Assembly: GCF_041361465.1 (NCBI RefSeq)
Contig: NZ_JBGKAC010000001.1
Coordinates: 2,666,001-2,730,000 of the forward strand
DNA from: Halobaculum sp. MBLA0143
Lineage (GTDB): Archaea; Halobacteriota; Halobacteria; Halobacteriales; Haloferacaceae
Length of the DNA stretch: 64,000 bases
Direction of reading: 5' to 3'
Under the pieces are notes generated by a model. That model saw only the letters and a list, made by a program, of their open reading frames with translations. It did not search any database and had not been told where the DNA came from. A program made the position numbers and the translations under genes. Shown piece after piece: positions 1-64,000 of this stretch; position 1 is the stretch's first letter, and each line of letters begins with the position of its first letter.

Positions 1-838
1 GCTCCGGGGCGACGTGGTCGCGGATGGAGTCGTCACGGACGACGACCGGGTTGCGCAGCCCGTCCACGAGCGGTCGGACGATGGTCGACGGCACGTCCGT
101 GACGAGGCTCACCCACCCCGAGGAGAGCTTCGGCGTCAACACGGGCACGGGGAAGACCAACAGGTGCCCGCCGATCGTCTCGCGGGTGCGTCGCAGCATC
201 TCTCGGTAGGTGAGCACGTCCGGGCCGCCGATCTCGTACGTCTCGCCCGCGGTCTCGGGCTCTCCCAACACCCCGACGAGGTAGTCGACGGCGTCGTCGA
301 CGTAGATCGGCTGACACTCCGTGTCCACCCACCGCGGTGTCACCATCACCGGCAGCCGAGAGGCCAACTGTCGCACCATACGCCAGGAGACGCCGCCCTC
401 GCCGACCAGAATGCCGGCGCGCAACACCGTCACGGACGGCTCCCCGTCCGCGAGGAGGTACTCCACCTCGCGACGCGACTGGAGGTGTTCCGAGAGGTCG
501 TCGTCGTCGTCGCCCAACCCACCGAGGTAGATCACTCGGTCGATTCCGGCGTCGCCGGCCGCCTGGGTGAAGTACCGGGCGGCCCGGCGGTCCCGTTCGG
601 CGAAGTCGTCGCCCGCGTCCATCGAGTGGACGAGGTAGTACGCTGCGTCCTGGCCGGCGAGCGCGTCGTCGAACGATCCAGGCTCCAACAGGTCACCCTC
701 GGCGACCGACACCCCGTCGGGGGCGTCGTAGCTCGCCGCGTCCCGCGTCAGCGCCGTCACGTCGTGGCCCGCGTCACGGAGCGCCGGCACGAGCCGACTC
801 CCGACGAACCCCGTCGCTCCTGTGACGAGTACGTCCAT
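1..838 (-). CDS. NAD(P)-binding SDR-like protein (NDUFA9/atypical SDR type), 3' truncated by window edge
   Basis: The first 279 codons are visible. The protein opens with a Rossmann nucleotide-binding loop, VTGATGFVGSR, at residues 5-15, followed by strands typical of extended or atypical short-chain dehydrogenases. The segment ESSV-like DDA...YLVHSMDAGDDF and the later YEIGGPDVLTYREML resemble the NDUFA9/YbjT group of NAD(P)H-binding proteins, many of which act as nucleotide sensors or isomerases rather than classical dehydrogenases. The start at 838 is the ATG that directly precedes the Rossmann strand. The C-terminus lies outside the window. The family assignment is firm; the substrate is unknown. 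Confidence 0.85.
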   Translation of the reverse strand, partial: MDVLVTGATGFVGSRLVPALRDAGHDVTALTRDAASYDAPDGVSVAEGDLLEPGSFDDALAGQDAAYYLVHSMDAGDDFAERDRRAARYFTQAAGDAGIDRVIYLGGLGDDDDDLSEHLQSRREVEYLLADGEPSVTVLRAGILVGEGGVSWRMVRQLASRLPVMVTPRWVDTECQPIYVDDAVDYLVGVLGEPETAGETYEIGGPDVLTYREMLRRTRETIGGHLLVFPVPVLTPKLSSGWVSLVTDVPSTIVRPLVDGLRNPVVVRDDSIRDHVAPE

Positions 839-1019
839 ACGCGCCGTTGGCGTGCCACGGGGATAACGATTGGCCACGGAATCTCACACACGAGAGGGCG
901 GGACCGGAAGTTCGGCGAACGACCTCGACTGGGGGAGAACGGCTCCCCCCGAGAACGGGCACCCGTGTAGCGAGAGTGGGCTTCGAACGGCGAGGAGACG
1001 AGCACGACGGGCCACGACC

Positions 1020-2262
1020 TCACCGCACCGCGTACACTCCCCCTCGCTCGTCGTCTGCCGGAGCCGTCGACTCACAGACGACGATTGCGTCCGTCGACGC
1101 GACGAGCGGCGACACGGTGTCCGAGGGCAACCGTTCGGGCGTGATCGGCACCGCTGGCTGCGACGGACCGACCGCGACGCCCGGTCGACTGCGAGCAGGC
1201 GTGTCTCTGTTCCGGACTCGGAGGCGAGAACGTACGCACACGACGGGGTGAGCAGTGGACGCGACGGTCTCGCGTCCCCGACCGTCGTCCGCCACTGCTC
1301 GCGTCCGGTCGCCGCGTCGCGGACGAGGACCGTTCTTCCGGGCGTCGCACTCCACAGTCGTCCGTCGTCGACGGCGGGCAGCGACTCCCCGGTCGCGTCC
1401 CGCGTCCACAGACGCTCGCCGCGGCGAGTGAACGACGCGAGTGTCCCCTCGGTCGACAGCGTGTACACCCGTTCGTCGCCGACGACCGGCGGCTGTCGGC
1501 AGGGGCCGGTGTTCCCGCGCCACCGGACCGTCCCGTTCGTCGGGTCGAACGCGACGAGCGAGTCGGTGTCGTACTCGACCGTCCGGACGCCACACAGGAG
1601 TCGCTCGTCTCCCGCGAGCTTCGAGACGGTGTACTCGAACTGGCTCCCGTCGGCGAAGTTCTCCGTCTTCCAACGGCGTCGGCCGTCGCGCGGGTCGAGG
1701 CCGAACAACGTGTGACCGGAGGTGGTACAGACGAGTCCACCCGCGAGCGTCGGGTACTCCCCGTCCGTGTACCGCCAGCAGAGACCGCCGTCGCGGGCTC
1801 GAACGCGGCGACGCCGTCGCCCAGCGAGCAGATCACGCTGTCGCCGACCGCTAGCAACGGACTCTCTCCGTTCTCGACGACCCAGCTCTCGTCTCCGAGT
1901 GTCGTCCCGACGATACCGCGGACCGAGCCCGCCGGCGCATCGGAGACGTCGAGCCGACCGCCGGCCACCGAGTAGACGACTCGGTCGCCCGACGCGATGA
2001 CCTCCCACCGGCCTCGTCGACCGGTCGGGCCCACCCGCGCGACGGTCACGTCCAGCTCGAGGTCGAGCTCCCGGTCTGTCGAGCCCCTGCGGTCGGATCG
2101 GCCGTGTCGCGTCGGCCACGTCGCCGTCGCGTCGGTCGGTGCGTCGGTGGAGTGAACCCTCCGTCCGAGTGTCCGCTGCGCTCCGCGACGGATCGACTGA
2201 CGCCCGGTGACCGTCCCGACGGCCCCACAGATTGCCGCGGTAATCTTTCGTCTACTGGGTAT
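1020..2262 (-). pseudogene. Tat-exported PQQ-like beta-propeller protein, decayed
   Basis: Repeated propeller-blade signatures are readable (for example LFGLDPRDGRRRWKTENF and LVAFDPTNGTVRWRGN), as in PQQ-type beta-propeller proteins. The reading frame changes twice: near 1800 (after GVAAFEP) and near 1180 (before VAVGPSQPAV). The N-terminal frame continues upstream of the GTG at 2049 to a twin-arginine signal, SRRKITAAICGAVGTVTG. No ATG, GTG or TTG precedes it; an ATA codon at 2260-2262 stands where the start would be, after an in-frame TAG. A TATA-like CTATTA lies about 26 bp upstream of that ATA. Two frameshifts plus a lost start suggest a pseudogene, although sequence errors could explain the frameshifts. 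The intact form would act outside the membrane. Confidence 0.75.
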
Positions 2263-2857
2263 CTATCAACACACATATTGTGATGGTAATAGGTTTGTCT
2301 CTACACCCGCTCGACTGTGGGGCCCCGGCCGGCAGCCGCCACAACCGGACGGGCGGCCACAACGCTGGCTCTCGTCCGTCGGCCACACTCGTGCCCCGGC
2401 GTAATCGACCCCCCGGTTTCCGGTGGAGCCGCGACGACCGGGTCGCGGCGGTGGTGACCCGTGCGAGAGAGTCACGTACGGAGCCGTACCGAGCCGTCGC
2501 TCGAGAGCGGAGGAACGAATGGCGCCCACGGGGCGCCAGCGAACCGCACAGCTAGCACACGGCCCCACCTGGTAGGGGGCGGTCGGTCTTCGACGGAGCA
2601 CGGCACGGTCCCCGGACGCGCGCCTCGGTCCGTCGCTCCACACCCGCTCACCGTCGCGGGTCGCCCGGCCGTAACCGGGTGTACTGCCTCTGGGCCGACA
2701 GAGTGATAAAACCGCACGACTCTTCACCGCGATTCGTCGACCGCGTGACGCTTCCCAATCGGTGAAAACTCGCCGGGCCGGGGAGCCGAGAACCGCAAGA
2801 CGGCACCCACTCGATAGATTCGTTTCGTTATCGAAGATCTGGAACGTCTCGACACCC
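2263..2857. other. Gene-free interval with one perfect hairpin
   Basis: I see no convincing gene in this 595-bp gap. Positions 2520-2538 form a perfect stem of 8 bp (TGGCGCCC / GGGCGCCA) with an ACG loop. A TATA-like TGATAAAA lies at 2703-2710, but no good gene follows it on either strand. The left end holds the probable promoter of the decayed propeller gene. Confidence 0.5.
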
Positions 2858-3625
2858 TCACTCGACGGGGCCACCGCGGCGTTCCCACTCCGTGAGGCTC
2901 CCCTCGTAGAACGCCACCCGGTCGTACGAGAGGTGTCGTAAGACGAGGTAGGTGTGGCTGATCCGGCGGGCGGTGTTGCAGTACAACACGATCCGACGGT
3001 CGCGGTCGATCCCGTGGTCCGCCAGGGTCGTCTCCAGTCGGTCGCGGGGGTACAGCCCGCGGGAGCCGTCCGTGTCGACCAGCTCCCGCCAGTCGAGCTG
3101 GACCGCGCCGGGAAGGTGGCCGGCGTCGTACTCCTCGGGCTCGCGGGTGTCCACGAGCAGCGCGTCGCCGTCGACGGCCGCGCGGACGGTCTCGTAGTCG
3201 ACGAACGGGTCCGTCTCGGGCTCGCGCGGCTCGTAGTCCGTCGTCGTCGGCTCGGTGGCCGTCCGGGAGACGGGGCGTTCCCGGCTCCAGGCGGAGTAGT
3301 CACCGTCCAACAGGAACAACTGCTCCGGGTCGTGACCGTACGCCAGCGCCGTGACGAGGAACCGGGCGGCGAACACGCCGTGGGTGTCGTCGTACGCGAG
3401 GATGGAGTCGTCCGCGGCGACGCCGGCCGCCGACAGCAGTCCGGCCCACCGCTCGGCGCCCGGGAGCATCCCCTCGTCGCCGTCTTCGGCGCGAAACTCG
3501 TCGAACGGGACGGACACCGCGCCCGGGATGTGGCCGATGCCGTCGAACTCCCAGCCGTCGCGCGCGTCCACGACCCGGAGGTCGTCCCGGGCCGCGACGC
3601 GCTCGTGGTCCAGAAACACGTCCAT
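2858..3625 (-). CDS. Two-domain rhodanese-type sulfurtransferase
   Basis: This 255-residue protein has two rhodanese domains, roughly residues 1-125 and 140-255. The second contains the active-site loop YCNTARR (Cys-x4-Arg), which would carry the persulfide. The first domain has DDTHGV at the corresponding position and lacks the cysteine, as is usual for the regulatory domain of thiosulfate or mercaptopyruvate sulfurtransferases. I chose the ATG at 3625 because MDVFLDHERVAARDDLRVVDARDG aligns with the family N-terminus; an in-frame ATG further upstream at 3691 would add 22 Arg-rich residues. It is divergent from a second sulfurtransferase gene, which suggests a shared sulfur-transfer role. 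Donor and acceptor are unknown. Confidence 0.85.
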   Translation of the reverse strand: MDVFLDHERVAARDDLRVVDARDGWEFDGIGHIPGAVSVPFDEFRAEDGDEGMLPGAERWAGLLSAAGVAADDSILAYDDTHGVFAARFLVTALAYGHDPEQLFLLDGDYSAWSRERPVSRTATEPTTTDYEPREPETDPFVDYETVRAAVDGDALLVDTREPEEYDAGHLPGAVQLDWRELVDTDGSRGLYPRDRLETTLADHGIDRDRRIVLYCNTARRISHTYLVLRHLSYDRVAFYEGSLTEWERRGGPVE

Positions 3626-3870
3626 ACCGAGCGTTGGACCGCCCGGCATTTCACCCCTTCCGAACCGGAGCCGCGTCCGAACAACGAGCAATTACTACTG
3701 GTTTTCTGCGAGAGCGGGTGGGAACGGGCGGGGGGGGGTAGACGGGGGTCGAGCGGGACGGGGCCGCCGTCGGGGGCGGCCGGACGACACACCGGCCAGA
3801 GTGCAGCGAGAAACCGGAAACAATTGTCGGTGGTCGGGACGGACGGCCGCTCTCTCCGGCGTGTGTGGTG

Positions 3871-3877
3871 TTTATGA
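3871..3877 (+). promoter_or_regulatory. TATA-like element for sulfurtransferase gene
   Basis: TTTATGA is centred about 30 bp upstream of the ATG at 3904, the spacing expected for a haloarchaeal leaderless transcript. It supports that start over an in-frame ATG at 3865. Confidence 0.45.
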
Positions 3878-3903
3878 CGGAGGCGGTCGTACTGTGGACT
3901 ACG

Positions 3904-4767
3904 ATGTCAGACTACGATTCGGACGTGCTCGTGAGTGCAGACTGGGTCGCGGAGCGACTGGACGAGTTCCAGTCGGACGACCCCGCCCACCGTCTGGTGG
4001 AGGTGGACGTAGACACGGAGGCGTACGACGAGAGTCACGCCCCCGGTGCCATCGGCTTCAACTGGGAGACGGACCTCCAGGACCAGACCCGACGCGACGT
4101 GCTCTCCCAGGAGGACTTCGAGGCGCTGAACGCGGAACACGGGATCTCCGACGACACCACCCTGGTGCTGTACGGGGACAACTCCAACTGGTTCGCCGCC
4201 TACACCTACTGGCAGTACAAGTACTACGGCCACGACGACGTCCGGCTGCTGGACGGTGGCCGAGAGTACTGGCTGGATCACGACTACGAGGTGACCGACG
4301 AGGTGCCCGAGTTCTCCGCGACGGAGTACGAGGCCGACGAGCCGGACGAGTCGATCCGGGCGTACCGCTCGGACGTCGAAGACGCCGTCGACGAGGACGT
4401 CCCGCTCGTGGACGTTCGTTCGCCCGAGGAGTTCTCCGGCGAGATCCTCGCCCCGCCGGGCCTCCAGGAGACCGCCCAGCGCGGCGGCCACATCCCCGGG
4501 GCGAGCAACATCTCGTGGGCGTCCGTCACGAACGACGACGGGACGTTCAAGACGCAAGGGGAGCTCGAGGAGCTGTACGAGGACGTGCTGGCGGAGGGTG
4601 ACGAGGAGATCGTCGCCTACTGCCGGATCGGCGAGCGCTCGTCGGTGGCGTGGTTCGCGCTCCACGAGCTCGTCGGCGCCGACCAGACCGTCAACTACGA
4701 CGGCTCCTGGACGGAGTGGGGCAACCTCGTGGACGCTCCCATCGAGACCGGCCCGGCCGACGACTGA
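3904..4767 (+). CDS. Sulfurtransferase (thiosulfate sulfurtransferase family)
   Basis: The 287-residue protein has two rhodanese domains. The N-terminal one contains YGDNSNWFAAYTYW in place of a cysteine loop. The C-terminal one carries the active-site loop YCRIGERSSVAW with Cys at the persulfide position. The insertion EILAPPGLQETAQRGGHIPGA before the second domain is typical of haloarchaeal and mycobacterial thiosulfate sulfurtransferases (SseA/CysA2 type). The ATG at 3904 is preferred because MSDYDSDVLVSADWVAERL is the normal family start and a TATA element sits 30 bp upstream. It is transcribed divergently from another sulfurtransferase gene. The function is sulfane sulfur transfer; the physiological acceptor is not visible. 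Confidence 0.9.
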   Translation: MSDYDSDVLVSADWVAERLDEFQSDDPAHRLVEVDVDTEAYDESHAPGAIGFNWETDLQDQTRRDVLSQEDFEALNAEHGISDDTTLVLYGDNSNWFAAYTYWQYKYYGHDDVRLLDGGREYWLDHDYEVTDEVPEFSATEYEADEPDESIRAYRSDVEDAVDEDVPLVDVRSPEEFSGEILAPPGLQETAQRGGHIPGASNISWASVTNDDGTFKTQGELEELYEDVLAEGDEEIVAYCRIGERSSVAWFALHELVGADQTVNYDGSWTEWGNLVDAPIETGPADD

Positions 4768-4831
4768 TCGGGTCCGCTGATCGCTCGCGATCCGCCTCCG
4801 AGTTCTCTTAGTACGGCTCGACAGCGACGCT

Positions 4832-5908
4832 TCACGCCTCCTCGTTCGGACCGTCGTCGTCCGTGCTGCGGTCGGCCGCGACCTGTCGTCTGGCACGGGC
4901 GCGGGCCACGCCGTCCGAGAGCAGGACGACGGTCTCCACCAGTAAGGCGACGACGAGCGGTCCGAGGACGAACCCGACGGCGCCGACCGTGAGGACGCCG
5001 CCGACGAAGCCGACGAAGTACAGCGACACCGGGAGCTCCGTCGTGTACTCCGCGAGCCGGGTGCGGATCACCGCGTCCGGGAGGAAGCCGACGACGACCA
5101 ACCCGACGACCGAGACGACGACCGCGCCGGTCACGTCGCCCGCGAGCAGGTCCAGCACCGCCAACACGCCGATCACGACGGACGGGCCCAGGATCGGGAC
5201 GAACTGCAACAACCCGGAGAACACCCCGAGCACGACCGGGGAGTCGTACCCCAGCAGCCAGAACGTCACCGTCCCGAGGAGGAACGTGCCGGCGGCGGTG
5301 GCGGCCTGGAGCACGTAGATCGCCCGGAGCGTCTCGGCCGCGCGCCGGTCTAGCGCGAACAACACGTCGTGGTAGCGATCCGGCAGCGCCCGGGTGGCGG
5401 CCGTCCGGATCGCCGCCGGGCGGTAGAGGAGCCCGTACACCAGGAGGACGAGCACGACCGCCTTCAGGACGATCACCGGGGCGGCGGCCGCGACGGTCAG
5501 CGCCAGCCCGGTGACGGCCTCGCGGCCGGTGTCGATCAACGGCGCGACGGCGACACGAACCGTGGTCTCGCCGACGGTGATCGGGATCACCGACGGCAGC
5601 GACTCGAACACCGCGACGACCGCGCGGCGGCGCTGGTAGAGGACGAACGCCGGCGGGAGTACGAACGCGACGGCGACGAGCGAGGCGAGCGTCGTCGCGG
5701 CGCCGGCCGCGACCCGTGCCGAAGAGCCCCGGCGCGCCACGGCGCCCCGGAGCGGCAGGAGGACGTACGCCAGCGTCACCGCGAACACGACGGTGGCCAA
5801 CACCTCGGCGAGCACCGCCGCCGTGACCGCGGCCAGCCCCAGGAACGTGGCCGCGACGGCGGTCTGACGACTCGGTGGCACGCTCCGACGGGGGACAGCG
5901 GCGATCAT
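4832..5908 (-). CDS. AI-2E family transporter
   Basis: This 358-residue integral membrane protein shows paired hydrophobic stretches at the N-terminus, a polar loop around residues 90-160, and a C-terminal cluster with LLQFVPILGPSVV and VGFVLGPLVVALLVETV. These are signatures of the AI-2E/YdiK/PerM permease family. The start at 5908 gives a normal family length of about 340-370 residues. The tail is charged and cytoplasmic. Substrates in archaea are unknown; autoinducer-2 export should not be assumed. It is divergent from the gene at 5977. Confidence 0.88.
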   Translation of the reverse strand: MIAAVPRRSVPPSRQTAVAATFLGLAAVTAAVLAEVLATVVFAVTLAYVLLPLRGAVARRGSSARVAAGAATTLASLVAVAFVLPPAFVLYQRRRAVVAVFESLPSVIPITVGETTVRVAVAPLIDTGREAVTGLALTVAAAAPVIVLKAVVLVLLVYGLLYRPAAIRTAATRALPDRYHDVLFALDRRAAETLRAIYVLQAATAAGTFLLGTVTFWLLGYDSPVVLGVFSGLLQFVPILGPSVVIGVLAVLDLLAGDVTGAVVVSVVGLVVVGFLPDAVIRTRLAEYTTELPVSLYFVGFVGGVLTVGAVGFVLGPLVVALLVETVVLLSDGVARARARRQVAADRSTDDDGPNEEA

Positions 5909-5976
5909 GAAGCTTTGGCCGTCGCGTCGTCGCCGCGCCCGAAGGAGAGAAGACGCCGGCGACCCAACGGGGAGTC

Positions 5977-6417
5977 GTGAGGGAGTACGAGCGCAAGCAA
6001 CTGTTGGAACGGGTCGAGCGCGACTCGGCGACGGTCGGCGTCTCGCTCCCGGAGGAGACGGAGGTCCAAGGCGAACGGATCGACCTCCAGGAGTTCGTCT
6101 TCGAGATCAAGCGCCGAGAGACGATTCCGTCGGGCGAGCGCGACCGGGTCGACCGCGCGAAACGGAACCTCAGACGCGAACGCCGCGAACGGCTCGAACG
6201 GATCGAGGAGGGAGAGATCTCCTTCGAGGAGGGCGAACGGCTCGTCGAGGGGATCGTCGGGATCGACCGAGCGCTGAACGCGCTCGAACAGCTCCAGCCG
6301 GTCGACCTGGAGGCGGAAGAACGGCGTCAGGAGGCGGCCGACCACCAGCGCTGGGTGTCGTTCCTCCAGCAGGCGCTCGGGCGAGACGACACGGACGGCA
6401 CGACACGAGGAATCTGA
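5977..6417 (+). CDS. Conserved haloarchaeal protein (DUF5788-like)
   Basis: The 146-residue protein is highly charged and predicted helical, with the segment EGERIDLQEFVFEIKRRETI followed by a long Arg/Glu-rich helix and a short acidic tail. It resembles the haloarchaeal DUF5788 family, for which no function is known to me. It starts with GTG at 5977. The downstream polymerase X gene begins two bases after its stop codon, so the two are very probably cotranscribed and perhaps functionally linked to DNA repair. Confidence 0.75.
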   Translation: MREYERKQLLERVERDSATVGVSLPEETEVQGERIDLQEFVFEIKRRETIPSGERDRVDRAKRNLRRERRERLERIEEGEISFEEGERLVEGIVGIDRALNALEQLQPVDLEAEERRQEAADHQRWVSFLQQALGRDDTDGTTRGI

Positions 6418-6419
6418 GT

Positions 6420-8180
6420 ATGCGTAACGACGAGATCGCGGCACTGCTCGAAGAGTTCGCCGACCGGCTGGAGGCGACGGGCGTCGAGTACAAGCCCAGC
6501 GCCTACCGGCGAGCGGCCGAGAACGTCCGGGAGTACCCCGGTGCCGTCGAGGGGTTGGCCGCAGACGGCCCGGAGGCGGTCGCCGAGATCGACCGCGTGG
6601 GCGACGCCATCGCCTCGAAGATCGTCGAGTACGTCGACACCGGCGAGATCGAGGAGCTGGCGGAGCTGCGGGCGGAACTACCGGCGGATATCGAGGCGCT
6701 GACTCGCGTCGAAGGGGTGGGACCGAAGACGGTCGGGACACTGTACGAGGAACTAGGGGTGGAGACGCTGGCGGACCTGGAGGCGGCCGCCGAGGCCGAG
6801 GAGATCCGCGAGGTGCGCGGGTTCGGCGCGAAGACGGAACAGAACATCCGCGAGAACGTCCAGTTCGCCCGCGAGGCGGCAGAACGCACCCGACTGGGTG
6901 ACGCTCGGCCGGTCGCGGAGTCGTTGCTCGCACACCTCGAAGCCCACGACGCGGTCGTCGAGGCGGAGACGGCCGGGTCGATCCGGCGGTGGCGGGACAC
7001 GGTCGGCGACGTGGACGTGCTCGTCGCCGCCGACGGCGTCGCCGGCGACGACACCGCGAGCGGCGAGGCCGTGATCGACCGGTTCCTGTCGTGGCCGGCC
7101 GCAGACGACGTGATCGAGGCGGGCGACCAGAAGGCGAGCGTCCGAGCCGACGGCGTCCGCGTGGACGTGCGCGTGGTCGTTCCCGAGGAGTTCGGCGCCG
7201 CGCTCCAGTACTTCACCGGGTCGATGGACCACAACGTCGTCGTCCGCAACCGGGCGATCGACCGCGGGCTGAAGCTCAACGAGTACGGGGTGTTCGACGT
7301 GTCCGACGTGGACGATCCCGAGGCCGGCCAACGGGTCGGCGAGCGAGTCGCCGGCCGGACGGAGGAGGGCGTGTACGACGCCCTGGGCCTGCCCGCCTTC
7401 CCGCCGGAGCTCCGCGAAGGCACCGGCGAGGTGGTGGCCGCGGACGCAGACGAACTGCCGACGCTCGTGACCGTCGACGACGTGCGGGGCGACCTCCACA
7501 CCCACACGGACTGGTCGGACGGGGCCAACACCGTCCGAGAGATGGTCACCGCCGCCGGGGAGGCGGGCCACGAGTTCCACTGTGTCACCGACCACGCCGC
7601 CGGACCGGGGGTGTTCGGCAACGTCGGGCTGACGGACGACGAGCTCCGGGAACAGGCAGAGACGGTGGCCGAGGTCGCGGCCGACGCCGACGTCGACGTC
7701 TACCACGGCGTAGAGGCGAACGTGGACGCCGACGGCGACGTGACCACCGACGACGACCTGCTCGCCGAACTGGATCTGGTCGTCGCGTCGCCGCACGCCG
7801 CGCTCCAGGGAGCGGCGACCGACCGGTTGATCCGCGCCGTCGAACACCCGGCGGTGGACGTGCTGGGCCACCCGACCGGACGGCTGATCAACGAACGGGC
7901 GGGGCTGGAGGTGGACTTCCAACGGCTGGCGGCGGCCGCGGCGGACGCCGACACGGCGTTGGAGGTGAACGCCAACCCGGCACGGCTCGACCTCCACGGC
8001 GAGGCGGTGCGGGCGGCGGTGGAGGCCGGCGCGCCAGTGGCGATCGACACGGACGCCCACTCGCCGGCGGGGTTCGACAACGTCCGGTACGGCGTCCGGA
8101 CGGCACGCCGGGGGTGGGCGGAGCCGGACGACGTGGTCAACGCCTGGTCGGACGACCGACTGCGGTCGTTCCTGGGGTAG
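6420..8180 (+). CDS. polX: DNA polymerase X with PHP domain
   Basis: The 586-residue protein has the order seen in bacterial and archaeal PolX. An N-terminal helix-hairpin-helix/8-kDa region (residues 1-130, including VEGVGPKTVGTLYEELG) is followed by a polymerase beta-type palm with the catalytic pair in VGDVDVLV (near residue 197). The C-terminal PHP domain starts near residue 355 with DLHTHTDWSDG and continues with CVTDHA, metal-binding motifs of a 3'-5' exonuclease. PolX fills short gaps in base-excision repair and the PHP domain trims 3' ends. The ATG lies two bases after the preceding stop, and the next gene begins three bases after this stop, so this is a compact operon. Confidence 0.93.
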   Translation: MRNDEIAALLEEFADRLEATGVEYKPSAYRRAAENVREYPGAVEGLAADGPEAVAEIDRVGDAIASKIVEYVDTGEIEELAELRAELPADIEALTRVEGVGPKTVGTLYEELGVETLADLEAAAEAEEIREVRGFGAKTEQNIRENVQFAREAAERTRLGDARPVAESLLAHLEAHDAVVEAETAGSIRRWRDTVGDVDVLVAADGVAGDDTASGEAVIDRFLSWPAADDVIEAGDQKASVRADGVRVDVRVVVPEEFGAALQYFTGSMDHNVVVRNRAIDRGLKLNEYGVFDVSDVDDPEAGQRVGERVAGRTEEGVYDALGLPAFPPELREGTGEVVAADADELPTLVTVDDVRGDLHTHTDWSDGANTVREMVTAAGEAGHEFHCVTDHAAGPGVFGNVGLTDDELREQAETVAEVAADADVDVYHGVEANVDADGDVTTDDDLLAELDLVVASPHAALQGAATDRLIRAVEHPAVDVLGHPTGRLINERAGLEVDFQRLAAAAADADTALEVNANPARLDLHGEAVRAAVEAGAPVAIDTDAHSPAGFDNVRYGVRTARRGWAEPDDVVNAWSDDRLRSFLG

Positions 8181-8182
8181 CC

Positions 8183-8677
8183 GTGGCCGTCGACCGATTC
8201 CTGTTGGACGCGATGGTCGGGAAGCTGGCGTCGTACCTCCGGATGTGTGGCTACGACGCCGCCTACGCACTCGACAGAGGAGTAGAGGCCGACGACCGAC
8301 TCCGGGAGATCGCGGTCGCGGAGAGTCGCCGGCTCGTCACCCGAGACGTGGCGTTGGCGCGACGAGCAGAGGGTGACGACGGGCCGGAGCCGTTACTGCT
8401 GGGGTCACGCGACGTGACCGACCAGCTCGTGGCGGTCGCGGGCGAGGGGTACGACCTGACGCCGGCGGCGCGGCCGGCGCGGTGTGGCAACTGCAACGGG
8501 CGACTCCAGCGCGGCGACGAGACGGACGCCACGCGAGCGGGGTACGTTCCGGACGACCGGGACCGCGAACGGCTGTGGCGGTGTGTCGACTGCGGGCAGT
8601 GGTTCTGGAAAGGGAGTCACTGGGATCGGGTGACGGAGACGCTGGCGGAGATCACTCCAGGTAGCCCAGATCTCTGA
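8183..8677 (+). CDS. Mut7-C RNase domain and zinc-ribbon protein
   Basis: The 164-residue protein begins with FLLDAMVGKLASYLRMCGYDA, the start of the Mut7-C domain, a PIN-like fold with conserved Asp residues (LLDAM, VTRDVAL). Its C-terminal third has two Cys pairs, CGNC and CVDC, forming a zinc ribbon, and ends with the family segment FWKGSHWDRV. Mut7-C proteins are predicted nucleases but their substrates are not known. The start is GTG at 8183, three bases after polX. Its last 26 bases overlap, tail to tail, the RHH gene on the other strand. Confidence 0.85.
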   Translation: MAVDRFLLDAMVGKLASYLRMCGYDAAYALDRGVEADDRLREIAVAESRRLVTRDVALARRAEGDDGPEPLLLGSRDVTDQLVAVAGEGYDLTPAARPARCGNCNGRLQRGDETDATRAGYVPDDRDRERLWRCVDCGQWFWKGSHWDRVTETLAEITPGSPDL

Positions 8678-8864
8678 GTTGGTCGGTGATCTCGTCGAAG
8701 TCGGACTCCGTCAGCGTCTCTTCTGACTGCTGGTGTTGGATGACGATGCTGCGCAGCAGGAACCGGACGAGGTCGCTCGTGGACGAGAAACTGGTCCCCT
8801 CGATCGTCTGGTCGACGCGGTCTGCGAGATCCTTCGGGATCGAGACCGTGGTGTAGTCTGTCAC
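8652..8864 (-). CDS. Ribbon-helix-helix (CopG-type) regulator
   Basis: This 70-residue protein has a classical RHH DNA-binding arrangement: strand TDYTTVSIPKDLADRVD, helix, turn FSSTSDLVRFLLRSIV and second helix. The tail (QQSEETLTESDFDEITDQL) is acidic. Proteins of this size act as dimeric transcription regulators or antitoxins. No toxin gene is next to it, so a stand-alone regulator is more likely. Its 3' end overlaps the Mut7-C gene convergently. Confidence 0.8.
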   Translation of the reverse strand: MTDYTTVSIPKDLADRVDQTIEGTSFSSTSDLVRFLLRSIVIQHQQSEETLTESDFDEITDQLRDLGYLE

Positions 8865-8962
8865 GCCTGCACCTGGCCGACCGGCACCGATAAACGCGGT
8901 GGTCGCCGGAGTCTCGCCGCGTCCCGCACCGCTTTTGCGGGGCGACGCCCAATCGACTGGCG

Positions 8963-9289
8963 ATGGCAGTCAGACCGCCGCAAGGGGGCGACGACGAGCC
9001 GGAGGCGATCGCGTTCGGAATCGCCGCACTCGACGCACGACTGGACGAGGCCAATCTCACCTTCCCGGCGACGAGCCGAGAGGTCGTCGAGGCGCTGGGG
9101 GAGCCGTCGATTCCGTACGACGCCGGCGGCAACACGCTCGCGTTGTCGGCCGCCTTAGAGGAGGTGCCGGGCGACCGGTTCGAGCGCGAAGGGGAACTAC
9201 TGGACGCGCTCCACCCGGTGTTCGAGGCGCACCGCCAGCGCACTGCCAACTCCATCGTCGCGCGGCTGCGGGGGTTGTTACCCTTCTAG
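8963..9289 (+). CDS. Conserved haloarchaeal protein (DUF5789-like)
   Basis: The 108-residue acidic protein is small and soluble, with the segment LTFPATSREVVEALGEPSIPYDAGGNTLALSAALE, which resembles the haloarchaeal DUF5789 family. No catalytic motif is apparent. Its stop codon TAG forms a CTAG tetranucleotide (9286-9289) with the stop of the convergent glycosyltransferase gene, so both genes end in the same four bases. Confidence 0.7.
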   Translation: MAVRPPQGGDDEPEAIAFGIAALDARLDEANLTFPATSREVVEALGEPSIPYDAGGNTLALSAALEEVPGDRFEREGELLDALHPVFEAHRQRTANSIVARLRGLLPF

Positions 9290-10239
9290 TCTCGGAGTCC
9301 GCCGTCGTCGTGCTCTTCGCTGCGGTCGCGCGTCTCCAGTTGTTCGATCCGGTCCAGCAGTTCGTCGTGGAGAGTGACGACCAGGTCCGACAGCGTCGCG
9401 AACACGAGAAACTGGATCCCGAGGATGATGAGCGTGCCGCCGGCGAACGCCAACACCTCGTGTGAGATCCGGCGGAACAGCCACTCGTAGGCGACGTACA
9501 CCTCGATCAGCCCGCCGAGCAGCCCCGAGACGACTCCGACGCTCCCGAAGTAGAACAGTGGGTTGGAGGTCTTGGCCTTCCGGTAGAGCGCGGCGAGGAT
9601 GATCCAGCCGTCCTTGATCGGGTGGAGGTTGGTGCTGGAGCCGTCCGGGCGCGGGAGGTAGGTGATCGGGACGACCGCGACGGACTGGCCGCGGCGGGCA
9701 CACTCCACGGACATCTCCGTCTCGATCCCGAAGCCGTCCGCGCGGAGTCGGAGCCGTCGGAACGACTCGACGGTGAACGCCCGGTAGCCGGAGAGGATGT
9801 CGGCGTAGTCTTCGCCGTGGATCAGCCGGAACAGCCGGTTGAACACGGAGTTGCCGACGTCGTTGAACCGGGTCATGGCGTCCTCGTGGATGTCGCCGTA
9901 GCGGTCGCCGACGACGTGGTCGGCGCCCTCGAACAACGGCTGCAACATCGCGTCGGCGTCGGACGGCTGGTACGTGCAGTCGGCGTCCGCCAGGAGCACG
10001 TACGGTCGGTCGACGTGTTCGGCGACCGCCTCCCGGACGGCTTGGCCCTTGCCGCTGCCGGACTGGATCTCGACGCGGGCGCCGGCCTCCCGGGCGAGTT
10101 CGCGGGTGTCGTCGGCGGAGCCGCCGTCGATCACGAGAACGTCGTCGAACCCCGCGTCGCGGAAACCGGTCACGATCTGCTCGACCGTCTCGGCCTCCTC
10201 GTACGTGGGCAACAACACGGTGACGGCCTCGTGGTCCAT
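9286..10239 (-). CDS. aglJ: AglJ-like dolichol-phosphate glycosyltransferase (GT2)
   Basis: The 317-residue protein has a GT2/DPM1-like catalytic domain with LLPTYEEAETV at residues 9-19, the acidic nucleotide-sugar motif LADADCTY near residue 92, and QSVAVVPITY further on. Two hydrophobic helices near the C-terminus (YFGSVGVVSGLLGGLIEV and AGGTLIILGIQFLVF) anchor it in the membrane. This matches AglJ, which adds the first hexose to dolichol phosphate in haloarchaeal N-glycosylation. The ATG at 10239 is chosen because upstream in-frame sequence is the repetitive extragenic element. Gene identity is likely but not certain, since other DPM1-like enzymes share this layout. Confidence 0.75.
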   Translation of the reverse strand: MDHEAVTVLLPTYEEAETVEQIVTGFRDAGFDDVLVIDGGSADDTRELAREAGARVEIQSGSGKGQAVREAVAEHVDRPYVLLADADCTYQPSDADAMLQPLFEGADHVVGDRYGDIHEDAMTRFNDVGNSVFNRLFRLIHGEDYADILSGYRAFTVESFRRLRLRADGFGIETEMSVECARRGQSVAVVPITYLPRPDGSSTNLHPIKDGWIILAALYRKAKTSNPLFYFGSVGVVSGLLGGLIEVYVAYEWLFRRISHEVLAFAGGTLIILGIQFLVFATLSDLVVTLHDELLDRIEQLETRDRSEEHDDGGLRD

Positions 10240-10259
10240 CACCGGAGGGTGTGGGGGGA

Positions 10260-10468
10260 GTTGCAAAACCGTTCCGGAGTGCGAGGCGCGCGGCGAACGG
10301 AGTGAGCCGCGTGCCTCGAAAACGCGAGCGGGGAGTGAGGCGGGACCGAAGGTCCCGCTGACTCGGGCGGCGCAGCCGCCCGACCGCAGCGACCCGCGAG
10401 CGCGTCGGCGCGAGCGAAGCGACCCCCGCGCCTCGAAGACGCGAGCGAGGCCTGTGTTCGAACCGCGC
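10260..10468. repeat. Extragenic palindrome-rich repetitive element
   Basis: The gap between the glycosyltransferase start and the peptidase stop is a mosaic of short repeats. An 18-mer of the form GCCTCGAARACGCGAGCG occurs at 10313-10330 and 10430-10447. Two small perfect hairpins follow one another: CGGGACCGAAGGTCCCG at 10341-10357 and GGGCGGCGCAGCCGCCC at 10365-10381. GAGCGAAGCGA and GAACGGAGTGAG strings are scattered through it; the same vocabulary recurs after tRNA-Pro (20174-20250) and near 43500. It looks like a dispersed noncoding element. Confidence 0.6.
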
Positions 10469-11722
10469 TCACTCCAACTCCCGCACGCGAGGAGTCGAGC
10501 CGAACGGGTACGGCTGGAGGAGCTCGTAGCCGTCCTCGCGGACGACGACGAGGTCCTCGAGCCGGACACCACCCTCTTCGGGGTCGTACACCCCGGGTTC
10601 GACGGTGATCACGTCGCCGGCGGCGAGCACCGCGTCGCCGGACAGCGACGGCGGCTCGTGGAGCGAGAGTCCGACGCCGTGGCCCGTCGAGTGGGTGAAC
10701 CCGACCGTGTCGGAGTCGATTCGGAAGCCGTGGGCGGCCAGCTCCGCGGCGGCTTCCTCGTGGACGGTCGCGGCGGCGACGCCGGCGCCGTCGGCCAGTT
10801 CGGCCAGTGCGGCCTCGCGGGCAGCCTCACAGGCGACGTACGCGCGGCGGTCCCAGCCGCCGTCGGAGCTGACGACGAACGTCCGCGTGATGTCGGCGTA
10901 GTAGCCCGCCGGACCGCGCGGCGAGAGGTCGATCAGGACGGTCTCGCTTGGACGAATCCGGTCGTCACCGACGTAGTGGAGGTCGGCGGCCGTCTCGCCG
11001 GCGCCGATCACGCTGTTGCCGGCCGGCGCGACCCCGGCGGCCGCGAGGACGGACTCCGCCTGGCGGCGGAGCCGTTCCGTCGTCAGCGGTCGGCCGTCCC
11101 AGCGGAGCTCGTCGCCGTCCGCGACCGCCTCCGCGAGCACGGTCTCGGCGCGGGCGAGCCCGAGTGCGGCCGCCCGTTGGACGCGGCGGTGACAGTCGAT
11201 CTCCGTCTCCGTCTTCCGACAGCGGGCCTCGCCGACGGCGGTCGTGGCCGTCACCTCGAACCCGGCGCGCTGGAGGTACGCGACCGCCTCGTGGGGAATC
11301 TGAGACGGGACGTGGAGTTCGATGTCGGAGACATCGCCTTCGATGTCAGAGACATCGCCTTCGATGTCAGAGACATCGCCCTCGACGTCGGAGAGCCTGT
11401 CCCCGACGCCCGCGTCCGTCAACACCGCCGCGGCGCGTTCGCCCGCGGGGCGACCGGTCGTCGCCGTCTCCACCTGGTCGCCGGGGAACTCTCGGCGAGC
11501 CTGGTCGGCGAACAACGACGGCGCACACAGTGTCGTCCGAGGGCCGTCGACACCCGGAACGGCGACGAAGGCGTACGGGCGGTCCGGGCCGCGAAACCGC
11601 GTGAGGTACCGCAGGTCGTCGTCCGTCCGGTCGCCGACGTGGACGAACGGGAGGTGGTCGGTCAGTGGGTCGTAGGCCGTCGTCGGGGCAGGCGTCGCGG
11701 GGGCGTCGTGCCCGTCGGTCAC
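10469..11722 (-). CDS. M24 family metallopeptidase (Xaa-Pro peptidase-like)
   Basis: The 417-residue protein has an N-terminal creatinase-like domain (residues 1-175) and a pita-bread M24 domain. The five expected metal ligands are visible: Asp in LIDLSPRG, Asp in YYADITRTF, His in HSTGHGVGLS, Glu in VEPGVYDP and Glu in VRLEDLVV. It should remove N-terminal residues preceding proline, in the cytoplasm. Start is GTG at 11722 (VTDGHDAP). A 21-bp tandem repeat at 11318-11380 encodes three copies of GDVSDIE between the two domains, in a linker region where normal family members have none. Confidence 0.87.
   Translation of the reverse strand: MTDGHDAPATPAPTTAYDPLTDHLPFVHVGDRTDDDLRYLTRFRGPDRPYAFVAVPGVDGPRTTLCAPSLFADQARREFPGDQVETATTGRPAGERAAAVLTDAGVGDRLSDVEGDVSDIEGDVSDIEGDVSDIELHVPSQIPHEAVAYLQRAGFEVTATTAVGEARCRKTETEIDCHRRVQRAAALGLARAETVLAEAVADGDELRWDGRPLTTERLRRQAESVLAAAGVAPAGNSVIGAGETAADLHYVGDDRIRPSETVLIDLSPRGPAGYYADITRTFVVSSDGGWDRRAYVACEAAREAALAELADGAGVAAATVHEEAAAELAAHGFRIDSDTVGFTHSTGHGVGLSLHEPPSLSGDAVLAAGDVITVEPGVYDPEEGGVRLEDLVVVREDGYELLQPYPFGSTPRVRELE
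11318..11396. repeat. 21-bp tandem repeat inside the M24 peptidase gene
   Basis: Three nearly identical 21-bp units (11318-11338, 11339-11359, 11360-11380) are followed by a partial fourth. They encode an acidic heptapeptide array, GDVSDIE x3, on the minus strand without breaking the frame. Confidence 0.85.
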
Positions 11723-11771
11723 GCTCGTGACCCGGGACGCGACGGTAAAAAGGGAGTCGTTCGAGCGGGCG

Positions 11772-13625
11772 TCACTCCGCCTCGGGCTCGACGGTCTCGC
11801 CGTCGTCGGCGATCTCGCCGAGGACCTCGGTCGGGGGCTCCTCGCGGAGTTCGTTCTCCAGGACGACACTGATCGGCAGTGTCGGCGCGCCGTCGATCAG
11901 GTTCTCCAACATGACGAGCCGTTCGCGGGCGCGCGACATCCCGACGTAGAACACACGGCGTTCGTTGTCCGTCAGGACGGGAACCGGGTCGGTCGTCTTG
12001 GTGAACTCGTCGACACCCTCCACCTCGACGTCGTTCTGGGCGGCCTGGGCGGCCATCTGCTCGACCACCTTCTCCGTGAGGTCCGTGGTGACGAACACGT
12101 GGTCGGCCTCACGACCCTTCGCGGAGTGGATCGTTCCCAGACGGACGCGGTCGGGGTCCATCCCGTCGTAGTCACCCGGGAAGTACGCCTTCAGCGACTT
12201 CCGTTGGAAGGAGGTGATCTTGCGGGCCATGTCCGCGGCGCTGGCGGGGCCGGGCATGAACGGGATGCGCTCGGATACGTCCTCGGGCGACAGGGGAATC
12301 TCCGCGAGGTCGTCCTCTTCGGAGGTCTCCTCCACCTCGTCCAAGAAGTCGTACAGCTCCTCGCGGTCGGCCGTCCCGAACGCGGACTCCTGGAGGATGT
12401 CGGCCAGCCGGCGGGCCTCCAGCGCGGTCAGTGCCTCGTCGCGGTCCACCTTCTCGATGGCCCGGACGTAGTCCGTGAGTCGGTCCGTCCACATCCGTTG
12501 GTCCGTGAGACAGGAGAACGGGATCCCCTCGGTGATGAACTGGTCGATGAACTGGAACATCTGGTAGCGGGCGCGGAACAACACCATCAGGGTGTCGTCG
12601 TCCGTCTCGCGGACGGTGCCACGGACGTTCCGCACCAGATCGAGGATGGACGGAGACTCGACGGCCTCGACGCGGCCGCCCTCCTTGCGCGGTTCGAGGT
12701 CCTTCTCCTGGCGCTTGTCGATGTGACGGACCTCGCGGTTGACCACGTTGAGGATCTTCGAGGGGAGTCGGTAGGAGTTGGGGAGCACCTCGTCGTCGTC
12801 GACACGGGTGTCCAACAGGAGGTCCGGGTCTGCACCCTGCCAGGCGTACACGACCTGGTCGTCGTCGCCGGCGATGAGACACTGCTCCATGTGGGGCCGC
12901 CACTCCTCGTACACCTTGTACTGGAGCGTGGTGATGTCCTGGAACTCGTCGATCACGAGGTAGTCGACGTTCGGGAGCAGCGAGCGCTGGTGCACTCGTT
13001 CCAGCATATCGGCGAAGCCGACCACGTCGTCTTCACCCTTGTAGTTGCGCCAGCCGCGAATCGCCTCCGGGACACTCACGCGGTCGTCGTCGAACGGCCA
13101 GGTCGGGGTGTACTTGTTCCCGTCCTGTGCCTCCGGGTCGATGTCCGGCGGCAGCCGCACCTCCTCTTCGTCCCACTGGAACGGCACGTCGTACCAGTCG
13201 GCCACGTCGCGGTTCGTCCGCTGGAGCCACTGGGAGGTGGCGATGATCTTGTTGCCGAGCGTAGTCGAGCGGGCCGTCCGCCGACCGGCCCCGGAGTACT
13301 CGTCTTCGAACTCCAGGCCGAACTCGTCGCAGAACTCCTCTTTCTCGTCTTCTCCCACCACGTCGCCCCGAGAGAGGTCGAGGAGTTCGTACGCCTTCGC
13401 GTGCATCGTGCAGACGTTGCCCTGGAGGTGTCGCGGTGTCGTGTCGAGCCGCTCGGCGAGGCGTTCGCGCACCTCGGCGGCCGCCGCTCGCGTGTACGAG
13501 ACGACGAGTACGTCTCGCACCTCCACGTCGTCCTGCTCGAGGAGACCCTCGACCCGGTCCAGCAGCGCGGTCGTCTTCCCGCTGCCGGGGCCTCCGAACA
13601 GGCGTGTCACCGTTGGGTCGCTCAT
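11772..13625 (-). CDS. UvrD/Rep-family SF1 helicase
   Basis: The 617-residue protein carries the SF1A helicase motifs in order. Motif I is GGPGSGKTTALL at residues 11-22, motif II is LVIDEFQDIT, motif III is IAGDDDQVVYAWQGAD, motif V is TIHSAKGREADHVFV and motif VI is VGMSRARERLV. It should unwind DNA 3'-5' in repair or replication restart. It is shorter than bacterial UvrD (about 720) and has reduced 2B insertions. The ATG at 13625 is supported by a TATA element, CTTATATTTC on the minus strand, centred 27 bp upstream. Confidence 0.9.
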   Translation of the reverse strand: MSDPTVTRLFGGPGSGKTTALLDRVEGLLEQDDVEVRDVLVVSYTRAAAAEVRERLAERLDTTPRHLQGNVCTMHAKAYELLDLSRGDVVGEDEKEEFCDEFGLEFEDEYSGAGRRTARSTTLGNKIIATSQWLQRTNRDVADWYDVPFQWDEEEVRLPPDIDPEAQDGNKYTPTWPFDDDRVSVPEAIRGWRNYKGEDDVVGFADMLERVHQRSLLPNVDYLVIDEFQDITTLQYKVYEEWRPHMEQCLIAGDDDQVVYAWQGADPDLLLDTRVDDDEVLPNSYRLPSKILNVVNREVRHIDKRQEKDLEPRKEGGRVEAVESPSILDLVRNVRGTVRETDDDTLMVLFRARYQMFQFIDQFITEGIPFSCLTDQRMWTDRLTDYVRAIEKVDRDEALTALEARRLADILQESAFGTADREELYDFLDEVEETSEEDDLAEIPLSPEDVSERIPFMPGPASAADMARKITSFQRKSLKAYFPGDYDGMDPDRVRLGTIHSAKGREADHVFVTTDLTEKVVEQMAAQAAQNDVEVEGVDEFTKTTDPVPVLTDNERRVFYVGMSRARERLVMLENLIDGAPTLPISVVLENELREEPPTEVLGEIADDGETVEPEAE

Positions 13626-13646
13626 CAGGGACACACACGGTGTGGT

Positions 13647-13656
13647 GAAATATAAG
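13647..13656 (-). promoter_or_regulatory. TATA element for UvrD-like helicase
   Basis: CTTATATTTC (minus strand) is centred about 27 bp from the ATG at 13625, which implies a leaderless transcript. Confidence 0.55.
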
Positions 13657-13915
13657 CCCCGTGGCTCCAGCCGGCCCTCACCCGGGTGAAACGCCCGTTC
13701 AGCCGGGGCTGAGAAACGGCCGTCTCCGGGGCGCTCGCACCGGCGAACGGGCCGTTCGTCGGACGAGGGCGCTTCGAAGTGTTCAAGACGGGGCGTGAAG
13801 AAGGGGAAGCAACTCGCCGGCCAGTGGGCCGCCGGCGGGCACCCGGTACGCCGGGACGAGATGTGGCCCGCGGTGACCCCGCGGACTGAATCGCAAGCGC
13901 CCGCAGGAGACACAC

Positions 13916-14506
13916 ATGGCACGAAGCTTCTACTCCCACATCAAGGAGGCGTGGCGAGACCCGAGCGACGGGAAACTCGCCGAACTGCAGTGGCAACGGA
14001 AACAGGAGTGGCGCGACCAGGGCGCGATCGTCCGCGTCGACCGCCCGACTCGGCTGGACAAGGCCCGCGAACTGGGCTACAAGGCCAAGCAGGGGATCGT
14101 CGTCACTCGGGTGTCCGTCCGGAAGGGCAACGCCCGCAAGCAACGACACAAGGCCGGTCGTCGGTCGAAGCGCCAGGGTGTCAACCGGATCGGTCGCCGG
14201 AAGTCCACCCAGCGCATCGGCGAGGAACGGGTCTCTCGAAAGTACCCGAACCTGCGCGTGCTCGCCAGCTACTGGGTCGGTGAGGACGGCTCCCAGAAGT
14301 GGTTCGAGACGATCCTCGTGGACCCGGAGCACGCGGCCATCGAGAACGACGACGACCTCAACTGGATCTGTAGCGACGACCACAAGGGGCGTGCGTTCCG
14401 CGGACTGACGAACGCGGGCCGGAAGGGTCGCGGCCAGACGGAACGCGGCAGCGGCACGGAACACACCCGACCGTCGGTCTCGGGCGACAGTCGCCGCGGG
14501 AAATAG
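13916..14506 (+). CDS. rpl15e: 50S ribosomal protein L15e
   Basis: The 196-residue basic protein matches archaeal/eukaryotic L15e throughout, starting MARSFYSHIKEAWRDP and including GRRSKRQGVNRIGRRKSTQ and YPNLRVLASYWVGEDG. It binds 23S rRNA in the large subunit. The length is normal. It stands alone, with the helicase gene divergent upstream and an abrupt drop in GC immediately downstream at about 14510, where the accessory halocin-like locus begins. Confidence 0.97.
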   Translation: MARSFYSHIKEAWRDPSDGKLAELQWQRKQEWRDQGAIVRVDRPTRLDKARELGYKAKQGIVVTRVSVRKGNARKQRHKAGRRSKRQGVNRIGRRKSTQRIGEERVSRKYPNLRVLASYWVGEDGSQKWFETILVDPEHAAIENDDDLNWICSDDHKGRAFRGLTNAGRKGRGQTERGSGTEHTRPSVSGDSRRGK

Positions 14507-14557
14507 AAGCAGGAAGCAGAAGTATTCACTTTACGGCCATATGAGATTTTTCTGTCT

Positions 14558-15399
14558 CTAACTTATAGAGTAGTCATTACACTCCCACTCTGGTCCCACT
14601 TTCCCATCGCAACTGACGTGCTCTTCCGAATCGGGAACGTAACCCGCTCCGCCGGATGGTTCGGTGAACTTTGGGGCACAAACGACATCACAGTTTTTGA
14701 CAAAGCAACCAGCAAAGACAGACGAGGCATGACCGAGAGCACAGGCCAGGCATGCGGGAATATTACCGGTGATACACGAGGCACACCCGATACTAGTTCC
14801 TAACAGCCCAAGTATACAGGAGGTTCTTGGGAATTCGTAACAATAGAGCTTGAAATTCCAGTTCCACATGTAGAATCAGTTGTAGCGCCGTTGCTTTCTC
14901 TAGTTATAGATCCAGTACTAAGAACTTCAACATTTTGCCGTTTTACTCGGTAAGACCGGAACTCCGCCGCCTCCCCTTGTATTGATAGCTCCGAGATGAA
15001 TGTTGTATCCTTGGAGTCCGATTTTGAAGCCTTTACCTCTGTATCACTCCACACTAGTTCTATTCGTTCGACACTTTCATGTTTTCTGATTTTCTCTGCT
15101 CTCTCAAAGGGAACAACAGCAGTGGTCATTTGTCCACTGTTCTGCCTGAGTTCTTCCGAAGCTCCTAGATTGTTCACATCGAACTCAAACACTGATGTCG
15201 ATGCGAACTGTGGGTCCCACCCGCGAGAGCGAGCAAATTCAACGAGACGATTCACCTCTGAGTCTTCTCGAAGATGTCTGATAACCTCAGCCTGTTTGCC
15301 ATCGCTGACTCGGTTTGAATCAGCAGACGCAGCTGACGAAAGTCCGCCAGTACCTACGATACCAGCTCCAACAGCACGCAGTGCTTCTCGTCTGCTCAC
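14558..15399 (-). pseudogene. Halocin C8-like precursor (Tat signal, immunity-type region, Cys-rich peptide), frameshifted
   Basis: The first part (GTG 15399 to TAG 14800, 199 residues) has a twin-arginine signal, SRREALRAVGAGIVGTG, then a soluble domain. A second frame, open from about 14869 to 14558, encodes a Cys-rich region: SCILGLLGTSIGCASCITG, then ACLACALGHASSVFAGC, then CDVVCAP. This is the hydrophobic, evenly Cys-spaced pattern of the halocin C8 peptide, which is cleaved from the C-terminus of a Tat-exported precursor whose N-terminal part is the immunity protein. The two frames fit together with one base gained or lost near 14825-14835 (CCCAAGAACCTCC). A TATA element (GTATTATG, minus, 15422-15429) is 26 bp upstream. 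I read this as a broken halocin gene or a sequence error. The assignment is by pattern, not by alignment. Confidence 0.65.
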
Positions 15400-15421
15400 A
15401 TCACTGCCAGTTTTTTTCCGT

Positions 15422-15429
15422 CATAATAC
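15422..15429 (-). promoter_or_regulatory. TATA element for the halocin-like gene
   Basis: GTATTATG on the minus strand lies about 26 bp upstream of the GTG start at 15399 and supports that start and leaderless transcription. Confidence 0.5.
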
Positions 15430-15552
15430 GACCTATGCTTCTCTGTCTTGGTAAACTTTTCTCTGGTTCTCACACTATGCTGCTGCTACTGTCCTATTTT
15501 ATGTTAGTTATTTATTGACTTCTTTATCAAAGCATATTTATCTGCACAGACA

Positions 15553-15888
15553 ATGTTAGTACCCATGGTCAAAGCGTTCAACAGCATCATTTCTACTACC
15601 ACCACTTTTTTTCTGCTCGTTATCTCTGCTGCGTATATTCCAGATTCGATTTCAGCAGTTTTTAATTTGGGGCCAGCACTAGTTGCGTTCTTTATTCTCT
15701 TTTCAGCATTTGTATTTTTTATATCCCTTTTATCCGGGAGTTCAGTAGTGGCACTTTTGCTATCAGCAGCAATTATTGTAGCTATAGCTGCTCTCACTAG
15801 CTCCAAAAGCAGTGCTATCGCTTCCATCTCTATTGCACTTGCCACTGTTGGTATTTGTCAACTATATGTGCTATTCACGAGTCGTTAG
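15553..15888 (+). CDS. Small hydrophobic membrane protein, unknown
   Basis: The 111-residue product is almost entirely hydrophobic, with four candidate membrane helices (around residues 13-32, 37-60, 63-82 and 88-107). The DNA is AT-rich like the divergent halocin-like gene. A TATA-like TCTTTATCA sits about 27 bp before the ATG at 15553; an ATG four codons later is an alternative. A 113-codon frame on the opposite strand covers the same DNA but has no such promoter and a mixed composition. The position suggests a role with the halocin-like gene, such as immunity or export, but nothing in the sequence proves it. Confidence 0.5.
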   Translation: MLVPMVKAFNSIISTTTTFFLLVISAAYIPDSISAVFNLGPALVAFFILFSAFVFFISLLSGSSVVALLLSAAIIVAIAALTSSKSSAIASISIALATVGICQLYVLFTSR

Positions 15889-15948
15889 TCACTAGAAGCC
15901 GGCCAAACTACGAATGATCATAAGTCCTGTAGCTTCAGACTGCTAAAA

Positions 15949-16030
15949 CGCCGGGAGAGGGATTTGAACCCCCGATCCCGTGAAGGAACACGCTTTCCAG
16001 GCGTGCGCCTTACCACTCGGCCATCCCGGC
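15949..16030 (-). tRNA. tRNA-Ser(GGA)
   Basis: An 82-nt cloverleaf is readable on the minus strand. The acceptor stem pairs GCCGGGA with TCCCGGC plus discriminator G, and the anticodon arm ACGCCTGGAAAGCGT gives anticodon GGA. There is a long variable arm as expected for class II tRNA-Ser and a T-arm with GGTTCAAATCC. No intron and no encoded CCA are present. Confidence 0.93.
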
Positions 16031-16059
16031 TCCGTTCCGAACTACTCGCCTTCTGCGTC

Positions 16060-16266
16060 TTAACGCTGTTCCTTCCGTGCGAACCGTCCCGACAGCCGGT
16101 AGGTGACGGCTGTCGTCGTCCCGCCGACGAGCAGGCCGATTCCCAGGAGGCCGAGGGTGCCGACGGGAAGCCGGGCGACCAACAGCACGTACCCCTGGGC
16201 GGCTACGAGGAACGACAGCGCGCCGATTGCGCCCCACAGGAGGGCGGCTCTCCGACGCGGCGTCAC
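16060..16266 (-). CDS. Small two-helix membrane protein
   Basis: The 68-residue product has two predicted membrane helices (residues 8-28 and 34-54), flanked by Arg/Lys-rich ends (MTPRRRAA, RFARKEQR) that suggest both termini face the cytoplasm. The GTG start at 16264-16266 overlaps the stop of the RidA gene by four bases (GTGA), so the two are cotranscribed and translationally coupled. I do not recognise the family. Confidence 0.7.
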   Translation of the reverse strand: MTPRRRAALLWGAIGALSFLVAAQGYVLLVARLPVGTLGLLGIGLLVGGTTTAVTYRLSGRFARKEQR

Positions 16267-16643
16267 TCCAGCGAAGCGACCGCCTCGATCTCGACGGCGA
16301 CCCCCTTCGGGAGCGCTCCCGCTTCGACGGCCGACCGCGCCGGCGGCTCCTCGTCGAAGTAGGTCGCGTACGTCTCGTTCATCTCGTCGAAGTCGGTGAT
16401 GTCGTCGAGAAACACGGTCACCTTCAGCACGTCCGTCGGCTCCGCGCCGGCCTCCGCGAGCACCGCGGTGAGGTTGTCCAAGGCGAGCTCCGTCTGCTCG
16501 GCGACGGGTGCGTCCGCCCGGAGCTCGTCGTCGGGCGTCAGCGGAATCTGTCCCGCCGTGAACAGGAGGTCGCCGTTCGTCGTCGCCTGACTGTACGCGC
16601 CCACCGCCGCGGGGGCGTCGTCGGTGGATACGACTCGCTTCAC
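16263..16643 (-). CDS. ridA: RidA family reactive-intermediate deaminase
   Basis: The 126-residue protein matches RidA/YjgF/UK114: VGAYSQATTNGDLLFTAGQIPL near the N-terminus, VFLDDITDFDEMNETY in the middle, and RSAVEAGALPKGVAVEIEA at the end, with the conserved Arg that binds the substrate carboxylate. RidA hydrolyses 2-aminoacrylate and related imines released by PLP enzymes. Threonine ammonia-lyase, the classical source of these imines, is encoded just upstream on the same strand, which fits. The GTG at 16643 (VKRVVSTDD) gives the family length; an upstream ATG at 16670 is possible. Confidence 0.9.
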   Translation of the reverse strand: MKRVVSTDDAPAAVGAYSQATTNGDLLFTAGQIPLTPDDELRADAPVAEQTELALDNLTAVLAEAGAEPTDVLKVTVFLDDITDFDEMNETYATYFDEEPPARSAVEAGALPKGVAVEIEAVASLE

Positions 16644-16732
16644 GGCGCAGGCCACGCCCGCGGTGAACATAAATCGCGGTGGAACGGGACGAGGGTGCGA
16701 TTCTATATAGCGAAATGAGATTTACGCCAGCG

Positions 16733-17944
16733 TCAGACGAGCACTTCCACGTCGTAGCCGTGTTCTTCGAGTGCAGCCACTAAGGCCGCGCCGTGGTCTT
16801 CGTCGCGGGTCTCCAAGTCTAAGACCACGTCGGCGGCGTTGACCGCGATGTCGCGGGAGGTGCGGTCGTGGCGGATCGCGTAGATGTTCACGTCGTTGGT
16901 AGAGATGAGTTCGATCAGTCCCTCTAGGGCACCCGGTCGGTCCTTCAGCTCCGTTCGGATGCGGAGGTACCGACCCATCTGGACGAGTCCGCGCATCACG
17001 ACCGTGGTGAGCTGGTTGAGGTCGATGTTGCCCCCACACAGCGTCGGGACGATCACCTCGCCGTCGTCGTAGTCGAAGGCGCGTTCGCGGACGGCCGCCA
17101 ACGCCACCGCCCCGGCGCCCTCCACGAGCGTCTTCGACCGTTCCAACAGGAGCGTGAGCGCGAGCGCGATCTCCTCGTCGGAGACGGTGACGACCTCGTC
17201 GACCCGTTCCCGAATCACCGGGAACGTGCGTTCGCCGACCTCCGAGACGGCGATTCCGTCGGCGATCGTGTCGACGCCGGTCGTCGCCGTCCGTCGTCCC
17301 TTCGACAGCGACCGGGCCGCCGAGTCTGCGCCGCTGGCCTGGACACCGACGACACGCACGTCGTCCAGTTCACCCTTCAGCGCCGTGGCGACACCGGAGA
17401 TCAGGCCGCCGCCGCCGATGGGGACGACGACCGTGTCGACGCGCGGGATCGCTTCGGCGATCTCTAGGCCGATCGTGCCCTGACCCGCCATCACGAACTC
17501 GTCGTCGAAAGCGTGGACGTACGTGCGGCTCTCCTCGCGTTCGATCTCGTGGGCACGGGTCTGGGCCGCGTCGTAGTCGGCGCCGTGGAGGACGACCCGA
17601 GCGCCGTAGCTCTTGGTCGCGTCCACCTTCGACACCGGCGCGTACTGTGGCATGACGATCTTCGCGTCCACGCCGGCCCGTTCGGCCGCGAGCGCCACTC
17701 CCTGTGCGTGGTTGCCGGCACTCGCAGTTACCACACCGGCCTCTGTCTCGGCGTCGGTGAGCTGTGCGATCCGGTTGGCCGCGCCACGGATCTTGAACGA
17801 CCCCGTCCGTTGGAGGTTCTCCAGCTTCAGGTGGATCTCGGCGTTCGTCTGTTCCGAGAAGGTGTTGGAGTGTTCCAGCGGGGTCTGCCTGGCAACCTCG
17901 TCGACGGCCTCTCTGGCCGCGTGGACGTCCGAGAGAGTGAGCAC
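16733..17944 (-). CDS. ilvA: Threonine ammonia-lyase
   Basis: The 403-residue PLP enzyme deaminates threonine to 2-oxobutanoate for isoleucine synthesis. The PLP lysine is in GSFKIRGA (residues 48-55), the phosphate-binding loop is IGGGGLISG, and VVTASAGNHAQGVAL is the conserved substrate loop. The C-terminal 75 residues form one ACT-type regulatory domain (ELKDRPGALEGLIELIS), so allosteric control by amino acids is likely. This single-ACT layout is that of the shorter archaeal/bacterial enzyme. It precedes RidA, which would detoxify its enamine/imine product. Confidence 0.94.
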   Translation of the reverse strand: MLTLSDVHAAREAVDEVARQTPLEHSNTFSEQTNAEIHLKLENLQRTGSFKIRGAANRIAQLTDAETEAGVVTASAGNHAQGVALAAERAGVDAKIVMPQYAPVSKVDATKSYGARVVLHGADYDAAQTRAHEIEREESRTYVHAFDDEFVMAGQGTIGLEIAEAIPRVDTVVVPIGGGGLISGVATALKGELDDVRVVGVQASGADSAARSLSKGRRTATTGVDTIADGIAVSEVGERTFPVIRERVDEVVTVSDEEIALALTLLLERSKTLVEGAGAVALAAVRERAFDYDDGEVIVPTLCGGNIDLNQLTTVVMRGLVQMGRYLRIRTELKDRPGALEGLIELISTNDVNIYAIRHDRTSRDIAVNAADVVLDLETRDEDHGAALVAALEEHGYDVEVLV

Positions 17945-18095
17945 ACTTCACCCGACCCGACGGCCGGTGTTAGTGGTTTTCCTCCGGCCGCACGCTCGGG
18001 AGACTGCGTCAGTCTGTTCTATTAGACACCCTCAGTCTGGTCGATCTAAGTTGTTAGCGTCTACTTCCAATACGGATACGCACAACTGTAGAAGT

Positions 18096-18188
18096 ATGCC
18101 AACACGGTTCCCTATCACGGAGGAGGTCCAGTCTGCACTCGAACACGACGACGCCACGGAGCACGGGACGAGCCAGACGAGTGACTGA
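18096..18188 (+). CDS. Possible 30-residue small protein
   Basis: A short frame encodes MPTRFPITEEVQSALEHD followed by a polar tail. It could be a real microprotein or the N-terminal stub of a lost gene. There is no clear promoter. A stem-loop (CCTCACC / GGTGAGG, 18251-18270) lies 60 bp downstream and could be a terminator. Confidence 0.25.
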   Translation: MPTRFPITEEVQSALEHDDATEHGTSQTSD

Positions 18189-18467
18189 CGACGGTCGGGC
18201 CCGCTCCGTTCGACACAGTCGACAGTAGTCGGTTTTCCGGACAGTCACGAACCTCACCGGGGGAGGTGAGGCGTGATCGGGGATACACGCGTGTGACGTG
18301 CACTACATCGACTTGGCCGGAGTTACCTAAACCTCACCCCCGTAGGGTGAAAGTGAAATCGCACGACTGCGACGGGGTAGTCTGATTGTCTGACGGCTGT
18401 GTGCCGTCCGTCGGCGGCCGTAGACTGAGTACCACACTCCGAAGCGGTCTGTCGACTGTCGACACAC

Positions 18468-18866
18468 TCAGGCGCGTGTGATCTCGACTGGTCGACCGGC
18501 GACGTACCGAGCGACTCGCTCGGGGAACTCTCCGTCGCCGGGCCACGTCGCGTCGGCACCGAGTCGGTCGGGGTCGCCGACGTAGACCGCGACAGACTCC
18601 GTCTCGCCGTCGAACTCCTCGACAGTCGGGACAGACACTCGGGTGTAGAGTCCGTCGTCGACACGCTCGTAGGCGTCGAGCGCGGCGTAGCCGTCCGTTC
18701 GGAGGAGTCGTCCACCGACCGACCCACCAGGTGCCAGCGTCGGGTACTCACCTTCGACCGCGTGGAGACCGGTCAACACCGCCGGGCCGACGAACACGAA
18801 CGAGTCGACGACCTCGGCGACCCGGTCCGGCTCCGTCAGCGTCCCGTAGACGAAGACGACAGCCAC
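18468..18866 (-). CDS. Gamma-glutamylcyclotransferase-fold protein (AIG2/GGCT-like)
   Basis: The 132-residue protein starts MAVVFVYGTLTEPDRV, the YGTL substrate-binding motif of the GGCT/AIG2 fold, and has EGEYPTLAPGG and LDAYERVDDGLYTRV, where the catalytic Glu of the family lies. Members cleave gamma-glutamyl amines or cyclise gamma-glutamyl groups; the actual substrate here is unknown. It lies three bases after the universal stress protein gene's stop, probably in the same transcript. Confidence 0.85.
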   Translation of the reverse strand: MAVVFVYGTLTEPDRVAEVVDSFVFVGPAVLTGLHAVEGEYPTLAPGGSVGGRLLRTDGYAALDAYERVDDGLYTRVSVPTVEEFDGETESVAVYVGDPDRLGADATWPGDGEFPERVARYVAGRPVEITRA

Positions 18867-18869
18867 GGC

Positions 18870-19307
18870 TCAGTCGTCCCTGACGACCGTGACGGGAATA
18901 TCCGTCCGGCCGACGAGCCCCTTGGCCACGCTACCGAGGACCCGCTCGTAACGGTCCGACAGCCCGCGGTGGCCGACCACGATCCCGTCGTACGACTCCT
19001 CGGCCGCCAGTGCCGGAATCTCTTCCGTCGGCTCACCGTACAGGAGGTGGGTGTCGGCCACGTCGACGCCGCGGTCCGTGACGCGCCGTTCCCCCTCGGT
19101 CAGCAGTCGCTCGCCGCGCTCCTCGGCGTCGGCGACGCTCTGGACCAGTCGATCCCCGTCCCGTCGTGATCCGCCCTCGGCGGAGACGGTCGGGTTCACT
19201 GCGTGGACCAGCGAGACGCTCCCGCCCGTTCGCTCGACGAGTCGGCAGGCGTGATCCACGGCCGCCTCGCTCGCGTCGGATCCGTCCGTTGCCACGAGGT
19301 ATCGCAT
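18870..19307 (-). CDS. Universal stress protein (UspA family)
   Basis: The 145-residue protein has the UspA layout, beginning MRYLVATDGSDASEAAVDHA and ending with the ATP-binding pattern GHRGLSDRYERVLGSVAKGL (G-x2-G-x9-GS). It is therefore likely of the ATP-binding class. A single domain of normal length is present. Haloarchaea encode many of these, and specific roles cannot be told from sequence. It is followed by the GGCT-like gene after three bases. Confidence 0.92.
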   Translation of the reverse strand: MRYLVATDGSDASEAAVDHACRLVERTGGSVSLVHAVNPTVSAEGGSRRDGDRLVQSVADAEERGERLLTEGERRVTDRGVDVADTHLLYGEPTEEIPALAAEESYDGIVVGHRGLSDRYERVLGSVAKGLVGRTDIPVTVVRDD

Positions 19308-19373
19308 ACCTCGACGTAGGCGGGCCAGACTGATAGCTTCTCCCGTCGCTGCGGAGTCGGTAGAACACTCCCA

Positions 19374-19985
19374 CTACCGGAGGTCGCCGACCAACGACTC
19401 CGGGAGCCGGCGGGCGATTCCCGGGGGGAGCCACCGCATCAGGCTCTCGCCGCCGTCGACCAGCGTCCGCCGGCCGACCGTGTAGACGACGGAGACGACG
19501 AGCAGTCCGAGGACGGCCAGTCGCCCGGTCGGTCCCAAGAGGGCGTACGCCGGCAGCGCGAGCGCGAGTCCGAGGAAGGCGTCTTCGGGGGCGCCGTCGT
19601 AGCGGACGACCCGTCGCGGGCGGTGCCACCGGCCTCGGAGGTGTTCGTACACCCCGCGGTCGGAGCTGGGCTCCCACGGGCGCAGAGAGAGCCCGCCGCC
19701 GAAGGCGTCGCTGACGGCGTGGAGGGCGAACGCGACGAGGAACGCCGCGAGCGCGACCGTCGCGGTCGTCGGGACGGCCCAGGCGAGCCCGGTCGCCAAC
19801 GCCGCCGCGCCCGTCCCGTACGCCGGGAAGTGGAGGGTGCGGCGGTGCGCGCCGAGGAGGTCGAAGTCCGGGGTGAGCCCCCCGAGCGCGGCCGCGATCA
19901 CGACCGGCGCGGCCTCGACCGGCGCGACCGCGACCGCCGCGAGTCCCACCAGCACGCCCGCGAGGACGTGTGTCGTCGCCATCAT
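19374..19985 (-). CDS. YdjM/LexA-regulated-type membrane metal-dependent hydrolase
   Basis: The 203-residue membrane protein starts MMATTHVLAGVLVGLAAV and has GGLTPDFDLLGAHRRTLHFP and HAVSDAFGGGLSLRPWEP. These are the His/Asp motifs of the YdjM (DUF457) membrane-bound metal-dependent hydrolase family. Five or so membrane helices are predicted. An ATG at 19982 is an alternative start. The substrate is unknown. Confidence 0.82.
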   Translation of the reverse strand: MMATTHVLAGVLVGLAAVAVAPVEAAPVVIAAALGGLTPDFDLLGAHRRTLHFPAYGTGAAALATGLAWAVPTTATVALAAFLVAFALHAVSDAFGGGLSLRPWEPSSDRGVYEHLRGRWHRPRRVVRYDGAPEDAFLGLALALPAYALLGPTGRLAVLGLLVVSVVYTVGRRTLVDGGESLMRWLPPGIARRLPESLVGDLR

Positions 19986-20098
19986 CGATCTGTAGTAGTG
20001 GTGGCTGTCGGATAACGTTCCCGGGAAGCGTGGTAGCGGGTGGCTCGGGGTCGTGGGGACGAAACGCTTTAACGGCTGCTGGGTGGAGTGTTGTCTGC

Positions 20099-20169
20099 GG
20101 GACCGTGGGTTAGTGGTATACTCCGGGCCTTGGGTGCCCGTGACCCCGGTTCGAATCCGGGCGGTCCCA
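20099..20169 (+). tRNA. tRNA-Pro(TGG)
   Basis: The gene folds as a cloverleaf with acceptor stem GGGACCG/CGGTCCC and discriminator A. The anticodon arm CGGGC-CTTGGGT-GCCCG has anticodon TGG, and the T-arm is CCGGTTCGAATCCGG. No intron is present. A TATA-like GCTTTAA is about 30 bp upstream. Its 3' end is repeated downstream at 20255-20280, the mark of an integration site. Confidence 0.93.
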
Positions 20170-20173
20170 CTCT
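20148..20173 (+). repeat. att-like direct repeat, copy 1 (3' end of tRNA-Pro)
   Basis: These 26 bp cover the 3' half of the T-arm, the acceptor stem and four bases beyond (ending CACTCT). They recur exactly at 20255-20280. Integrases that target tRNA genes leave such duplications. Confidence 0.8.
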
Positions 20174-20254
20174 GCGACGAACGAAGTGAGGAGCAGATGG
20201 ACCGTCCGGATTCGGAGCAGGGAACGAAGCGAACGGAGTGAGCGGAGTGACCGT

Positions 20255-20280
20255 GGTTCGAATCCGGGCGGTCCCACTCT
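20255..20280 (+). repeat. att-like direct repeat, copy 2 (displaced tRNA 3' end)
   Basis: This is an exact 26-bp copy of 20148-20173 without the rest of a tRNA. The 81 bp between the copies are GC-rich and contain GAACGAAGCGAACGGAGTGAG-like strings. Immediately after this copy the sequence becomes AT-rich and the cassette at 20350-23132 begins. No integrase gene is present in the window. Confidence 0.8.
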
Positions 20281-20349
20281 ATATACGAGTTCTTAGGAAT
20301 TTTATAAAATCAATAGTTAAAAGTTTCGTACCAGTTTAAATTGCCAGAG

Positions 20350-21477
20350 CTATTTATAATCGTCCAAGCTGGGGTTGCCTGGATCGGAAGGAGAGAATTC
20401 ACGTCGTGCCTTATCATACGCTATCTCTGCCTTCTTCATTGGAATCTTACTTTTAACTACTTTTTTGTTTATCATATCACTTATTGGACCAGGCCCATCT
20501 CCCTGGTACATTATCCGATAGCTTTTGTTTGACTTTAGTTTCGAGTCTTGGTCTGCAATAACCCCAAGATTCACACCTTTTTCCAGATGTTCCTTAGCTC
20601 TGTCCTTCAGCTTCTCTTTCTTTATTCCTTTTGATCCCCCAACCTCACACAGCGATACAAATTCGCTTATAAACTGAGCCTTGTCGAATTCTTTTGGTTC
20701 CTCTTGACCAGTCGACAAATTATTATACATAATAGATATTAGTATTTCTTTCAACACTACACGAGAGGAGGTGAAGAGAGAGACTACTATATCGTTGTTT
20801 TTTGCATTTCTATAATCAATTCCTGAGTTTAGAATAGACCTCAGTCTACTATCACCGACTTTGCCGTCTTCAATTTTAACTTGAGTCATTGCGCTAGTGC
20901 TGTCGGAGGGCTTGTAGTCATCATCAACGGACCAGACGGAGTAGTTACTGACATTAATCGCCCTTACAACCGGTGAAAGATCGATGTCTGCAATATCTTC
21001 TTTCGGTAGAACTGTCGCGTATTGGACTTCCGCCACAGATTTTGACTGGTGCCCCAACTGCTTTTTTATTTTATTTTTATTTTCTTCAAAGAGATTTTTT
21101 ACTCTATTTATTTCTATCGCCCAATTTTCGTAGTTATCTGTGTTCGGCTTACAAAAGACAAAGCAAAGATTTATATACCTTTTTGCAGAAACGACAAGTA
21201 AGTCCGCTTTATTATTTTTCACTTCGTGAAGAGGGTTAGTAAAAGCCGCTTCATACGGTCTAGTATCGTTATTAGAGGGGATGAAAGCATCTTTAATAGC
21301 TGAAAATACCTCATGCTTTGGACCCTTAGCCCGGACCTCTGATCTTACAACCTTTCTGACTGACTCATCCGGCGTATTTTTGTACATTTTTTCATACAGC
21401 TCACAGAAGCTCTCCCAGTCAGATGGGCTCAGTTTCTTCTCTTTATTGTCGCAGTCGACTTTTTGGACAGATATCAT
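20350..21477 (-). CDS. Unknown island protein C (375 aa)
   Basis: I do not recognise this 375-residue protein. It is Lys-rich and not strongly acidic, unlike normal haloarchaeal proteins. Residues 80-125 (HEVKNNKADLLVVSAK then LCFVFCKP) loosely recall a PD-(D/E)XK nuclease core, but the E-x-K position reads F-C-K, so this is a weak hint only. A C-terminal segment (about residues 270-330, EKLKDRAKEHLEKGVNLGVI) could be a winged helix. Its ATG overlaps the stop of the upstream gene by one base (TGATG), so the two products are probably made in fixed ratio and may work together. Confidence 0.75.
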   Translation of the reverse strand: MISVQKVDCDNKEKKLSPSDWESFCELYEKMYKNTPDESVRKVVRSEVRAKGPKHEVFSAIKDAFIPSNNDTRPYEAAFTNPLHEVKNNKADLLVVSAKRYINLCFVFCKPNTDNYENWAIEINRVKNLFEENKNKIKKQLGHQSKSVAEVQYATVLPKEDIADIDLSPVVRAINVSNYSVWSVDDDYKPSDSTSAMTQVKIEDGKVGDSRLRSILNSGIDYRNAKNNDIVVSLFTSSRVVLKEILISIMYNNLSTGQEEPKEFDKAQFISEFVSLCEVGGSKGIKKEKLKDRAKEHLEKGVNLGVIADQDSKLKSNKSYRIMYQGDGPGPISDMINKKVVKSKIPMKKAEIAYDKARREFSPSDPGNPSLDDYK

Positions 21478-22577
21478 CAGACCACCTCCGGACTACAGTC
21501 TGAATCAAAATGATCTTGTACAAGATTATACGTTCGTATTTGTGGATCAATATCATTTCCATCTATAGGGAATATCCGTATTCTTCCGCCGCTCCCAATC
21601 ATCTCTGTTCTCCCGTATGATATTTTGTCCACAACTTCTGCCTCAAAGCTGTGTGTATTTGTTCTGTATTCGGATAGGTCAAATTCCCACTTTTCGTCTT
21701 CTACTCTGCTTTTAAATTCGTTTAGGTCACGATCTCCGATTTCGTTGTTTAATTTCACCGCCCATGGCTCACTAGCAGATACTTTCGTTTCTTCAAACAC
21801 TCTACTACTCGATTGACCAGTACCTCCGGAGTTGATCACGCTTTTAACTTGCTGCTTTCTCTTTTTTTCTGATTCCAAGAGTTCCCAAATCTCGCCGACT
21901 GGTCCATCCATATGTGTGAAAACACCTTCAGACTTAACCCCGAATTTAAAGTGACCAGGGCGGCTAAATCTGATATTAGTTGGGCCAACCCCGTACTTTC
22001 CTCTCATTTCTTTGTACGACTCCTTTCCATCATCACCCCAGTAGGAGATAGTCCGGCTGATATCTGCCCGCCTCTGAGACTCTTGCCCTGAGTGTTGTGT
22101 GTACTTAGCAGTAAAGAAGGGTATAACGAGCCCAGAGTACTTGCGAGACATCTGAAGGCGTAGCTTGTCCATTTGCTCCATTGACATCCAGAATCGACCC
22201 AATTGTCTATCAGATCTTAGGAACCTCTCAATGGTTGGAGGCATTTCATCAGTGATATTAGCAGTGGTTAAAAACACAGGGAAGTGATCATCATAATAAA
22301 CATAGTATGGGATCGTTTTCCCTGCAGTGTTTGCGACCATCAGGCGCAAGTCATCATTGGACCAAAGTATTTCAAACTGCGAGTCTAGCGAATTAAAGAA
22401 CTGCGATCTGCCGCCGTAGTTATTAATCGACGCGACAATATTAGTGTTTCCGTTAAAGCTGTCAAGTGCTGAAACATCATCAATGTACGAAAAGAAGTCT
22501 CTAGCAGAGGAGAATCCTCTGTTTTTTGCCTCAATGAAATCAAGCTCGCTCATATTGTTCTGGGTATCCTCAACCAT
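21477..22577 (-). CDS. Unknown island protein B (366 aa)
   Basis: This 366-residue soluble protein has no motif I can assign. It contains many aromatic residues (RDFFSYIDDV, IPYYVYYDDHFPVF, RFSRPGHFKFGV) and no predicted membrane segment or signal. The start at 22577 lies 33 bases after the stop of the upstream membrane-protein gene and its stop overlaps the next start by one base. An ATG at 22553 (MSELDF) is an alternative. Genes of this kind in a tRNA-associated cassette are often defence or element-maintenance functions, but that is inference. Confidence 0.75.
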   Translation of the reverse strand: MVEDTQNNMSELDFIEAKNRGFSSARDFFSYIDDVSALDSFNGNTNIVASINNYGGRSQFFNSLDSQFEILWSNDDLRLMVANTAGKTIPYYVYYDDHFPVFLTTANITDEMPPTIERFLRSDRQLGRFWMSMEQMDKLRLQMSRKYSGLVIPFFTAKYTQHSGQESQRRADISRTISYWGDDGKESYKEMRGKYGVGPTNIRFSRPGHFKFGVKSEGVFTHMDGPVGEIWELLESEKKRKQQVKSVINSGGTGQSSSRVFEETKVSASEPWAVKLNNEIGDRDLNEFKSRVEDEKWEFDLSEYRTNTHSFEAEVVDKISYGRTEMIGSGGRIRIFPIDGNDIDPQIRTYNLVQDHFDSDCSPEVV

Positions 22578-22610
22578 GCTCTGGTAGTCCTCGCTGCAAC
22601 TTAACGTCTG

Positions 22611-23132
22611 CTATTCAACGTATTCTTCAACCCAGCCGTCGCCAAATAAGCCTTGCCTTTCGTCTTCCAGGGACCCAATGCGATCGTATAGATCCTCTTG
22701 ATCTGCTTTCGGTACCTCCTCACCCTCCCTAACTCGCTTTATTATAGCCTTATATCTTAGCAATTCTGTGTAGAATGAAATCACCCGTTCAACATTAGAC
22801 ATCATCCCTATTTTGTCTGTATTACTTTCATATATGTTTGTTGGCATTGACTGCGGCGGCGGAAGTTCCGATGGTTCAAGATCAGTATCGGTGGGAGATC
22901 TGTCTCTCTCTTCCATCATACTCTTGCACCTTTTTACCCCTTCCATTTGTGCGATTTCCGATTTTATTCCTTTTTCTATTCTATACTTTTTTAGTCTGTA
23001 TCTTGCGTAGACTGCAATGCCACCGGCGGCCAAGGTCGCAAGTACCGTAAGTACATCAATAATACTGCCGGAGGGACCGGTCGTAGCTGCTTCGGTTGGC
23101 ACTGTCGTTGGTATTGGTGATCTCCCTGGCAT
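22611..23132 (-). CDS. Unknown island protein A with one membrane helix (173 aa)
   Basis: The 173-residue protein has a short Thr/Pro-rich N-terminus, one hydrophobic helix (about residues 23-44, IIDVLTVLATLAAGGIAVYA), then a basic stretch RYRLKKYRIEKGIKSE and a long charged region. This predicts a single-pass protein with the N-terminus outside and about 125 residues in the cytoplasm. The C-terminal part (about residues 110-170) is probably helical. It is the first clear gene of the cassette, 33 bases before gene B, and might anchor the two soluble partners at the membrane. Confidence 0.7.
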   Translation of the reverse strand: MPGRSPIPTTVPTEAATTGPSGSIIDVLTVLATLAAGGIAVYARYRLKKYRIEKGIKSEIAQMEGVKRCKSMMEERDRSPTDTDLEPSELPPPQSMPTNIYESNTDKIGMMSNVERVISFYTELLRYKAIIKRVREGEEVPKADQEDLYDRIGSLEDERQGLFGDGWVEEYVE

Positions 23133-23150
23133 TGTACGATTTGTTTCGGT

Positions 23151-23303
23151 CTAGGGTCTGAACTGTTTCTGGTATTTGTCTTGCGGCTCCAAGGTTAGTT
23201 TGTAGGAATACGCAGTTCTTTGGCACACCAGTGTACCAACTGTTACACTCATGCAGTTCGGACTCTCATTCTCACAGGTCTTTTTATGATCCGTAGTATC
23301 CAA
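23151..23303 (-). CDS. Possible small Cys-containing protein before the cassette
   Basis: A frame opening at TTG 23303 encodes about 50 residues with three Cys (KKTCENESPNCMSV, LVCQRT) and stops 18 bases before gene A. An internal ATG would give 33 residues. It may be the first gene of the cassette, or merely open frame continuing out of the VapC remnant. There is no clear promoter. Confidence 0.22.
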   Translation of the reverse strand: MDTTDHKKTCENESPNCMSVTVGTLVCQRTAYSYKLTLEPQDKYQKQFRP

Positions 23304-23437
23304 GCCGATGAACAGCTCAACAGCGACTATCGTCAGTGTCCTCAGCGGTCTTAGACCCTCCCAAACTCTTTGCCGGTCTCGAACACAGCGCAGTCGCTGT
23401 CAACTAAATCGAACACGTACGAGGTGTCGACGATCAT
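23290..23437 (-). pseudogene. vapC: VapC toxin remnant (PIN domain), frameshifted and truncated
   Basis: The ATG at 23437 overlaps the antitoxin stop by four bases (ATGA), the usual VapBC arrangement. The frame encodes MIVDTSYVFDLVDSD, with the first catalytic Asp of PIN ribonucleases, but stops at 23351 after 28 residues. In another frame the next bases encode TLTIVAVELFIGLD, which looks like the PIN strand with the second acidic residue. After this the homology ends where the AT-rich island begins. The toxin therefore lacks most of its active site and should be inactive. Confidence 0.7.
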
Positions 23438-23709
23438 CCGTCACTCCGAGCGCGGTCGCGGAGTTCGTCGACGCGCTCTCGGTTCTGCTCACTCGCACCG
23501 TCGATCGCTTCCCGGAGTTCGTCCGTGCCGCGGTCGGCGCGCTCGCCGTAGAGGTCGAGGATGCTCCCAGCGTCAAGATCGAGAGAGTCCCCGTCGCCGA
23601 GGAGCCGGTCGACAGTCTCCGAGAACGACTCGTCGTCGCGGCGTTCGGCCGCCAACCGCTCGTACACGTCGTCGTCGAGCTGGATCGCTCTGGAGTTCGT
23701 CGTCACGTC
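23434..23709 (-). CDS. vapB: VapB-family antitoxin
   Basis: The 91-residue protein begins VTTNSRAIQLDDDVYERLAAER and continues with RDDESFSETVDRLL, the N-terminal DNA-binding pattern of archaeal VapB (DUF217) antitoxins. A charged C-terminal tail that would wrap the toxin follows. The GTG at 23709 is preferred; an ATG eight codons upstream is possible. Its toxin partner is broken, so the gene may persist as an orphan regulator or protect against related toxins elsewhere. Confidence 0.75.
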   Translation of the reverse strand, partial: DVTTNSRAIQLDDDVYERLAAERRDDESFSETVDRLLGDGDSLDLDAGSILDLYGERADRGTDELREAIDGASEQNRERVDELRDRARSDG

Positions 23710-23834
23710 CGAAGGGAGGATACCGAGCCGCAAGAGCGTTCGGGCCAGCGACTCTCTCGCGCCTCGGAGAGCCTCGTCGGCCCACCCCGTTTCGACCCGT
23801 TCCTTTTAGCCCGACGCGCACCAGAGTGTGTACG

Positions 23835-26800
23835 ATGAGTCAGGTGGAGCGTCAGGAACTGGAGCAGTTCCGAGGATTCTACAGGCGGTACTACGAGTCG
23901 GAGATCGCGGAGCTGGCCCAGCGGTACCCCAACGAGCAACGGTCGTTGTACGTCGCGTACGACGATCTCTACCGGTTCGACGCGGAGTTGGCCGAGCGCT
24001 ACCTCAACAAGCCCGAAGACATGCGGGAGATCGCCGAGGAGGCGCTGCGGACGTACGACCTCCCGGCGGACGTGTCGCTGGGGCAGGCACACGTCAGGGT
24101 CCACGGGCTCCCGGCGGCCAGCACGATCGACATCCGGAACATCCGGGTCGTCGACGACCACATCGGGTCGATGGTGGCGGTCCAGGGGATCGTCCGGAAG
24201 GCGACAGACGTGCGCCCGAAGATCGTGGAGGCGGCCTTCGAGTGCCAGCGCTGTGGGACGATGACGTACATCCCGCAGTCGGATTCGGGGTTCCAGGAGC
24301 CACACGAGTGTCAGGGGTGTGAGCGACAGGGGCCGTTCCGGATCAACCACGACCAGTCGGAGTTCGTCGACTCCCAGACGATCCGGGTGCAGGAGTCGCC
24401 GGAGGGGCTGCGGGGCGGCGAGACCCCACAGTCGATCGACGTCTACCTGGAAGACGACGTGTGTGGCCAGGTGACGCCAGGTGACCACGTCAGCGTCGGC
24501 GGCGTCCTCCACATCGAACAACAGACCTCCGGCAACGAGAAGACCGCCCTGTTCGACCTGTACATGGACGGCGTGGCTGTCACCATCGAAGACGAGGAGT
24601 TCGAGGACATGGAGATCTCCGACGAGGACGTGACGGAGATCCTCGAACTCGCGGACAGCCCCAACATCTACGAACGGATGGTCGACTCCGTCGCGCCGTC
24701 GATCTACGGCTACGAGCAGGAGAAGCTCGCCATCATCCTCCAACTGTTCGGCGGGGTGACGAAACACCTCCCGGACGAGTCTAGAATTCGTGGCGATCTT
24801 CACATGTTATTAATAGGTGATCCTGGTACAGGAAAGTCCCAACTGCTCTCGTACACGCAGAACATCGCGCCGCGGTCCGTCTACACCTCGGGGAAGGGGT
24901 CGTCCGCGGCGGGGCTGTGTGTCACTGGGGACACGCTCGTCCACACCGCAGACGGGATCAGACGAATCGACGATCTCGTCGCTCCAGAGATTCCGGAGTC
25001 GGTCGAGACAGAGACAGCGGTCGAGCGGGAGTACGACCTCTACACGTACGACGAGGCGGCCGGCGAGACGACAGTCGCTTCGACATCACACGTCTGGCGG
25101 ATGCCGCCGAAGCCGTGTCGGCGGATCGAGACGGCGGCCGGAGCAGAGCTAGAGACATCACGAAACACGCCGGTCCTGACGTGTGGCGACGACGGTCCCG
25201 AGTGGAAGCCGATTTCGGAGGTCGACGCCGGAGACCACGTTGCGACGCCGAAGTTCGACGAGATCGAGCGATCTTCTCCACCGGTCGACGAGTACGTGGA
25301 GTACACGAACGAGAAGCTCGATCTAACCGACGACTCTGTGGAACGCCTCCGAGACGCACTGACCGAGCAGTTCGGGACGCTCCGAGACGCAGCCGCCGGA
25401 CTGGAACTGTCTGAAGACTTCGTCTACGATACGTTGTCTAACAGACACGTCCCAGTCGAGTACCTCGATCGAATCGTCACAGAGACGAGCGCAGACTGGG
25501 ACGACATCGACGCCGATCGGGCGATGCCCCGTCACGGGGACAGTGTCGAAATTCCGACGGAGTTCGATTCCGATCTGATGTACCTTATCGGGTTGACGTA
25601 CGGAGACGGAGACATCGCCCTGTCCCGGCGAGGGGGCAACAGGGGGATGATTCGTATCTCGAACGGTGACGAAGCGTTGCTACGACGTGCCATCGAGCTG
25701 ATAGAGTCCGTCTTCGGCAAGCGCGTCGAGATCGAGCGGCAAGGCGAAAGGGTTCCGTCTGTTCGGCTTCACAGTGCCACGGTCGCCCGGCTGTTCGACA
25801 GTATCGGGATGACGACACCGAAGGTCAACCTGTCGCTCGACAGCCAGTTGACGACGGCCGAGCACACCGACGCATTCCTCCGTGGACTGATGGACGCCGA
25901 TGGCTCGATCTCCGAGCGAGACAACGGTGGATCGAGTATCCACTTCTCGACGATTAGCGAGAAACTCGCGCGTCAGGTCCGCACGATGTTACAGACGTAC
26001 GGGGTGCAGGCGCGGGTTCGTGAGCGAGACCGTCGCGGGAAGTCGACGCTGGCAGACGGTCGGACGATCGAGTCGAATCACGTCCAGTACCACGTCGAGG
26101 TGTACGGCAGTGACATCGAGCGGTACGCAGAGGCTATCGGGTTCGGCTCGGACGCAAAGCGTGCTGCACTCAGTCGGATCGCCGCCCAGACGACAGACCG
26201 AGACGATCGTCTCCCGATTGGAAGCCAGCTTGCGGCGGCCGACGTTCCAGTCGCAGGATCGTATCACAACGTCGTCGTCGGAGGAGACGACCCCGACCGT
26301 GGGCGTGCCATTTCGATGCGCCAGGATCTCGATCTCGGCGAGGCAGCGCCGCTCGTCGAGTCCGTGGCCGAGTCCGACCTGCGGTGGCAGGAGGTCGTCG
26401 CGGCCGTCGACACTGGCGAAAAGGAGCTGTACGACCTGACGGTGCCCGAGACGAACAACTTCGTCGCCAACGGTGTCGTGACACACAACACCGCGGCGGC
26501 GGTCCGCGACGACTTCGGCGACGGCCAACAGTGGACGCTGGAGGCGGGGGCGCTCGTGCTCGCCGACAAAGGAATTGCAGCCGTCGACGAGCTAGATAAA
26601 ATGGCTGCGGACGATAGATCAGCAATGCACGAAGCATTGGAACAACAATCTATTAGCATCAGTAAGGCCGGAATAAACGCCACACTCAAGTCTCGGTGTT
26701 CGTTGCTCGGCGCGGCGAACCCGAAGTACGGGCGGTTCGACCAGTACGAGCCGATCGGCGAGCAGATCGACCTGGAGCCGGCGTTGATCTCGCGGTTCGA

Positions 26801-27518
26801 CCTGATCTTCACGGTGACAGACCAGCCGGACCCGGACCACGACGCGAAGCTGGCCGACCACATCCTGAAGACGAACTACGCGGGGGAGCTGAGCACCCAG
26901 CAGACGGAGATGACGAACAGCGAGGTGACCAGCGAGGAGGTGGAGAACGTGACCGAAGACGTCGCGCCGGACGTGGACGCGGAGCTGCTCCGGAAGTACG
27001 TCGCGTACGCCAAGCGGAACTGCTACCCGCGGATGACGGACGCAGCCAGGGACGCGATCCAGGAGTTCTACGTCGACCTCCGGGCGAAGGGGGCAGACGA
27101 GGACGCCCCGGTGCCGGTGACGGCCCGGAAGCTGGAGGCGACAGTCAGGCTGGCGGAGGCGTCGGCGCGCGTACGGCTGGCCGACGAGGTGTCCGAAGAC
27201 GACGCCGAGCGGGTGATCGACATCGTCCGGTCGTGTCTCCAGGACATCGGCGTCGATCCGGAGACCGGGGAGTTCGACGCCGACGTGGTGGAGACGGGCA
27301 CCTCGAAGACACAGCGCGACCGGATCAAGAACCTCAAAGATCTCCTCCGCGAGGTGGACGACGAGTACGAAGACGAGCCGGGTGCCCCCCGGGACCGGGT
27401 GATGGAACGGGCCGACGAGGTGGGGATGGAGGAGTCGAAGGTAGAAAAAGAGTTGGAGAAGCTGAAGACTCGGGGCGACGTGTACCTCCCGGACGGCGAC
27501 CACATCAAACTGGTGTGA
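23835..27518 (+). CDS. mcm: Replicative DNA helicase MCM, containing one intein
   Basis: The precursor has 1227 residues: N-extein 1-361, intein 362-885, C-extein 886-1227, giving a 703-residue mature helicase. The N-terminal domain has a zinc finger (Cys 137, 140, 159, 162). Walker A is GDPGTGKS at 328-335; Walker B lies after the intein (AAVDELDKM). The intein is inserted after GKGSSAAGL and before TAAAVRDDF, inside the conserved ATPase core. The C-terminus is a winged helix. The ATG at 23835 gives the family start MSQVERQELEQFRGF. MCM unwinds DNA at the fork, so the intein must splice for viability unless a second copy exists. Two AT-rich synonymous patches flank the intein. Confidence 0.95.
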   Translation: MSQVERQELEQFRGFYRRYYESEIAELAQRYPNEQRSLYVAYDDLYRFDAELAERYLNKPEDMREIAEEALRTYDLPADVSLGQAHVRVHGLPAASTIDIRNIRVVDDHIGSMVAVQGIVRKATDVRPKIVEAAFECQRCGTMTYIPQSDSGFQEPHECQGCERQGPFRINHDQSEFVDSQTIRVQESPEGLRGGETPQSIDVYLEDDVCGQVTPGDHVSVGGVLHIEQQTSGNEKTALFDLYMDGVAVTIEDEEFEDMEISDEDVTEILELADSPNIYERMVDSVAPSIYGYEQEKLAIILQLFGGVTKHLPDESRIRGDLHMLLIGDPGTGKSQLLSYTQNIAPRSVYTSGKGSSAAGLCVTGDTLVHTADGIRRIDDLVAPEIPESVETETAVEREYDLYTYDEAAGETTVASTSHVWRMPPKPCRRIETAAGAELETSRNTPVLTCGDDGPEWKPISEVDAGDHVATPKFDEIERSSPPVDEYVEYTNEKLDLTDDSVERLRDALTEQFGTLRDAAAGLELSEDFVYDTLSNRHVPVEYLDRIVTETSADWDDIDADRAMPRHGDSVEIPTEFDSDLMYLIGLTYGDGDIALSRRGGNRGMIRISNGDEALLRRAIELIESVFGKRVEIERQGERVPSVRLHSATVARLFDSIGMTTPKVNLSLDSQLTTAEHTDAFLRGLMDADGSISERDNGGSSIHFSTISEKLARQVRTMLQTYGVQARVRERDRRGKSTLADGRTIESNHVQYHVEVYGSDIERYAEAIGFGSDAKRAALSRIAAQTTDRDDRLPIGSQLAAADVPVAGSYHNVVVGGDDPDRGRAISMRQDLDLGEAAPLVESVAESDLRWQEVVAAVDTGEKELYDLTVPETNNFVANGVVTHNTAAAVRDDFGDGQQWTLEAGALVLADKGIAAVDELDKMAADDRSAMHEALEQQSISISKAGINATLKSRCSLLGAANPKYGRFDQYEPIGEQIDLEPALISRFDLIFTVTDQPDPDHDAKLADHILKTNYAGELSTQQTEMTNSEVTSEEVENVTEDVAPDVDAELLRKYVAYAKRNCYPRMTDAARDAIQEFYVDLRAKGADEDAPVPVTARKLEATVRLAEASARVRLADEVSEDDAERVIDIVRSCLQDIGVDPETGEFDADVVETGTSKTQRDRIKNLKDLLREVDDEYEDEPGAPRDRVMERADEVGMEESKVEKELEKLKTRGDVYLPDGDHIKLV
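24780..24836 (+). other. AT-rich synonymous patch over MCM Walker A
   Basis: About 19 consecutive codons (TCT AGA ATT CGT, TTA TTA ATA GGT, CCT GGT ACA GGA) switch to AT-ending codons while the protein stays perfectly conserved (RGDLHMLLIGDPGTGKS). The neighbouring codons on both sides are GC-rich. It ends 81 bp before the intein. Confidence 0.8.
24918..26489 (+). other. MCM intein with LAGLIDADG homing endonuclease domain
   Basis: The 524-residue intein begins with Cys (CVTGDTLVHTADG, block A) and ends VVTHN before Thr+1 of the extein. The endonuclease domain has two LAGLIDADG-type motifs, LIGLTYGDGDIAL and FLRGLMDADGSISE, as in active DOD homing enzymes. The usual block B pattern T-x-x-H-P reads TSRNTP, with Asn 83 where His is expected, and block F reads ETNNFVANG where many inteins have H-N-F. 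The splicing residues at both ends (Cys1, penultimate His, terminal Asn, Thr+1) are intact. Confidence 0.93.
26568..26695 (+). other. AT-rich synonymous patch over MCM Walker B region
   Basis: About 42 codons (AAA GGA ATT GCA ... CTA GAT AAA ATG ... CAA CAA TCT ATT AGC) use AT-ending codons while the conserved protein sequence (GIAAVDELDKM, SISKAGINATLKSRC) is unchanged. It begins 78 bp after the intein, mirroring the patch upstream. Confidence 0.8.
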
Positions 27519-27566
27519 GCCAGACGCGCCCGGCAACTTATCACCGGTGACGCGGCCACACGCGGC

Positions 27567-28457
27567 GTGCGACACAGCGACGACAGCACGAACTGGCGTA
27601 CAGCAGCCGACGACAGCACGGGCGGACACACAGCAGCCGACGACAGCACGGGCGGACGTACAACAGCCGACGACACGACGGTAGGAGAGAGGGCGGTCGA
27701 ACTGGAAGCCGACGCGACGGTTCTCCGCGGGATGGCGCTCGTCACCTGTCGTCTCCACAACCGGACGGGGACGGTACGGGCAGTCAGACTCCGGGACAGG
27801 CTCCCGGGCGCGACACTGCCGCCGCGGCGCGACGGTGTCCCGGAGCGGGGGTGGACGGACGGCAGCTACACGACGGTGTTGCCGGCGTACGCCAGCCGCG
27901 CGGTCGGCTACGCCAGCCCGGTGGGCGACGAACGGCCGACGGAGCCGGCCGAGGTGGCGGCGGTCGGCGACCCGGCGACGCTGTCGGGCGACGGCGACCG
28001 GGTGCGACACGCCCGCCGGGAGTTGGACGACTGGGCGCCGCCGCGGGCGGTCGTCGACGGTGCGACGGCGTCCGTCGCGGTCGGCGAGTCGACGGGACCC
28101 GCCGCAGTCGACGCGGCGGCGGCCTCGGTCGCAGTGGACGGCGGCACGGCGGCAGACGACGGCCGAGCGCCGCCGGTGCCCGCCGAGGAGCCGTTCGCGG
28201 ACGGGGCGGTACCGACGGCGGTCGCGGCGTACCTGGAGGCGGCAGCCGAACGGGTCGAGCGTGCGGCGGCGACCGAGGCGGGCGTCCCCGAGGCGACGGC
28301 GGCGCTGCGGGACACCCACCACACGCCGGCGACGCTGGAACAGGCCGTCGCGCGCGACGAGACCGCGCTGCGGATACTCGCCCGGCGGGCCGAGGAGTTG
28401 GCCGACCGTGCGGCGGAGGCGACGGTACCGGTCGACAGTCTTCGGCGCCTGTCGTGA
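27567..28457 (+). CDS. Unknown haloarchaeal protein with N-terminal decapeptide repeats
   Basis: The 296-residue product is not recognised. Residues 11-40 are a tandem array of ten-residue units of the type RTAADDSTGG, encoded by 30-bp DNA repeats at 27597-27686. A conserved-looking region follows (ATVLRGMALVTCRLHNRTG, RGWTDGSYTTVLPAYASRAVGYAS), then an Ala-rich helical part. The start is GTG at 27567. Its stop overlaps the start of the ParA-like ATPase gene (GTGA at 28454-28457), so the two are coupled. Confidence 0.7.
   Translation: MRHSDDSTNWRTAADDSTGGHTAADDSTGGRTTADDTTVGERAVELEADATVLRGMALVTCRLHNRTGTVRAVRLRDRLPGATLPPRRDGVPERGWTDGSYTTVLPAYASRAVGYASPVGDERPTEPAEVAAVGDPATLSGDGDRVRHARRELDDWAPPRAVVDGATASVAVGESTGPAAVDAAAASVAVDGGTAADDGRAPPVPAEEPFADGAVPTAVAAYLEAAAERVERAAATEAGVPEATAALRDTHHTPATLEQAVARDETALRILARRAEELADRAAEATVPVDSLRRLS
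27597..27686. repeat. 30-bp tandem repeat, three units, in frame
   Basis: Units at 27597-27626 and 27627-27656 are almost identical and 27657-27686 is diverged. They encode RTAADDSTGG, HTAADDSTGG and RTTADDTTVG. A fourth, degenerate unit may precede them. Confidence 0.85.
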
Positions 28458-29134
28458 TCGTCGCCGTCTGCGGCGGGAAGGGTGGCGTCGGGAAGTCGAC
28501 GCTGGCGTACGAACTCGCCGGGGCACTGGACGCACTCGCAGTCGACGCCGACCTGGCAGTCGGCGACCTGCCCCGCGGTCGCGGGCCGGACCTCCACGAC
28601 GTGTTGGCCGGGCGGGCGGCGCCGCGGGAGGCGGTGCGTGGCGGCCCGGTGTCGGTGTTGGCGTGTGGTCGGTCGCTCGCCGGGGCGCGAGCGGCCGACC
28701 TCGGGCGGCTCGAAGACGCCGTTCGACGGGCCGCCGGCGACCGAGACGCCGTCGTCGACTGTCCGACCGGGTTGCGGGCCGACACCGGCGTCCCGTTGGC
28801 GTTGGCGGACGTCTGTCTGCTCGTCGCCTCGCCGCGGCGGTGGGCGCTGGCGGACGCCGTCCGGACCCGAGCGGTCGCGCGCGACCTGGCGGCAGAACTG
28901 GTCGCCGTCGCGCTCGCTCGGGTGGGTGAGGACCCGCCGACGGCCGTCGTCCGGGCGACACTCGCCGCCCCGGTGACGCCAGTCCCGGAGACACCGGCGC
29001 TGGCGACGACGCTCGACGGGGAGTCGTCACGGCCGGTCACAGAGCGGGCGCCCGAGACGGACGCCGCCGCCGCGGTGCGAGAACTGGCGACGAGTCTCCG
29101 GGCGTGTCGGCCGTACTACGACGGGGTCGAGTGA
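28454..29134 (+). CDS. MinD/ParA-family ATPase
   Basis: The 226-residue protein starts VIVAVCGGKGGVGKSTLAYELA, an intact deviant Walker A (KGGVGKST) of the MinD/ParA family. A Walker B-like DAVVDCPTGL follows. It has no visible C-terminal amphipathic membrane helix, so a MinD-like membrane role is uncertain. It is translationally coupled to the upstream repeat-containing protein. A related but P-loop-degenerate ATPase is encoded 1 kb away at 30097-30840. The cargo or partner is unknown. Confidence 0.85.
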   Translation: MIVAVCGGKGGVGKSTLAYELAGALDALAVDADLAVGDLPRGRGPDLHDVLAGRAAPREAVRGGPVSVLACGRSLAGARAADLGRLEDAVRRAAGDRDAVVDCPTGLRADTGVPLALADVCLLVASPRRWALADAVRTRAVARDLAAELVAVALARVGEDPPTAVVRATLAAPVTPVPETPALATTLDGESSRPVTERAPETDAAAAVRELATSLRACRPYYDGVE

Positions 29135-29144
29135 CCCCGGCGGC

Positions 29145-29999
29145 TCACTCCAGCTTCGAGTAGGTGTTTCTGATCGTCACGGCGGTCACGTCCGCGATCG
29201 CGGCGGCGTCACGCTGCGTGCAGTCGGCGCCAGTCTCCAGGCCGGCAGCGTACACGCAGGCCGCGGCGACGCCGGCCGGGTTGCGGCCGGCGACCAGTCC
29301 ACGGTCGTGTGCCTGTTCGACGTACTCGCGAGCGCGACGTTCTGTCGCCGTCGACAGCCCGAGTTGGGAGACGAACCGGGGAACGTACTCGGCCGGGTCT
29401 ACCGGCCCGACCGGCAGCCCCAGTTCGCGGTTCATCGCGTCGAAGGCGGCCGTCAGCTCCGCTCGGGTCGCCTTCGCCGCGGCGACGATCTCCGAGCGAG
29501 TTCGGGCGACGCCGGCGACGCGACAGGCGACGTAGACGGTCGCGGCCGCGAACCCCTCCAACGACCGCCCCTGGATCAGGTTGGCGTCCTGTGCCTCTCT
29601 GAACAGCGTGCAGGCGTGATCGCGGACCCGGTCGCCGAGCGACTCCTGGCCGGCGAGCCGTCTGATCTCCGTGAAGGCGTACACCTGGTTGCGCTCGCGC
29701 TTCGTCGGGATCCGCGCGCGAGTGTGCTGTCGACGGAGCCGAGCCCACTGCCGGCGTTTACGGCCGGTCTGGCGGGTCGAGCCGATCTCCGTCGACAGTC
29801 CGCGGTCGTGGCGCGACCGGGTGAGCGGCGCCCCCGTCCGTCTGGGGTCCGTCCCGTCGTCGTCGAAGTGTCGCCACTCCGGACCGTGGTCGATCCGATC
29901 GGCACGGACGACCAGTCCACACTCGCTGCAGACGGTCTCGTCGCCTGTTGCTGTCAGTCGTGCGTCACACTCCGGGCAAGCCTCTGATACCGTACTCAC
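29145..29999 (-). CDS. tfb: Transcription initiation factor IIB (TFB)
   Basis: The 284-residue protein has an N-terminal zinc ribbon (CPECDARL and CSECGLVV), a B-finger/linker region with GPEWRHFDDDG and RGLSTEIGS, and two cyclin-like repeats (about residues 95-190 and 195-284). It recruits RNA polymerase to TBP-bound promoters. Haloarchaea carry several TFBs, and this one may serve a subset of promoters. The length is slightly short of the usual 310-330, mostly at the linker. It ends 10 bp from the convergent ATPase gene. Confidence 0.95.
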   Translation of the reverse strand: MSTVSEACPECDARLTATGDETVCSECGLVVRADRIDHGPEWRHFDDDGTDPRRTGAPLTRSRHDRGLSTEIGSTRQTGRKRRQWARLRRQHTRARIPTKRERNQVYAFTEIRRLAGQESLGDRVRDHACTLFREAQDANLIQGRSLEGFAAATVYVACRVAGVARTRSEIVAAAKATRAELTAAFDAMNRELGLPVGPVDPAEYVPRFVSQLGLSTATERRAREYVEQAHDRGLVAGRNPAGVAAACVYAAGLETGADCTQRDAAAIADVTAVTIRNTYSKLE

Positions 30000-30096
30000 G
30001 CCTCAAACTGCGCCTCGTTATCTTACTTGAATTCCTGGTGTGCGGAAGCTACAGCCGTCCGACAGATCGGACCGTTTGCGGGGAGTAACTGGGTGG

Positions 30097-30840
30097 TCAC
30101 GACGACGACAGCGTCGGCTCGCCGTCTCGCAGTCGGTTCCGGAGGCGGTCCAGCGGGCCCGCCTCCGGCGGTTGGACGTCGAGCTCCGCCTCCAGAACGG
30201 TCTCGGTCGCTGCGAGGACGGCCGCGGCGTCGTGGTCGTCACCCAGTGCCGCCGGGGGTTCGTCCGGCGCCGGCGCCGGCGGATGGGGGGCGTCGGCCGC
30301 GGCCAGTTCACCTCGGGTGGAGACGACCGCGTCGACCCCGGCGTCGAGGTCCGCGAGGGTGTCGACGGTTCGACGGAGCGCGTCGCCGCCGTCGGCCGTG
30401 GCGACGGCGACGATTCGGTCTGCCGCCCGGACGGCGGCGACGTGTTGGTTGGCCGCGACGGGCGGCACGTCGACGAGGACGTGGTCGGCGCTCGCGGCGG
30501 CCTCGGAACAGAGGTCGCCGAGCCGTCTTGCCGGCTCCGTCGCCTTCGCGCGGGCCACCCGCTCGAACGGCGCCCGAGCGGGCGTGACGACGGCCTCGCC
30601 GGCCGTGCCGAAGTCGAGCCGGTGGCTCGCGGCCGGCAGCGAGCCCTCGTCCAGACAGACGGCCGTCACGTCCGGGTCGATCCGACCGTCGACGTACTCC
30701 GAGAGCCCCTGGGTGGCGTAGGCGGCGTCGAGAACGTGGACCCGACGGCCGTCTCGCGCCAGCGCCGCCGCCGTCTCGACTACGGTGCGTGTCGTCCCGA
30801 CGCCGCCGGCGGTGCCGACGAACGCGACGTGTTCTGTCAC
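30097..30840 (-). CDS. ParA/MinD-like protein with degenerate P-loop
   Basis: The 247-residue protein has the ParA/MinD fold signature VAFVGTAGGVGTTRTVVETA at residues 5-24 and ADHVLVDVPPVAANQHV as Walker B. The Walker A reads GGVGTTR: the catalytic Lys of GKT/S is replaced by Thr, and the signature Lys at the loop start is also absent. ATP hydrolysis is therefore doubtful and it may be a nucleotide-binding or purely structural partner. A Pro/Ala-rich linker (near residue 200) precedes the C-terminal helices. The GTG at 30840 is preferred over a start at 30900. Confidence 0.78.
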   Translation of the reverse strand: MTEHVAFVGTAGGVGTTRTVVETAAALARDGRRVHVLDAAYATQGLSEYVDGRIDPDVTAVCLDEGSLPAASHRLDFGTAGEAVVTPARAPFERVARAKATEPARRLGDLCSEAAASADHVLVDVPPVAANQHVAAVRAADRIVAVATADGGDALRRTVDTLADLDAGVDAVVSTRGELAAADAPHPPAPAPDEPPAALGDDHDAAAVLAATETVLEAELDVQPPEAGPLDRLRNRLRDGEPTLSSS

Positions 30841-30932
30841 GGGTCGTCTGGCTCGGCTCCGTACAAGAGGGTTCGCCCGGTCGGTCGGTCGCCCGGGCAC
30901 TCGGGTGGGCGCGGCGTCTCGAGATCGTGAGT

Positions 30933-31364
30933 TCAGTCGCCGCCGTCGGCTGTGACCTCGTCTGCAATCTCGTCTAGCTCCGCGTCCGACAGGTCCGCCG
31001 GGGAGCCAGCGGCGACGTGGATCGACCCGCCGCCGTCGCCGTCGAACCGCGGGATGACGTGCGCGTGGGTGTGGGGCACCTCCTGGCCGGCCGTCGACCC
31101 GTCGTTGAGGCCGACCGTGGCGCCGTCCGCGTCGACGGTCGTCTCGATCTCCGGCGCGAGCTCGTGCAGCAGCGAGAACACCGCCGTCACCTCCGTCTCC
31201 GTCGCGTCCGCCAGCCGCTCGCGGTGCTCGCGGGGGACGACGAGCGTGTGCCCGGGTGCCATCGGATTGGCGTCCAGAAACGCGACCGCGTGGTCGTTCT
31301 CGCCGACGATCCGACCGGGAATCTCCCCGGCGACGATCCCACAGAAGGGGCAGTCCGTGCTCAT
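30933..31364 (-). CDS. HIT family nucleotide hydrolase/transferase
   Basis: The 143-residue protein starts with the zinc-type HIT segment CPFCGIVAGEIPG and carries the catalytic histidine triad in HTHAHVIPR near residue 100. It resembles the Hint/Fhit branch and should hydrolyse nucleotide phosphoramidates or dinucleoside polyphosphates. An acidic tail of about 25 residues is the usual haloarchaeal addition. Confidence 0.93.
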   Translation of the reverse strand: MSTDCPFCGIVAGEIPGRIVGENDHAVAFLDANPMAPGHTLVVPREHRERLADATETEVTAVFSLLHELAPEIETTVDADGATVGLNDGSTAGQEVPHTHAHVIPRFDGDGGGSIHVAAGSPADLSDAELDEIADEVTADGGD

Positions 31365-31553
31365 GCGTGGTCGGTGTGCGGGCGTGGGCTTGAATCTACG
31401 GCTGTGGTAGGAACTGCTCTTCGACGCTCACTCGGTAGGCGGGGTCGTAGTTGATCGAACCGAACCACCGAACGACTTCGACCCAACGGCGACACCTCGC
31501 ATTCAGACCGTCTGGTGTAGCCGAAACAAACAAGTTCTGGCACTCGGCTAGCG

Positions 31554-32117
31554 GTGACTAGAGATCTAAATTTGACTATCGGATCAGAGGACACTCGGTC
31601 GTATCAGTCGCGGGTGAGCGAGTTCGCGCCTCGGCAGTCAGAGAACACCTGCCTCACGCGGGCGATTCAGAACGTTTTGGCCGACTTGGCGCGTAGACAC
31701 GAGGTACCGGACCTGGCGCTCGACCACGAGACGATCAAAGACATCTGCGACTATCAACCGGGGGTAGGGGCCATCGCAGAGCCACTCCCAGATGCACTCG
31801 ACACCGAAATTGAGGACTACGGGTACCGGGGTCACGTCGAAACTGAGATCGGAAAGTCGAGGTTGAACGACATCATCGAGGCCGAAGACTGCTCGCTCCC
31901 GATCGCCGAACTCTCCGAGTCGTACCTTCACCACGTCGAAGAGTACGACGTTCAAGCAGGGATGTACGGCAGGGCGATTCCACACACAGTCGTCGTGTTC
32001 ACCGTCAACCACGACGAGGTCCAGTTCTTCGATCCGTACGAAGACTTCTACACGACGCCCGAGAACGGTGGTGCACCTCCGTCGCGGCTCCAGAAGTCAC
32101 AGTTCTTCCAGTGGTGA
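31554..32117 (+). CDS. C39-like cysteine-peptidase-fold protein, unknown role
   Basis: The 187-residue protein is not one I can name. Residues 25-45 read SENTCLTRAIQNVLADLARR, with a Cys at the start of a helix, and residues 145-165 contain IPHTVVVFTVNHDEVQFFDP, with His followed by Asp after a strand pair. This Cys...His...Asp order is that of papain-like C39 folds. No signal peptide is seen, so it would act in the cytoplasm. The start is GTG at 31554. Function as protease, amidase or transferase is open. Confidence 0.6.
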   Translation: MTRDLNLTIGSEDTRSYQSRVSEFAPRQSENTCLTRAIQNVLADLARRHEVPDLALDHETIKDICDYQPGVGAIAEPLPDALDTEIEDYGYRGHVETEIGKSRLNDIIEAEDCSLPIAELSESYLHHVEEYDVQAGMYGRAIPHTVVVFTVNHDEVQFFDPYEDFYTTPENGGAPPSRLQKSQFFQW

Positions 32118-32206
32118 ACGGAGGCGGAGCCGCAGTGGACCATGTGGGTACAGCGAGAGCCGCAACGCACTTTGGGCCAGGTGGCGGAGTCGGAGAGTGA
32201 GAACCG

Positions 32207-33175
32207 ATGATCGACGACTCCGTGGCTGTCCGGAACGAACACTTGGTGTTCGAGGGCACGGACGACTCGGTGCTCGACGCCGTCGAGCGACGGCTCCGCC
32301 GGCGGTACGGACGTGGTCTGTTTGTCCACAACCACGGGGAGACCGCAGACGGGACCGTCCTGCTCCACCTCGGGGTGGCGTACCCGCGGGACGTGAGCGA
32401 CAGCCGCGACGGCGACAGGGTTATGAAGTTCGTCAATGTCGGCGAAGTGACGACACTTCGCGCGAACCCGACCGGGCAGGGTTACTACTCCGTGCGGCTT
32501 CCCGACCGTGAGGAGTTCACCGGCGAGTTCGAGCAGCGACGGGCAGAGCTGCTCGATCGGCTCAACTGGTCGACTGCACGGGCGATCTTCGAGCAGGTGT
32601 ACCGGCTCCAGCCCGTCAGGAACCAACTCAACTCCATCGTCCAGATCGTGCGGTTCCTGCGGCGAGAATCTTCGATCACGGTCGACCGGCTCGACGACAT
32701 CCAGGGAGAGGCCAATACGGAGGCGTACCTCGGTGTCCTGTCGGACTTCGATTTCGTCAGACTCGACGACGGCGTCGTCTACCCCGGTGAGAAGATGGAG
32801 GCGGTCGACGCGGTCGGACTGGACCGTGACACGTACGAGCGCCAGATCGTCGGTCAGATCATCGCCGACGCCTACCACGTTCTCCGGGAGGAGTTGGACC
32901 TCCGGATGTTGAGTCACTTCCCGAAGTACGCGAACGCCTACTACTTCACCGCGCTCCAGCGGGACGATCCGGGGCTCCGGCTCGACACGGACGCCGTCCG
33001 ACAGAATCTGGCGACGGAGTGGGGAGACGACGTCGATCCACTCGTGGTGAGAGAGAAGCTGGACGCGCTGACCGACGTGGAGGTGCTGCGGCGGGACGGC
33101 GAGTTCGTCACCGGCGACGCCGCCGTCTACGACGAGATCACCGCCGGGAGCGACGCCGTGCCGTTAGCGGACTGA
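32207..33175 (+). CDS. Conserved haloarchaeal protein, unknown
   Basis: The 322-residue soluble protein has an alpha/beta N-terminal half (residues 1-110) and a helical C-terminal half with several possible winged-helix segments (QLNSIVQIVRFLRRESSITV, LGVLSDFDFVRLDDGVVYPG). This arrangement resembles a DNA-binding or adaptor protein but I do not recognise a family. It ends by overlapping the convergent PRPP synthetase gene by 12 bases. Confidence 0.7.
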   Translation: MIDDSVAVRNEHLVFEGTDDSVLDAVERRLRRRYGRGLFVHNHGETADGTVLLHLGVAYPRDVSDSRDGDRVMKFVNVGEVTTLRANPTGQGYYSVRLPDREEFTGEFEQRRAELLDRLNWSTARAIFEQVYRLQPVRNQLNSIVQIVRFLRRESSITVDRLDDIQGEANTEAYLGVLSDFDFVRLDDGVVYPGEKMEAVDAVGLDRDTYERQIVGQIIADAYHVLREELDLRMLSHFPKYANAYYFTALQRDDPGLRLDTDAVRQNLATEWGDDVDPLVVREKLDALTDVEVLRRDGEFVTGDAAVYDEITAGSDAVPLAD

Positions 33176-34030
33176 TCGTAGCCCCTCTGCGATCGCCGGC
33201 GCAGCACTGACCGTCGTCGTCGCACACTCGATGGTGTCGGTGGCGACGACGCGGTCGACGCCGGCGGCGGCCAGTTTCGTCCGGGCGTTGCCGACGAGCA
33301 TCGGGTGGACGCAGGCGGCGACGACCCGACCGGGCCCGGGGTCGCTCGCGGTGAGCGCCCGGACGGCCTCGGCGACGGTGGAGCCGGTGGCGACGATGTC
33401 GTCGACGATCACCACGTCGCGGCCGGCGGGGTCGGTCTCGCCCGGCTCCACCGTCACCTCGCCGGTGTCGTAGTCGCGTTGTTTCCGGCAGAAGTCCGTC
33501 GTCCCGTGGCCGTGGGCGTCTCGGACGCACGCCGCTAAGTCGACGGCGCTCTCGTCGGGCGCGAGGAAGACGGGCTCCGTCAGGTCTCCCAACGGTTCGG
33601 CCAGCCGCGGGGCGGCGGAGACGGTGGTCGTCGCCACGTCGTAGAAGTCGGTGACGGCGGGCTCGTGAGGGTCGACGAGGACGACTCGGTCCGTGCCGGC
33701 AGAGACGGCCCGCGCGACCGCTCGGGCGGAGACCGGCTGGCCGTCGCCGAACGACTCGTCCTGACGGGCGTACCCCATGTACGGGACGACGGTCGTCACC
33801 TGCGTCGCGCCCGCCTCGCGGACGGCGTCCTGGAGCTGGAGCAGTTCGACGAAGGCGTCGTTCGAAGTGGTAGCGGCGACGACGGTCGCGGTCTCGGCGT
33901 CGAATCCCGGGACGGCGGCGCACGTCTCCCCGTCCGGGAAGCGGTCGAACGTCGGCGTCGCCAGCGGCTGGCCCGTCTCCGCGGCGAGCGCGGCCGCGAG
34001 CGACTGTGACGCGGACCCTGGAACGATCAT
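33164..34030 (-). CDS. prs: Ribose-phosphate pyrophosphokinase
   Basis: The 288-residue protein makes PRPP from ribose 5-phosphate and ATP. The ATP loop region YMGYARQDESF, the metal site VDPHEPAVTDFY, and the PRPP-binding loop DVVIVDDIVATGSTV are all present. The length is that of the compact archaeal (class III-like) enzymes. PRPP made here feeds the histidine genes (hisI, hisB, hisA) and purine gene (purO) also in this window, though these are not in one operon. Confidence 0.94.
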   Translation of the reverse strand: MIVPGSASQSLAAALAAETGQPLATPTFDRFPDGETCAAVPGFDAETATVVAATTSNDAFVELLQLQDAVREAGATQVTTVVPYMGYARQDESFGDGQPVSARAVARAVSAGTDRVVLVDPHEPAVTDFYDVATTTVSAAPRLAEPLGDLTEPVFLAPDESAVDLAACVRDAHGHGTTDFCRKQRDYDTGEVTVEPGETDPAGRDVVIVDDIVATGSTVAEAVRALTASDPGPGRVVAACVHPMLVGNARTKLAAAGVDRVVATDTIECATTTVSAAPAIAEGLRSVR

Positions 34031-34066
34031 ACGCGGGGGTATTCACACGCACCGGAAAACCTCTTG

Positions 34067-34858
34067 CTACTCCGGGCGGACGGCCCGGCCCGTGACGGCG
34101 ACCGCGGCCGGCTCCGGCACGCCCAGCGTCCGGCCGCGCCAGCCGTCGCCGACGGTGACCCGGAGCCGGCCGTCGCCGGTCAGCCCGAACAGACTGTCGT
34201 CGAACGCCGCCAGCGCGACCACACTCGACTCCCGGTGTTCCCGCCAGTCGTCGCCCCACGGCCCGCCGCGGGTGACGACGCCCTCGGCGGTCGCGGCCGC
34301 GACCGTCTCCTCGGTCGCCGTGACCGCGCGGAACGACCCCTCGCGGACCCGCCGCCAGCCGTTGCCGAGTCGGTAGAGCCCGTCGTCCGTCGCAGCGTAC
34401 GGCACCGGCGTCGCCGCCAGGTCGCGTACGTCGGCGAGGCCGACCGGCGAGAGGCCGTCGTCGTCGACGCGGACGACGCCGTCTTCGCCGCCGACGAACG
34501 GGCCGTCTGCGACGGCCGGCGACGCGACCGTCCCCAGCGGCTCCCAGCCGTCGTCTGCGAGCCGGGAGACGGTGCCGTCCGGCGCGACCGCGGTCACCGT
34601 GTCGCCGACGGCGACGGTCGTCGCCGGGCCGTGGTCCGTCGACTCGTAGTCGCCGACGAGCACGTCGTCGTCCGTCGCAACCGCGAGCACGTCGCCCGAG
34701 ACCGCCAGATCGCGGGCGACACAACCCCCGTCGATCCCGAACTCCCCGACGATGTCGTCGGAGACGCCGACGCTCACGACGCCGACCGTCGAGGCGACCA
34801 ACGCCCGGGTCGCCCCCGCGGCGGCGCCGTACACGCGCTTCTCGTCGATGGATGGCAT
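34067..34858 (-). CDS. Haloarchaeal beta-propeller protein (HVO_0234-like)
   Basis: The 263-residue protein consists of short repeats ending in ADDG..LG or DDGV patterns (VAPDGTVSRLADDGWEPLG, GEDGVVRVDDDGLSPVG, ATDDGLYRLGNGWRRV). These predict a beta-propeller of about six blades, and it resembles the HVO_0234 family. There is no signal peptide and no catalytic motif, so it is probably an intracellular binding scaffold. It lies 36 bp upstream of prs on the same strand and may be cotranscribed with it. Confidence 0.75.
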   Translation of the reverse strand: MPSIDEKRVYGAAAGATRALVASTVGVVSVGVSDDIVGEFGIDGGCVARDLAVSGDVLAVATDDDVLVGDYESTDHGPATTVAVGDTVTAVAPDGTVSRLADDGWEPLGTVASPAVADGPFVGGEDGVVRVDDDGLSPVGLADVRDLAATPVPYAATDDGLYRLGNGWRRVREGSFRAVTATEETVAAATAEGVVTRGGPWGDDWREHRESSVVALAAFDDSLFGLTGDGRLRVTVGDGWRGRTLGVPEPAAVAVTGRAVRPE

Positions 34859-34996
34859 CTATCAGTCACGTACACCGTTGGGAGTGATAATTGGTGTGGA
34901 GCCATCACCCCGGACTTCGACACCTCAACTTCACTCGAGGAGACGACTGTCGGGGACTTCCGTTATCAGATGTGTCATAGTGCAGATTAGGTGAAG

Positions 34997-35006
34997 ACTT
35001 ATACGG
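34997..35006 (+). promoter_or_regulatory. TATA element for the small lipoprotein gene
   Basis: ACTTATACGG is centred about 27 bp from the ATG at 35028 and supports leaderless transcription from it. Confidence 0.5.
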
Positions 35007-35027
35007 TATCAAACGGTCTTGCTGACG

Positions 35028-35456
35028 ATGAGGAAAACGAGACGGAGGGTTCTATCTACCGGTTTCACAGTCGTAGCATGCGGTTGTCTCGGGTCGGAGA
35101 TTCGAGAGAGCGGAGCGCCGACGGTAGGGTCCGCGATCGTCGCCAATTACCACGATCAGTCGCACGAGGTGGACGTGCGGCTCGTCACGCGGGACCAGAA
35201 GGTTGTGAGAGAGCAGACGATCACAGTCGGGGCGGGCGAGGCGAGAGACGCGACACGAGCAGTGATCGGGCGCGACATCGACGCCCCGAGTGGCGGGACG
35301 TTCGAGTGTTCGCTACGTGGTCAGTCGAGCACACAGTCTTACGACCTTCCCAGCCGCGACGAGTGTGAGAGCCTCGTCGTCAAGATAGGCCGGTTTGGCT
35401 CACCCGACAGAGGGGTGGCGATATACTCCGGCCGGTGTACAGACCGTTCACCCTAG
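35028..35456 (+). CDS. Tat-exported lipoprotein, unknown
   Basis: The 142-residue protein begins MRKTRRRVLSTGFTVVACGC, a twin-arginine signal followed by a lipobox-like cysteine, so it should be exported folded and lipid-anchored. The mature part is beta-rich with two further Cys (TFECSLRGQ, RDECESLVV) that may form a disulfide. The ATG at 35028 is favoured because a TATA element (ACTTATACGG) is centred 27 bp upstream. Small lipoproteins of this kind are common in haloarchaea and remain uncharacterised. Confidence 0.75.
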   Translation: MRKTRRRVLSTGFTVVACGCLGSEIRESGAPTVGSAIVANYHDQSHEVDVRLVTRDQKVVREQTITVGAGEARDATRAVIGRDIDAPSGGTFECSLRGQSSTQSYDLPSRDECESLVVKIGRFGSPDRGVAIYSGRCTDRSP

Positions 35457-35591
35457 ACGTCGGCAGATTGGCCATCGGTCTCGACGCGAGATTGGTACTT
35501 CGTCTCTGTTTCTGTCTCTGATACGGACACGTACACCAGACGAGGATCGAATCTCCGACGAAGTGAGTAGAAGGTCAGCACCACGAAGGGG

Positions 35592-35921
35592 GTGAACGGC
35601 AACGAGACAGCAAACGTTACCTTCAGAGACGAGACGAGCTACGACCGTTACGGGGGCACCAGGAACGAGTTCAACGTGGCTGTCGACGCGGTACCAGACG
35701 GACTCACGACCACCACCAGCGGGACCTCGTCAAGCCAGTCACGACCCCAGCCGGGCGACGCAGGGTACACTAGATGGCTCGTCGAGAACGGATTCGCAGA
35801 GAAGATCGGTAACGACGAAATCGAGCGAGAAGAAGTAGCAGAGATTGCGAAGGGTGGTCGTGTCTTCCGTGCGACGGCGCCGGCAGTTCGGACCACAAAG
35901 ACGAGTTCCGAGATAGAGTGA
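35592..35921 (+). CDS. Possible small polar protein, unknown
   Basis: A 109-codon frame starting at GTG 35592, preceded by GAAGGGG, encodes a polar, Thr/Ser-rich protein. Its C-terminal third (WLVENGFAEKIGNDEIEREEVAEIAKGGRVF) looks like real helical protein. A competing 100-codon frame exists on the other strand. Codon use is intermediate. I keep it as a tentative gene. Confidence 0.4.
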   Translation: MNGNETANVTFRDETSYDRYGGTRNEFNVAVDAVPDGLTTTTSGTSSSQSRPQPGDAGYTRWLVENGFAEKIGNDEIEREEVAEIAKGGRVFRATAPAVRTTKTSSEIE

Positions 35922-35974
35922 TAGAGCCAGTCGGTCGAGTCGACGATCACTGACTACGAAGTCGCCCCGTCTCT

Positions 35975-37372
35975 TCACTCCTCGTCGTACCGGTCTTTCC
36001 CGTCGACGTACCCCTCGAAGTCGTCGCCGTCGTCGTCGTGGCGGCGGGACACCCGGACGCTGTAGTCGTCCAACACGTCGCGGCCGAGCAACACCTCGTG
36101 TGAGAGGTGCGACCGGTCGCGGACGTTCGCCTGGATCTCGTGGGTGTAGTCGCCCAGCCGAATCCCGACCGGGACGACCGGGCGGTTGCTGCCGTCGCCT
36201 TTCACGTTCGCGGTGTCGTCGATGGGGCCGGCGCCGATCTGGCTCGCCAGGCCCAGATCGATGCTCGTCCGCGTCGCCCCGGTGTCGGCCTTGGCGACCA
36301 CCGTCTCGGCACCGTGCTGGCCGGTGACTCGCACCTCCGTCGTGTAGCCGAGGGTGGAGTCGTCGGGCTCTGGACTGGACTGCAACTGGGGCCGACACGC
36401 CGGCACGCTGTCGTCCAGCTCCGTCGACAGCTCCTGGACGGTGGTGGGGTCGACCGTCCCGTCGACCCGCCGGATGGCGTGGGCGGCGATGTGAGGCGCC
36501 GGGCTCGTCCCGGTCGCCTCGAAGAACCCCTTGAACCCCGCCGTGACGTTCACCTCCAGGACGTACCAGCCGTCGACCCCCTCGATCACGTCGACGCCGG
36601 CGTAGTCCAGATCCAACGCCTCGGCCGCGTCGACGGCGAGGTCCATCACCTCGCTGGGCACGTCGGGGGTGGCGTCCCGCACCCGCCCGCCGCGGGCGAC
36701 GTTCGTCCGCCAGTCGTCGTCCGGGGCGTACCGCCGCATCGCGCCGACGGCTTCGCCGCCGACGACGTAGATCCGCACGTCCTCGTGGTCGTCCGTCGGG
36801 CTCTCGACCATCCCCTGGACGATCCCCTGTGACTCGTCGGCCAACTGCGGGGCGTAGCCGCCGGGCTCCAACAGCCGTGTCTCGTCGCCGTGGGTGCCGA
36901 TGGGGCGTTTGAACACTCGGGTCCCCGGACCGGCCGTCTCCGACACCGGCGGGAGCCCGTCGTCTGCGGGGTCTTTCGGCGGGGTCTCTCGTTCGAGACG
37001 GTGGGCGCCGATCGCCAGCGTCGACGGCGGTACCGGCACCCCCTCGGCGGCCAGTCGTGCCATCGCCGCGAACTTGTGGACCGCGACCGCGGTCGCCGAC
37101 GCCGTGTTACACACCGGGGCGTCGACGGCGTCGAACACACCCGCCAGCCCCAGTTCCGTCAGCGGCTGGTCCGCCGAGGGCAGTAGCAGTCGGTTGATCA
37201 CGACGTCCGGCTCCGGCTCGACGGACACGGCGCCGTAGCCCGCCTCGATCCGGAGGTTCTCCGCCCGCAGCCACAGCGGCTCGTGACCCAGGTCCGCGAC
37301 CGCGTTGCAGATCGCCTTCGTCTCCTTGCTGTTGTGGAGGCTCAAGACTCCGACACGAACCTCGTCGCTCAT
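35975..37372 (-). CDS. RimK-type ATP-grasp ligase fused to a RimB-like aspartyl/zinc protease domain
   Basis: The 465-residue protein joins two domains. Residues 1-290 are a RimK-like ATP-grasp ligase, with VHKFAAMARLAAEGVPVPPS, RVFKRPIGTHGDETRLL, and the metal site YVLEVNVTAGFKGF. Residues 320-465 match the ATP-dependent zinc protease / RimB-like family (PF05618), a retropepsin-like fold with AKADTGATRTSID. RimK adds glutamates to protein C-termini and related proteases trim them, so the fusion could write and erase a poly-glutamate tag. The ATG at 37372 (MSDEVRVGVLSL) is chosen over 37414. Confidence 0.87.
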   Translation of the reverse strand: MSDEVRVGVLSLHNSKETKAICNAVADLGHEPLWLRAENLRIEAGYGAVSVEPEPDVVINRLLLPSADQPLTELGLAGVFDAVDAPVCNTASATAVAVHKFAAMARLAAEGVPVPPSTLAIGAHRLERETPPKDPADDGLPPVSETAGPGTRVFKRPIGTHGDETRLLEPGGYAPQLADESQGIVQGMVESPTDDHEDVRIYVVGGEAVGAMRRYAPDDDWRTNVARGGRVRDATPDVPSEVMDLAVDAAEALDLDYAGVDVIEGVDGWYVLEVNVTAGFKGFFEATGTSPAPHIAAHAIRRVDGTVDPTTVQELSTELDDSVPACRPQLQSSPEPDDSTLGYTTEVRVTGQHGAETVVAKADTGATRTSIDLGLASQIGAGPIDDTANVKGDGSNRPVVPVGIRLGDYTHEIQANVRDRSHLSHEVLLGRDVLDDYSVRVSRRHDDDGDDFEGYVDGKDRYDEE

Positions 37373-37532
37373 ACGTTCGACTGGGTCGGCCGTCTTGAAA
37401 CTCCATCGGAACAATCGTGAACGACGCGAGCGGGACCCGTCGCCGCCCCACCACCGGTCCGTAAACTACTATCTGCGATACAGAACCCACGCCAGCCCAC
37501 AAGCTGAAATCCGTCCACGACGGAAGGGTGGT

Positions 37533-38018
37533 GTGTTCGGACTCGACCTCGTCGGACTGCTCGCGGTCGCGCTCGTCGCGGCCGGTGTCGTCGGCAGCTT
37601 GGTGCCGATGGCGCCCGGAGCGTTGCTGTCGCTGTCGGGCGTCTACCTCTACTGGTGGCACACGGGCTTCACCGAGCCGGGGACGATTGCGCTCGCGGCA
37701 CTGACGCTCGTCGGACTCACCACGCTGGCGGTAGACTGGCTCGGGGGAGCGCTCGCGGCGGAGGTGAGCGGCGCCGCCCGGTCGACGACGCTCCTCGCGG
37801 GCGTCGCCGGCGTGGCGCTGTTGTTCGTCGCCGGCCCGGTCGGCGTGTTGGTCGGTGTCGCGGGCGTGGTGTTCCTGGCGGAGCTACGGGGCTCGGAGGA
37901 CCCCGAGGAGAGCCTGCGGACGGCGCTGTACACGACCGCGGGGATGCTGGCGTCGAACCTCGTCCAGGCGCTCCTGACCGGCGGGATGCTCGTCGGATTC
38001 CTACTCGTCGTCTTATAA
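37533..38018 (+). CDS. DUF456 family membrane protein
   Basis: The 161-residue protein has about five membrane helices and the Gly-rich helix pairs typical of DUF456 (GVVGSLVPMAPGALLSLSGVYLYW, VAGPVGVLVGVAGVVFLAEL). The GTG at 37533, eight bases after GGAAGGG, is the likely start. The function is unknown. Its last six bases overlap the convergent acetyltransferase gene. Confidence 0.8.
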   Translation: MFGLDLVGLLAVALVAAGVVGSLVPMAPGALLSLSGVYLYWWHTGFTEPGTIALAALTLVGLTTLAVDWLGGALAAEVSGAARSTTLLAGVAGVALLFVAGPVGVLVGVAGVVFLAELRGSEDPEESLRTALYTTAGMLASNLVQALLTGGMLVGFLLVVL

Positions 38019-38744
38019 GGCGACGGCCATCATCACCTCGTCGACGGCGTCGCCGTCGATCCGGTAGTGGTCCGGGCGGCGGGCCTCCTCGCGCCAGCCG
38101 TGAGCGGAGAGAAACGAGATCGCCCGTTCGTTCGTCGCCGGGACGCTGTTGTACAGCTTCTCGTACCCCTGGTCGTAGCTCCAGGCGACGCCACGGTCCA
38201 GCAGAGCGGCGCCGATGCCGTGGCCGCGGTACCCCTCCAACACCCCGACGGTCAGCTCTGCGGTGTGAGCCAGCTTCTCCAGCTCCGGACTCGTGACGTG
38301 GACCCAGCCGACCACGTCGTCTTCCACGCAGGCGACGAAGAACACCCGCGACTCCAAGTCGTTGTTGCGGAGCAACACCTGTTCGTGGTCCAACACGTCC
38401 GCGACGCTCTCGGCGACGACGTAGTCCTCGTCGACGGCCGTCCGGATGAGCCCGACGAGTCCGGAGATGTCGGCCTGTCGGGCGCCGCGCACGGTGAACG
38501 ACACCTCGCCGCCGTCGTGTGTCTCCTCGTCCACCTCGGCGTACGCCACCCGGAGGCGACCGTCGTCCGTCTCCGCCAACAGGCCGTCGCGTCGCAGCAG
38601 TTCGACGTGGTGGCCGAACTCCCGGCTCTCCATCCCGAGCGCGCGCCGAACGTCTCTGGGGCGTACCTGGCCGTTGCCCTCGACGTACTGGTAGATGTCC
38701 TTCCGCCCACGGTGGTCGAACTCGCGGCTCCCGGGTGGCTCCAT
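38013..38744 (-). CDS. GNAT acetyltransferase with N-terminal winged helix
   Basis: The 243-residue protein has an N-terminal winged-helix segment (residues 1-70, IYQYVEGNGQVRPRDVRRALGMESREFGHHVELLRRDGLL). It is followed by a GNAT domain with the acetyl-CoA loop VLEGYRGHGIGAALLDRG (pattern RxxGxG/A) and the C-terminal strand pair ERAISFLSAHGW. The combination recalls RimI-like enzymes joined to DNA-binding domains. Target unknown. The ATG at 38744 is supported by a TATA-like GTACTTAAC about 27 bp upstream. Confidence 0.85.
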   Translation of the reverse strand: MEPPGSREFDHRGRKDIYQYVEGNGQVRPRDVRRALGMESREFGHHVELLRRDGLLAETDDGRLRVAYAEVDEETHDGGEVSFTVRGARQADISGLVGLIRTAVDEDYVVAESVADVLDHEQVLLRNNDLESRVFFVACVEDDVVGWVHVTSPELEKLAHTAELTVGVLEGYRGHGIGAALLDRGVAWSYDQGYEKLYNSVPATNERAISFLSAHGWREEARRPDHYRIDGDAVDEVMMAVAL

Positions 38745-38832
38745 GTGTATCGATACCACACCGCCAGTACTTAACGATTGTCCGTGAATGTTCACCGTCG
38801 GGCTCAACTGGGGCGCGCCCGTACCTCCGGAC

Positions 38833-39003
38833 GTGACCGACTGCGCGTACTGCGGCTGTGAAGTCGAGGCGCACGACCCGGTGTACGTGTCCGAGGGAGA
38901 GCCCGAGGCGACGGCGACGCCGTACTGCAACTACGGCTGTCTCGCGGCCCACGTCGAGGCGGACGGGCTCGCCGTCGGGACGACCTGTTCGGTCGACCTC
39001 TGA
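38833..39003 (+). CDS. Small zinc-binding protein (TRASH/MYM-like)
   Basis: The 56-residue protein has CAYCGCEVEAHDPVYV and YCNYGCLAAHVEADG, two Cys pairs typical of a small zinc ribbon of the TRASH/MYM or DUF7576 kind seen in haloarchaea. The GTG at 38833 is chosen because the zinc motif begins immediately after it. It may bind metal or nucleic acid. Confidence 0.72.
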   Translation: MTDCAYCGCEVEAHDPVYVSEGEPEATATPYCNYGCLAAHVEADGLAVGTTCSVDL

Positions 39004-39014
39004 GCCGCCGCTCG

Positions 39015-39218
39015 TCAGTCGACGATAATGTCCTCGTCGCCGTCGACAGTCGGCGGCTCGGCGGGCTTCATCTCCGTCTCGTAGCGGTCGATCCAGTCGG
39101 CGAAACAGCCCGGACACCGGCGTTGTTCGTCGACGGTCGTCCCGTCCACGGACAGGCGCACGGTGCGGGCCAGTGCGTTCTCGACCCCCTCGCCACAGTC
39201 GTCACAGGCGTCTGGCAT
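39015..39218 (-). CDS. Small zinc-ribbon protein
   Basis: The 67-residue protein starts MPDACDDCGEGVENAL and has RRCPGCFADWIDRY, giving two CxxC pairs as in haloarchaeal DUF7569-type zinc ribbons. The tail is acidic. It is convergent with the other small zinc protein, 11 bp away. Confidence 0.72.
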   Translation of the reverse strand: MPDACDDCGEGVENALARTVRLSVDGTTVDEQRRCPGCFADWIDRYETEMKPAEPPTVDGDEDIIVD

Positions 39219-39307
39219 ACCCGCGAGTGGGACGGCCAACGGCTTAGTCGTTGTCGGCGGTGGAGCCGACCGACACCACTAACACCGCCGCCGGTGACCC
39301 ACCGGGT

Positions 39308-39901
39308 ATGTACGTTGGACGCCTGTTGGTCGCCGGCCCGGACATCGGCGCGTACCGCGTCTCCTCCCGGTCGTTCCCGAACCGAGAGGTCGTGCGTCGG
39401 GACGACGACACTCTCACCGTCGTCCCGACGGACGACGCCGAGCCCACGGACAACCCGTACGTGTCGTACAACTGCGCCCGGACCGTCGGCGACGGGCCGC
39501 GACGCGGCGCCGTGATCGGCAACGGCTCGCACGTCGACCCCGTCGTCGAGAAGTACGACCGGGGCTACCCCGCCCGGGACGCGCTCGTCGAGGCGCTCCA
39601 CAGCCTGGACTACGAGAAAGACGACTACGACACCCCCCGGATCGCCGCGGTCGTCCGCGAGGACACCGCGACGCTGGGTGTCGTCCGTCGGGACGCGTTG
39701 CTCGTCCGCGAGGTGACGGAGCCACACCTCGTCGCCACCTACGAGCGGAACAGTCCCGAACCCCACGAGTTCACGCCGACGACCGCCAGCGCGGCCGCGA
39801 AGACGGCCTACCAGCTCTCGTTCGAGCACGAGGTGTGTGCCGCGGGCGTCCACGTCGGCGGCGACAGCGTCGGGCTGGCCGTCGAGAACGGCCGCGAGTG
39901 A
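39308..39901 (+). CDS. purO: Archaeal IMP cyclohydrolase
   Basis: The 197-residue protein converts FAICAR to IMP, the last step of purine synthesis in archaea. It matches PurO with [10 protein letters not shown] at the start, [21 protein letters not shown] and [13 protein letters not shown]. The length is normal for the single-domain archaeal enzyme. ATG at 39308 is the clear start. It ends six bases before the convergent regulator gene. Confidence 0.95.
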
Positions 39902-39907
39902 GACGAC

Positions 39908-40795
39908 TCACTCGACCCGGACGGACAGCGTGTCGTCGACGACGAGAGTCCGTCCGCCGAGACTGATCCGGACCGTCGGCTGCTCGGGGCGTGGGTCGTG
40001 TGACGCCGACGCTGCCGCCGCGAACTGGTCCCACGCAGTCTCACCGTCCAACGGTCGACCGGGAGTGTCGACCGCCGCCAGCGCCGGCGGCGCGAGTCTG
40101 CCGTAGCCACATCGCAGGCAGGTCGTGTCGGCGACGGCCGGCAGCGTCGTCCCGCAGGCTCGGCACAGCCCCTCTCCGTGGTCCGCACAGACAGACAGTC
40201 GTACCTCCGTCGCGCCGCCACACCGCGGGCAGACCCCGTCACGCATCGACAGGAGGTGACGACACAGCCGGCGGTGAGCCGCGTGGACGAGCGCCGTCGG
40301 CGAGTGGTCGGGCACACCCGCGGGCGGGAACGGGAGCCGCGAGACGGTCCCCGGCCGCAGCCCGTCGACGCCCAGCAGTCCGCTACACGCCCGACACCGA
40401 GTCGTGACGTGGCCGTCGGCGTACGCGGCGACGAGCCCGCTGCCACACCGGGGGCAGTCCTCGTCGACGCTCGTCTCGTCGAAACCGGGGTCGCCCAGGT
40501 CGAAGCTGCGCCAGACTGTCTCGGCGGCCGTCCGACCGACCTGCGTGAGCACGTACCCTCCCTCTCGCTTCTGGACGAAGTCGTCGGTCAACTCCGTCAG
40601 GTGGTAGTTGAACTTCCCGCTGTCCTCGACGCCGACCCGGCGGCGCAGCTCCGCGTACGGCACCGCCGGCTGGCCCGGACCCTCGTGGTCCCGGAGCGCG
40701 TCGTGGAGCGTCTCTAAGATCGCCAGCCGTGTCTCACTGGCCAGTGTGCCGAACGCCGCCGCGGCGTCGGGCCCAGGGGAGTCACCCTGTCCCAT
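39908..40795 (-). CDS. Winged-helix regulator with multiple zinc ribbons
   Basis: The 295-residue protein has an ArsR-like winged helix (residues 10-95: FGTLASETRLAILETLHDAL, VEDSGKFNYHLTEL) followed by three Cys-rich ribbons (CPRCGSG/CRACSG, CPRCGG/CRACGT and CLRCGYG). The HTH is closely similar to that of the small gene at 54359-54622 (DSGRFNYHL), so they are paralogs. It probably represses or activates nearby genes in response to a ligand or metal. The ATG at 40795 (MGQGDSPGPD) is preferred over 40831. Confidence 0.78.
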   Translation of the reverse strand: MGQGDSPGPDAAAAFGTLASETRLAILETLHDALRDHEGPGQPAVPYAELRRRVGVEDSGKFNYHLTELTDDFVQKREGGYVLTQVGRTAAETVWRSFDLGDPGFDETSVDEDCPRCGSGLVAAYADGHVTTRCRACSGLLGVDGLRPGTVSRLPFPPAGVPDHSPTALVHAAHRRLCRHLLSMRDGVCPRCGGATEVRLSVCADHGEGLCRACGTTLPAVADTTCLRCGYGRLAPPALAAVDTPGRPLDGETAWDQFAAAASASHDPRPEQPTVRISLGGRTLVVDDTLSVRVE

Positions 40796-40968
40796 CGTCG
40801 GCAGTTGCTGGCTCCAGTGGTATAAAATCACGACCAGACTAAGCTATCTGTCACCGTCGAAAGTGATAAGTTACGTTCAATTTCAGTCCGGTTCGCGGAG
40901 GGACGACGCTGAAATTCGAGTTTCAGCTTTCGGTTCGTCTATAACGGTCGATGTACTGTGTCCGTCTG

Positions 40969-41274
40969 ATGGACGACCTGAGCGCATTCCAGCGGGACGT
41001 TCTGTACACCGTAGCGTCGCTGGGTGAGCCGTACGGGCTGGCGATCCGGGACGAGCTCTCGGAGTACTACGGGACGGAGGTGAACCACGGTCGGCTGTAC
41101 CCCAACTTGGACGACCTGGCAGACCGAGGGTTCCTGGACAAGCGCCCCCACGGCGAGCGGAAGAACACCTACGCGCTGACGGAGCGCGGCCGCGAGCTGA
41201 TCGTGGAGCGACACGAGTGGGAGGCGGACTGTATTCTCCAGCGCTCTCAGCCGACGCCGGAGCCGACTGCCTAG
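40969..41274 (+). CDS. PadR family transcriptional regulator
   Basis: The 101-residue protein is a PadR-type winged helix: MDDLSAFQRDVLYTVASLGEPYGLAIRDELSEYY, then NHGRLYPNLDDLADRGFLDK and TYALTERGRELI. The short C-terminal dimerisation helix is partly present. The start at 40969 is preferred over an ATG six codons upstream. No target operon is obvious; the upstream gap to the zinc-ribbon regulator could hold operators for both. Confidence 0.88.
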   Translation: MDDLSAFQRDVLYTVASLGEPYGLAIRDELSEYYGTEVNHGRLYPNLDDLADRGFLDKRPHGERKNTYALTERGRELIVERHEWEADCILQRSQPTPEPTA

Positions 41275-42398
41275 TCCAGCAGTCGTCGTTCCAGCGCCGC
41301 CGACAGTCGTCTTCTGCCGTCTCGCAGTGCCGACAGCTCCCGGTCGATCTCGCCGGACGCCAGCCGGTCGCGTTGGTCGTCCGTCAGCTCCGTGGCCGCG
41401 CGAGCGGTCGTCCGGAGCCGGTCGTAGTCGTCGCGGCGCGCCAGCCGCGGGAGCTGTCTGGCCCGGGCGACGACGGACTCGTCGGCGAACTTCGCGGTGA
41501 CGGAGACGAGTTCTTCGCCGCGGGCACGCAGCACGCCCGGGGCCGGCGGCGGCCAGCCCACGACCAACGGCTCCGGCCCGAGACGGTCGAGGTAGCCGCG
41601 GTGGACGCCGACCGCGCGCTGGAACGCGCTGGCGTCCGAGACGTAGTGGTCGAGCTTCGAGGCGGAGTACGACTCGTACTCCAGCAGCGTCGTCACGGAC
41701 TCCTCGCCGACGGGGGTGTCTGCGAGGTACGACCGGAGGTCCGAGGGCGGCGACTGGAACTCCACGAGCGGGTAGTGGGTCGTGTCGGCGACGACGGAGA
41801 GGAGCTCGCGCGCCGGCGCCTCGCGCCGGAACGTCTCGAACGCCTCGCGGACGGCGTCGTCGTACGCGGAGACGGGTTCGCGCAGCTCCGCCGTCGGCGC
41901 CGACAGGTCGGCGTCGCCGAACCGTTGGAGCCGTTCGAGCTCCTCGATCCGGTCGTCGATCTCGTCCAGTCGACGATTGGCGTCCCGGCGGGCGTGTTCC
42001 AGCTCCGTCACGGCGTCGTCACGGGCGGACAGGCGGTCGGCGAGGTCGTCCAGCTCCGACAGCGTCTCGCGGGCGCGGTCGAAGTCGTCCTCGGAGAGCC
42101 GCCGTTGGTCGACGATCTCGTTGGCGCGCTCGAAGGCGTCGCGGCCGGGGACGTCGTCGGGTAGGTCCTCCACGAGCGTCTCGAACTCGCCTTGGAACTC
42201 GACGTACGCCTGGAAGTCGCCGGTGCCGGTGGCGTCGCCCTCGTACCGGTCGAGCAGTCGGCGGGCGTGTCGGAGGGCTTCGGCGACAGTCTCTAACCGA
42301 GCCCGCCCGTGCTCTTCGACGTCGGCGACGGCACCCTCGTACGTCTCGCGGGCGTCCTGGAGCACCGCGAGCTCCGTCTCGACTGGGTCGTCGACCAT
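41271..42398 (-). CDS. Coiled-coil haloarchaeal protein (DUF7118-like)
   Basis: The 375-residue acidic protein is mainly helical. Residues 20-180 are long heptad-patterned helices (LSELDDLADRLSARDDAVTELEHARRDANRRLDEIDDRIEEL is split by few breaks). A C-terminal part contains WPPPAPGVLRARGEELV and resembles haloarchaeal DUF7118. No enzyme motif is visible. The ATG overlaps the hisI stop by one base (TGATG), so it is coupled to histidine biosynthesis gene hisI, although no link in function is apparent. Confidence 0.7.
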   Translation of the reverse strand: MVDDPVETELAVLQDARETYEGAVADVEEHGRARLETVAEALRHARRLLDRYEGDATGTGDFQAYVEFQGEFETLVEDLPDDVPGRDAFERANEIVDQRRLSEDDFDRARETLSELDDLADRLSARDDAVTELEHARRDANRRLDEIDDRIEELERLQRFGDADLSAPTAELREPVSAYDDAVREAFETFRREAPARELLSVVADTTHYPLVEFQSPPSDLRSYLADTPVGEESVTTLLEYESYSASKLDHYVSDASAFQRAVGVHRGYLDRLGPEPLVVGWPPPAPGVLRARGEELVSVTAKFADESVVARARQLPRLARRDDYDRLRTTARAATELTDDQRDRLASGEIDRELSALRDGRRRLSAALERRLLD

Positions 42399-42877
42399 CA
42401 GTACACCTCGTCGGGGTCGAACACGCGGTCACCGTCGGCGGTCACCGCGAGTTCGAGTTCGTGCTCGTCGGTGTCGTCGTCCGTGTCGGTGTCGTCGTCC
42501 GTGTCGGTGGCGTCGTCCGTGTCGGTGTCGTCGTCCGTGTCGGTGGCGTCCGTGTCGACACGGCGGTAGAAACAGGACTCGTGGCCGGTGTGACAGGCGC
42601 CGCCGTCCTGGTGGACGCGGTAGAGCAGAGTGTCGCCGTCACAGTCCACGCGGACCGCGTCGACAGCTTGTGTGTTGCCGCTCGTGGCGCCCTTCTCCCA
42701 GAGCTCCTCGCGCGACCGGGAGTAGTAGTGTGCGCGCCCGGTCGCTACGGTCCGTTCGACGGCCTCGCGGGTGGCGTACGCCACCATCAGGACCGCGTCC
42801 GTCTCGGCGTCCTGTGCGACGACCGGGACGAGCCCGTCCGCGTCGAACTCCACCGTGACGGCGTCCGCGTCTGACAT
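42398..42877 (-). CDS. hisI: Phosphoribosyl-AMP cyclohydrolase
   Basis: HisI opens the adenine ring of PRAMP, the third step of histidine synthesis. The 159-residue protein has the zinc and active-site segments [38 protein letters not shown] and [11 protein letters not shown]. Residues 110-140, after the catalytic core, are an Asp/Thr array of six-residue units (TDTDDD) encoded by 18-bp repeats at 42470-42557, absent from ordinary HisI. It should not disturb the fold, as it lies in the C-terminal extension. Confidence 0.93.
42470..42557. repeat. Asp/Thr-coding 18-bp repeat in hisI
   Basis: Units of the type GTGTCGTCGTCCGTGTCG, with a GCG variant, repeat about five times and encode (TDTDDD/A)n on the minus strand. 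Confidence 0.85.
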
Positions 42878-43020
42878 ACGCCACCCTTCGAGCGACCGGC
42901 CCTTTTACCGTTCGGGTGCAGTACCGGCGGAGAGACAGACGCAGACTCGTCGGCGGAACTACGAGACCTGGGGAGGGTCGGCGGACTGCGGCACAGTGCG
43001 ACCGCGGCACGGGACGGTTG

Positions 43021-43395
43021 CGGGGCGGCCGCGGTGCGGTCACAGACAACTGTTCGACAGAGTGGCCGTCGTGCGGGGCGGGAGGGTCACAGACGACTGC
43101 TCGATAGAGTGGCCGTCGTGCGGGGCGGCCGCGGTGCGGTCACAGACAACTGTTCGACAGAGTGGCCGTCGTGCGGGGCGGCCGCGGTGCGGTCACAGAC
43201 AACTGTTCGACAGAGTGGCCGTCGTGCGGGGCGGCCACGGGGCGGTCACAGACAACTGTTCGACAGATTGTCCATCGTGCGGGGCGGGGCGGCCGCGGTG
43301 CGGTCGCAGACAACTGTTCGACAGAGTGGCCGTCGTGCGGGGCGGGGCGGCCGCGGGGCGGTCACAGACGATTGCTCGACGGAACTTCTCCGTGC
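43021..43395. repeat. 53-bp tandem repeat, about seven copies
   Basis: A unit containing GTCACAGACAACTGTTCGAC, then AGAGTGGCCGTCGTGCGG, recurs with the CACAGAC core at 43041, 43088, 43141, 43194, 43247, 43305 (as CGCAGAC) and 43363. Spacings are 47, 53, 53, 53, 58 and 58 bp. Each unit holds a small palindrome, CTGTTCGACAG. Since 53 is not a multiple of three and the unit contains no consistent coding, this is noncoding. The rest of 42878-43600 is GC-rich simple sequence (CGCGGTGCGGT strings at 43425-43475). Confidence 0.85.
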
Positions 43396-43538
43396 GGTGC
43401 AATCGCTAGAGGTCAAATCGAACGTGGTCGCGGTGCGGTCGCGGTGCGGTGGCGGTGCCGTGCGGTCGCGGGGCGCTACAGCACTAGAATCCGGACGCGA
43501 GCGAGGGAGCGGAGCGACCGAGCGAGCGCCTTTTTGAT

Positions 43539-43600
43539 CGACCTTTTTGCCCCGAGTGGTGAGCGCGCGCAGCGCGCTCACCCGAGGGGGAAAAAGGTCG
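43539..43600 (-). terminator. 62-nt imperfect palindrome after the solute-binding protein gene
   Basis: The ends CGACCTTTTT and AAAAAGGTCG pair perfectly, and the centre GTGAGCGCGC...GCGCGCTCAC forms a second perfect stem with a three-base loop. It starts one base after the TAA stop of the minus-strand gene. It probably stabilises the 3' end or terminates transcription from both sides. Confidence 0.6.
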
Positions 43601-43601
43601 G

Positions 43602-44963
43602 TTATTGGGGCGACAGCGCGTCCTGGACCACCGAGGTGTACGACGACGAGCCCTGGTTGTAGCCGACCTGGCGGAAGACTTCACCGTCGAACGTGTCTTC
43701 GAACACGCCGGAGAACCGCTCGGACAGCTGTTGGCCGTAGTCGTTGTTGACGTACAGCGTGGAGGCGGACGACGCGGACAGGCGGTCGGACGCCACCTTG
43801 GCCATCACGCGACCCTGGAGGCGGTCGGACGGCGCGGTCCGGAAGATGTAGTCGTCGTCTTCGAGGTTCGTGACCGACAGGGCCGTCGACGACGGCGAGC
43901 AGCCGACGACCTCGTTCGGGATGAACACGGACTCGGAGACGGGGACGTTCACGCCGGACGAGGCGCTACCACAGACGGACGGCACCCCGGCGTTGACGAG
44001 CCGGTTGGCGGCGGAGGTGCCGGCGTTGGGCGAGGTCTCGGTGTCCTCGACCTGGGCGTTGACCGACAGGTCCACGTCGGCGTTGTTGACCTCCTGGACC
44101 GGGAGCTCGGCGGCCTGGATCATCGGCTGGCCGACGGACGCCAGGTTGCCGGTCTCGGGCAGGAGGATACCGACGCTCATCTCGCGGCCGAGACCGCCGG
44201 GACCGCTGTCGGCCGACGGACCGTTCCCCTCGGGGTTGGCGCCCTCGAACTGCTGGACGTTCTCCGTGTTGGTGGACTGTTCGTCCGTGCCCGCGAACGT
44301 CCAGATGGCGTACGCCGCAGACGCCGGGTCGCCGTTCTCGTCGAAGTTGACCGCGGAGGAGGCGCCCTGGTAGTTCACGTCGTCGCCGTTGGCGGCCGCC
44401 TCGACCCCCTCGACGAGGTTGTCCGGAGTGACCTCCATCCCGCCGGGGTTGGCGACGCGGCGCATCTGGTCTTTCACCGCGCCACCGGAGTTCTCCCCGG
44501 CGGCGGCGTTCGCCAGCAGCTGGACCGCGACGGAGTCGTACGACTGCGAGGTGAACACGCCGGGTGCCTCGCCGTACTCGTCCTCGAACTTGGAGGTGAA
44601 CGCCTCCTGTGCGGGACCGCCGGCGGCCGGCGCGGTTCCGGTGACGTTCGCCATGTCGTTGCCGACCTGCGCCGGCAGCGCGCCGTCGCGCAGGCCGTCC
44701 GGGATGAGGATCTCCTCCTCGCCGTCGCTGACGCCGTAGTAGTCCCGGAACAGCTGGGTTCCGTCCTCCGGGTAGCCGATGACGATCAGCGCGTCTGGAC
44801 CGCCGCCGCCGCCACCACTGTCGCCGGCCGTCGTTCCTTCGGTCGATTCTCCGCCACCATCGCTGCCGCCGCCTTCCGAAGAGCAGCCGGCCAGAGCCGC
44901 GACTCCGGCGGCGCCAGTCGCCTGAATGAACCGTCGACGGTGTACCGTGTTGTCGTCTGCCAT
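43602..44963 (-). CDS. ABC solute-binding lipoprotein (LivJ-like), circularly permuted
   Basis: The 453-residue protein has a Tat signal and lipobox (HRRRFIQATGAAG, ALAGC with Cys 27) and a Gly-rich linker to residue 55. Residues 56-243 correspond to the C-terminal half of a type I periplasmic binding protein (from PDALIVIGYPEDGTQLF onward). Residues 259-453 correspond to the N-terminal half (GREMSVGILLPETGNLASVG to SYTSVVQDALSPQ). In normal family members DALSPQ runs directly into PDALIVIGYP, so the order is reversed with both halves complete. A TATA element is 28 bp upstream. No permease gene is adjacent. Predicted ligand is an amino acid or similar. Confidence 0.88.
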   Translation of the reverse strand: MADDNTVHRRRFIQATGAAGVAALAGCSSEGGGSDGGGESTEGTTAGDSGGGGGGPDALIVIGYPEDGTQLFRDYYGVSDGEEEILIPDGLRDGALPAQVGNDMANVTGTAPAAGGPAQEAFTSKFEDEYGEAPGVFTSQSYDSVAVQLLANAAAGENSGGAVKDQMRRVANPGGMEVTPDNLVEGVEAAANGDDVNYQGASSAVNFDENGDPASAAYAIWTFAGTDEQSTNTENVQQFEGANPEGNGPSADSGPGGLGREMSVGILLPETGNLASVGQPMIQAAELPVQEVNNADVDLSVNAQVEDTETSPNAGTSAANRLVNAGVPSVCGSASSGVNVPVSESVFIPNEVVGCSPSSTALSVTNLEDDDYIFRTAPSDRLQGRVMAKVASDRLSASSASTLYVNNDYGQQLSERFSGVFEDTFDGEVFRQVGYNQGSSSYTSVVQDALSPQ

Positions 44964-44986
44964 ACGTACCGTCTTACGACACGCCT

Positions 44987-44996
44987 CTATTATAAG
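44987..44996 (-). promoter_or_regulatory. TATA element for the permuted solute-binding protein
   Basis: CTTATAATAG on the minus strand is centred about 28 bp from the ATG at 44963, which implies a leaderless transcript. Confidence 0.6.
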
Positions 44997-45146
44997 TGTA
45001 CCTCCGTCCGCAATCCGTATTCGGGGGGTAGACCGCAAGAGAGTCGTGTGGTGGCGGCGGTGGCACGGCGGCGAACGAGGGGCCGGCGGGTCACGGGGTC
45101 GCGCGGGAGCGACGACGCTTTGCCGTTGGCCGTCCGACGGTCGGAC

Positions 45147-45443
45147 GTGAGCAGTGACAGCAACGTCCCCGAGCGTCCGCCCGGCGGCGGCCTGATGGCC
45201 GCCTTGGACGTGCGGCGCAACGCGCTGGTCGGTGTCGTCGTCGGACTCGCGTTGGCGGTCGTCGTCTACCTCGTCCGTGTGTTCGAACTCCTGGGGCCGG
45301 TCGGCGGCGGCCGGAGCTACCCCGTCGTCGGCGAGGCGGGCTGGTTCGCCGTGTTGGGGTTCGTGCTCGCGGTGACGACCGCGTTGCTCGTCACGGCGTT
45401 GTTGACGGCGCTGCGGGTCTACCAGCTGGCGGCCGGGGAGTGA
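45147..45443 (+). CDS. Two-helix membrane protein, unknown
   Basis: The 98-residue protein starts at GTG 45147 and has two strong membrane helices (residues 26-46 and 68-90) separated by a Gly-rich loop. It is convergent-free and precedes another small membrane protein by 65 bp. Family not recognised; several haloarchaeal DUFs have this plan. Confidence 0.7.
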   Translation: MSSDSNVPERPPGGGLMAALDVRRNALVGVVVGLALAVVVYLVRVFELLGPVGGGRSYPVVGEAGWFAVLGFVLAVTTALLVTALLTALRVYQLAAGE

Positions 45444-45508
45444 GCCGAGCGGCCGCCGTCGCCGCGTTTCGGCAGTCTGAAGGGAGACCCACGCCTCGCC
45501 AGAGACGA

Positions 45509-45931
45509 ATGACCACCGACGACGGAGCCGCCGACGGCGACGAGCCGGCGGCGGAGCCGGAACGCGGGGAGGAGGCGCCCGACCTCGCGGAGCTCGCCGA
45601 GGGGTTGGACGACCTCCGAGAGTCCGTCGAGCAGTTGGACGACCGGACGGTGGAGAAGCCGACTCTGGAGGCAGAGCTGAAGCGGTACGTCCGCCAACAG
45701 ACGACACGCCGCCGCGCCCGTGGGTGGGGGCCGTACCTCGTGCTGCTGTACGGCACCGTGATGACGGTCGCCGCCTTCCGGTTCCTCGACGGCTGGTTCG
45801 CCATCGGCGCGATGGTGATCCTCTTCCTGTCGACGCTGGGGCTGTACACGTTGTTCGTCGTCGTTGGACTCGGCTTGAACTTCCTGGGGCTGCCGCGGCG
45901 GGCGGTCGACGAGATCCGACGGCGGAGGTGA
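45509..45931 (+). CDS. Membrane protein with acidic coiled-coil N-terminus
   Basis: The 140-residue protein has a Glu/Asp-rich N-terminus, a short coiled coil (ELAEGLDDLRESVEQLDDRT), a basic stretch, then two membrane helices near residues 73-93 and 98-122. It lies six bases upstream of the PAP2 phosphatase gene and is probably cotranscribed with it. The function is unknown. Confidence 0.75.
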   Translation: MTTDDGAADGDEPAAEPERGEEAPDLAELAEGLDDLRESVEQLDDRTVEKPTLEAELKRYVRQQTTRRRARGWGPYLVLLYGTVMTVAAFRFLDGWFAIGAMVILFLSTLGLYTLFVVVGLGLNFLGLPRRAVDEIRRRR

Positions 45932-45937
45932 CCGGTC

Positions 45938-46936
45938 GTGGTGGCCACCGCAGGCGTGGTGTTGTTCGACGCGACCGCCGCGGGCGGGGTGGTGCCGGGC
46001 GCGACTCCCGGCGACAACGGGTGGCTCGCCGTCCTCGCGGCGCTCGTGACGCAGTTGGCCGACGCCTGGTTCCTGATCTGTCTGTTGAGCCTGGGTTACT
46101 GGCTCGCGCCGCGACTCGCGGGCGACCCCCGAGCCGTGGCGGCGTCACTGGTCGGCGTCGCGCTGACGGCGCTCGCGGTGTCGCTGGCGGCGAAGGCGGT
46201 CGTCGCCGTCCCGCGGCCGCCGGGCGCCGCGGTCGCGACGGCGCCAGGGTGGCTCCCCGACCCGTTCGCCAGGGCGTTCCGGGACGCGGCGACCGACGGC
46301 GGCTACGGGTTCCCATCCGGCCACGCGCTGGCGGCGACGGCCGTGTACGGCGGACTCGCGTCGTTCCTCGACGTCGCTACCGCCCGTCGTCGTCGGGCCG
46401 TCGCGGCGACGCTCGTCGTCGCCGTCGGCGGCTCGCGGGTCGTGTTGGGACTCCACACCGTCGGCGACGTCGTCGGCGGGGCGGTTCTGGGGCTGGTGAC
46501 GCTGTGGGGGTGTGCCCGGCTCGCCCGCCCGGGGCTGCGTCCGCGACCGGATCGGGTGTCGTTCCTGGCGGCGGTCGTCGGCGTCGTCGCGGTCGCGGCC
46601 GGGCTCGCACGCGGCAGCGAGCCGACGGCCGTCGGCGCGGCGGTCGCCGTCGGCGGCGGTGCCGGCGGCTACCTCGTCTGGCGGCTCCGCGGCCGCGACC
46701 GGACGCCAGTCGGCCCGGGTGGCGCCGCCGTCGGGCTCGCCGTCGCCGGCGTCCCGTTCGTCTACGCCGCGACCGTCGTCGAACGGGGTGTGCCGGTCGT
46801 GTTGGGGTTGTTCGCCGACACCGTCTGGCTGCGCGTCGCCGCCACGATCCCGACGGCCGCGGCGGCGGTCGCGCTCGTGGTGGCGTGGCCGACGGTCGTC
46901 GGTCGTCTGCGGGCCAGCCCGACGGGCGAGCGGTGA
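45938..46936 (+). CDS. PAP2 family membrane phosphatase
   Basis: The 332-residue membrane protein carries the three PAP2 acid-phosphatase motifs: KAVVAVPRP near residue 87, the PSGH motif in GFPSGHALAAT near residue 127, and SRVVLGLHTVGDVVGG near residue 165. Beyond these it has further hydrophobic helices to the end. It should dephosphorylate lipid phosphates, possibly polyprenyl pyrophosphates, at the membrane. The start is GTG at 45938. Confidence 0.9.
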   Translation: MVATAGVVLFDATAAGGVVPGATPGDNGWLAVLAALVTQLADAWFLICLLSLGYWLAPRLAGDPRAVAASLVGVALTALAVSLAAKAVVAVPRPPGAAVATAPGWLPDPFARAFRDAATDGGYGFPSGHALAATAVYGGLASFLDVATARRRRAVAATLVVAVGGSRVVLGLHTVGDVVGGAVLGLVTLWGCARLARPGLRPRPDRVSFLAAVVGVVAVAAGLARGSEPTAVGAAVAVGGGAGGYLVWRLRGRDRTPVGPGGAAVGLAVAGVPFVYAATVVERGVPVVLGLFADTVWLRVAATIPTAAAAVALVVAWPTVVGRLRASPTGER

Positions 46937-47001
46937 CGAGCAGGGCGTCCGTGTCGCACCACGGCAGTTAACACTCGGGGGACCGGAGCGACGCGGGTCG
47001 A

Positions 47002-49167
47002 ATGATCGAAGAACTCGTGGAGACGTGGCGTCTCGCAGACGCGCGGCTGTTCGCGGCCGAGGCGGACCGGGAGCGACACCCGGAGACGGACGTGGTCGGG
47101 GCGCTGGAGGCCGCACTCGACGAGCTCCAGGTGGAGACTGACGATCCGAGTGGCTACGCCGTCCCGTTGTTCGAGGCGGAGACGCCGACGCCCACTCGGG
47201 AGTACGTCGTCTACCGCCCGGACAGCGGCCAGGTGGGGTGGCGTGACACGGGGTTCGGCGTCTCCGGCACCGTACGGTTCACCGACGCCACGGACCACGC
47301 TCGGACGGTGCTCGGGCGACGACTCCGGTTCTGGCTGCCCGACGAGCGACCGGGCGTGGCGACGACAGTCGACGACGACGACCTGCCGCCACGGCGGCTC
47401 CCGCCGACGGACTCGGTCGACCCGGAGGCGTTGTTCGACACCGTCGCCGACGCCGTCCGGCGGGCCCGCGACCGAGAGCGGGCTGCCACGCGGACGGCCT
47501 ACGAGCGGCGCGCACCGGCAGAGCGACGGCGGGGCGCCGTCGGCCCGTTCGCGCTCGCCGACGACGTGCGGGCGCCGACGGCCGACGGGGCCGTTCGCTA
47601 CCGGTACGTCGGCGACGGCGACGGCACGGAGCTCCGGAGCGAGGGGTTGTACGCCGACACGCGGTGTCTCGCGGACGGCGGCGGCGACGGCTTCCCGCTC
47701 CCGGTGGACCTGACGGCCGTCGAGGACCCGTACGTCACGCTCCAGCCGGACTGGGCGGCCGTCGACGGGGCGACCGACCGGGTCCGACGGCGGTTCGCCG
47801 ACGGGGTGCGGCTGTGGCTCGCGCCCGTGCTCAACCCCGTCCCGTTCGAGCGCCGGCTGTCGGCGGTGTCGTCGGTCCGGGCGACGCCGGACGACAGGGC
47901 GCTCGTCGCCGGACAGCGGTCCCTGACGTTCTCCGCGAACCGGTACGACCTCCCGGACGTTCGGGTGGATCTCGACCGCCACCAACGGGACGCGCTCGTG
48001 TGGGCCGACGGCGCGGACGACCTCGCGTTGATCCACGGCCCACCGGGGACGGGGAAGACCCGTACGCTCACGGCGGTCGTGCTCGCGGCGGTACAGAAGG
48101 GCCAGACGGTGTTGGCGACGGCCCACTCCAATCAGGCGGTCGACAACCTCCTGGCGGGCGAGTCGACGCCGGCGTCGCCGGCACCGGGGACGCTCCACGC
48201 CGCCGCCGAGCGGGACGACCTCCAGTTGGCCCGGATCGGCCGCAACAGCGACCACCCGGTCGTCACTCGGGAGTACACGGACGCGAGCGTCGCCGCCGCG
48301 GACGTGGTCGGGGCGACGACGAACGCCGCCGCGGCGTTCGAGACGGATCGGTTCGACCTCGCGGTCGTCGACGAGGCGACCCAGGCGAGTCGGGCGGCGA
48401 CGCTGCTCCCGTTGGACTGCGCCCAGAAGCTGGTCTTGGCGGGGGACCACCGACAGCTGCCGCCGTACGCGCCCGGCGAGGACGGCCACGAACGACTCCG
48501 GCCGTCGTTGTTCGAGACGCTGTTGGAACGGTACGGGCGGACGGCGGCGACGCTGTTGGGGCGACAGTACCGGATGCACCCGGAGATTGCCGCCTTCCCG
48601 AGCGAGGCGTTCTACGACGGTCGGCTGGAGACCGCGCCGGCGGCCCGTGACCGGACGGTCGGTGACCGCCGGCCGTTGATCGGGCTGGAGACGGACGGGG
48701 AGGAACGCGCCGTCGGGGAGTCGTACGCCAACGACCGCGAGGCGACGGTCGTGGTCGAGGAGACGCAGCGACTGTTGGCCGCGGGGTTGGAGGCGGGAGA
48801 GATCGCGGTCGTGACGCCGTACAGCGGCCAGGCGACGGTCGTCGAGGAACGACTGGCAGACGCCGGCGTCACCGGCGTCGCGGTCGACACCGTCGACGCC
48901 TTCCAGGGGGGTGAGCGGACGGCAGTGATCGTCTCGTTCGTCAGGACGGACGACGACGGCCGGACGGGGTTCCTGACGACGGCCGGGGTCGGGCCGCGCC
49001 GGCTGAACGTCGCGCTCACCCGGGCGCGTCGACGGCTGACGCTCGTGGGCGACTTCGAGGCGTTGGCGACGAGTCCGCCGGGCGTCACCGACGACGCCTC
49101 CGACGTGTACGCCGACCTGGCGGCGTCGCTCCGGCGGCGAGGGCTGATGGAGTCGGCTCAGGGCTGA
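47002..49167 (+). CDS. SF1 (Upf1/Dna2-like) helicase
   Basis: The 721-residue protein has a poorly conserved N-terminal 330 residues and a C-terminal SF1B helicase. Motif I is GPPGTGKTRTL near residue 347, motif Ia TAHSNQAVDNL, motif II VVDEATQAS, motif III LAGDHRQLPPY, motif IV LLGRQYRMHPEIAAFPS, motif V VDTVDAFQGGERTAVIVSFVR and motif VI NVALTRARRRLTLVGD. Family members unwind RNA or DNA 5'-3'. The target in haloarchaea is unknown. Its 3' end overlaps the convergent membrane protein gene by 10 bases. Confidence 0.9.
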   Translation: MIEELVETWRLADARLFAAEADRERHPETDVVGALEAALDELQVETDDPSGYAVPLFEAETPTPTREYVVYRPDSGQVGWRDTGFGVSGTVRFTDATDHARTVLGRRLRFWLPDERPGVATTVDDDDLPPRRLPPTDSVDPEALFDTVADAVRRARDRERAATRTAYERRAPAERRRGAVGPFALADDVRAPTADGAVRYRYVGDGDGTELRSEGLYADTRCLADGGGDGFPLPVDLTAVEDPYVTLQPDWAAVDGATDRVRRRFADGVRLWLAPVLNPVPFERRLSAVSSVRATPDDRALVAGQRSLTFSANRYDLPDVRVDLDRHQRDALVWADGADDLALIHGPPGTGKTRTLTAVVLAAVQKGQTVLATAHSNQAVDNLLAGESTPASPAPGTLHAAAERDDLQLARIGRNSDHPVVTREYTDASVAAADVVGATTNAAAAFETDRFDLAVVDEATQASRAATLLPLDCAQKLVLAGDHRQLPPYAPGEDGHERLRPSLFETLLERYGRTAATLLGRQYRMHPEIAAFPSEAFYDGRLETAPAARDRTVGDRRPLIGLETDGEERAVGESYANDREATVVVEETQRLLAAGLEAGEIAVVTPYSGQATVVEERLADAGVTGVAVDTVDAFQGGERTAVIVSFVRTDDDGRTGFLTTAGVGPRRLNVALTRARRRLTLVGDFEALATSPPGVTDDASDVYADLAASLRRRGLMESAQG

Positions 49168-50051
49168 GGCGTCGAGCGGTGCCTCTGTACGCGCCCCCGC
49201 CACTTGGCGTAGAGGAGCCCCGTCGTAGAGATAGTGAGGAGGGTCGCGGTCGAGAGCAGAAACTCCGACATGGCGGTGTCGTACTGGAGCGCTGCGAGCC
49301 CGGCGTGCCACACGACAGCTGTGATGGCGGCGAGGCCGAAGGCTGCGTTCGTCGCAACGAACTCGTAGAACACGAGCGCGCAGATGGCGAGTCCAACCGC
49401 AGCCATTCCACTAACGTTCGGGAAGGCCCCAACGATCGGGGAAGACACCGTAGCGATACCCAGAAACGAGACGACGAGCGTGTACCCAGATAGATTCGCC
49501 AGGAGACGCCCCGCGTGCTGCTTCGTGGTGATGAGTGGGATGTCGGTGACTCCATCTGTACCGTGGTGTTTGTTGTCGACCGGTCTGGTGTCCTCCTCTC
49601 GTGTCAGTAGCTCAGCCGAGTTGCACAGTAACGCAGCAGCGACGATCAGTACCCACACTGGAAACTCGATGCCGAAGCTAGAGACGGTACACACCGGGCA
49701 GAGTGGCTTCGCCAGTGGTGTCAGAGATGGGGGAAGATATGCCGCGACTCCCGATTCGGCCGTTGCGAGGAATCCAGACAGTGTGACCAGTGTGAGATTT
49801 CGATTCCAGACTGCGTGGACGAACGCGACTGCGAGCGGAATCCGAAGTTGAGCTGTAAGAAGCAGTAGCGTAGGACTGTTCGTACCGGCGAGAAAACCGA
49901 GATAGTTCTCGGCCCAGCTCATCGACGTTCTACCGTAGTATGCATTTAAAGATAGATGCAATTCGCCGATTAGCACTAACAACCCTGCGACTGCCGCAGT
50001 TCCGAGGCTGAGGGCTCCAGCTGATCGAGAGACGGTACGACGGAGATTCAT
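49158..50051 (-). CDS. Multi-pass membrane protein with CPVC motif
   Basis: The 297-residue protein has about eight predicted membrane helices. Residues 115-125 contain PLCPVCTVSS, a CxxC in a loop before a helix, as in VKOR/DsbB-type thiol oxidoreductases, but other VKOR residues are not evident. It starts nine bases after the upstream trypsin-like protease gene, so they form an operon. That protease has six cysteines, which makes a role in disulfide formation plausible but unproven. Confidence 0.7.
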   Translation of the reverse strand: MNLRRTVSRSAGALSLGTAAVAGLLVLIGELHLSLNAYYGRTSMSWAENYLGFLAGTNSPTLLLLTAQLRIPLAVAFVHAVWNRNLTLVTLSGFLATAESGVAAYLPPSLTPLAKPLCPVCTVSSFGIEFPVWVLIVAAALLCNSAELLTREEDTRPVDNKHHGTDGVTDIPLITTKQHAGRLLANLSGYTLVVSFLGIATVSSPIVGAFPNVSGMAAVGLAICALVFYEFVATNAAFGLAAITAVVWHAGLAALQYDTAMSEFLLSTATLLTISTTGLLYAKWRGRVQRHRSTPQP

Positions 50052-50060
50052 GTGATTGTG

Positions 50061-51248
50061 TCAGTAGTACTTACTGTTACCGAAGTCGAACCCCTCCTGT
50101 CTGTGCAGAATGTCTGCAGAGGAGCCCTGGGCGTACTTGTATTCCCCGTAGTTTCTCGTCGCCATATTCAGTAGATAGAGTTCGTCTGTGCCGGACGAGT
50201 TGTTGATTCGGTGATACACCGGACCACCGGAGTCACGCTGCTTCTGGGTCGCCGACGTGCGGACTTGACCGAGTTCGTCGACTGGAGTACCGAGTCCACA
50301 CTTGTCTCTGAACGTCAGCCTCGCAGACACGATAACACCGGATGTCGCGCACGTATTCCGCCCTCGTTTGTACACTGTCGCAGCGGGATACGACGCCAGT
50401 GTGTCGATTCCGTCACCGGTTACCCGGCCGACGACTTCCGCTCCCGATTCGGCCGAGACCCTGGGGCTGAAGTCCTGCAAGTCCGAGGATGTGAGCGTCA
50501 AGAGCGCGGCATCGTAGCTGGTGAACGCCGCCGCGACGTAGCCGAAAGGCGTCACTGAGTCACTGTTGTTTCCGACTCGGCCCCATCCGTAGTCGCTCTC
50601 GGTGAGTCCTGGCCTGTTACACACGTCACCACTGATAACGTGGCGAGCAGTGAGCATGTATCTCCCACCGTTGTACTGTACGGGACAGCAGAGTGTCCCA
50701 GCCTCGACGGTGTCTTGGCTACTCTTGATGTTCTTCATGCCCTCGAACGCCATTCCGCCGAGGAACTCACTCTCGCCGTCACCGTCCACATCGTCCCGGC
50801 GACTGTTGTAACAGTCCGTCTGTCTGGGCCGTTCCGCTTCGACAGTCCGAACCGGGATTCCTTCGACAGAACTTGGGACCGCATCCAGTGCCGATACGTC
50901 ACCCTCCGGGTCGGCAGCCACGCGGATGCGCTTCCCGCGAAGGTCGCCGACCGCGGTGTCACTGGACTCGATTCCGACAGAGTGGATGCTCCCCCGTCCG
51001 AGCTGCTGCCGGCTCAGCGCTTCTTTGACCGTGATCGCCCGTTCCTTGTGGCGGTACCACTGCTTGCTGACCGCCACGGTCTCACGGCTCTCGTCGCCGC
51101 TTGCGAGGATAGTGACCCGTTTCTTCCGGCCGCTGTCGCCGACGACTGTCGTCGGTACGCCCGCGAGCCCGGACACCGTCGCACCCGTCACCGCCGCCAG
51201 CGTCTGCCGTCGTGAGACCCCCGAACATGAGTTGTTTCGGTCGCTTAT
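50061..51248 (-). CDS. Tat-exported trypsin-like serine protease (start uncertain)
   Basis: The chymotrypsin triad is clear: His in YMLTARHVISG, Asp in SYDAALLTL and Ser in KQRDSGGPVYH. Six cysteines are in the mature part. Starting at GTG 51191 gives 376 residues but cuts through the signal; the same frame continues upstream through SRRQTLAAVTGATVSGLAG, a twin-arginine signal. Above it there is no normal start: an in-frame ATA at 51246-51248 sits at the expected leaderless distance (29 bp) from a TATA box, or an ATG at 51228 would join if one base of a five-G run (51218-51222) were missing. I place the end at the ATA but the true start is open. Confidence 0.7.
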   Translation of the reverse strand: MSDRNNSCSGVSRRQTLAAVTGATVSGLAGVPTTVVGDSGRKKRVTILASGDESRETVAVSKQWYRHKERAITVKEALSRQQLGRGSIHSVGIESSDTAVGDLRGKRIRVAADPEGDVSALDAVPSSVEGIPVRTVEAERPRQTDCYNSRRDDVDGDGESEFLGGMAFEGMKNIKSSQDTVEAGTLCCPVQYNGGRYMLTARHVISGDVCNRPGLTESDYGWGRVGNNSDSVTPFGYVAAAFTSYDAALLTLTSSDLQDFSPRVSAESGAEVVGRVTGDGIDTLASYPAATVYKRGRNTCATSGVIVSARLTFRDKCGLGTPVDELGQVRTSATQKQRDSGGPVYHRINNSSGTDELYLLNMATRNYGEYKYAQGSSADILHRQEGFDFGNSKYY

Positions 51249-51305
51249 GTGTGGACGCTAGTCCACAACAGACAAATATAACTCTTGCTATAGCGTTGTG
51301 CTGAC

Positions 51306-51665
51306 CTAAGCCGGGGCGGACTGATAGATCGCCAGCGCGCTGTTGACGACGTACGCGACGACGACGATCAGGGTGAAGTGCATCGTCGTCACCATCGCGG
51401 TGCGACGGTTGTCGAGGCCGTACGCGACCTTGACGGCGAGCGAGTCGACCACGAGCGCCAGGAGGACGGTGACGAGGATCGGGAGGACACTGGAGGCGAT
51501 TCCGGCGAGCGCCATCGCCACGCCGGGGACGGCCGCCCGAGGGAGCTCTATCTCGCCGGTGACGTAGTAGGCGGCAGTGTTGGCCAACAGCGTCGACAGC
51601 ACGGCCAGCAACAGGAGTCCGCCGGCGATCTGGACCCCGGACACCTGGAGGAGTGTCGAGTACAC
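51306..51665 (-). CDS. Small membrane protein (DUF7473-like)
   Basis: The 119-residue protein has four hydrophobic segments (residues 10-32, 41-60, 62-82 and 92-112) and starts at GTG 51665. It resembles a haloarchaeal DUF7473-type family. The function is unknown. Confidence 0.72.
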   Translation of the reverse strand: MYSTLLQVSGVQIAGGLLLLAVLSTLLANTAAYYVTGEIELPRAAVPGVAMALAGIASSVLPILVTVLLALVVDSLAVKVAYGLDNRRTAMVTTMHFTLIVVVAYVVNSALAIYQSAPA

Positions 51666-51739
51666 GGCTCACCCGACGAGCCCCAGCGCCGTCAGTCGCT
51701 CGGTGACGGACGCGACCGCCGTCGCCGGCGAAGTAGTCG

Positions 51740-51747
51740 CTTATACG
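51740..51747 (+). promoter_or_regulatory. TATA element for the gene at 51771
   Basis: CTTATACG is centred 27 bp from the ATG at 51771. Confidence 0.5.
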
Positions 51748-51770
51748 CTCGGACGGTGTACTGGGAGCCG

Positions 51771-52454
51771 ATGCCGATGAAAGGGAGCGGGACGGCGGAG
51801 CTACAGGAGATCGACCGACACGACCACGGCGTCGGCTGGCTGGCGTACCCGGGCGAGGAGATGCAACGGGCGAGCCACGCCGTCGTCCACGACGGGGAGG
51901 TGTGGGTGCTCGACCCGGTGGACGCACCCGGCGTGGACGACCTGCTCGCGGAGTTGGACGGCGAGGTCGCCGGCGTCGTCGTCGGACTCGACCGTCACAA
52001 GCGCGACTCGGCGGCCGTCGCCCGTCGACACGACGTACCGGTCTACGTCGCCGACTGGATGACGGGCGTGGCGCCGGAACTGGACGCGCCCGTCGAGCGG
52101 TTCGGCGAGGAACTGACCGACGGCGTCCGGGCGATTCGCGTGCGCGACTCCTCGCTCCCTCCCTGGCAGGAGGTCGCGCTGTCGTTCGAGTCGTCGCGGA
52201 CGCTGTACGTCGCCGAGGCGCTCGGCAACACCGAGTACATGGTGACGAACGACGAGCAGTTGGGCGTCCACCCGATGCTGCGGCTCGTGCCCCCGCGGTC
52301 GGCGCTCTCTGGACTCCGGCCGGAACACGTCGTCGTCGGTCACGGGCCGGGCGTCCACGAGCGCGCCAGCGAGGTGACCGAAGAGGCGTTGTCCGTCGCG
52401 CGCAGCAACACGCTGTCGCTGTACGGTAAGACGGTGAAGTCGTTGCTCGGGTGA
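51771..52454 (+). CDS. Metallo-beta-lactamase-fold-like protein, motif-poor
   Basis: The 227-residue protein has the strand/loop rhythm of an MBL fold (GVGWLAYPGEEMQRASHAVVHDGEVWVLDPVD; VVVGLDRHKRDSAAVARRHDVPVYV; VVVGHGPGVHERA). However, the HxHxDH zinc motif is missing: the equivalent reads LDRHKRDS. It may be an inactive or ligand-binding relative. The ATG at 51771 has a TATA element 27 bp upstream; ATG 51777 is an alternative. Confidence 0.65.
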   Translation: MPMKGSGTAELQEIDRHDHGVGWLAYPGEEMQRASHAVVHDGEVWVLDPVDAPGVDDLLAELDGEVAGVVVGLDRHKRDSAAVARRHDVPVYVADWMTGVAPELDAPVERFGEELTDGVRAIRVRDSSLPPWQEVALSFESSRTLYVAEALGNTEYMVTNDEQLGVHPMLRLVPPRSALSGLRPEHVVVGHGPGVHERASEVTEEALSVARSNTLSLYGKTVKSLLG

Positions 52455-52498
52455 GGGGAAACCGGCACGGGTTTCCGTCCCGGTCACGCAGTGTGTGT

Positions 52499-52969
52499 GT
52501 GGTCACCATCACCCGCGGACTGCTGTCGGTGCTCCGCGAGCGGGCCGCGACCCGTGATCCCGACGGCGTCACGGTGGCGCTGGACGCCACGGCCGCGGGC
52601 GACCTAGACGGCGCACCGGGGCTGGAGCCGACGGAACCGGTACTGACACACTTCTACCTCCCGGAGGCCGGCGCGTCGGTCTCGGCCGTCTTCGGCGTCG
52701 ACATCGGCCGCCCGAGCGGCGCCGCGTTGTTCGTCTCACACCCGACCGGCCGCCAGGGCGTGTCGGAGACCGACGACCTCGCCGCGGCCGTGCTCGTCGC
52801 CACCCCGCCGTACGAGGAGTCGGACGTGCAGGCCTACGACCGCCGTGGCCGTCGACTCGACCTCGCGGTCGTCGACGCCACCCCGCCCGAGGAGTCGCTG
52901 GCCGACGAGCGCCCCGTCGCCGACGGTCCGGCAGACGACCCGGCAGACGGTCCGGCAGACGACGACTGA
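52499..52969 (+). CDS. Conserved haloarchaeal protein, unknown
   Basis: The 156-residue acidic protein (VVTITRGLLSVLRERAATR, LTHFYLPEAGASVSAVFGVD) resembles a family common in haloarchaea with a fold reminiscent of proteasome-associated or MPN-like proteins, but I see no catalytic His/Asp set. The C-terminus is a Pro/Ala/Asp repeat (ADDPADGPADDD). The GTG at 52499 is the best of several close starts. Confidence 0.6.
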   Translation: MVTITRGLLSVLRERAATRDPDGVTVALDATAAGDLDGAPGLEPTEPVLTHFYLPEAGASVSAVFGVDIGRPSGAALFVSHPTGRQGVSETDDLAAAVLVATPPYEESDVQAYDRRGRRLDLAVVDATPPEESLADERPVADGPADDPADGPADDD

Positions 52970-52987
52970 AACCCGGAACGCTCAAGT

Positions 52988-53005
52988 ATTTAGGCTCGCC
53001 TAAAT
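52988..53005. promoter_or_regulatory. Perfect 8-2-8 palindrome, DtxR/IdeR/SirR-like operator
   Basis: ATTTAGGCTCGCCTAAAT is a perfect inverted repeat with a two-base centre. The half-site TTAGG...CCTAA is that of DtxR/IdeR-family metal-dependent repressors, whose haloarchaeal members (SirR/Idr) control iron and manganese genes. It lies 8 bp before the ATG at 53013 and covers the position of a leaderless promoter. Confidence 0.6.
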
Positions 53006-53012
53006 CGTGCCA

Positions 53013-53194
53013 TGACGACGAACGCCGGGCGAGCGGACGACCGGGACGCGGACGGCCCGGACGCCGAGAACCGGGACGCACCGACGCTGACTGCCTGTGA
53101 CGCCGGCGCCGACCGGACGGTCCTCCTGGAGTCGGACAACACGGACGGGTGGATCGCGTCGGATCTGACGGTCGACGCGGACTCGTTCCGCTGA
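53013..53194 (+). CDS. Small acidic protein (DUF7331-like)
   Basis: The 60-residue protein has an Asp/Arg-rich N-terminus and a compact C-terminus, TVLLESDNTDGWIASDLTVD, recalling a small haloarchaeal family (DUF7331). It is the first gene after a metal-repressor-like palindrome and is likely regulated by it. Function unknown. Confidence 0.65.
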
Positions 53195-53206
53195 CCGCGC
53201 CCCGAG

Positions 53207-54070
53207 TCAGCTCTCGAGTGTGTCGAGCAGCTCGTCGAGTGCCGTCTTCGCCGCCTCGTCGACGGGGCCGTGCGGGCGCCGTGGGTAGCCCGCGGGCGCC
53301 CCCCGTCGGCGCATGGCGTACTTCAGCCCGGCGACGCCGTGTGTCGCCGTGACGGCGTGGTTGAGTTCGACCAGCTCCGTCGCCGCCGCCCGGGCGGCCG
53401 CCGGGTCGTCGGCGTGCGTCTCGTACACGTCCGTCGCCGCCGCGGGGGCGACGTTCGCCAGCGCCAACACCCCGCCGGCGGCGCCCGCGTCCAGCGCCGG
53501 CGCGAGCACACTCCCGCTGCCCACTAGGAGATCGAAGTCGGCGTCTGTCGTCCGCTGCCGGGTCCGAGTGAACGACCCCACGTCGCCCGCGGAGTCTTTC
53601 ATGCCGGCGACGTTCGGGTGGGTCGCCAGGTCGGCGACCGTCGCCGGCGCCAGCCGGACGCCGGTGTACTTCGGCACGGAGTAGAGGTACACCGGGAGTT
53701 CGGCGGCGTCCGCGACGGCACGGTAGTAGTCGGCGAGGGTCGCCTGGTCGTGCTCGTAGTAGAACGGCGTGACGACGAGTGCGGCGTCGGCGCCGGCGGC
53801 GGCCGCTCGGGCGGTCGCGTCCAGCGTCTCCCGCAGCCCGGGGTGGCCCGTGCCGGCCACGACGGGCACGCTCGCGGCGTCTGCGACGACCTCGATCACT
53901 CGCGTTCGTTCGTCGGCGGTCAACAGCTCCGCCTCCCCGTTGGAGCCGCAGGCGACGAGGAAGTCCACGCCACGGGTCTCCAGCCACGACACGAGTTCGC
54001 GGAGTCGGCGCTCGGACACGTCGCCGCCCTCGTCGAACGGGGTGACGAGCGGCGGCCCGATTCCCTCCAT
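53207..54070 (-). CDS. Dihydrodipicolinate synthase/KDG aldolase family protein
   Basis: The 287-residue protein is a class I aldolase of the DapA superfamily. The Schiff-base Lys is in NVAGMKDSAGD and the Tyr in VYLYSVPKYTG. The loop usually GTTGE reads GSNGE (ACGSNGEAELLT), so substrate specificity is more like KDG/KDPG or N-acetylneuraminate-type lyases than lysine biosynthesis. The ATG at 54070 starts MEGIGPPLVTPFDEGG. The role may be sugar acid cleavage, but diaminopimelate synthesis cannot be excluded. Confidence 0.87.
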   Translation of the reverse strand: MEGIGPPLVTPFDEGGDVSERRLRELVSWLETRGVDFLVACGSNGEAELLTADERTRVIEVVADAASVPVVAGTGHPGLRETLDATARAAAAGADAALVVTPFYYEHDQATLADYYRAVADAAELPVYLYSVPKYTGVRLAPATVADLATHPNVAGMKDSAGDVGSFTRTRQRTTDADFDLLVGSGSVLAPALDAGAAGGVLALANVAPAAATDVYETHADDPAAARAAATELVELNHAVTATHGVAGLKYAMRRRGAPAGYPRRPHGPVDEAAKTALDELLDTLES

Positions 54071-54358
54071 ACCGGACGGCTCGCCGCCCGCCGACAAGAG
54101 CGTTGTCCCGCCGGCGTCTGACGGACGGCATACGTCTGACGCAGCTTTAACTTCACCCCGGCGTAACCGATAACTGGGCGCGCGAACCGGTCCGCCAGGA
54201 CCCGAGGGTCACCCCACGACGGCCGCAGTTCGACTTTCGACCGCGCGCCCACACACCCGACACCCCACCCCTCTCGACGGCTGCGGCGACGGCCGGTCGT
54301 CACACCCACGCGGCCGGGCACCCCGTCGCCGCAGTACGTCGTCCCACTCTCGTCGCAG

Positions 54359-54622
54359 CTACGCCGACGCTCTCTCGATCCGTTCGACGGCGGCAGCCAC
54401 GTGCTCCCCCCGTTCCGTGAGGACGTAACGGTCGCCACGCTTCTCCACGAGGCGGCCGCGGAGCCGGCCGAGGTGGTAGTTGAACCGTCCGGAGTCGCGG
54501 GCCCCGACCCGACGCCGGAGGTCGGAGAAGCGCAGTCCGTCGCCGGCGGCTGCCAGCGTCGCCACCGTCTCCACCCGGGTCTCGTCGCTCAACAGGTCGA
54601 ACACGGCCGTCTCGTCAGTCAC
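54359..54622 (-). CDS. Small ArsR-like winged-helix regulator
   Basis: The 87-residue protein is a single winged helix (VFDLLSDETRVETVATLAAAG, ARDSGRFNYHLGRLRGRL, YVLTERGEHVAAAV). It is closely similar to the N-terminal domain of the zinc-ribbon regulator at 39908-40795. Its start overlaps the end of the upstream RHH-containing gene by eight bases, so the two are coupled. Confidence 0.82.
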   Translation of the reverse strand: MTDETAVFDLLSDETRVETVATLAAAGDGLRFSDLRRRVGARDSGRFNYHLGRLRGRLVEKRGDRYVLTERGEHVAAAVERIERASA

Positions 54623-55322
54623 CGAACACCACCTCCCGGATCGTCACCTCGGCGACGGTCGGGTCGCCCTCCGCCGTCCGCCAGGCCAGCTCCGGCACCA
54701 CCGCGTACGACTCGGCGCCGTCGCCCAGCGTCAGCCGCGCCGTCTCGCCGGTGGCGAACGACTCGGCGACGCTCTGGCGGGCACCGCGCTCGAAACGGTT
54801 GCGGTCGGCGACGCTGCGCCCGGTCCGGACGGCGACCACCTCGACGGACAGCCCGTCGGCGCTCGTCTCCAGATCCACCCGCAGCGGCACCGTGTTCCGC
54901 GGGTCGTCGTCGAGGAACGGGAACGTCAGGAGGGCGTCTTCGGCCGACTCCAAGCGCTCGACCGTCTCGTCTAGTTCCGTCGGCGCGGACGGCGCCGGCC
55001 CGCCGGCGCCTGGCGTCGGGTCGCCCGGCGTCGCCGTGCCGGCTGGGTCGACGCCGCCCGGCGGGTCCGGGGCGTTGCCGCCCGGCGCCGGACCGTCCGG
55101 CGGCTGCTCGGGCAGCCCGCCGAAGGCGCTCTCCAGCGAGTTCCGGATTCGCTGGCCGACGTGACGCTCGATCTGTTCGTCCAAGTCGAGGTCCGCTCGC
55201 GACTCGTCGGAGAGTCCGCGGTGGAGCACCTCCTCCCAGGAGAGATCCAACGCCTGCTTCCGTTCGCGCATCCGTTCGAACACCTCGTCGTCGTCGACGG
55301 TGACGCGAATTTCTCTCGCCAT
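54615..55322 (-). CDS. RHH-type protein with Pro/Gly-rich linker and C-terminal beta domain
   Basis: The 235-residue protein starts MAREIRVTVDDDEVFERMR, a ribbon-helix-helix-like DNA-binding or oligomerisation segment (residues 1-40). A long Pro/Gly-rich linker (about residues 75-115) follows, then a beta-rich domain (FPFLDDDPRNTVPLRVDLE, VAVRTGRSVADRNRFERGA) of unknown function. It is followed by a winged-helix regulator in the same transcript. The ATG at 55322 is preferred over 55340. Confidence 0.72.
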   Translation of the reverse strand: MAREIRVTVDDDEVFERMRERKQALDLSWEEVLHRGLSDESRADLDLDEQIERHVGQRIRNSLESAFGGLPEQPPDGPAPGGNAPDPPGGVDPAGTATPGDPTPGAGGPAPSAPTELDETVERLESAEDALLTFPFLDDDPRNTVPLRVDLETSADGLSVEVVAVRTGRSVADRNRFERGARQSVAESFATGETARLTLGDGAESYAVVPELAWRTAEGDPTVAEVTIREVVFGD

Positions 55323-55647
55323 GTGAGTTCGTACACACACGCGTTCTCAAAACACTTGTGGCCGGGTGGAACTGTCACCTATCGACAAACCACCGTCTTG
55401 GCGGGTCGACCCCGGGTTTCGAGAGAGATCGATCCTCAGAGTCGGGGCGGTCTTCGATTGTCAGCCCGGCATAGTGTGAGTCGAGTGTGAGCCATGTGTG
55501 AGCCGCGTGCGAGTCGTCTGCGACACGGAGCGACACGGAACGAGACGGAACGGGAGGGTGAGGCGGGGAGTGACGGGGAGCGGTGCGTCGTGACGGTCGG
55601 TCACACTGACACACCGTCTTTATATCCACTCCGGGATACAGCCGGGT
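55323..55647. other. Intergenic region before proS with short direct repeats
   Basis: No gene is seen in this 325-bp gap. Positions 55475-55520 hold about four degenerate copies of GTGTGAGYC, and 55520-55560 hold GACACGGARCG-type units. The right end contains the proS promoter. Confidence 0.5.
55618..55626 (+). promoter_or_regulatory. TATA element for proS
   Basis: CTTTATATC is centred about 26 bp before the ATG at 55648, consistent with a leaderless transcript. Confidence 0.6.
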
Positions 55648-57132
55648 ATGAGTGAGACGGACGGCTCCGACGCGCAGGAGCTCGGGATCACGGAGAGCAA
55701 GGAACACGCCACGGGCGAGTGGTACGCGGAGGTCGTCCGGAAGGCGAACCTGGTCAGCTACGGCCCGGACAACATGTCCGGGTTCGTCGTCACCCGACCC
55801 CGCGGGTACGCCCTCTGGGAGCGGCTCCAGGCGCACTTAGACGGGATGTTCAAGCAGACCGGGGTCCAGAACGCCTACTTCCCGATGTTCATCCCGGAGA
55901 GCTACCTCGAACGCGAGAAGGACATCGTGGAGGGGTTCGACCCCGAGGTGGCCTGGGTCGACGAGGCCGGCACGGAGGAGCTGGAAGAACGGCTCGCCGT
56001 CCGACCGACCAGCGAGTCGATCATCAACCCGTACCTCTCGCAGTGGGTGCGGAGTCACCGCGACCTGCCGATGCGGGTCAACCAGTGGTGTTCCGTCGTG
56101 CGCTGGGAGGCGACGGAGACGAAGCCGTTCTTCCGGACGAAGGAGTTCCTCTGGCAGGAGGGCCACACCGCCCACGCGACGGAGGCAGACGCTTGGGACG
56201 AGACGACGACCCGGCAGGACCAGTACGAGTCGCTGTACGAGGACGTGTTGGCGATGCCGGTGCTCCGGGGCCAGAAGCCGGACCACGACAAGTTCCCCGG
56301 CGCCGACACGACGACGACCGTCGAGGCGCTGATGCCCGACGGGAAGAGCGTCCAGGGCGGCACCTCGCACTACCTCGGTACCTCTTTCGCGGAGGCGTTC
56401 GACATCACCTACGCCGACGAGGACGAGGCGGAGAAGACGGCCCACACCACCTCCTGGGGGCTGTCCTGGCGCGCGCTCGGGGCGTTGGTCATGACCCACG
56501 CCGACGATCAGGGGCTCGTGCTCCCGCCGACGATCGCGCCCGAACAGGTCGTGATCGTCCCCATCTGGCAGGCAGACACCAAAGACGAGGTGTTGTCGTA
56601 CGCCGAGGGGCTCGCGGACGACCTCGACGAGGCGGGCGTCCGGGTGGAGTTGGACGACCGCGACACGCGTAATCCCGGGTTCAAGTACAACGAGTGGGAG
56701 CTGAAAGGGGTCCCGCTGCGGCTGGAGGTCGGCCCCAACGAGGTGGCCGACGACGAGGTGACGGCCGTCCACCGACCGGACGGGGAGACGGTGACGCTGG
56801 ACCGCGACGGCGTCCACGACGAGGTGGAGAGCCAACTCGACGAGGTGTACGCGAAGCTGTACGCGGACGCCGAAGAGACGCTGGACGACGGCGTCCGGGA
56901 AGCGGAGAGCCGTGACGAGATCCTGGGCACGATCGGTCGCCACGGCGGCTACGTCCGTGCCCCGTGGTGCGGCGAGGAGGCGTGTGAGGCGGAGATCAAA
57001 GACCAGATCGCCGCCGAGATCGTGATGGTGCCGTTCCCCGAAGACGACGACCGGCACGGCGGCTCCGAGGACGACTGTGCCGTCTGTGGGGAAGAGGCGG
57101 TCCGGACGGCCTACTACGCCAAGACGTACTGA
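55648..57132 (+). CDS. proS: Prolyl-tRNA synthetase (archaeal/eukaryotic type)
   Basis: The 494-residue class II synthetase has motif 2 and neighbours (AVRPTSESIINPY, FFRTKEFLWQEGHTAH) and motif 3 region (GGTSHYLGTSFAEAFDI). The anticodon domain lies near residues 285-385, and a C-terminal zinc-type domain has Cys in WCGEEACEAEI and CAVCGEEAV, ending in AYYAKTY. The terminal Tyr and the zinc domain mark the archaeal/eukaryotic type. Length is normal. A TATA element is 26 bp upstream. Confidence 0.96.
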   Translation: MSETDGSDAQELGITESKEHATGEWYAEVVRKANLVSYGPDNMSGFVVTRPRGYALWERLQAHLDGMFKQTGVQNAYFPMFIPESYLEREKDIVEGFDPEVAWVDEAGTEELEERLAVRPTSESIINPYLSQWVRSHRDLPMRVNQWCSVVRWEATETKPFFRTKEFLWQEGHTAHATEADAWDETTTRQDQYESLYEDVLAMPVLRGQKPDHDKFPGADTTTTVEALMPDGKSVQGGTSHYLGTSFAEAFDITYADEDEAEKTAHTTSWGLSWRALGALVMTHADDQGLVLPPTIAPEQVVIVPIWQADTKDEVLSYAEGLADDLDEAGVRVELDDRDTRNPGFKYNEWELKGVPLRLEVGPNEVADDEVTAVHRPDGETVTLDRDGVHDEVESQLDEVYAKLYADAEETLDDGVREAESRDEILGTIGRHGGYVRAPWCGEEACEAEIKDQIAAEIVMVPFPEDDDRHGGSEDDCAVCGEEAVRTAYYAKTY

Positions 57133-57133
57133 G

Positions 57134-57562
57134 CTACGGTGACTCCGTGCGGTACCGGGTGGTCGCCCGGCCGTCGAACCGCGGACCGGCGCCGATCCGG
57201 TCGAACCCCGCGTCCTCGACGGCCCGACGGGCCGTGTCGTCACCGTCGACCACGAGCAGTTCCACGGCCATCCCCTCGCCGGCGGCGAACCGCATCGGCT
57301 CGCCGAGCAGCTGCTGGCAGGCGGCCTCCGTCCCGCCGAGTTGTGTGACGTGGACCGTCCCGTCGGTGGCGTCGAAGCTGACGAAGCCGACGAGCGGCGT
57401 CTCGTCGTCGCTCGTGTCGGCGTTCGGGTCGCTCACGGTGTCGTCCGCCACAGCCACCCGGACGGTCCGGTCGTGGATCGTTCGGCGCATCGCGTCCGCC
57501 GGGGCGTCTGCAATCTCCGCGATGGCGGGGGCGTCCGTCTCGACGGCGTCGCGGACCTCCAT
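57134..57562 (-). CDS. GNAT-like acetyltransferase
   Basis: The 142-residue protein starts MEVRDAVETDAPAIAEIADAP, the first strand-helix of a GNAT fold, and contains VGFVSFDATDGTVHVTQLGG and AVEDAGFDRIGAGPRF. The acetyl-CoA loop (usually RxxGxG/A) is weak: it reads GGTEAACQQLL. So it may be a divergent or inactive member. It is convergent with proS, one base after its stop. Confidence 0.65.
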   Translation of the reverse strand: MEVRDAVETDAPAIAEIADAPADAMRRTIHDRTVRVAVADDTVSDPNADTSDDETPLVGFVSFDATDGTVHVTQLGGTEAACQQLLGEPMRFAAGEGMAVELLVVDGDDTARRAVEDAGFDRIGAGPRFDGRATTRYRTESP

Positions 57563-57636
57563 ACACACTGCTACGACGGTCTCGAACCTAAACCTACGGG
57601 CCGCAGAGACCGTCGGACTTAGGCGGTGGCCGCCGT

Positions 57637-58335
57637 ATGTCGACCGTGAGCGTCAGAGAGGAGTTCGACGCCTGGGCGGCCGACGGCCGCGACCGGGGAA
57701 TGGAGGAGAGACACTGGCACACCGCCAGAGACGTGCTCGCTGCGATGCCCGTCGAGGACGGCGACCGGGTGCTCGACCTGGGCACCGGCAGCGGCTACGC
57801 GCTGCGTGCCCTCGCGGACACACACGAGCTGAGCCACGGGGTGGGACTCGACGGTGCCCCGGAGATGGCCGGCAACGCCCGCTCGTACAACCAGAGCGAG
57901 GGCGCCGAGACGCTGTCCGTCACCGTCGGCGAGTTCGGCAGCCTCCCGCTGGCCGACGACAGCGTCGACCACGTCTTCTCGATGGAGGCGTTCTACTACA
58001 GTTCCGACCCCGTCAAGACGCTACGGGAACTCCGGCGCGTGCTCGTCCCTGGGGGGACGGTCCACATCGCGGTCAACTACTACGAGGAGAACGTCCACAG
58101 CCACGACTGGCAGGAGAACATCGACGTGGAGATGACTCGCTGGAGCGGGCCGGAGTACCGCGAGGCGTTCCGCGAGGCCGGACTCCACGTCGCCAGCCAA
58201 CGCAACGTCCCGGACCGGGAGACGGAGATTCCGGCGACGGAGGCGTTCCCCACGGACAACTGGGACACCCGCGAGGCGATGGTGGAACGCTACCGGGAGT
58301 TCGGCACGCTCGTGACGGTCGGCGTCGCGCCGTAG
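57637..58335 (+). CDS. Class I SAM-dependent methyltransferase
   Basis: The 232-residue protein has the SAM-binding motif VLDLGTGSGYALRALAD at residues 46-62, a post-I acidic residue in GVGLDGAPEM, and the motif LREIRRVLVPGGTVHIAVNYY-like sequence RRVLVPGGTVHIAVNYYEEN. The methyl acceptor is not evident. No gene partner in the same direction is adjacent. Confidence 0.9.
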   Translation: MSTVSVREEFDAWAADGRDRGMEERHWHTARDVLAAMPVEDGDRVLDLGTGSGYALRALADTHELSHGVGLDGAPEMAGNARSYNQSEGAETLSVTVGEFGSLPLADDSVDHVFSMEAFYYSSDPVKTLRELRRVLVPGGTVHIAVNYYEENVHSHDWQENIDVEMTRWSGPEYREAFREAGLHVASQRNVPDRETEIPATEAFPTDNWDTREAMVERYREFGTLVTVGVAP

Positions 58336-58364
58336 TTCGGTTACAGTGTCGCGCCGCAGTCGAG

Positions 58365-58973
58365 CTACAGCGTCCCTTTCGTGCTCGGCGCGTTCGACCG
58401 GCGTGGGTCGCGCCGCGTCGCGTCGTCCAGCGTCCGGGCGAGCGCTTTGAACAACGCTTCGACCTCGTGGTGGGCGTTCTCCCCTCGTTCGATCTCCGCG
58501 TGGAGCGTCACCCGGGCGTTCGTCGCCAACGACCGCGCGAAGTGTCGCGCCATGTCACTCGTGAGTTCGCCGACGGTCGGCTGTGAGAACTCACCACGGA
58601 ACTCGACGTGTGGGCGGCCGGAGAGATCCACCACGACGGACGCGACCGCCTCGTCTAAGGGCACCCGGCGGTCCGCGAACCGCCGGACACCGACGCGGTC
58701 GTCGAGCGCCTCGTCGAAGGCGTCGCCCAGCGTGATCGCCACGTCCTCGACCGTGTGGTGGTCGTCGATCTCCAGGTCCCCGTCACACTCGACGCGGAGG
58801 TCGAACAGTCCGTGTCTGGCGAACGAGTCCAGCATGTGGTCGAAGAAGCCGATACCGGTGGACACGTCCGCGTCGCCGTCGCCGTCGACGGTGAGATCGA
58901 CTTCGATCTCCGTCTCGGCGGTCTCGCGAAGGACGCTCGCGGTGCGGGGGGCGGGGGTGTCGTCGTCGGTCAC
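58365..58973 (-). CDS. hisB: Imidazoleglycerol-phosphate dehydratase
   Basis: HisB catalyses the sixth step of histidine synthesis. The 202-residue monofunctional enzyme has [41 protein letters not shown], the metal-binding His motifs, and [19 protein letters not shown] short acidic N-terminal extension is normal for haloarchaea. GTG start at 58973. The hisA gene follows upstream on the same strand (about 80 bp), so hisA-hisB are probably one operon. Confidence 0.95.
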
Positions 58974-59053
58974 GCTCGGGACTCCGGGCGGGGGCTACCT
59001 GACGGTTGTGCTCGGCCGGGCGAGGCAGTCCCGGACGGTCGTCGGTGTACAGT

Positions 59054-59785
59054 TCACTCCAACGCCGCACGCGCCTCGCTCAGCGTGAACTGCTCTTCGT
59101 ACAGCGCAGTGCCGACGACGACCGCCGCGGCACCGGCGTCACGCAGCGCGACTACGTCGTCGACGCTCGCCACGCCGCCGGAGGCGATCACCGGGATCTC
59201 GACCGCCTCCGTCACGGCCCGAACCGCGTCCGTGTTCACGCCCGCGAGCTGCCCCTCTACGTCCACGTCGGTGAACAGGATCGCGCCGGCACCACGGTCC
59301 TCGTAGCGGGCGGCCGCCTCGGCGGGGTCGAGCCCGGTCGTCTCCGTCCACCCCGACACGACCACCTCGTCGTCTCTCGCGTCGAGACTCACCGTCACCG
59401 TGCCCGCCCGGCGGTCGTCGATCTCGCCGACGATCTCCGGGGTCTCGACGGCCGCGGTGCCGAGGATCACTCGGTCGACGCCGGCGTCGACCAACGCCAC
59501 CGCCTCGTCTGCGGTCCTGATTCCGCCGCCGACCTGGAGGCTCACGTCGTCGCCGACGGCGTCGACGATCCTGTCGAGCGCGGTGTCGTTGACCCGTTCG
59601 CCGGTGAACGCGCCGTCTAAGTCGACGAGGTGGAGCGTCTCCGCGCCGGCGTCGATCCACCGGCGGGCCGTCTCGGCCGGGTCGCCGTAGGCCGTCCCCG
59701 TCTCCGGGTCACCGCCGACGAGCTGCACCGTCTCGCCGTCCTTCACGTCGACCGCCGGGATCACCTCGAACTCCGGGAAGTGCAC
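59054..59785 (-). CDS. hisA: Phosphoribosylformimino-AICAR-phosphate isomerase
   Basis: HisA converts ProFAR to PRFAR in histidine synthesis. The 243-residue TIM barrel shows both half-barrel phosphate motifs, with DVKDGETVQLVGGDP and GGGIRTADEAVALVDAG in the first half and DVDVEGQLAGVNTDAV and ASGGVASVDDVVALRDAGA in the second, and the catalytic Asp of IPAVDVKDG. The start is GTG at 59785. hisB lies downstream on the same strand. Confidence 0.95.
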   Translation of the reverse strand: MHFPEFEVIPAVDVKDGETVQLVGGDPETGTAYGDPAETARRWIDAGAETLHLVDLDGAFTGERVNDTALDRIVDAVGDDVSLQVGGGIRTADEAVALVDAGVDRVILGTAAVETPEIVGEIDDRRAGTVTVSLDARDDEVVVSGWTETTGLDPAEAAARYEDRGAGAILFTDVDVEGQLAGVNTDAVRAVTEAVEIPVIASGGVASVDDVVALRDAGAAAVVVGTALYEEQFTLSEARAALE

Positions 59786-59815
59786 ACTCCGACGGGGACG
59801 CGCCGAGACGAAAAG

Positions 59816-60352
59816 TCACCCGGCTCGCTCGTGTGTATCCGCCAACTCCGCCAGATCCGCCGCGACGATCAGTTCGTCGTACTCCTCGCCGCCGAGAGTG
59901 GTCGTCTGGCGTCCCACCTCCTCGAACGTCCGGGCGTCGTAGAACACTCGCCCCAGTTCGTTGTCCGCGAGCACGACCGCCGAGACGCGCTCGTAGCCCG
60001 CCTCGTGGAACTCTGTCGCCACGCGTTCCAACATCGCCGTTCCGACACCCTCGCCCCAGTAGTCCGGGAGGACGTACACTCGACTCACGACGACGTTGCC
60101 GACGGACTCCCGGTAGTCGGCCTGGAGGTAGCCGACGACCTCGTCGGCCGTCTCGTCGTCCGCCTCCGCGACGACGAACGATCCCGTCTCGCGGTCGATG
60201 GCCGCGCGGAGCGACGCCGGCGCGTACCACTCGTCGACCGTCGCGTCGATGGCGCCGGCCGACAACACGTCGCCGTAGGCCGCGTGCCACGTCTCTCTGG
60301 CGACGGCCGCGATCCGCTCGGCGTCCCCGCGCCGTGCCGGTCGGATCTCCAT
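59816..60352 (-). CDS. GNAT family N-acetyltransferase
   Basis: The 178-residue protein has an N-terminal strand-helix MEIRPARRGDAERIAAVARE, an acetyl-CoA segment YVLPDYWGEGVGTAMLERVA (RxxGxG/A-like with WGEGVG), and VFYDARTFEEVGRQTTTLGG. This is an ordinary GNAT. Its substrate is unknown. It is 30 bp upstream of hisA on the same strand. Confidence 0.9.
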   Translation of the reverse strand: MEIRPARRGDAERIAAVARETWHAAYGDVLSAGAIDATVDEWYAPASLRAAIDRETGSFVVAEADDETADEVVGYLQADYRESVGNVVVSRVYVLPDYWGEGVGTAMLERVATEFHEAGYERVSAVVLADNELGRVFYDARTFEEVGRQTTTLGGEEYDELIVAADLAELADTHERAG

Positions 60353-60445
60353 ACCGAGCGCTCGAACGCCCCCGACAAAGCTCCTCGGGTTCTGTGAGGT
60401 GTGTGAATACGGCCAGTAGCCGAGCGGTGACTACTCACAGTGTAC

Positions 60446-61060
60446 TCACAGCACTGCCCGGACGACTGCCGTTCGCACCCGCTCGTCGTCTGCCAGTGCA
60501 CGCGCCTTCTCGTCTCGTTCGTCCGGGCCGTCGGCGTCTCTGTCGATGCCGGCCGCGTGCTCCAGACTCTCTCGGAAGGCGAGCACAGTGAGTCGTGACA
60601 CGCTCGTTCCGTCCGCGACGAGACTGTACTCCCGCGCGAGCAGGTGTTCCGACCGCATCGTCTCGCCGTCCGTAACGAGCCGTGCGTCTGGCCCGACTGT
60701 GGCGTCACCCAACCGAGTGTTCAGCGTCTCGACCAACGTCGAGAGGTCGTCACCGTCGAGATCGAGCAGGAACGTTCCGTCGACACCCATCCGACAGAGA
60801 TCGCCGACGAGCGACGGAAACACCCGTTCGACGTTCGGCCGTCCACCCTCCGACTTCATCAACAGATCACACCGCCCTCACGCCTCGAACTTCGACAGTT
60901 CGTTCGACTCGTGCCGGTAGAGTGGATCGATCGGCTTGCTCTCGATATCGACGACACGTACCTCCCGACCCGTCGGAGCGAACACCGCCGCCAGAAACGT
61001 CGTGTCGCGTTCCCCTTCCGCGACGATCACCTGCCGTTCCCGCGTCGCCACGCCGCTCAC
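60446..61060 (-). pseudogene. TOPRIM partner of the ATPase (OLD/PARIS AriB-like), split by an in-frame TGA
   Basis: The frame opens at GTG 61060, overlapping the ATPase stop by four bases (GTGA). It encodes RQVIVAEGERDTTFLAAVF, the TOPRIM E-G-x-x-D motif, and stops at TGA 60878-60880. Staying in the same frame, after a few codons it resumes with MKSEGGRPNVERVFPSLVG and GTFLLDLDGDDLSTL, which contains the DxD motif of TOPRIM nucleases, and ends at 60446. So one nonsense codon divides a roughly 200-residue TOPRIM protein into two. Either it is a pseudogene, the TGA is a sequence error, or both halves are made separately. It pairs with the ATPase as OLD-type or PARIS defence nucleases do. Confidence 0.7.
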
Positions 61061-62328
61061 ATCCCACGTAGGTCTGTCTGCATCTCCTTCGACAACGACT
61101 CCGCCTCGTCGTAGTCGTACGACTCCGGCAGGGTTCGGTCCATCTGGACCAGCCGGAACTCCTCGCGCAAGAACGCCTTCTGTGACGGCTCCACGAAGTC
61201 GAAGAAGGACCGAATCGCGTCGATGTCGTGTGTCGTGAGAAACACCTGCACGTCGCGGTCCCGCACCACGTCGACGAACCAGTGGACGAACTCGTGGATG
61301 TACCGCGGGTGCATGTTCGTCTCCGGCTCTTCGAGTAACAGTAGCTCCGGGGTGTCCGCCCAGAGTTCCCACAACAGCCCTACGAGCGTCTTGAACCCCT
61401 CTCCGGTGAACTCGTAGGGGACTTGGTACTTCTCGCCGTCCTCCTCGTACACCATCTGGTCCAGCGAGAGCGTGTCGAGGTTGTCGACGAGTCCGTTGTC
61501 GATCAGGTACTCCTCGATGTCCGACAGTCGTACTGCCGCGCCGTTCTCGCCGAAATCGACATCCTCCGCGGTGAGCGCGAGGTCGTCGCGGAGACCGACG
61601 GTGCCAATCGACTCCGGGTCGTCTGGGAACAGGTGGCCATCGTGGAGAGTTTCTCGAAGAAGAGCCTCGAGCGGCGATTCGATCATGCTGCCGAAGTTCT
61701 CCGGAACTGCGCTCCTCTCGATAGCGGTCGCGTCTGCTATCTCCGCTGTGATCTCCGAGATGGCGGCTGTTGTTACTGACTCGACGAACCCCTGTGGCGT
61801 CTGTTCGACGTACAAGAACGTATGCGAGCTGTCGTCGACTGTGAGAGCAACTGATCGAGTCGAAACGGCGTCAGACCACTGCTCTCTGAGCCCCGACTCG
61901 ACGTTCTTCTCTACGACACCCATTAGATCGAGGACCGTCTCCTCGCCCAATTCCGACTCGACCCCGTCGACGATTGATGCTACTCTGTAGCTTAGACTCC
62001 GGAATTCGTGACGAGCGACCAGATCCGCCACGAGCGCACCCTCGTCCACACTCTCCGGAACCCACATCTCCACCTCGCGCCGCCCAGTCTCACCCTCACT
62101 TTCGTACTCCAGCGTGATCTCCGCAGACTCCGCGCCGGCGGCGATCAGCGACTCCACGCGCTCGCTGTGGCGCTCGATCCGCGTCGGATCGATTCCGATC
62201 TCGGTCGCCTCCAGCAGCGAGGTCTTCCCAGAGTTGTTCCGGCCCGTCAGGACCGTCACCTGGCCGGGGTCGAACGCCAGCGAGGAGACGCCCTTGAAAT
62301 CGGACACCTCGACGTGGGTCAGCTTCAC
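61057..62328 (-). CDS. OLD/PARIS AriA-like AAA ATPase
   Basis: The 423-residue ABC-type ATPase has Walker A GRNNSGKTSLLEA near residue 30, a signature region TGEGFKTLVGLLWELW, Walker B LLLLEEPETNMHPRYIHEF and the H-loop FLTTHDIDAIRSF. This is the AAA_15/AAA_21 family. The C-terminal TOPRIM of single-chain OLD proteins is absent here; the next gene supplies it. That matches two-gene defence systems (PARIS AriA/AriB, class 2 OLD-like). GTG start at 62328 (VKLTHVEVSDFKGV). Confidence 0.83.
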   Translation of the reverse strand: MKLTHVEVSDFKGVSSLAFDPGQVTVLTGRNNSGKTSLLEATEIGIDPTRIERHSERVESLIAAGAESAEITLEYESEGETGRREVEMWVPESVDEGALVADLVARHEFRSLSYRVASIVDGVESELGEETVLDLMGVVEKNVESGLREQWSDAVSTRSVALTVDDSSHTFLYVEQTPQGFVESVTTAAISEITAEIADATAIERSAVPENFGSMIESPLEALLRETLHDGHLFPDDPESIGTVGLRDDLALTAEDVDFGENGAAVRLSDIEEYLIDNGLVDNLDTLSLDQMVYEEDGEKYQVPYEFTGEGFKTLVGLLWELWADTPELLLLEEPETNMHPRYIHEFVHWFVDVVRDRDVQVFLTTHDIDAIRSFFDFVEPSQKAFLREEFRLVQMDRTLPESYDYDEAESLSKEMQTDLRGM

Positions 62329-62404
62329 GGCTGTTGTTCGGTACTCCGTCGTCGCACAGTGTAAACCTCGGCCCACGAGCGGAGGCAACGCGGCGAAACG
62401 GCAG

Positions 62405-63163
62405 TCACTCCCCGGCGCACTCGCTCGCCAGCCGCCCCAACACCGGAATCTCCTCCAACCGCTCGTCCTCCAGCGCGTCCCAGTCGATCCCGGTCGGCCG
62501 ACAGAACTCGCGGTCGTCGTCGCCGGGCGTCAGCGTCCGCTCGGGCGTGCAGACCACGTCCACGGGTACGTCGTGACGGTCGAACGACGCCGCCGGCGCC
62601 GTGCGGACCTGCGACTCGTGGATCGTGGTGGCGACGGTCGTCTCGTCGTCGACGGCGTCGAACGCCGACAGCACGGCGAACTCCAGGTCGCTGTACCCCT
62701 CGCCCTTCCCGATCCGGCCGCCGTCGGGCGTCACGAGGACGCTCCCGGAGACGATCAAATCGACGTGTGACACCGCCTCCGGCGCGACCGGGTCGCCGTA
62801 CTCGGAGATCCCCGAGACGGTCGTGGCGTCGTCGATCTCGTCGGGCGGGATCGCGGCCGGATCGAGTTCGAGGAACGGCTCCGGCTCGCGTAGGCGCGGG
62901 ACGGCAGCGTAGACGGTCTTGCCCGCCCGCAGCGCCGCGCGCCGCACCGGGAGCTGCGGGGCGTCCGGGTTCGCCTTCACCGTCTCGGCCGTCTCCCAGG
63001 CCGTCGTCTCCTGGAGTCGGTCGGCGGCCGCGTCCGCCCCGGCGAAGTTCGGGATGCGGCCGTGTGGCGGGAACGGGAACCGCGCCTCGCCGGCGTCTTC
63101 GAGGTGGTCCCAGACGCGCTCGCGGAGGGTGTCTTTGTCCGTGGTGTCGTGGTCGTCGGTCAC
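62405..63163 (-). CDS. 5-formyltetrahydrofolate cyclo-ligase family protein
   Basis: The 252-residue protein has the 5-FTHF cyclo-ligase features: an N-terminal helix LRERVWDHLEDAGEARFP, a later RRAALRAGKTVYAAVPRL, and the Gly-rich ATP-binding stretch GGRIGKGEGYSDLEFAVL. It would make methenyl-THF from 5-formyl-THF. The GTG at 63163 begins VTDDHDTTDKD. Length is within the 200-260 range of archaeal members. Confidence 0.88.
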   Translation of the reverse strand: MTDDHDTTDKDTLRERVWDHLEDAGEARFPFPPHGRIPNFAGADAAADRLQETTAWETAETVKANPDAPQLPVRRAALRAGKTVYAAVPRLREPEPFLELDPAAIPPDEIDDATTVSGISEYGDPVAPEAVSHVDLIVSGSVLVTPDGGRIGKGEGYSDLEFAVLSAFDAVDDETTVATTIHESQVRTAPAASFDRHDVPVDVVCTPERTLTPGDDDREFCRPTGIDWDALEDERLEEIPVLGRLASECAGE

Positions 63164-63378
63164 GGGTAATCTTCTGGGCGGGAAGTCATACGTACGCTGA
63201 TCGAGTGCTACCACTCTACAGATGAACACCAACATCAGCGAGATTCACATCTACCCGGGCTATGCGATTGGGTTTAACAGTGAGTTTCGGCCAGATGAGT
63301 CGTCCACAGTGTTATGAATTAACTGGTGGACCGAACTTCAACGGTGGAGATAAGTGCGATGGCACATACAGTACGTGT

Positions 63379-63663
63379 ATGCCGCGAACCGAAGAGATGG
63401 AGTTCGAGGTGGTGGGTAGTGAGAACAACCACCTGTGGTTCCGTGTCCTCTACGGATCAGACAAGGGGATGCGTGTCTCCGTCCCGGTTCGCCACCCAGA
63501 GTACGATACCAGTGAGATTTCGATCCTCAACAAACTCACTGAAGGAGACATTGTAGCTGCGACTCTGATCAACGAGAACGGAGAGTATGCCGGTTGGCGG
63601 GTCGAGTCGATTCGGACGACCTCGCCCGATTCGGACGTAACTGCCCCTTCGACCGCAGACTAA
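63379..63663 (+). CDS. Small conserved beta-rich protein, unknown
   Basis: The 94-residue protein (MPRTEEMEFEVVGSENNHLW, RVSVPVRHPEYDT, LTEGDIVAATLINENGEYAG) is predicted beta-rich, perhaps an OB-like barrel. The ATG at 63379 is preferred over upstream in-frame starts because those would add a Cys/Gly-rich segment of odd composition. I do not recognise the family. Confidence 0.6.
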   Translation: MPRTEEMEFEVVGSENNHLWFRVLYGSDKGMRVSVPVRHPEYDTSEISILNKLTEGDIVAATLINENGEYAGWRVESIRTTSPDSDVTAPSTAD

Positions 63664-64000
63664 CTACTTTCCCTCGGAGTCGTCGTGATTGGGTTCAGCG
63701 TTGCTGTCCAGCTCTGTCCGCTCGCGAGAGACACGGTGACGAAACTCCGTCGGGAGTTCACTCTGCTCCGACTCAATAGCAACCGCGTAGTCGGTAAACA
63801 GGTACTCAACGAAGTCCTCCGCCTGTGATTCGTACGATCGGTTTGCTAAGAGTGTAGCGAACACGGCAGGGACGAGTAGCTGCCACGCTTCCGCCCACGA
63901 CTGGTATACGTTTGGAGTGTTGTATTTCCAGCAGATATCCGAGTTTCCGAGTAGTACAAAACATTTTGAGAATTCCGATCCCTCGAAACAGAAAACGAGT
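63664..64000 (-). CDS. Unknown protein, 5' part beyond the window
   Basis: The frame is open from its stop at 63664 to the window edge (111 codons) and continues beyond. The visible part includes FSKCFVLLGNSDICWKYN, AEAWQLLVPAVFATLLANRS and the polar C-terminus LPTEFRHRVSRERTELD. A GTG at 63864 is inside the gene, not its start, since the frame upstream is well formed. Family not recognised. Confidence 0.6.
   Translation of the reverse strand, partial: LVFCFEGSEFSKCFVLLGNSDICWKYNTPNVYQSWAEAWQLLVPAVFATLLANRSYESQAEDFVEYLFTDYAVAIESEQSELPTEFRHRVSRERTELDSNAEPNHDDSEGK

Follow-up and report, generated by a model that had tools for sequence, protein, structure and literature searches.

The question raised by this locus is whether a solute-binding lipoprotein whose two halves stand in swapped order is a genuine, working protein and, if so, how and how often such an order came about. 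The gene lies in the window (the 64,000-nucleotide stretch of Halobaculum sp. MBLA0143 DNA analysed here) at positions 43602–44963 of the minus strand, a strand assignment missing from the preliminary description. Its reading frame is unbroken, from an ATG at 44963 to the stop codon at 43602–43604, and its translation is a complete permuted LivJ-type solute-binding lipoprotein of 453 residues, supported by a genome match to residues 1–453 and by a Peripla_BP_6 match. The chain runs in the order signal, tether, C-terminal half, linker, N-terminal half. Residues 1–27 (RRR...LAGC27; 44883–44963) carry the motifs of a Tat-type signal peptide and lipobox; TAT_signal family models match only weakly, scoring slightly below their cut-off, and RR and C27 are close to invariant across the family. 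A Gly/Ser-rich tether, recognised from its sequence, pLDDT and dN/dS, occupies residues 28–55 (44799–44882). The original C-terminal half comes first (residues 56–240; 44244–44798) and the original N-terminal half last (residues 261–453; 43605–44183), both assigned by their matches to the LivJ structure 4gnr and by separate tblastn searches with each half (80 loci). Between them, approximately residues 241–260 (GANPEGNGPSADSGPGGLGR; 44184–44243) make up a new linker that bridges the former C- and N-termini, a part supported by its conservation and dN/dS.

The surroundings of the gene offer a few separate observations. A 53-bp GC-rich unit is repeated in 6.2 tandem copies at 43019–43345, between the binding-protein gene and a hisI-like gene (42398–42877, minus strand), and 18-bp repeats at 42465–42550 within the latter encode a Thr/Asp-rich stretch near its C-terminus. 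Scans for bacterial-type promoters and terminators, which are ill-suited to archaea, found nothing.

That the order of the halves is permuted had been proposed in the preliminary description, and the check suggested there, alignment of each half separately to LivJ-type proteins, bears the proposal out. Residues 262–442 align to residues 8–185 of 4gnr and residues 57–172 to its residues 198–315, so that the order of the halves is reversed. Pfam PF13458 (Peripla_BP_6) matches the protein in two stretches with a score of 92 bits (cut-off 31.7); the better stretch places residues 263–449 on profile positions 3–186 of 343. Judged by its sequence, then, the protein is a permuted member of the LivJ-like Peripla_BP_6 family, one that satisfies the profile but not the canonical N-to-C order. 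The cut point had also been placed correctly: the chain end VVQDALSPQ and the start of the mature domain, PDALIVIGYPEDG, are contiguous in normal-order orthologues such as that at L064 (QSALGDEPDLLIVIGYPASG). Both halves are complete, as had been claimed, and a linker does join the old termini, although its limits had to be corrected to those given above.

The predicted structure agrees with this layout. In an AF2 model (pLDDT 74.6, pTM 0.76; the models were built on 15–19 related sequences), residues 1–52 have pLDDT values below 50, the first strand spans residues 58–62 and the last helix residues 443–450. The first permutation cut therefore falls in a helix-to-strand loop; the new start is residue 56 (PDALIVIGYP; 44796–44798), as the normal orthologues also indicate, and the other side of the cut is the stop codon at 43602. 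Foldseek, which aligns in chain order, matches the model to Leu/Ile/Val-binding proteins (best 1z15, 3td9, 3ipc and 4n0q) over approximately 195 columns, so that each alignment covers a single half, which is what a permuted chain should give. A twice-permuted relative has almost regained the canonical order, and its model matches LivK 3td9 over 338 columns at a TM of 0.70. On the evidence of these models, the protein is predicted to have the two-lobed fold of a Leu/Ile/Val-binding protein. By the domain limits of the E. coli Leu/Ile/Val-binding protein, the C-terminal lobe presumably holds the first cut and the N-terminal lobe the second.

The permuted arrangement is a trait of a family and not a peculiarity of this genome. 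A scan of 84,980 species genomes yielded 80 relatives, whose order was tested by searching with each half separately (tblastn). The C–N order was found in approximately 65 haloarchaeal loci or named species, including Haloferax, Halobellus, Halorubrum, Halogeometricum, Natrialba, Haladaptatus and others; in Haloferax, five of the species sampled show it. The N–C order was found in Halogranum, Halobium, Halobaculum, Natronomonas and Halolamina, as well as in the bacterium Halanaerobium, and two metagenome-assembled genomes (MAGs) among the 80 relatives have an N–C–N order. Recurrence of the swapped order across dozens of independent genomes is far from chance. Within the class, a full-length collinear match to the permuted protein occurs in at least 146 of 391 genomes (distinct genomes, among the matches listed); in the phylum sample, no match appeared among the non-haloarchaeal genomes listed. 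Neither situation that would have refuted the permutation is met: no intact tandem pair of normal genes exists at the window locus, and the C–N order is not that of normal members, as bacterial and many haloarchaeal relatives show N–C order. Relatives at L074 (near 6786) and L050 (near 3330) are broken by a contig frameshift, which could reflect sequencing error or a pseudogene.

Whatever the order of its halves, normal or permuted once or twice, the binding-protein gene sits tail-to-tail with livF, livG, livM and livH in nearly all genomes. This common setting identifies the different orders as variants at one orthologous locus. The genome of the window departs from this setting, as its gene is not beside livFGMH; the matching liv operon is approximately 143 kb away, beside uridine kinase, and the permuted gene of the sister species is likewise solitary. 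This distant livFGMH operon, at L103 (6882–11867; approximately 2853–2858 kb), has no adjoining binding-protein gene. At 1216 kb the genome also holds a further paralogue, of normal order, accompanied by liv genes of its own.

How often the first permutation arose is harder to settle. In a small initial tree of 70 rows it looked like a single event, a reading that broader sampling changed. Permuted rows now form four groups with normal-order rows between them: A (the window and most others), B (L163–165, L206 and L207), C (L166) and D (L167–172 and L200–202). At L210 (genome G065), a group D permuted gene ends after approximately 350 residues and is apparently a decaying copy. We consider it likely, but unproven, that the first permutation arose more than once. 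The alternative, which we find somewhat doubtful yet cannot set aside, is that it happened once and is shared by all of groups A–D, the normal clades in between being due to errors in the tree, to reversion, or to permuted and normal copies having recombined. A single cut point is common to all four groups, some support values near A and B are modest, and the C half alone does not reject one permuted clade (p = 0.22 and 0.68), all of which would fit a single event. However, one permuted clade is rejected on all columns concatenated (AU p = 0.00135 and 0.006) and on the N half (p = 9.6e-5; 0.02 in another test), group D joins normal-order rows with support of 99/99, and the linkers of A, B and D are unlike one another. 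Tests of pairwise groupings gave p = 0.044 for A with D, 0.079 for B with D and 0.085 for A with B.

For the second permutation, recurrence can be stated plainly. The proteins of two MAGs, L058 and L059, begin within the N half, at the loop that precedes strand 2, and continue with the C half, the same type of linker and the first 45 residues of the N half (N44-end, C, linker, N1–45). The same order, with slightly different ends, is encoded by G378 and by G386, a genome that consists of a single contig. In a tree of 59 proteins with their halves brought into register, L058/L059 are sister to the once-permuted L043 (support 100/100), and G378/G386 group with the once-permuted L014, L124, L036 and L040 (support 100/97); a single origin of the two pairs is rejected (AU p = 1.5e-69). 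Both pairs retain the linker of the first permutation. Their separate positions in the tree, together with this linker, demonstrate that an already permuted gene was permuted again, independently, at least twice, at the same loop and inside the permuted clade. The twice-permuted order is rare (3 of 391 genomes), and G309 encodes a sequence resembling that of L059.

A bolder reading is that at one orthologous locus at least three first permutations occurred at one helix–strand loop, that at least two more followed at a second loop inside the main permuted clade, that the tether thereby moved from lobe to lobe and back, and that recurrent permutation was selected for tether position or for a fourth hinge crossing. 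Taken together, this scenario has in our judgement an even chance of being correct. In the reading that we prefer, such a permutation most likely originates by tandem duplication followed by loss of the outer parts. The chain was reopened at a helix-to-strand loop of the C-terminal lobe and its old termini were closed by the conserved linker of approximately 20 residues. The ligand cleft and the fold would be retained, the tethered lobe would change and a fourth inter-lobe chain crossing would be added, an effect on tether and hinge that is inferred. In two lineages the permuted gene was cut a second time, in the N-terminal lobe, at the helix-to-strand loop that leads into strand 2, and this may have returned the tether to its original lobe.

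Tandem duplication with trimming of the outer parts is an inference, and the most likely mechanism; the clean cut and the existence of tandem copies of the permuted gene fit it. Such copies, two in tandem, are found in Haladaptatus-like genomes (L044 5791–8616, L177 and L178), which indicates that duplication at the locus does happen. The second copy at L044 has a signal-like start and lacks the lipobox Cys. No fused-dimer intermediate was found, and no vestige of a second C half was detected past the stop codon in 13 permuted genes. What looked like tandem second copies beside L064, L074, L041 and other loci were not dimers but liv genes read in antisense frames, or a contig with a frameshift. 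As a cause of the cut site, microhomology of the cut loop with the Gly/Asp-rich tether was considered and not adopted: a median percentile of 0.66 in 30 normal genes is weak for the first cut, and values of 0.33 in normal genes and 0.42 in 92 permuted genes lend it no support for the second.

We are confident, short of certainty, that the gene encodes a working type I solute-binding lipoprotein, a natural circular permutant of the LivJ/Peripla_BP_6 kind, whose amino-acid-like ligand is delivered to a LivFGMH importer; the ligand and the transport role are inferred. The protein would be exported, probably by the Tat route, anchored by lipid outside the cell, and there would bind an amino-acid-like ligand and hand it to the LivFGMH ABC importer. 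Because the gene is solitary in this genome and in the sister species, with the liv operon approximately 143 kb off, the partnership with LivFGMH, in trans in the window's genome, is only inferred. The likely function, again by inference and in the absence of binding, transport or expression data, is that of an ordinary amino-acid receptor for the LivFGMH importer with its tether on the other lobe. Among 19 permuted proteins, Y64, D89, S335, S336, S359 and T360 are invariant, and the motifs that contain them (GY64P, PD89G, AS335S336G and S359T360) are, by analogy with LivJ, putative ligand-site motifs. It is unlikely that the family has become a sensor or scavenger, no longer a transport receptor, so that its order and anchor were free to change. 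The solitary gene of this genus and the divergently evolving second copy of Haladaptatus, without a lipobox, would suit such a role, but in nearly all other genomes the gene adjoins livFGMH, as normal-order orthologues do, and the putative ligand-site motifs are retained.

The gene evolves under purifying selection. In a comparison with the sister species G173, the gene as a whole has a dN/dS of 0.131; the two halves have values of 0.09 and 0.11, and the signal and tether together have 0.35, the highest in the gene. The linker, at 0.037, has no counterpart in normal-order orthologues; eight of its positions are invariant in the 19 permuted proteins (G241, G248, A251, D252, P255, G256, G257 and R260). 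That the order is an artefact, an assembly or sequencing misjoin of a tandem pair of normal genes, is ruled out for practical purposes: the window genome was read only once and the gene lies in GC-rich sequence, with repeats on its downstream side, but the identical order recurs in many independently sequenced genomes, complete chromosomes among them, the sister species is 92% identical across 383 columns, and dN/dS is low.

Type I binding proteins with a naturally permuted chain are already known. One of them, TpMglB-2 (Tp0684) of Treponema pallidum, has been crystallised; it binds glucose and also occurs in Gram-positive bacteria, and its authors described a fourth lobe crossing and suggested a link to membrane tethering (PMC4990184). 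This 'Type Ic / Cluster Bc' protein resembles the present family in being a lipid-tethered type I ABC binding protein, naturally permuted with its old termini joined and present in many species (PMC4990184). TpMglB-2 belongs to the sugar-binding MglB family of bacteria, whereas the present family is LivJ-type and haloarchaeal. In TpMglB-2 the cut is in the N lobe and the first three strands were moved last (PMC4990184); here the whole N-terminal half is last, and the cut, placed where the N half ends and the C half begins, is not that of Type Ic / Cluster Bc. Unlike TpMglB-2, the present family has normal-order orthologues at the same locus and second permutations. From LivJ/LivK (PDB 1z15, 1usg, 4gnr and 3td9), with which it shares the fold, both halves, the putative ligand-site motifs and, in most species, the LivFGMH operon, it differs in chain order, tether position and the added linker. 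The normal-order haloarchaeal orthologues (Halogranum, Halobium, Halobaculum and Natronomonas), 50–63% identical per half and mostly in the same convergent livFGMH arrangement, keep the canonical N–C order that it has lost. YRG and cpRAS GTPases likewise share one fold in different natural permutations; there the permutations mark distant families, whereas here orthologues at one locus differ (PMC2430557).

No description of permuted haloarchaeal binding proteins was found in the literature searched. As far as that literature shows, the LivJ-type family, the archaeal hosts, the position of the cut, the occurrence of several orders at a single locus and the recurrence of the second permutation are new. 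As a rule, the circular permutations known from nature are old, isolated differences that set distant families apart. In this case, normal, once-permuted and twice-permuted orthologues are 50–75% identical and mostly occupy the same place beside the same transporter; recurrence of the second permutation is demonstrated. Such close variants make the origin and tolerance of permutations, their effects on folding and hinge, and selection on anchoring directly testable. A whole archaeal receptor family is thus mis-ordered relative to standard domain models, and the gene is a natural experiment in the re-threading of proteins with function kept.
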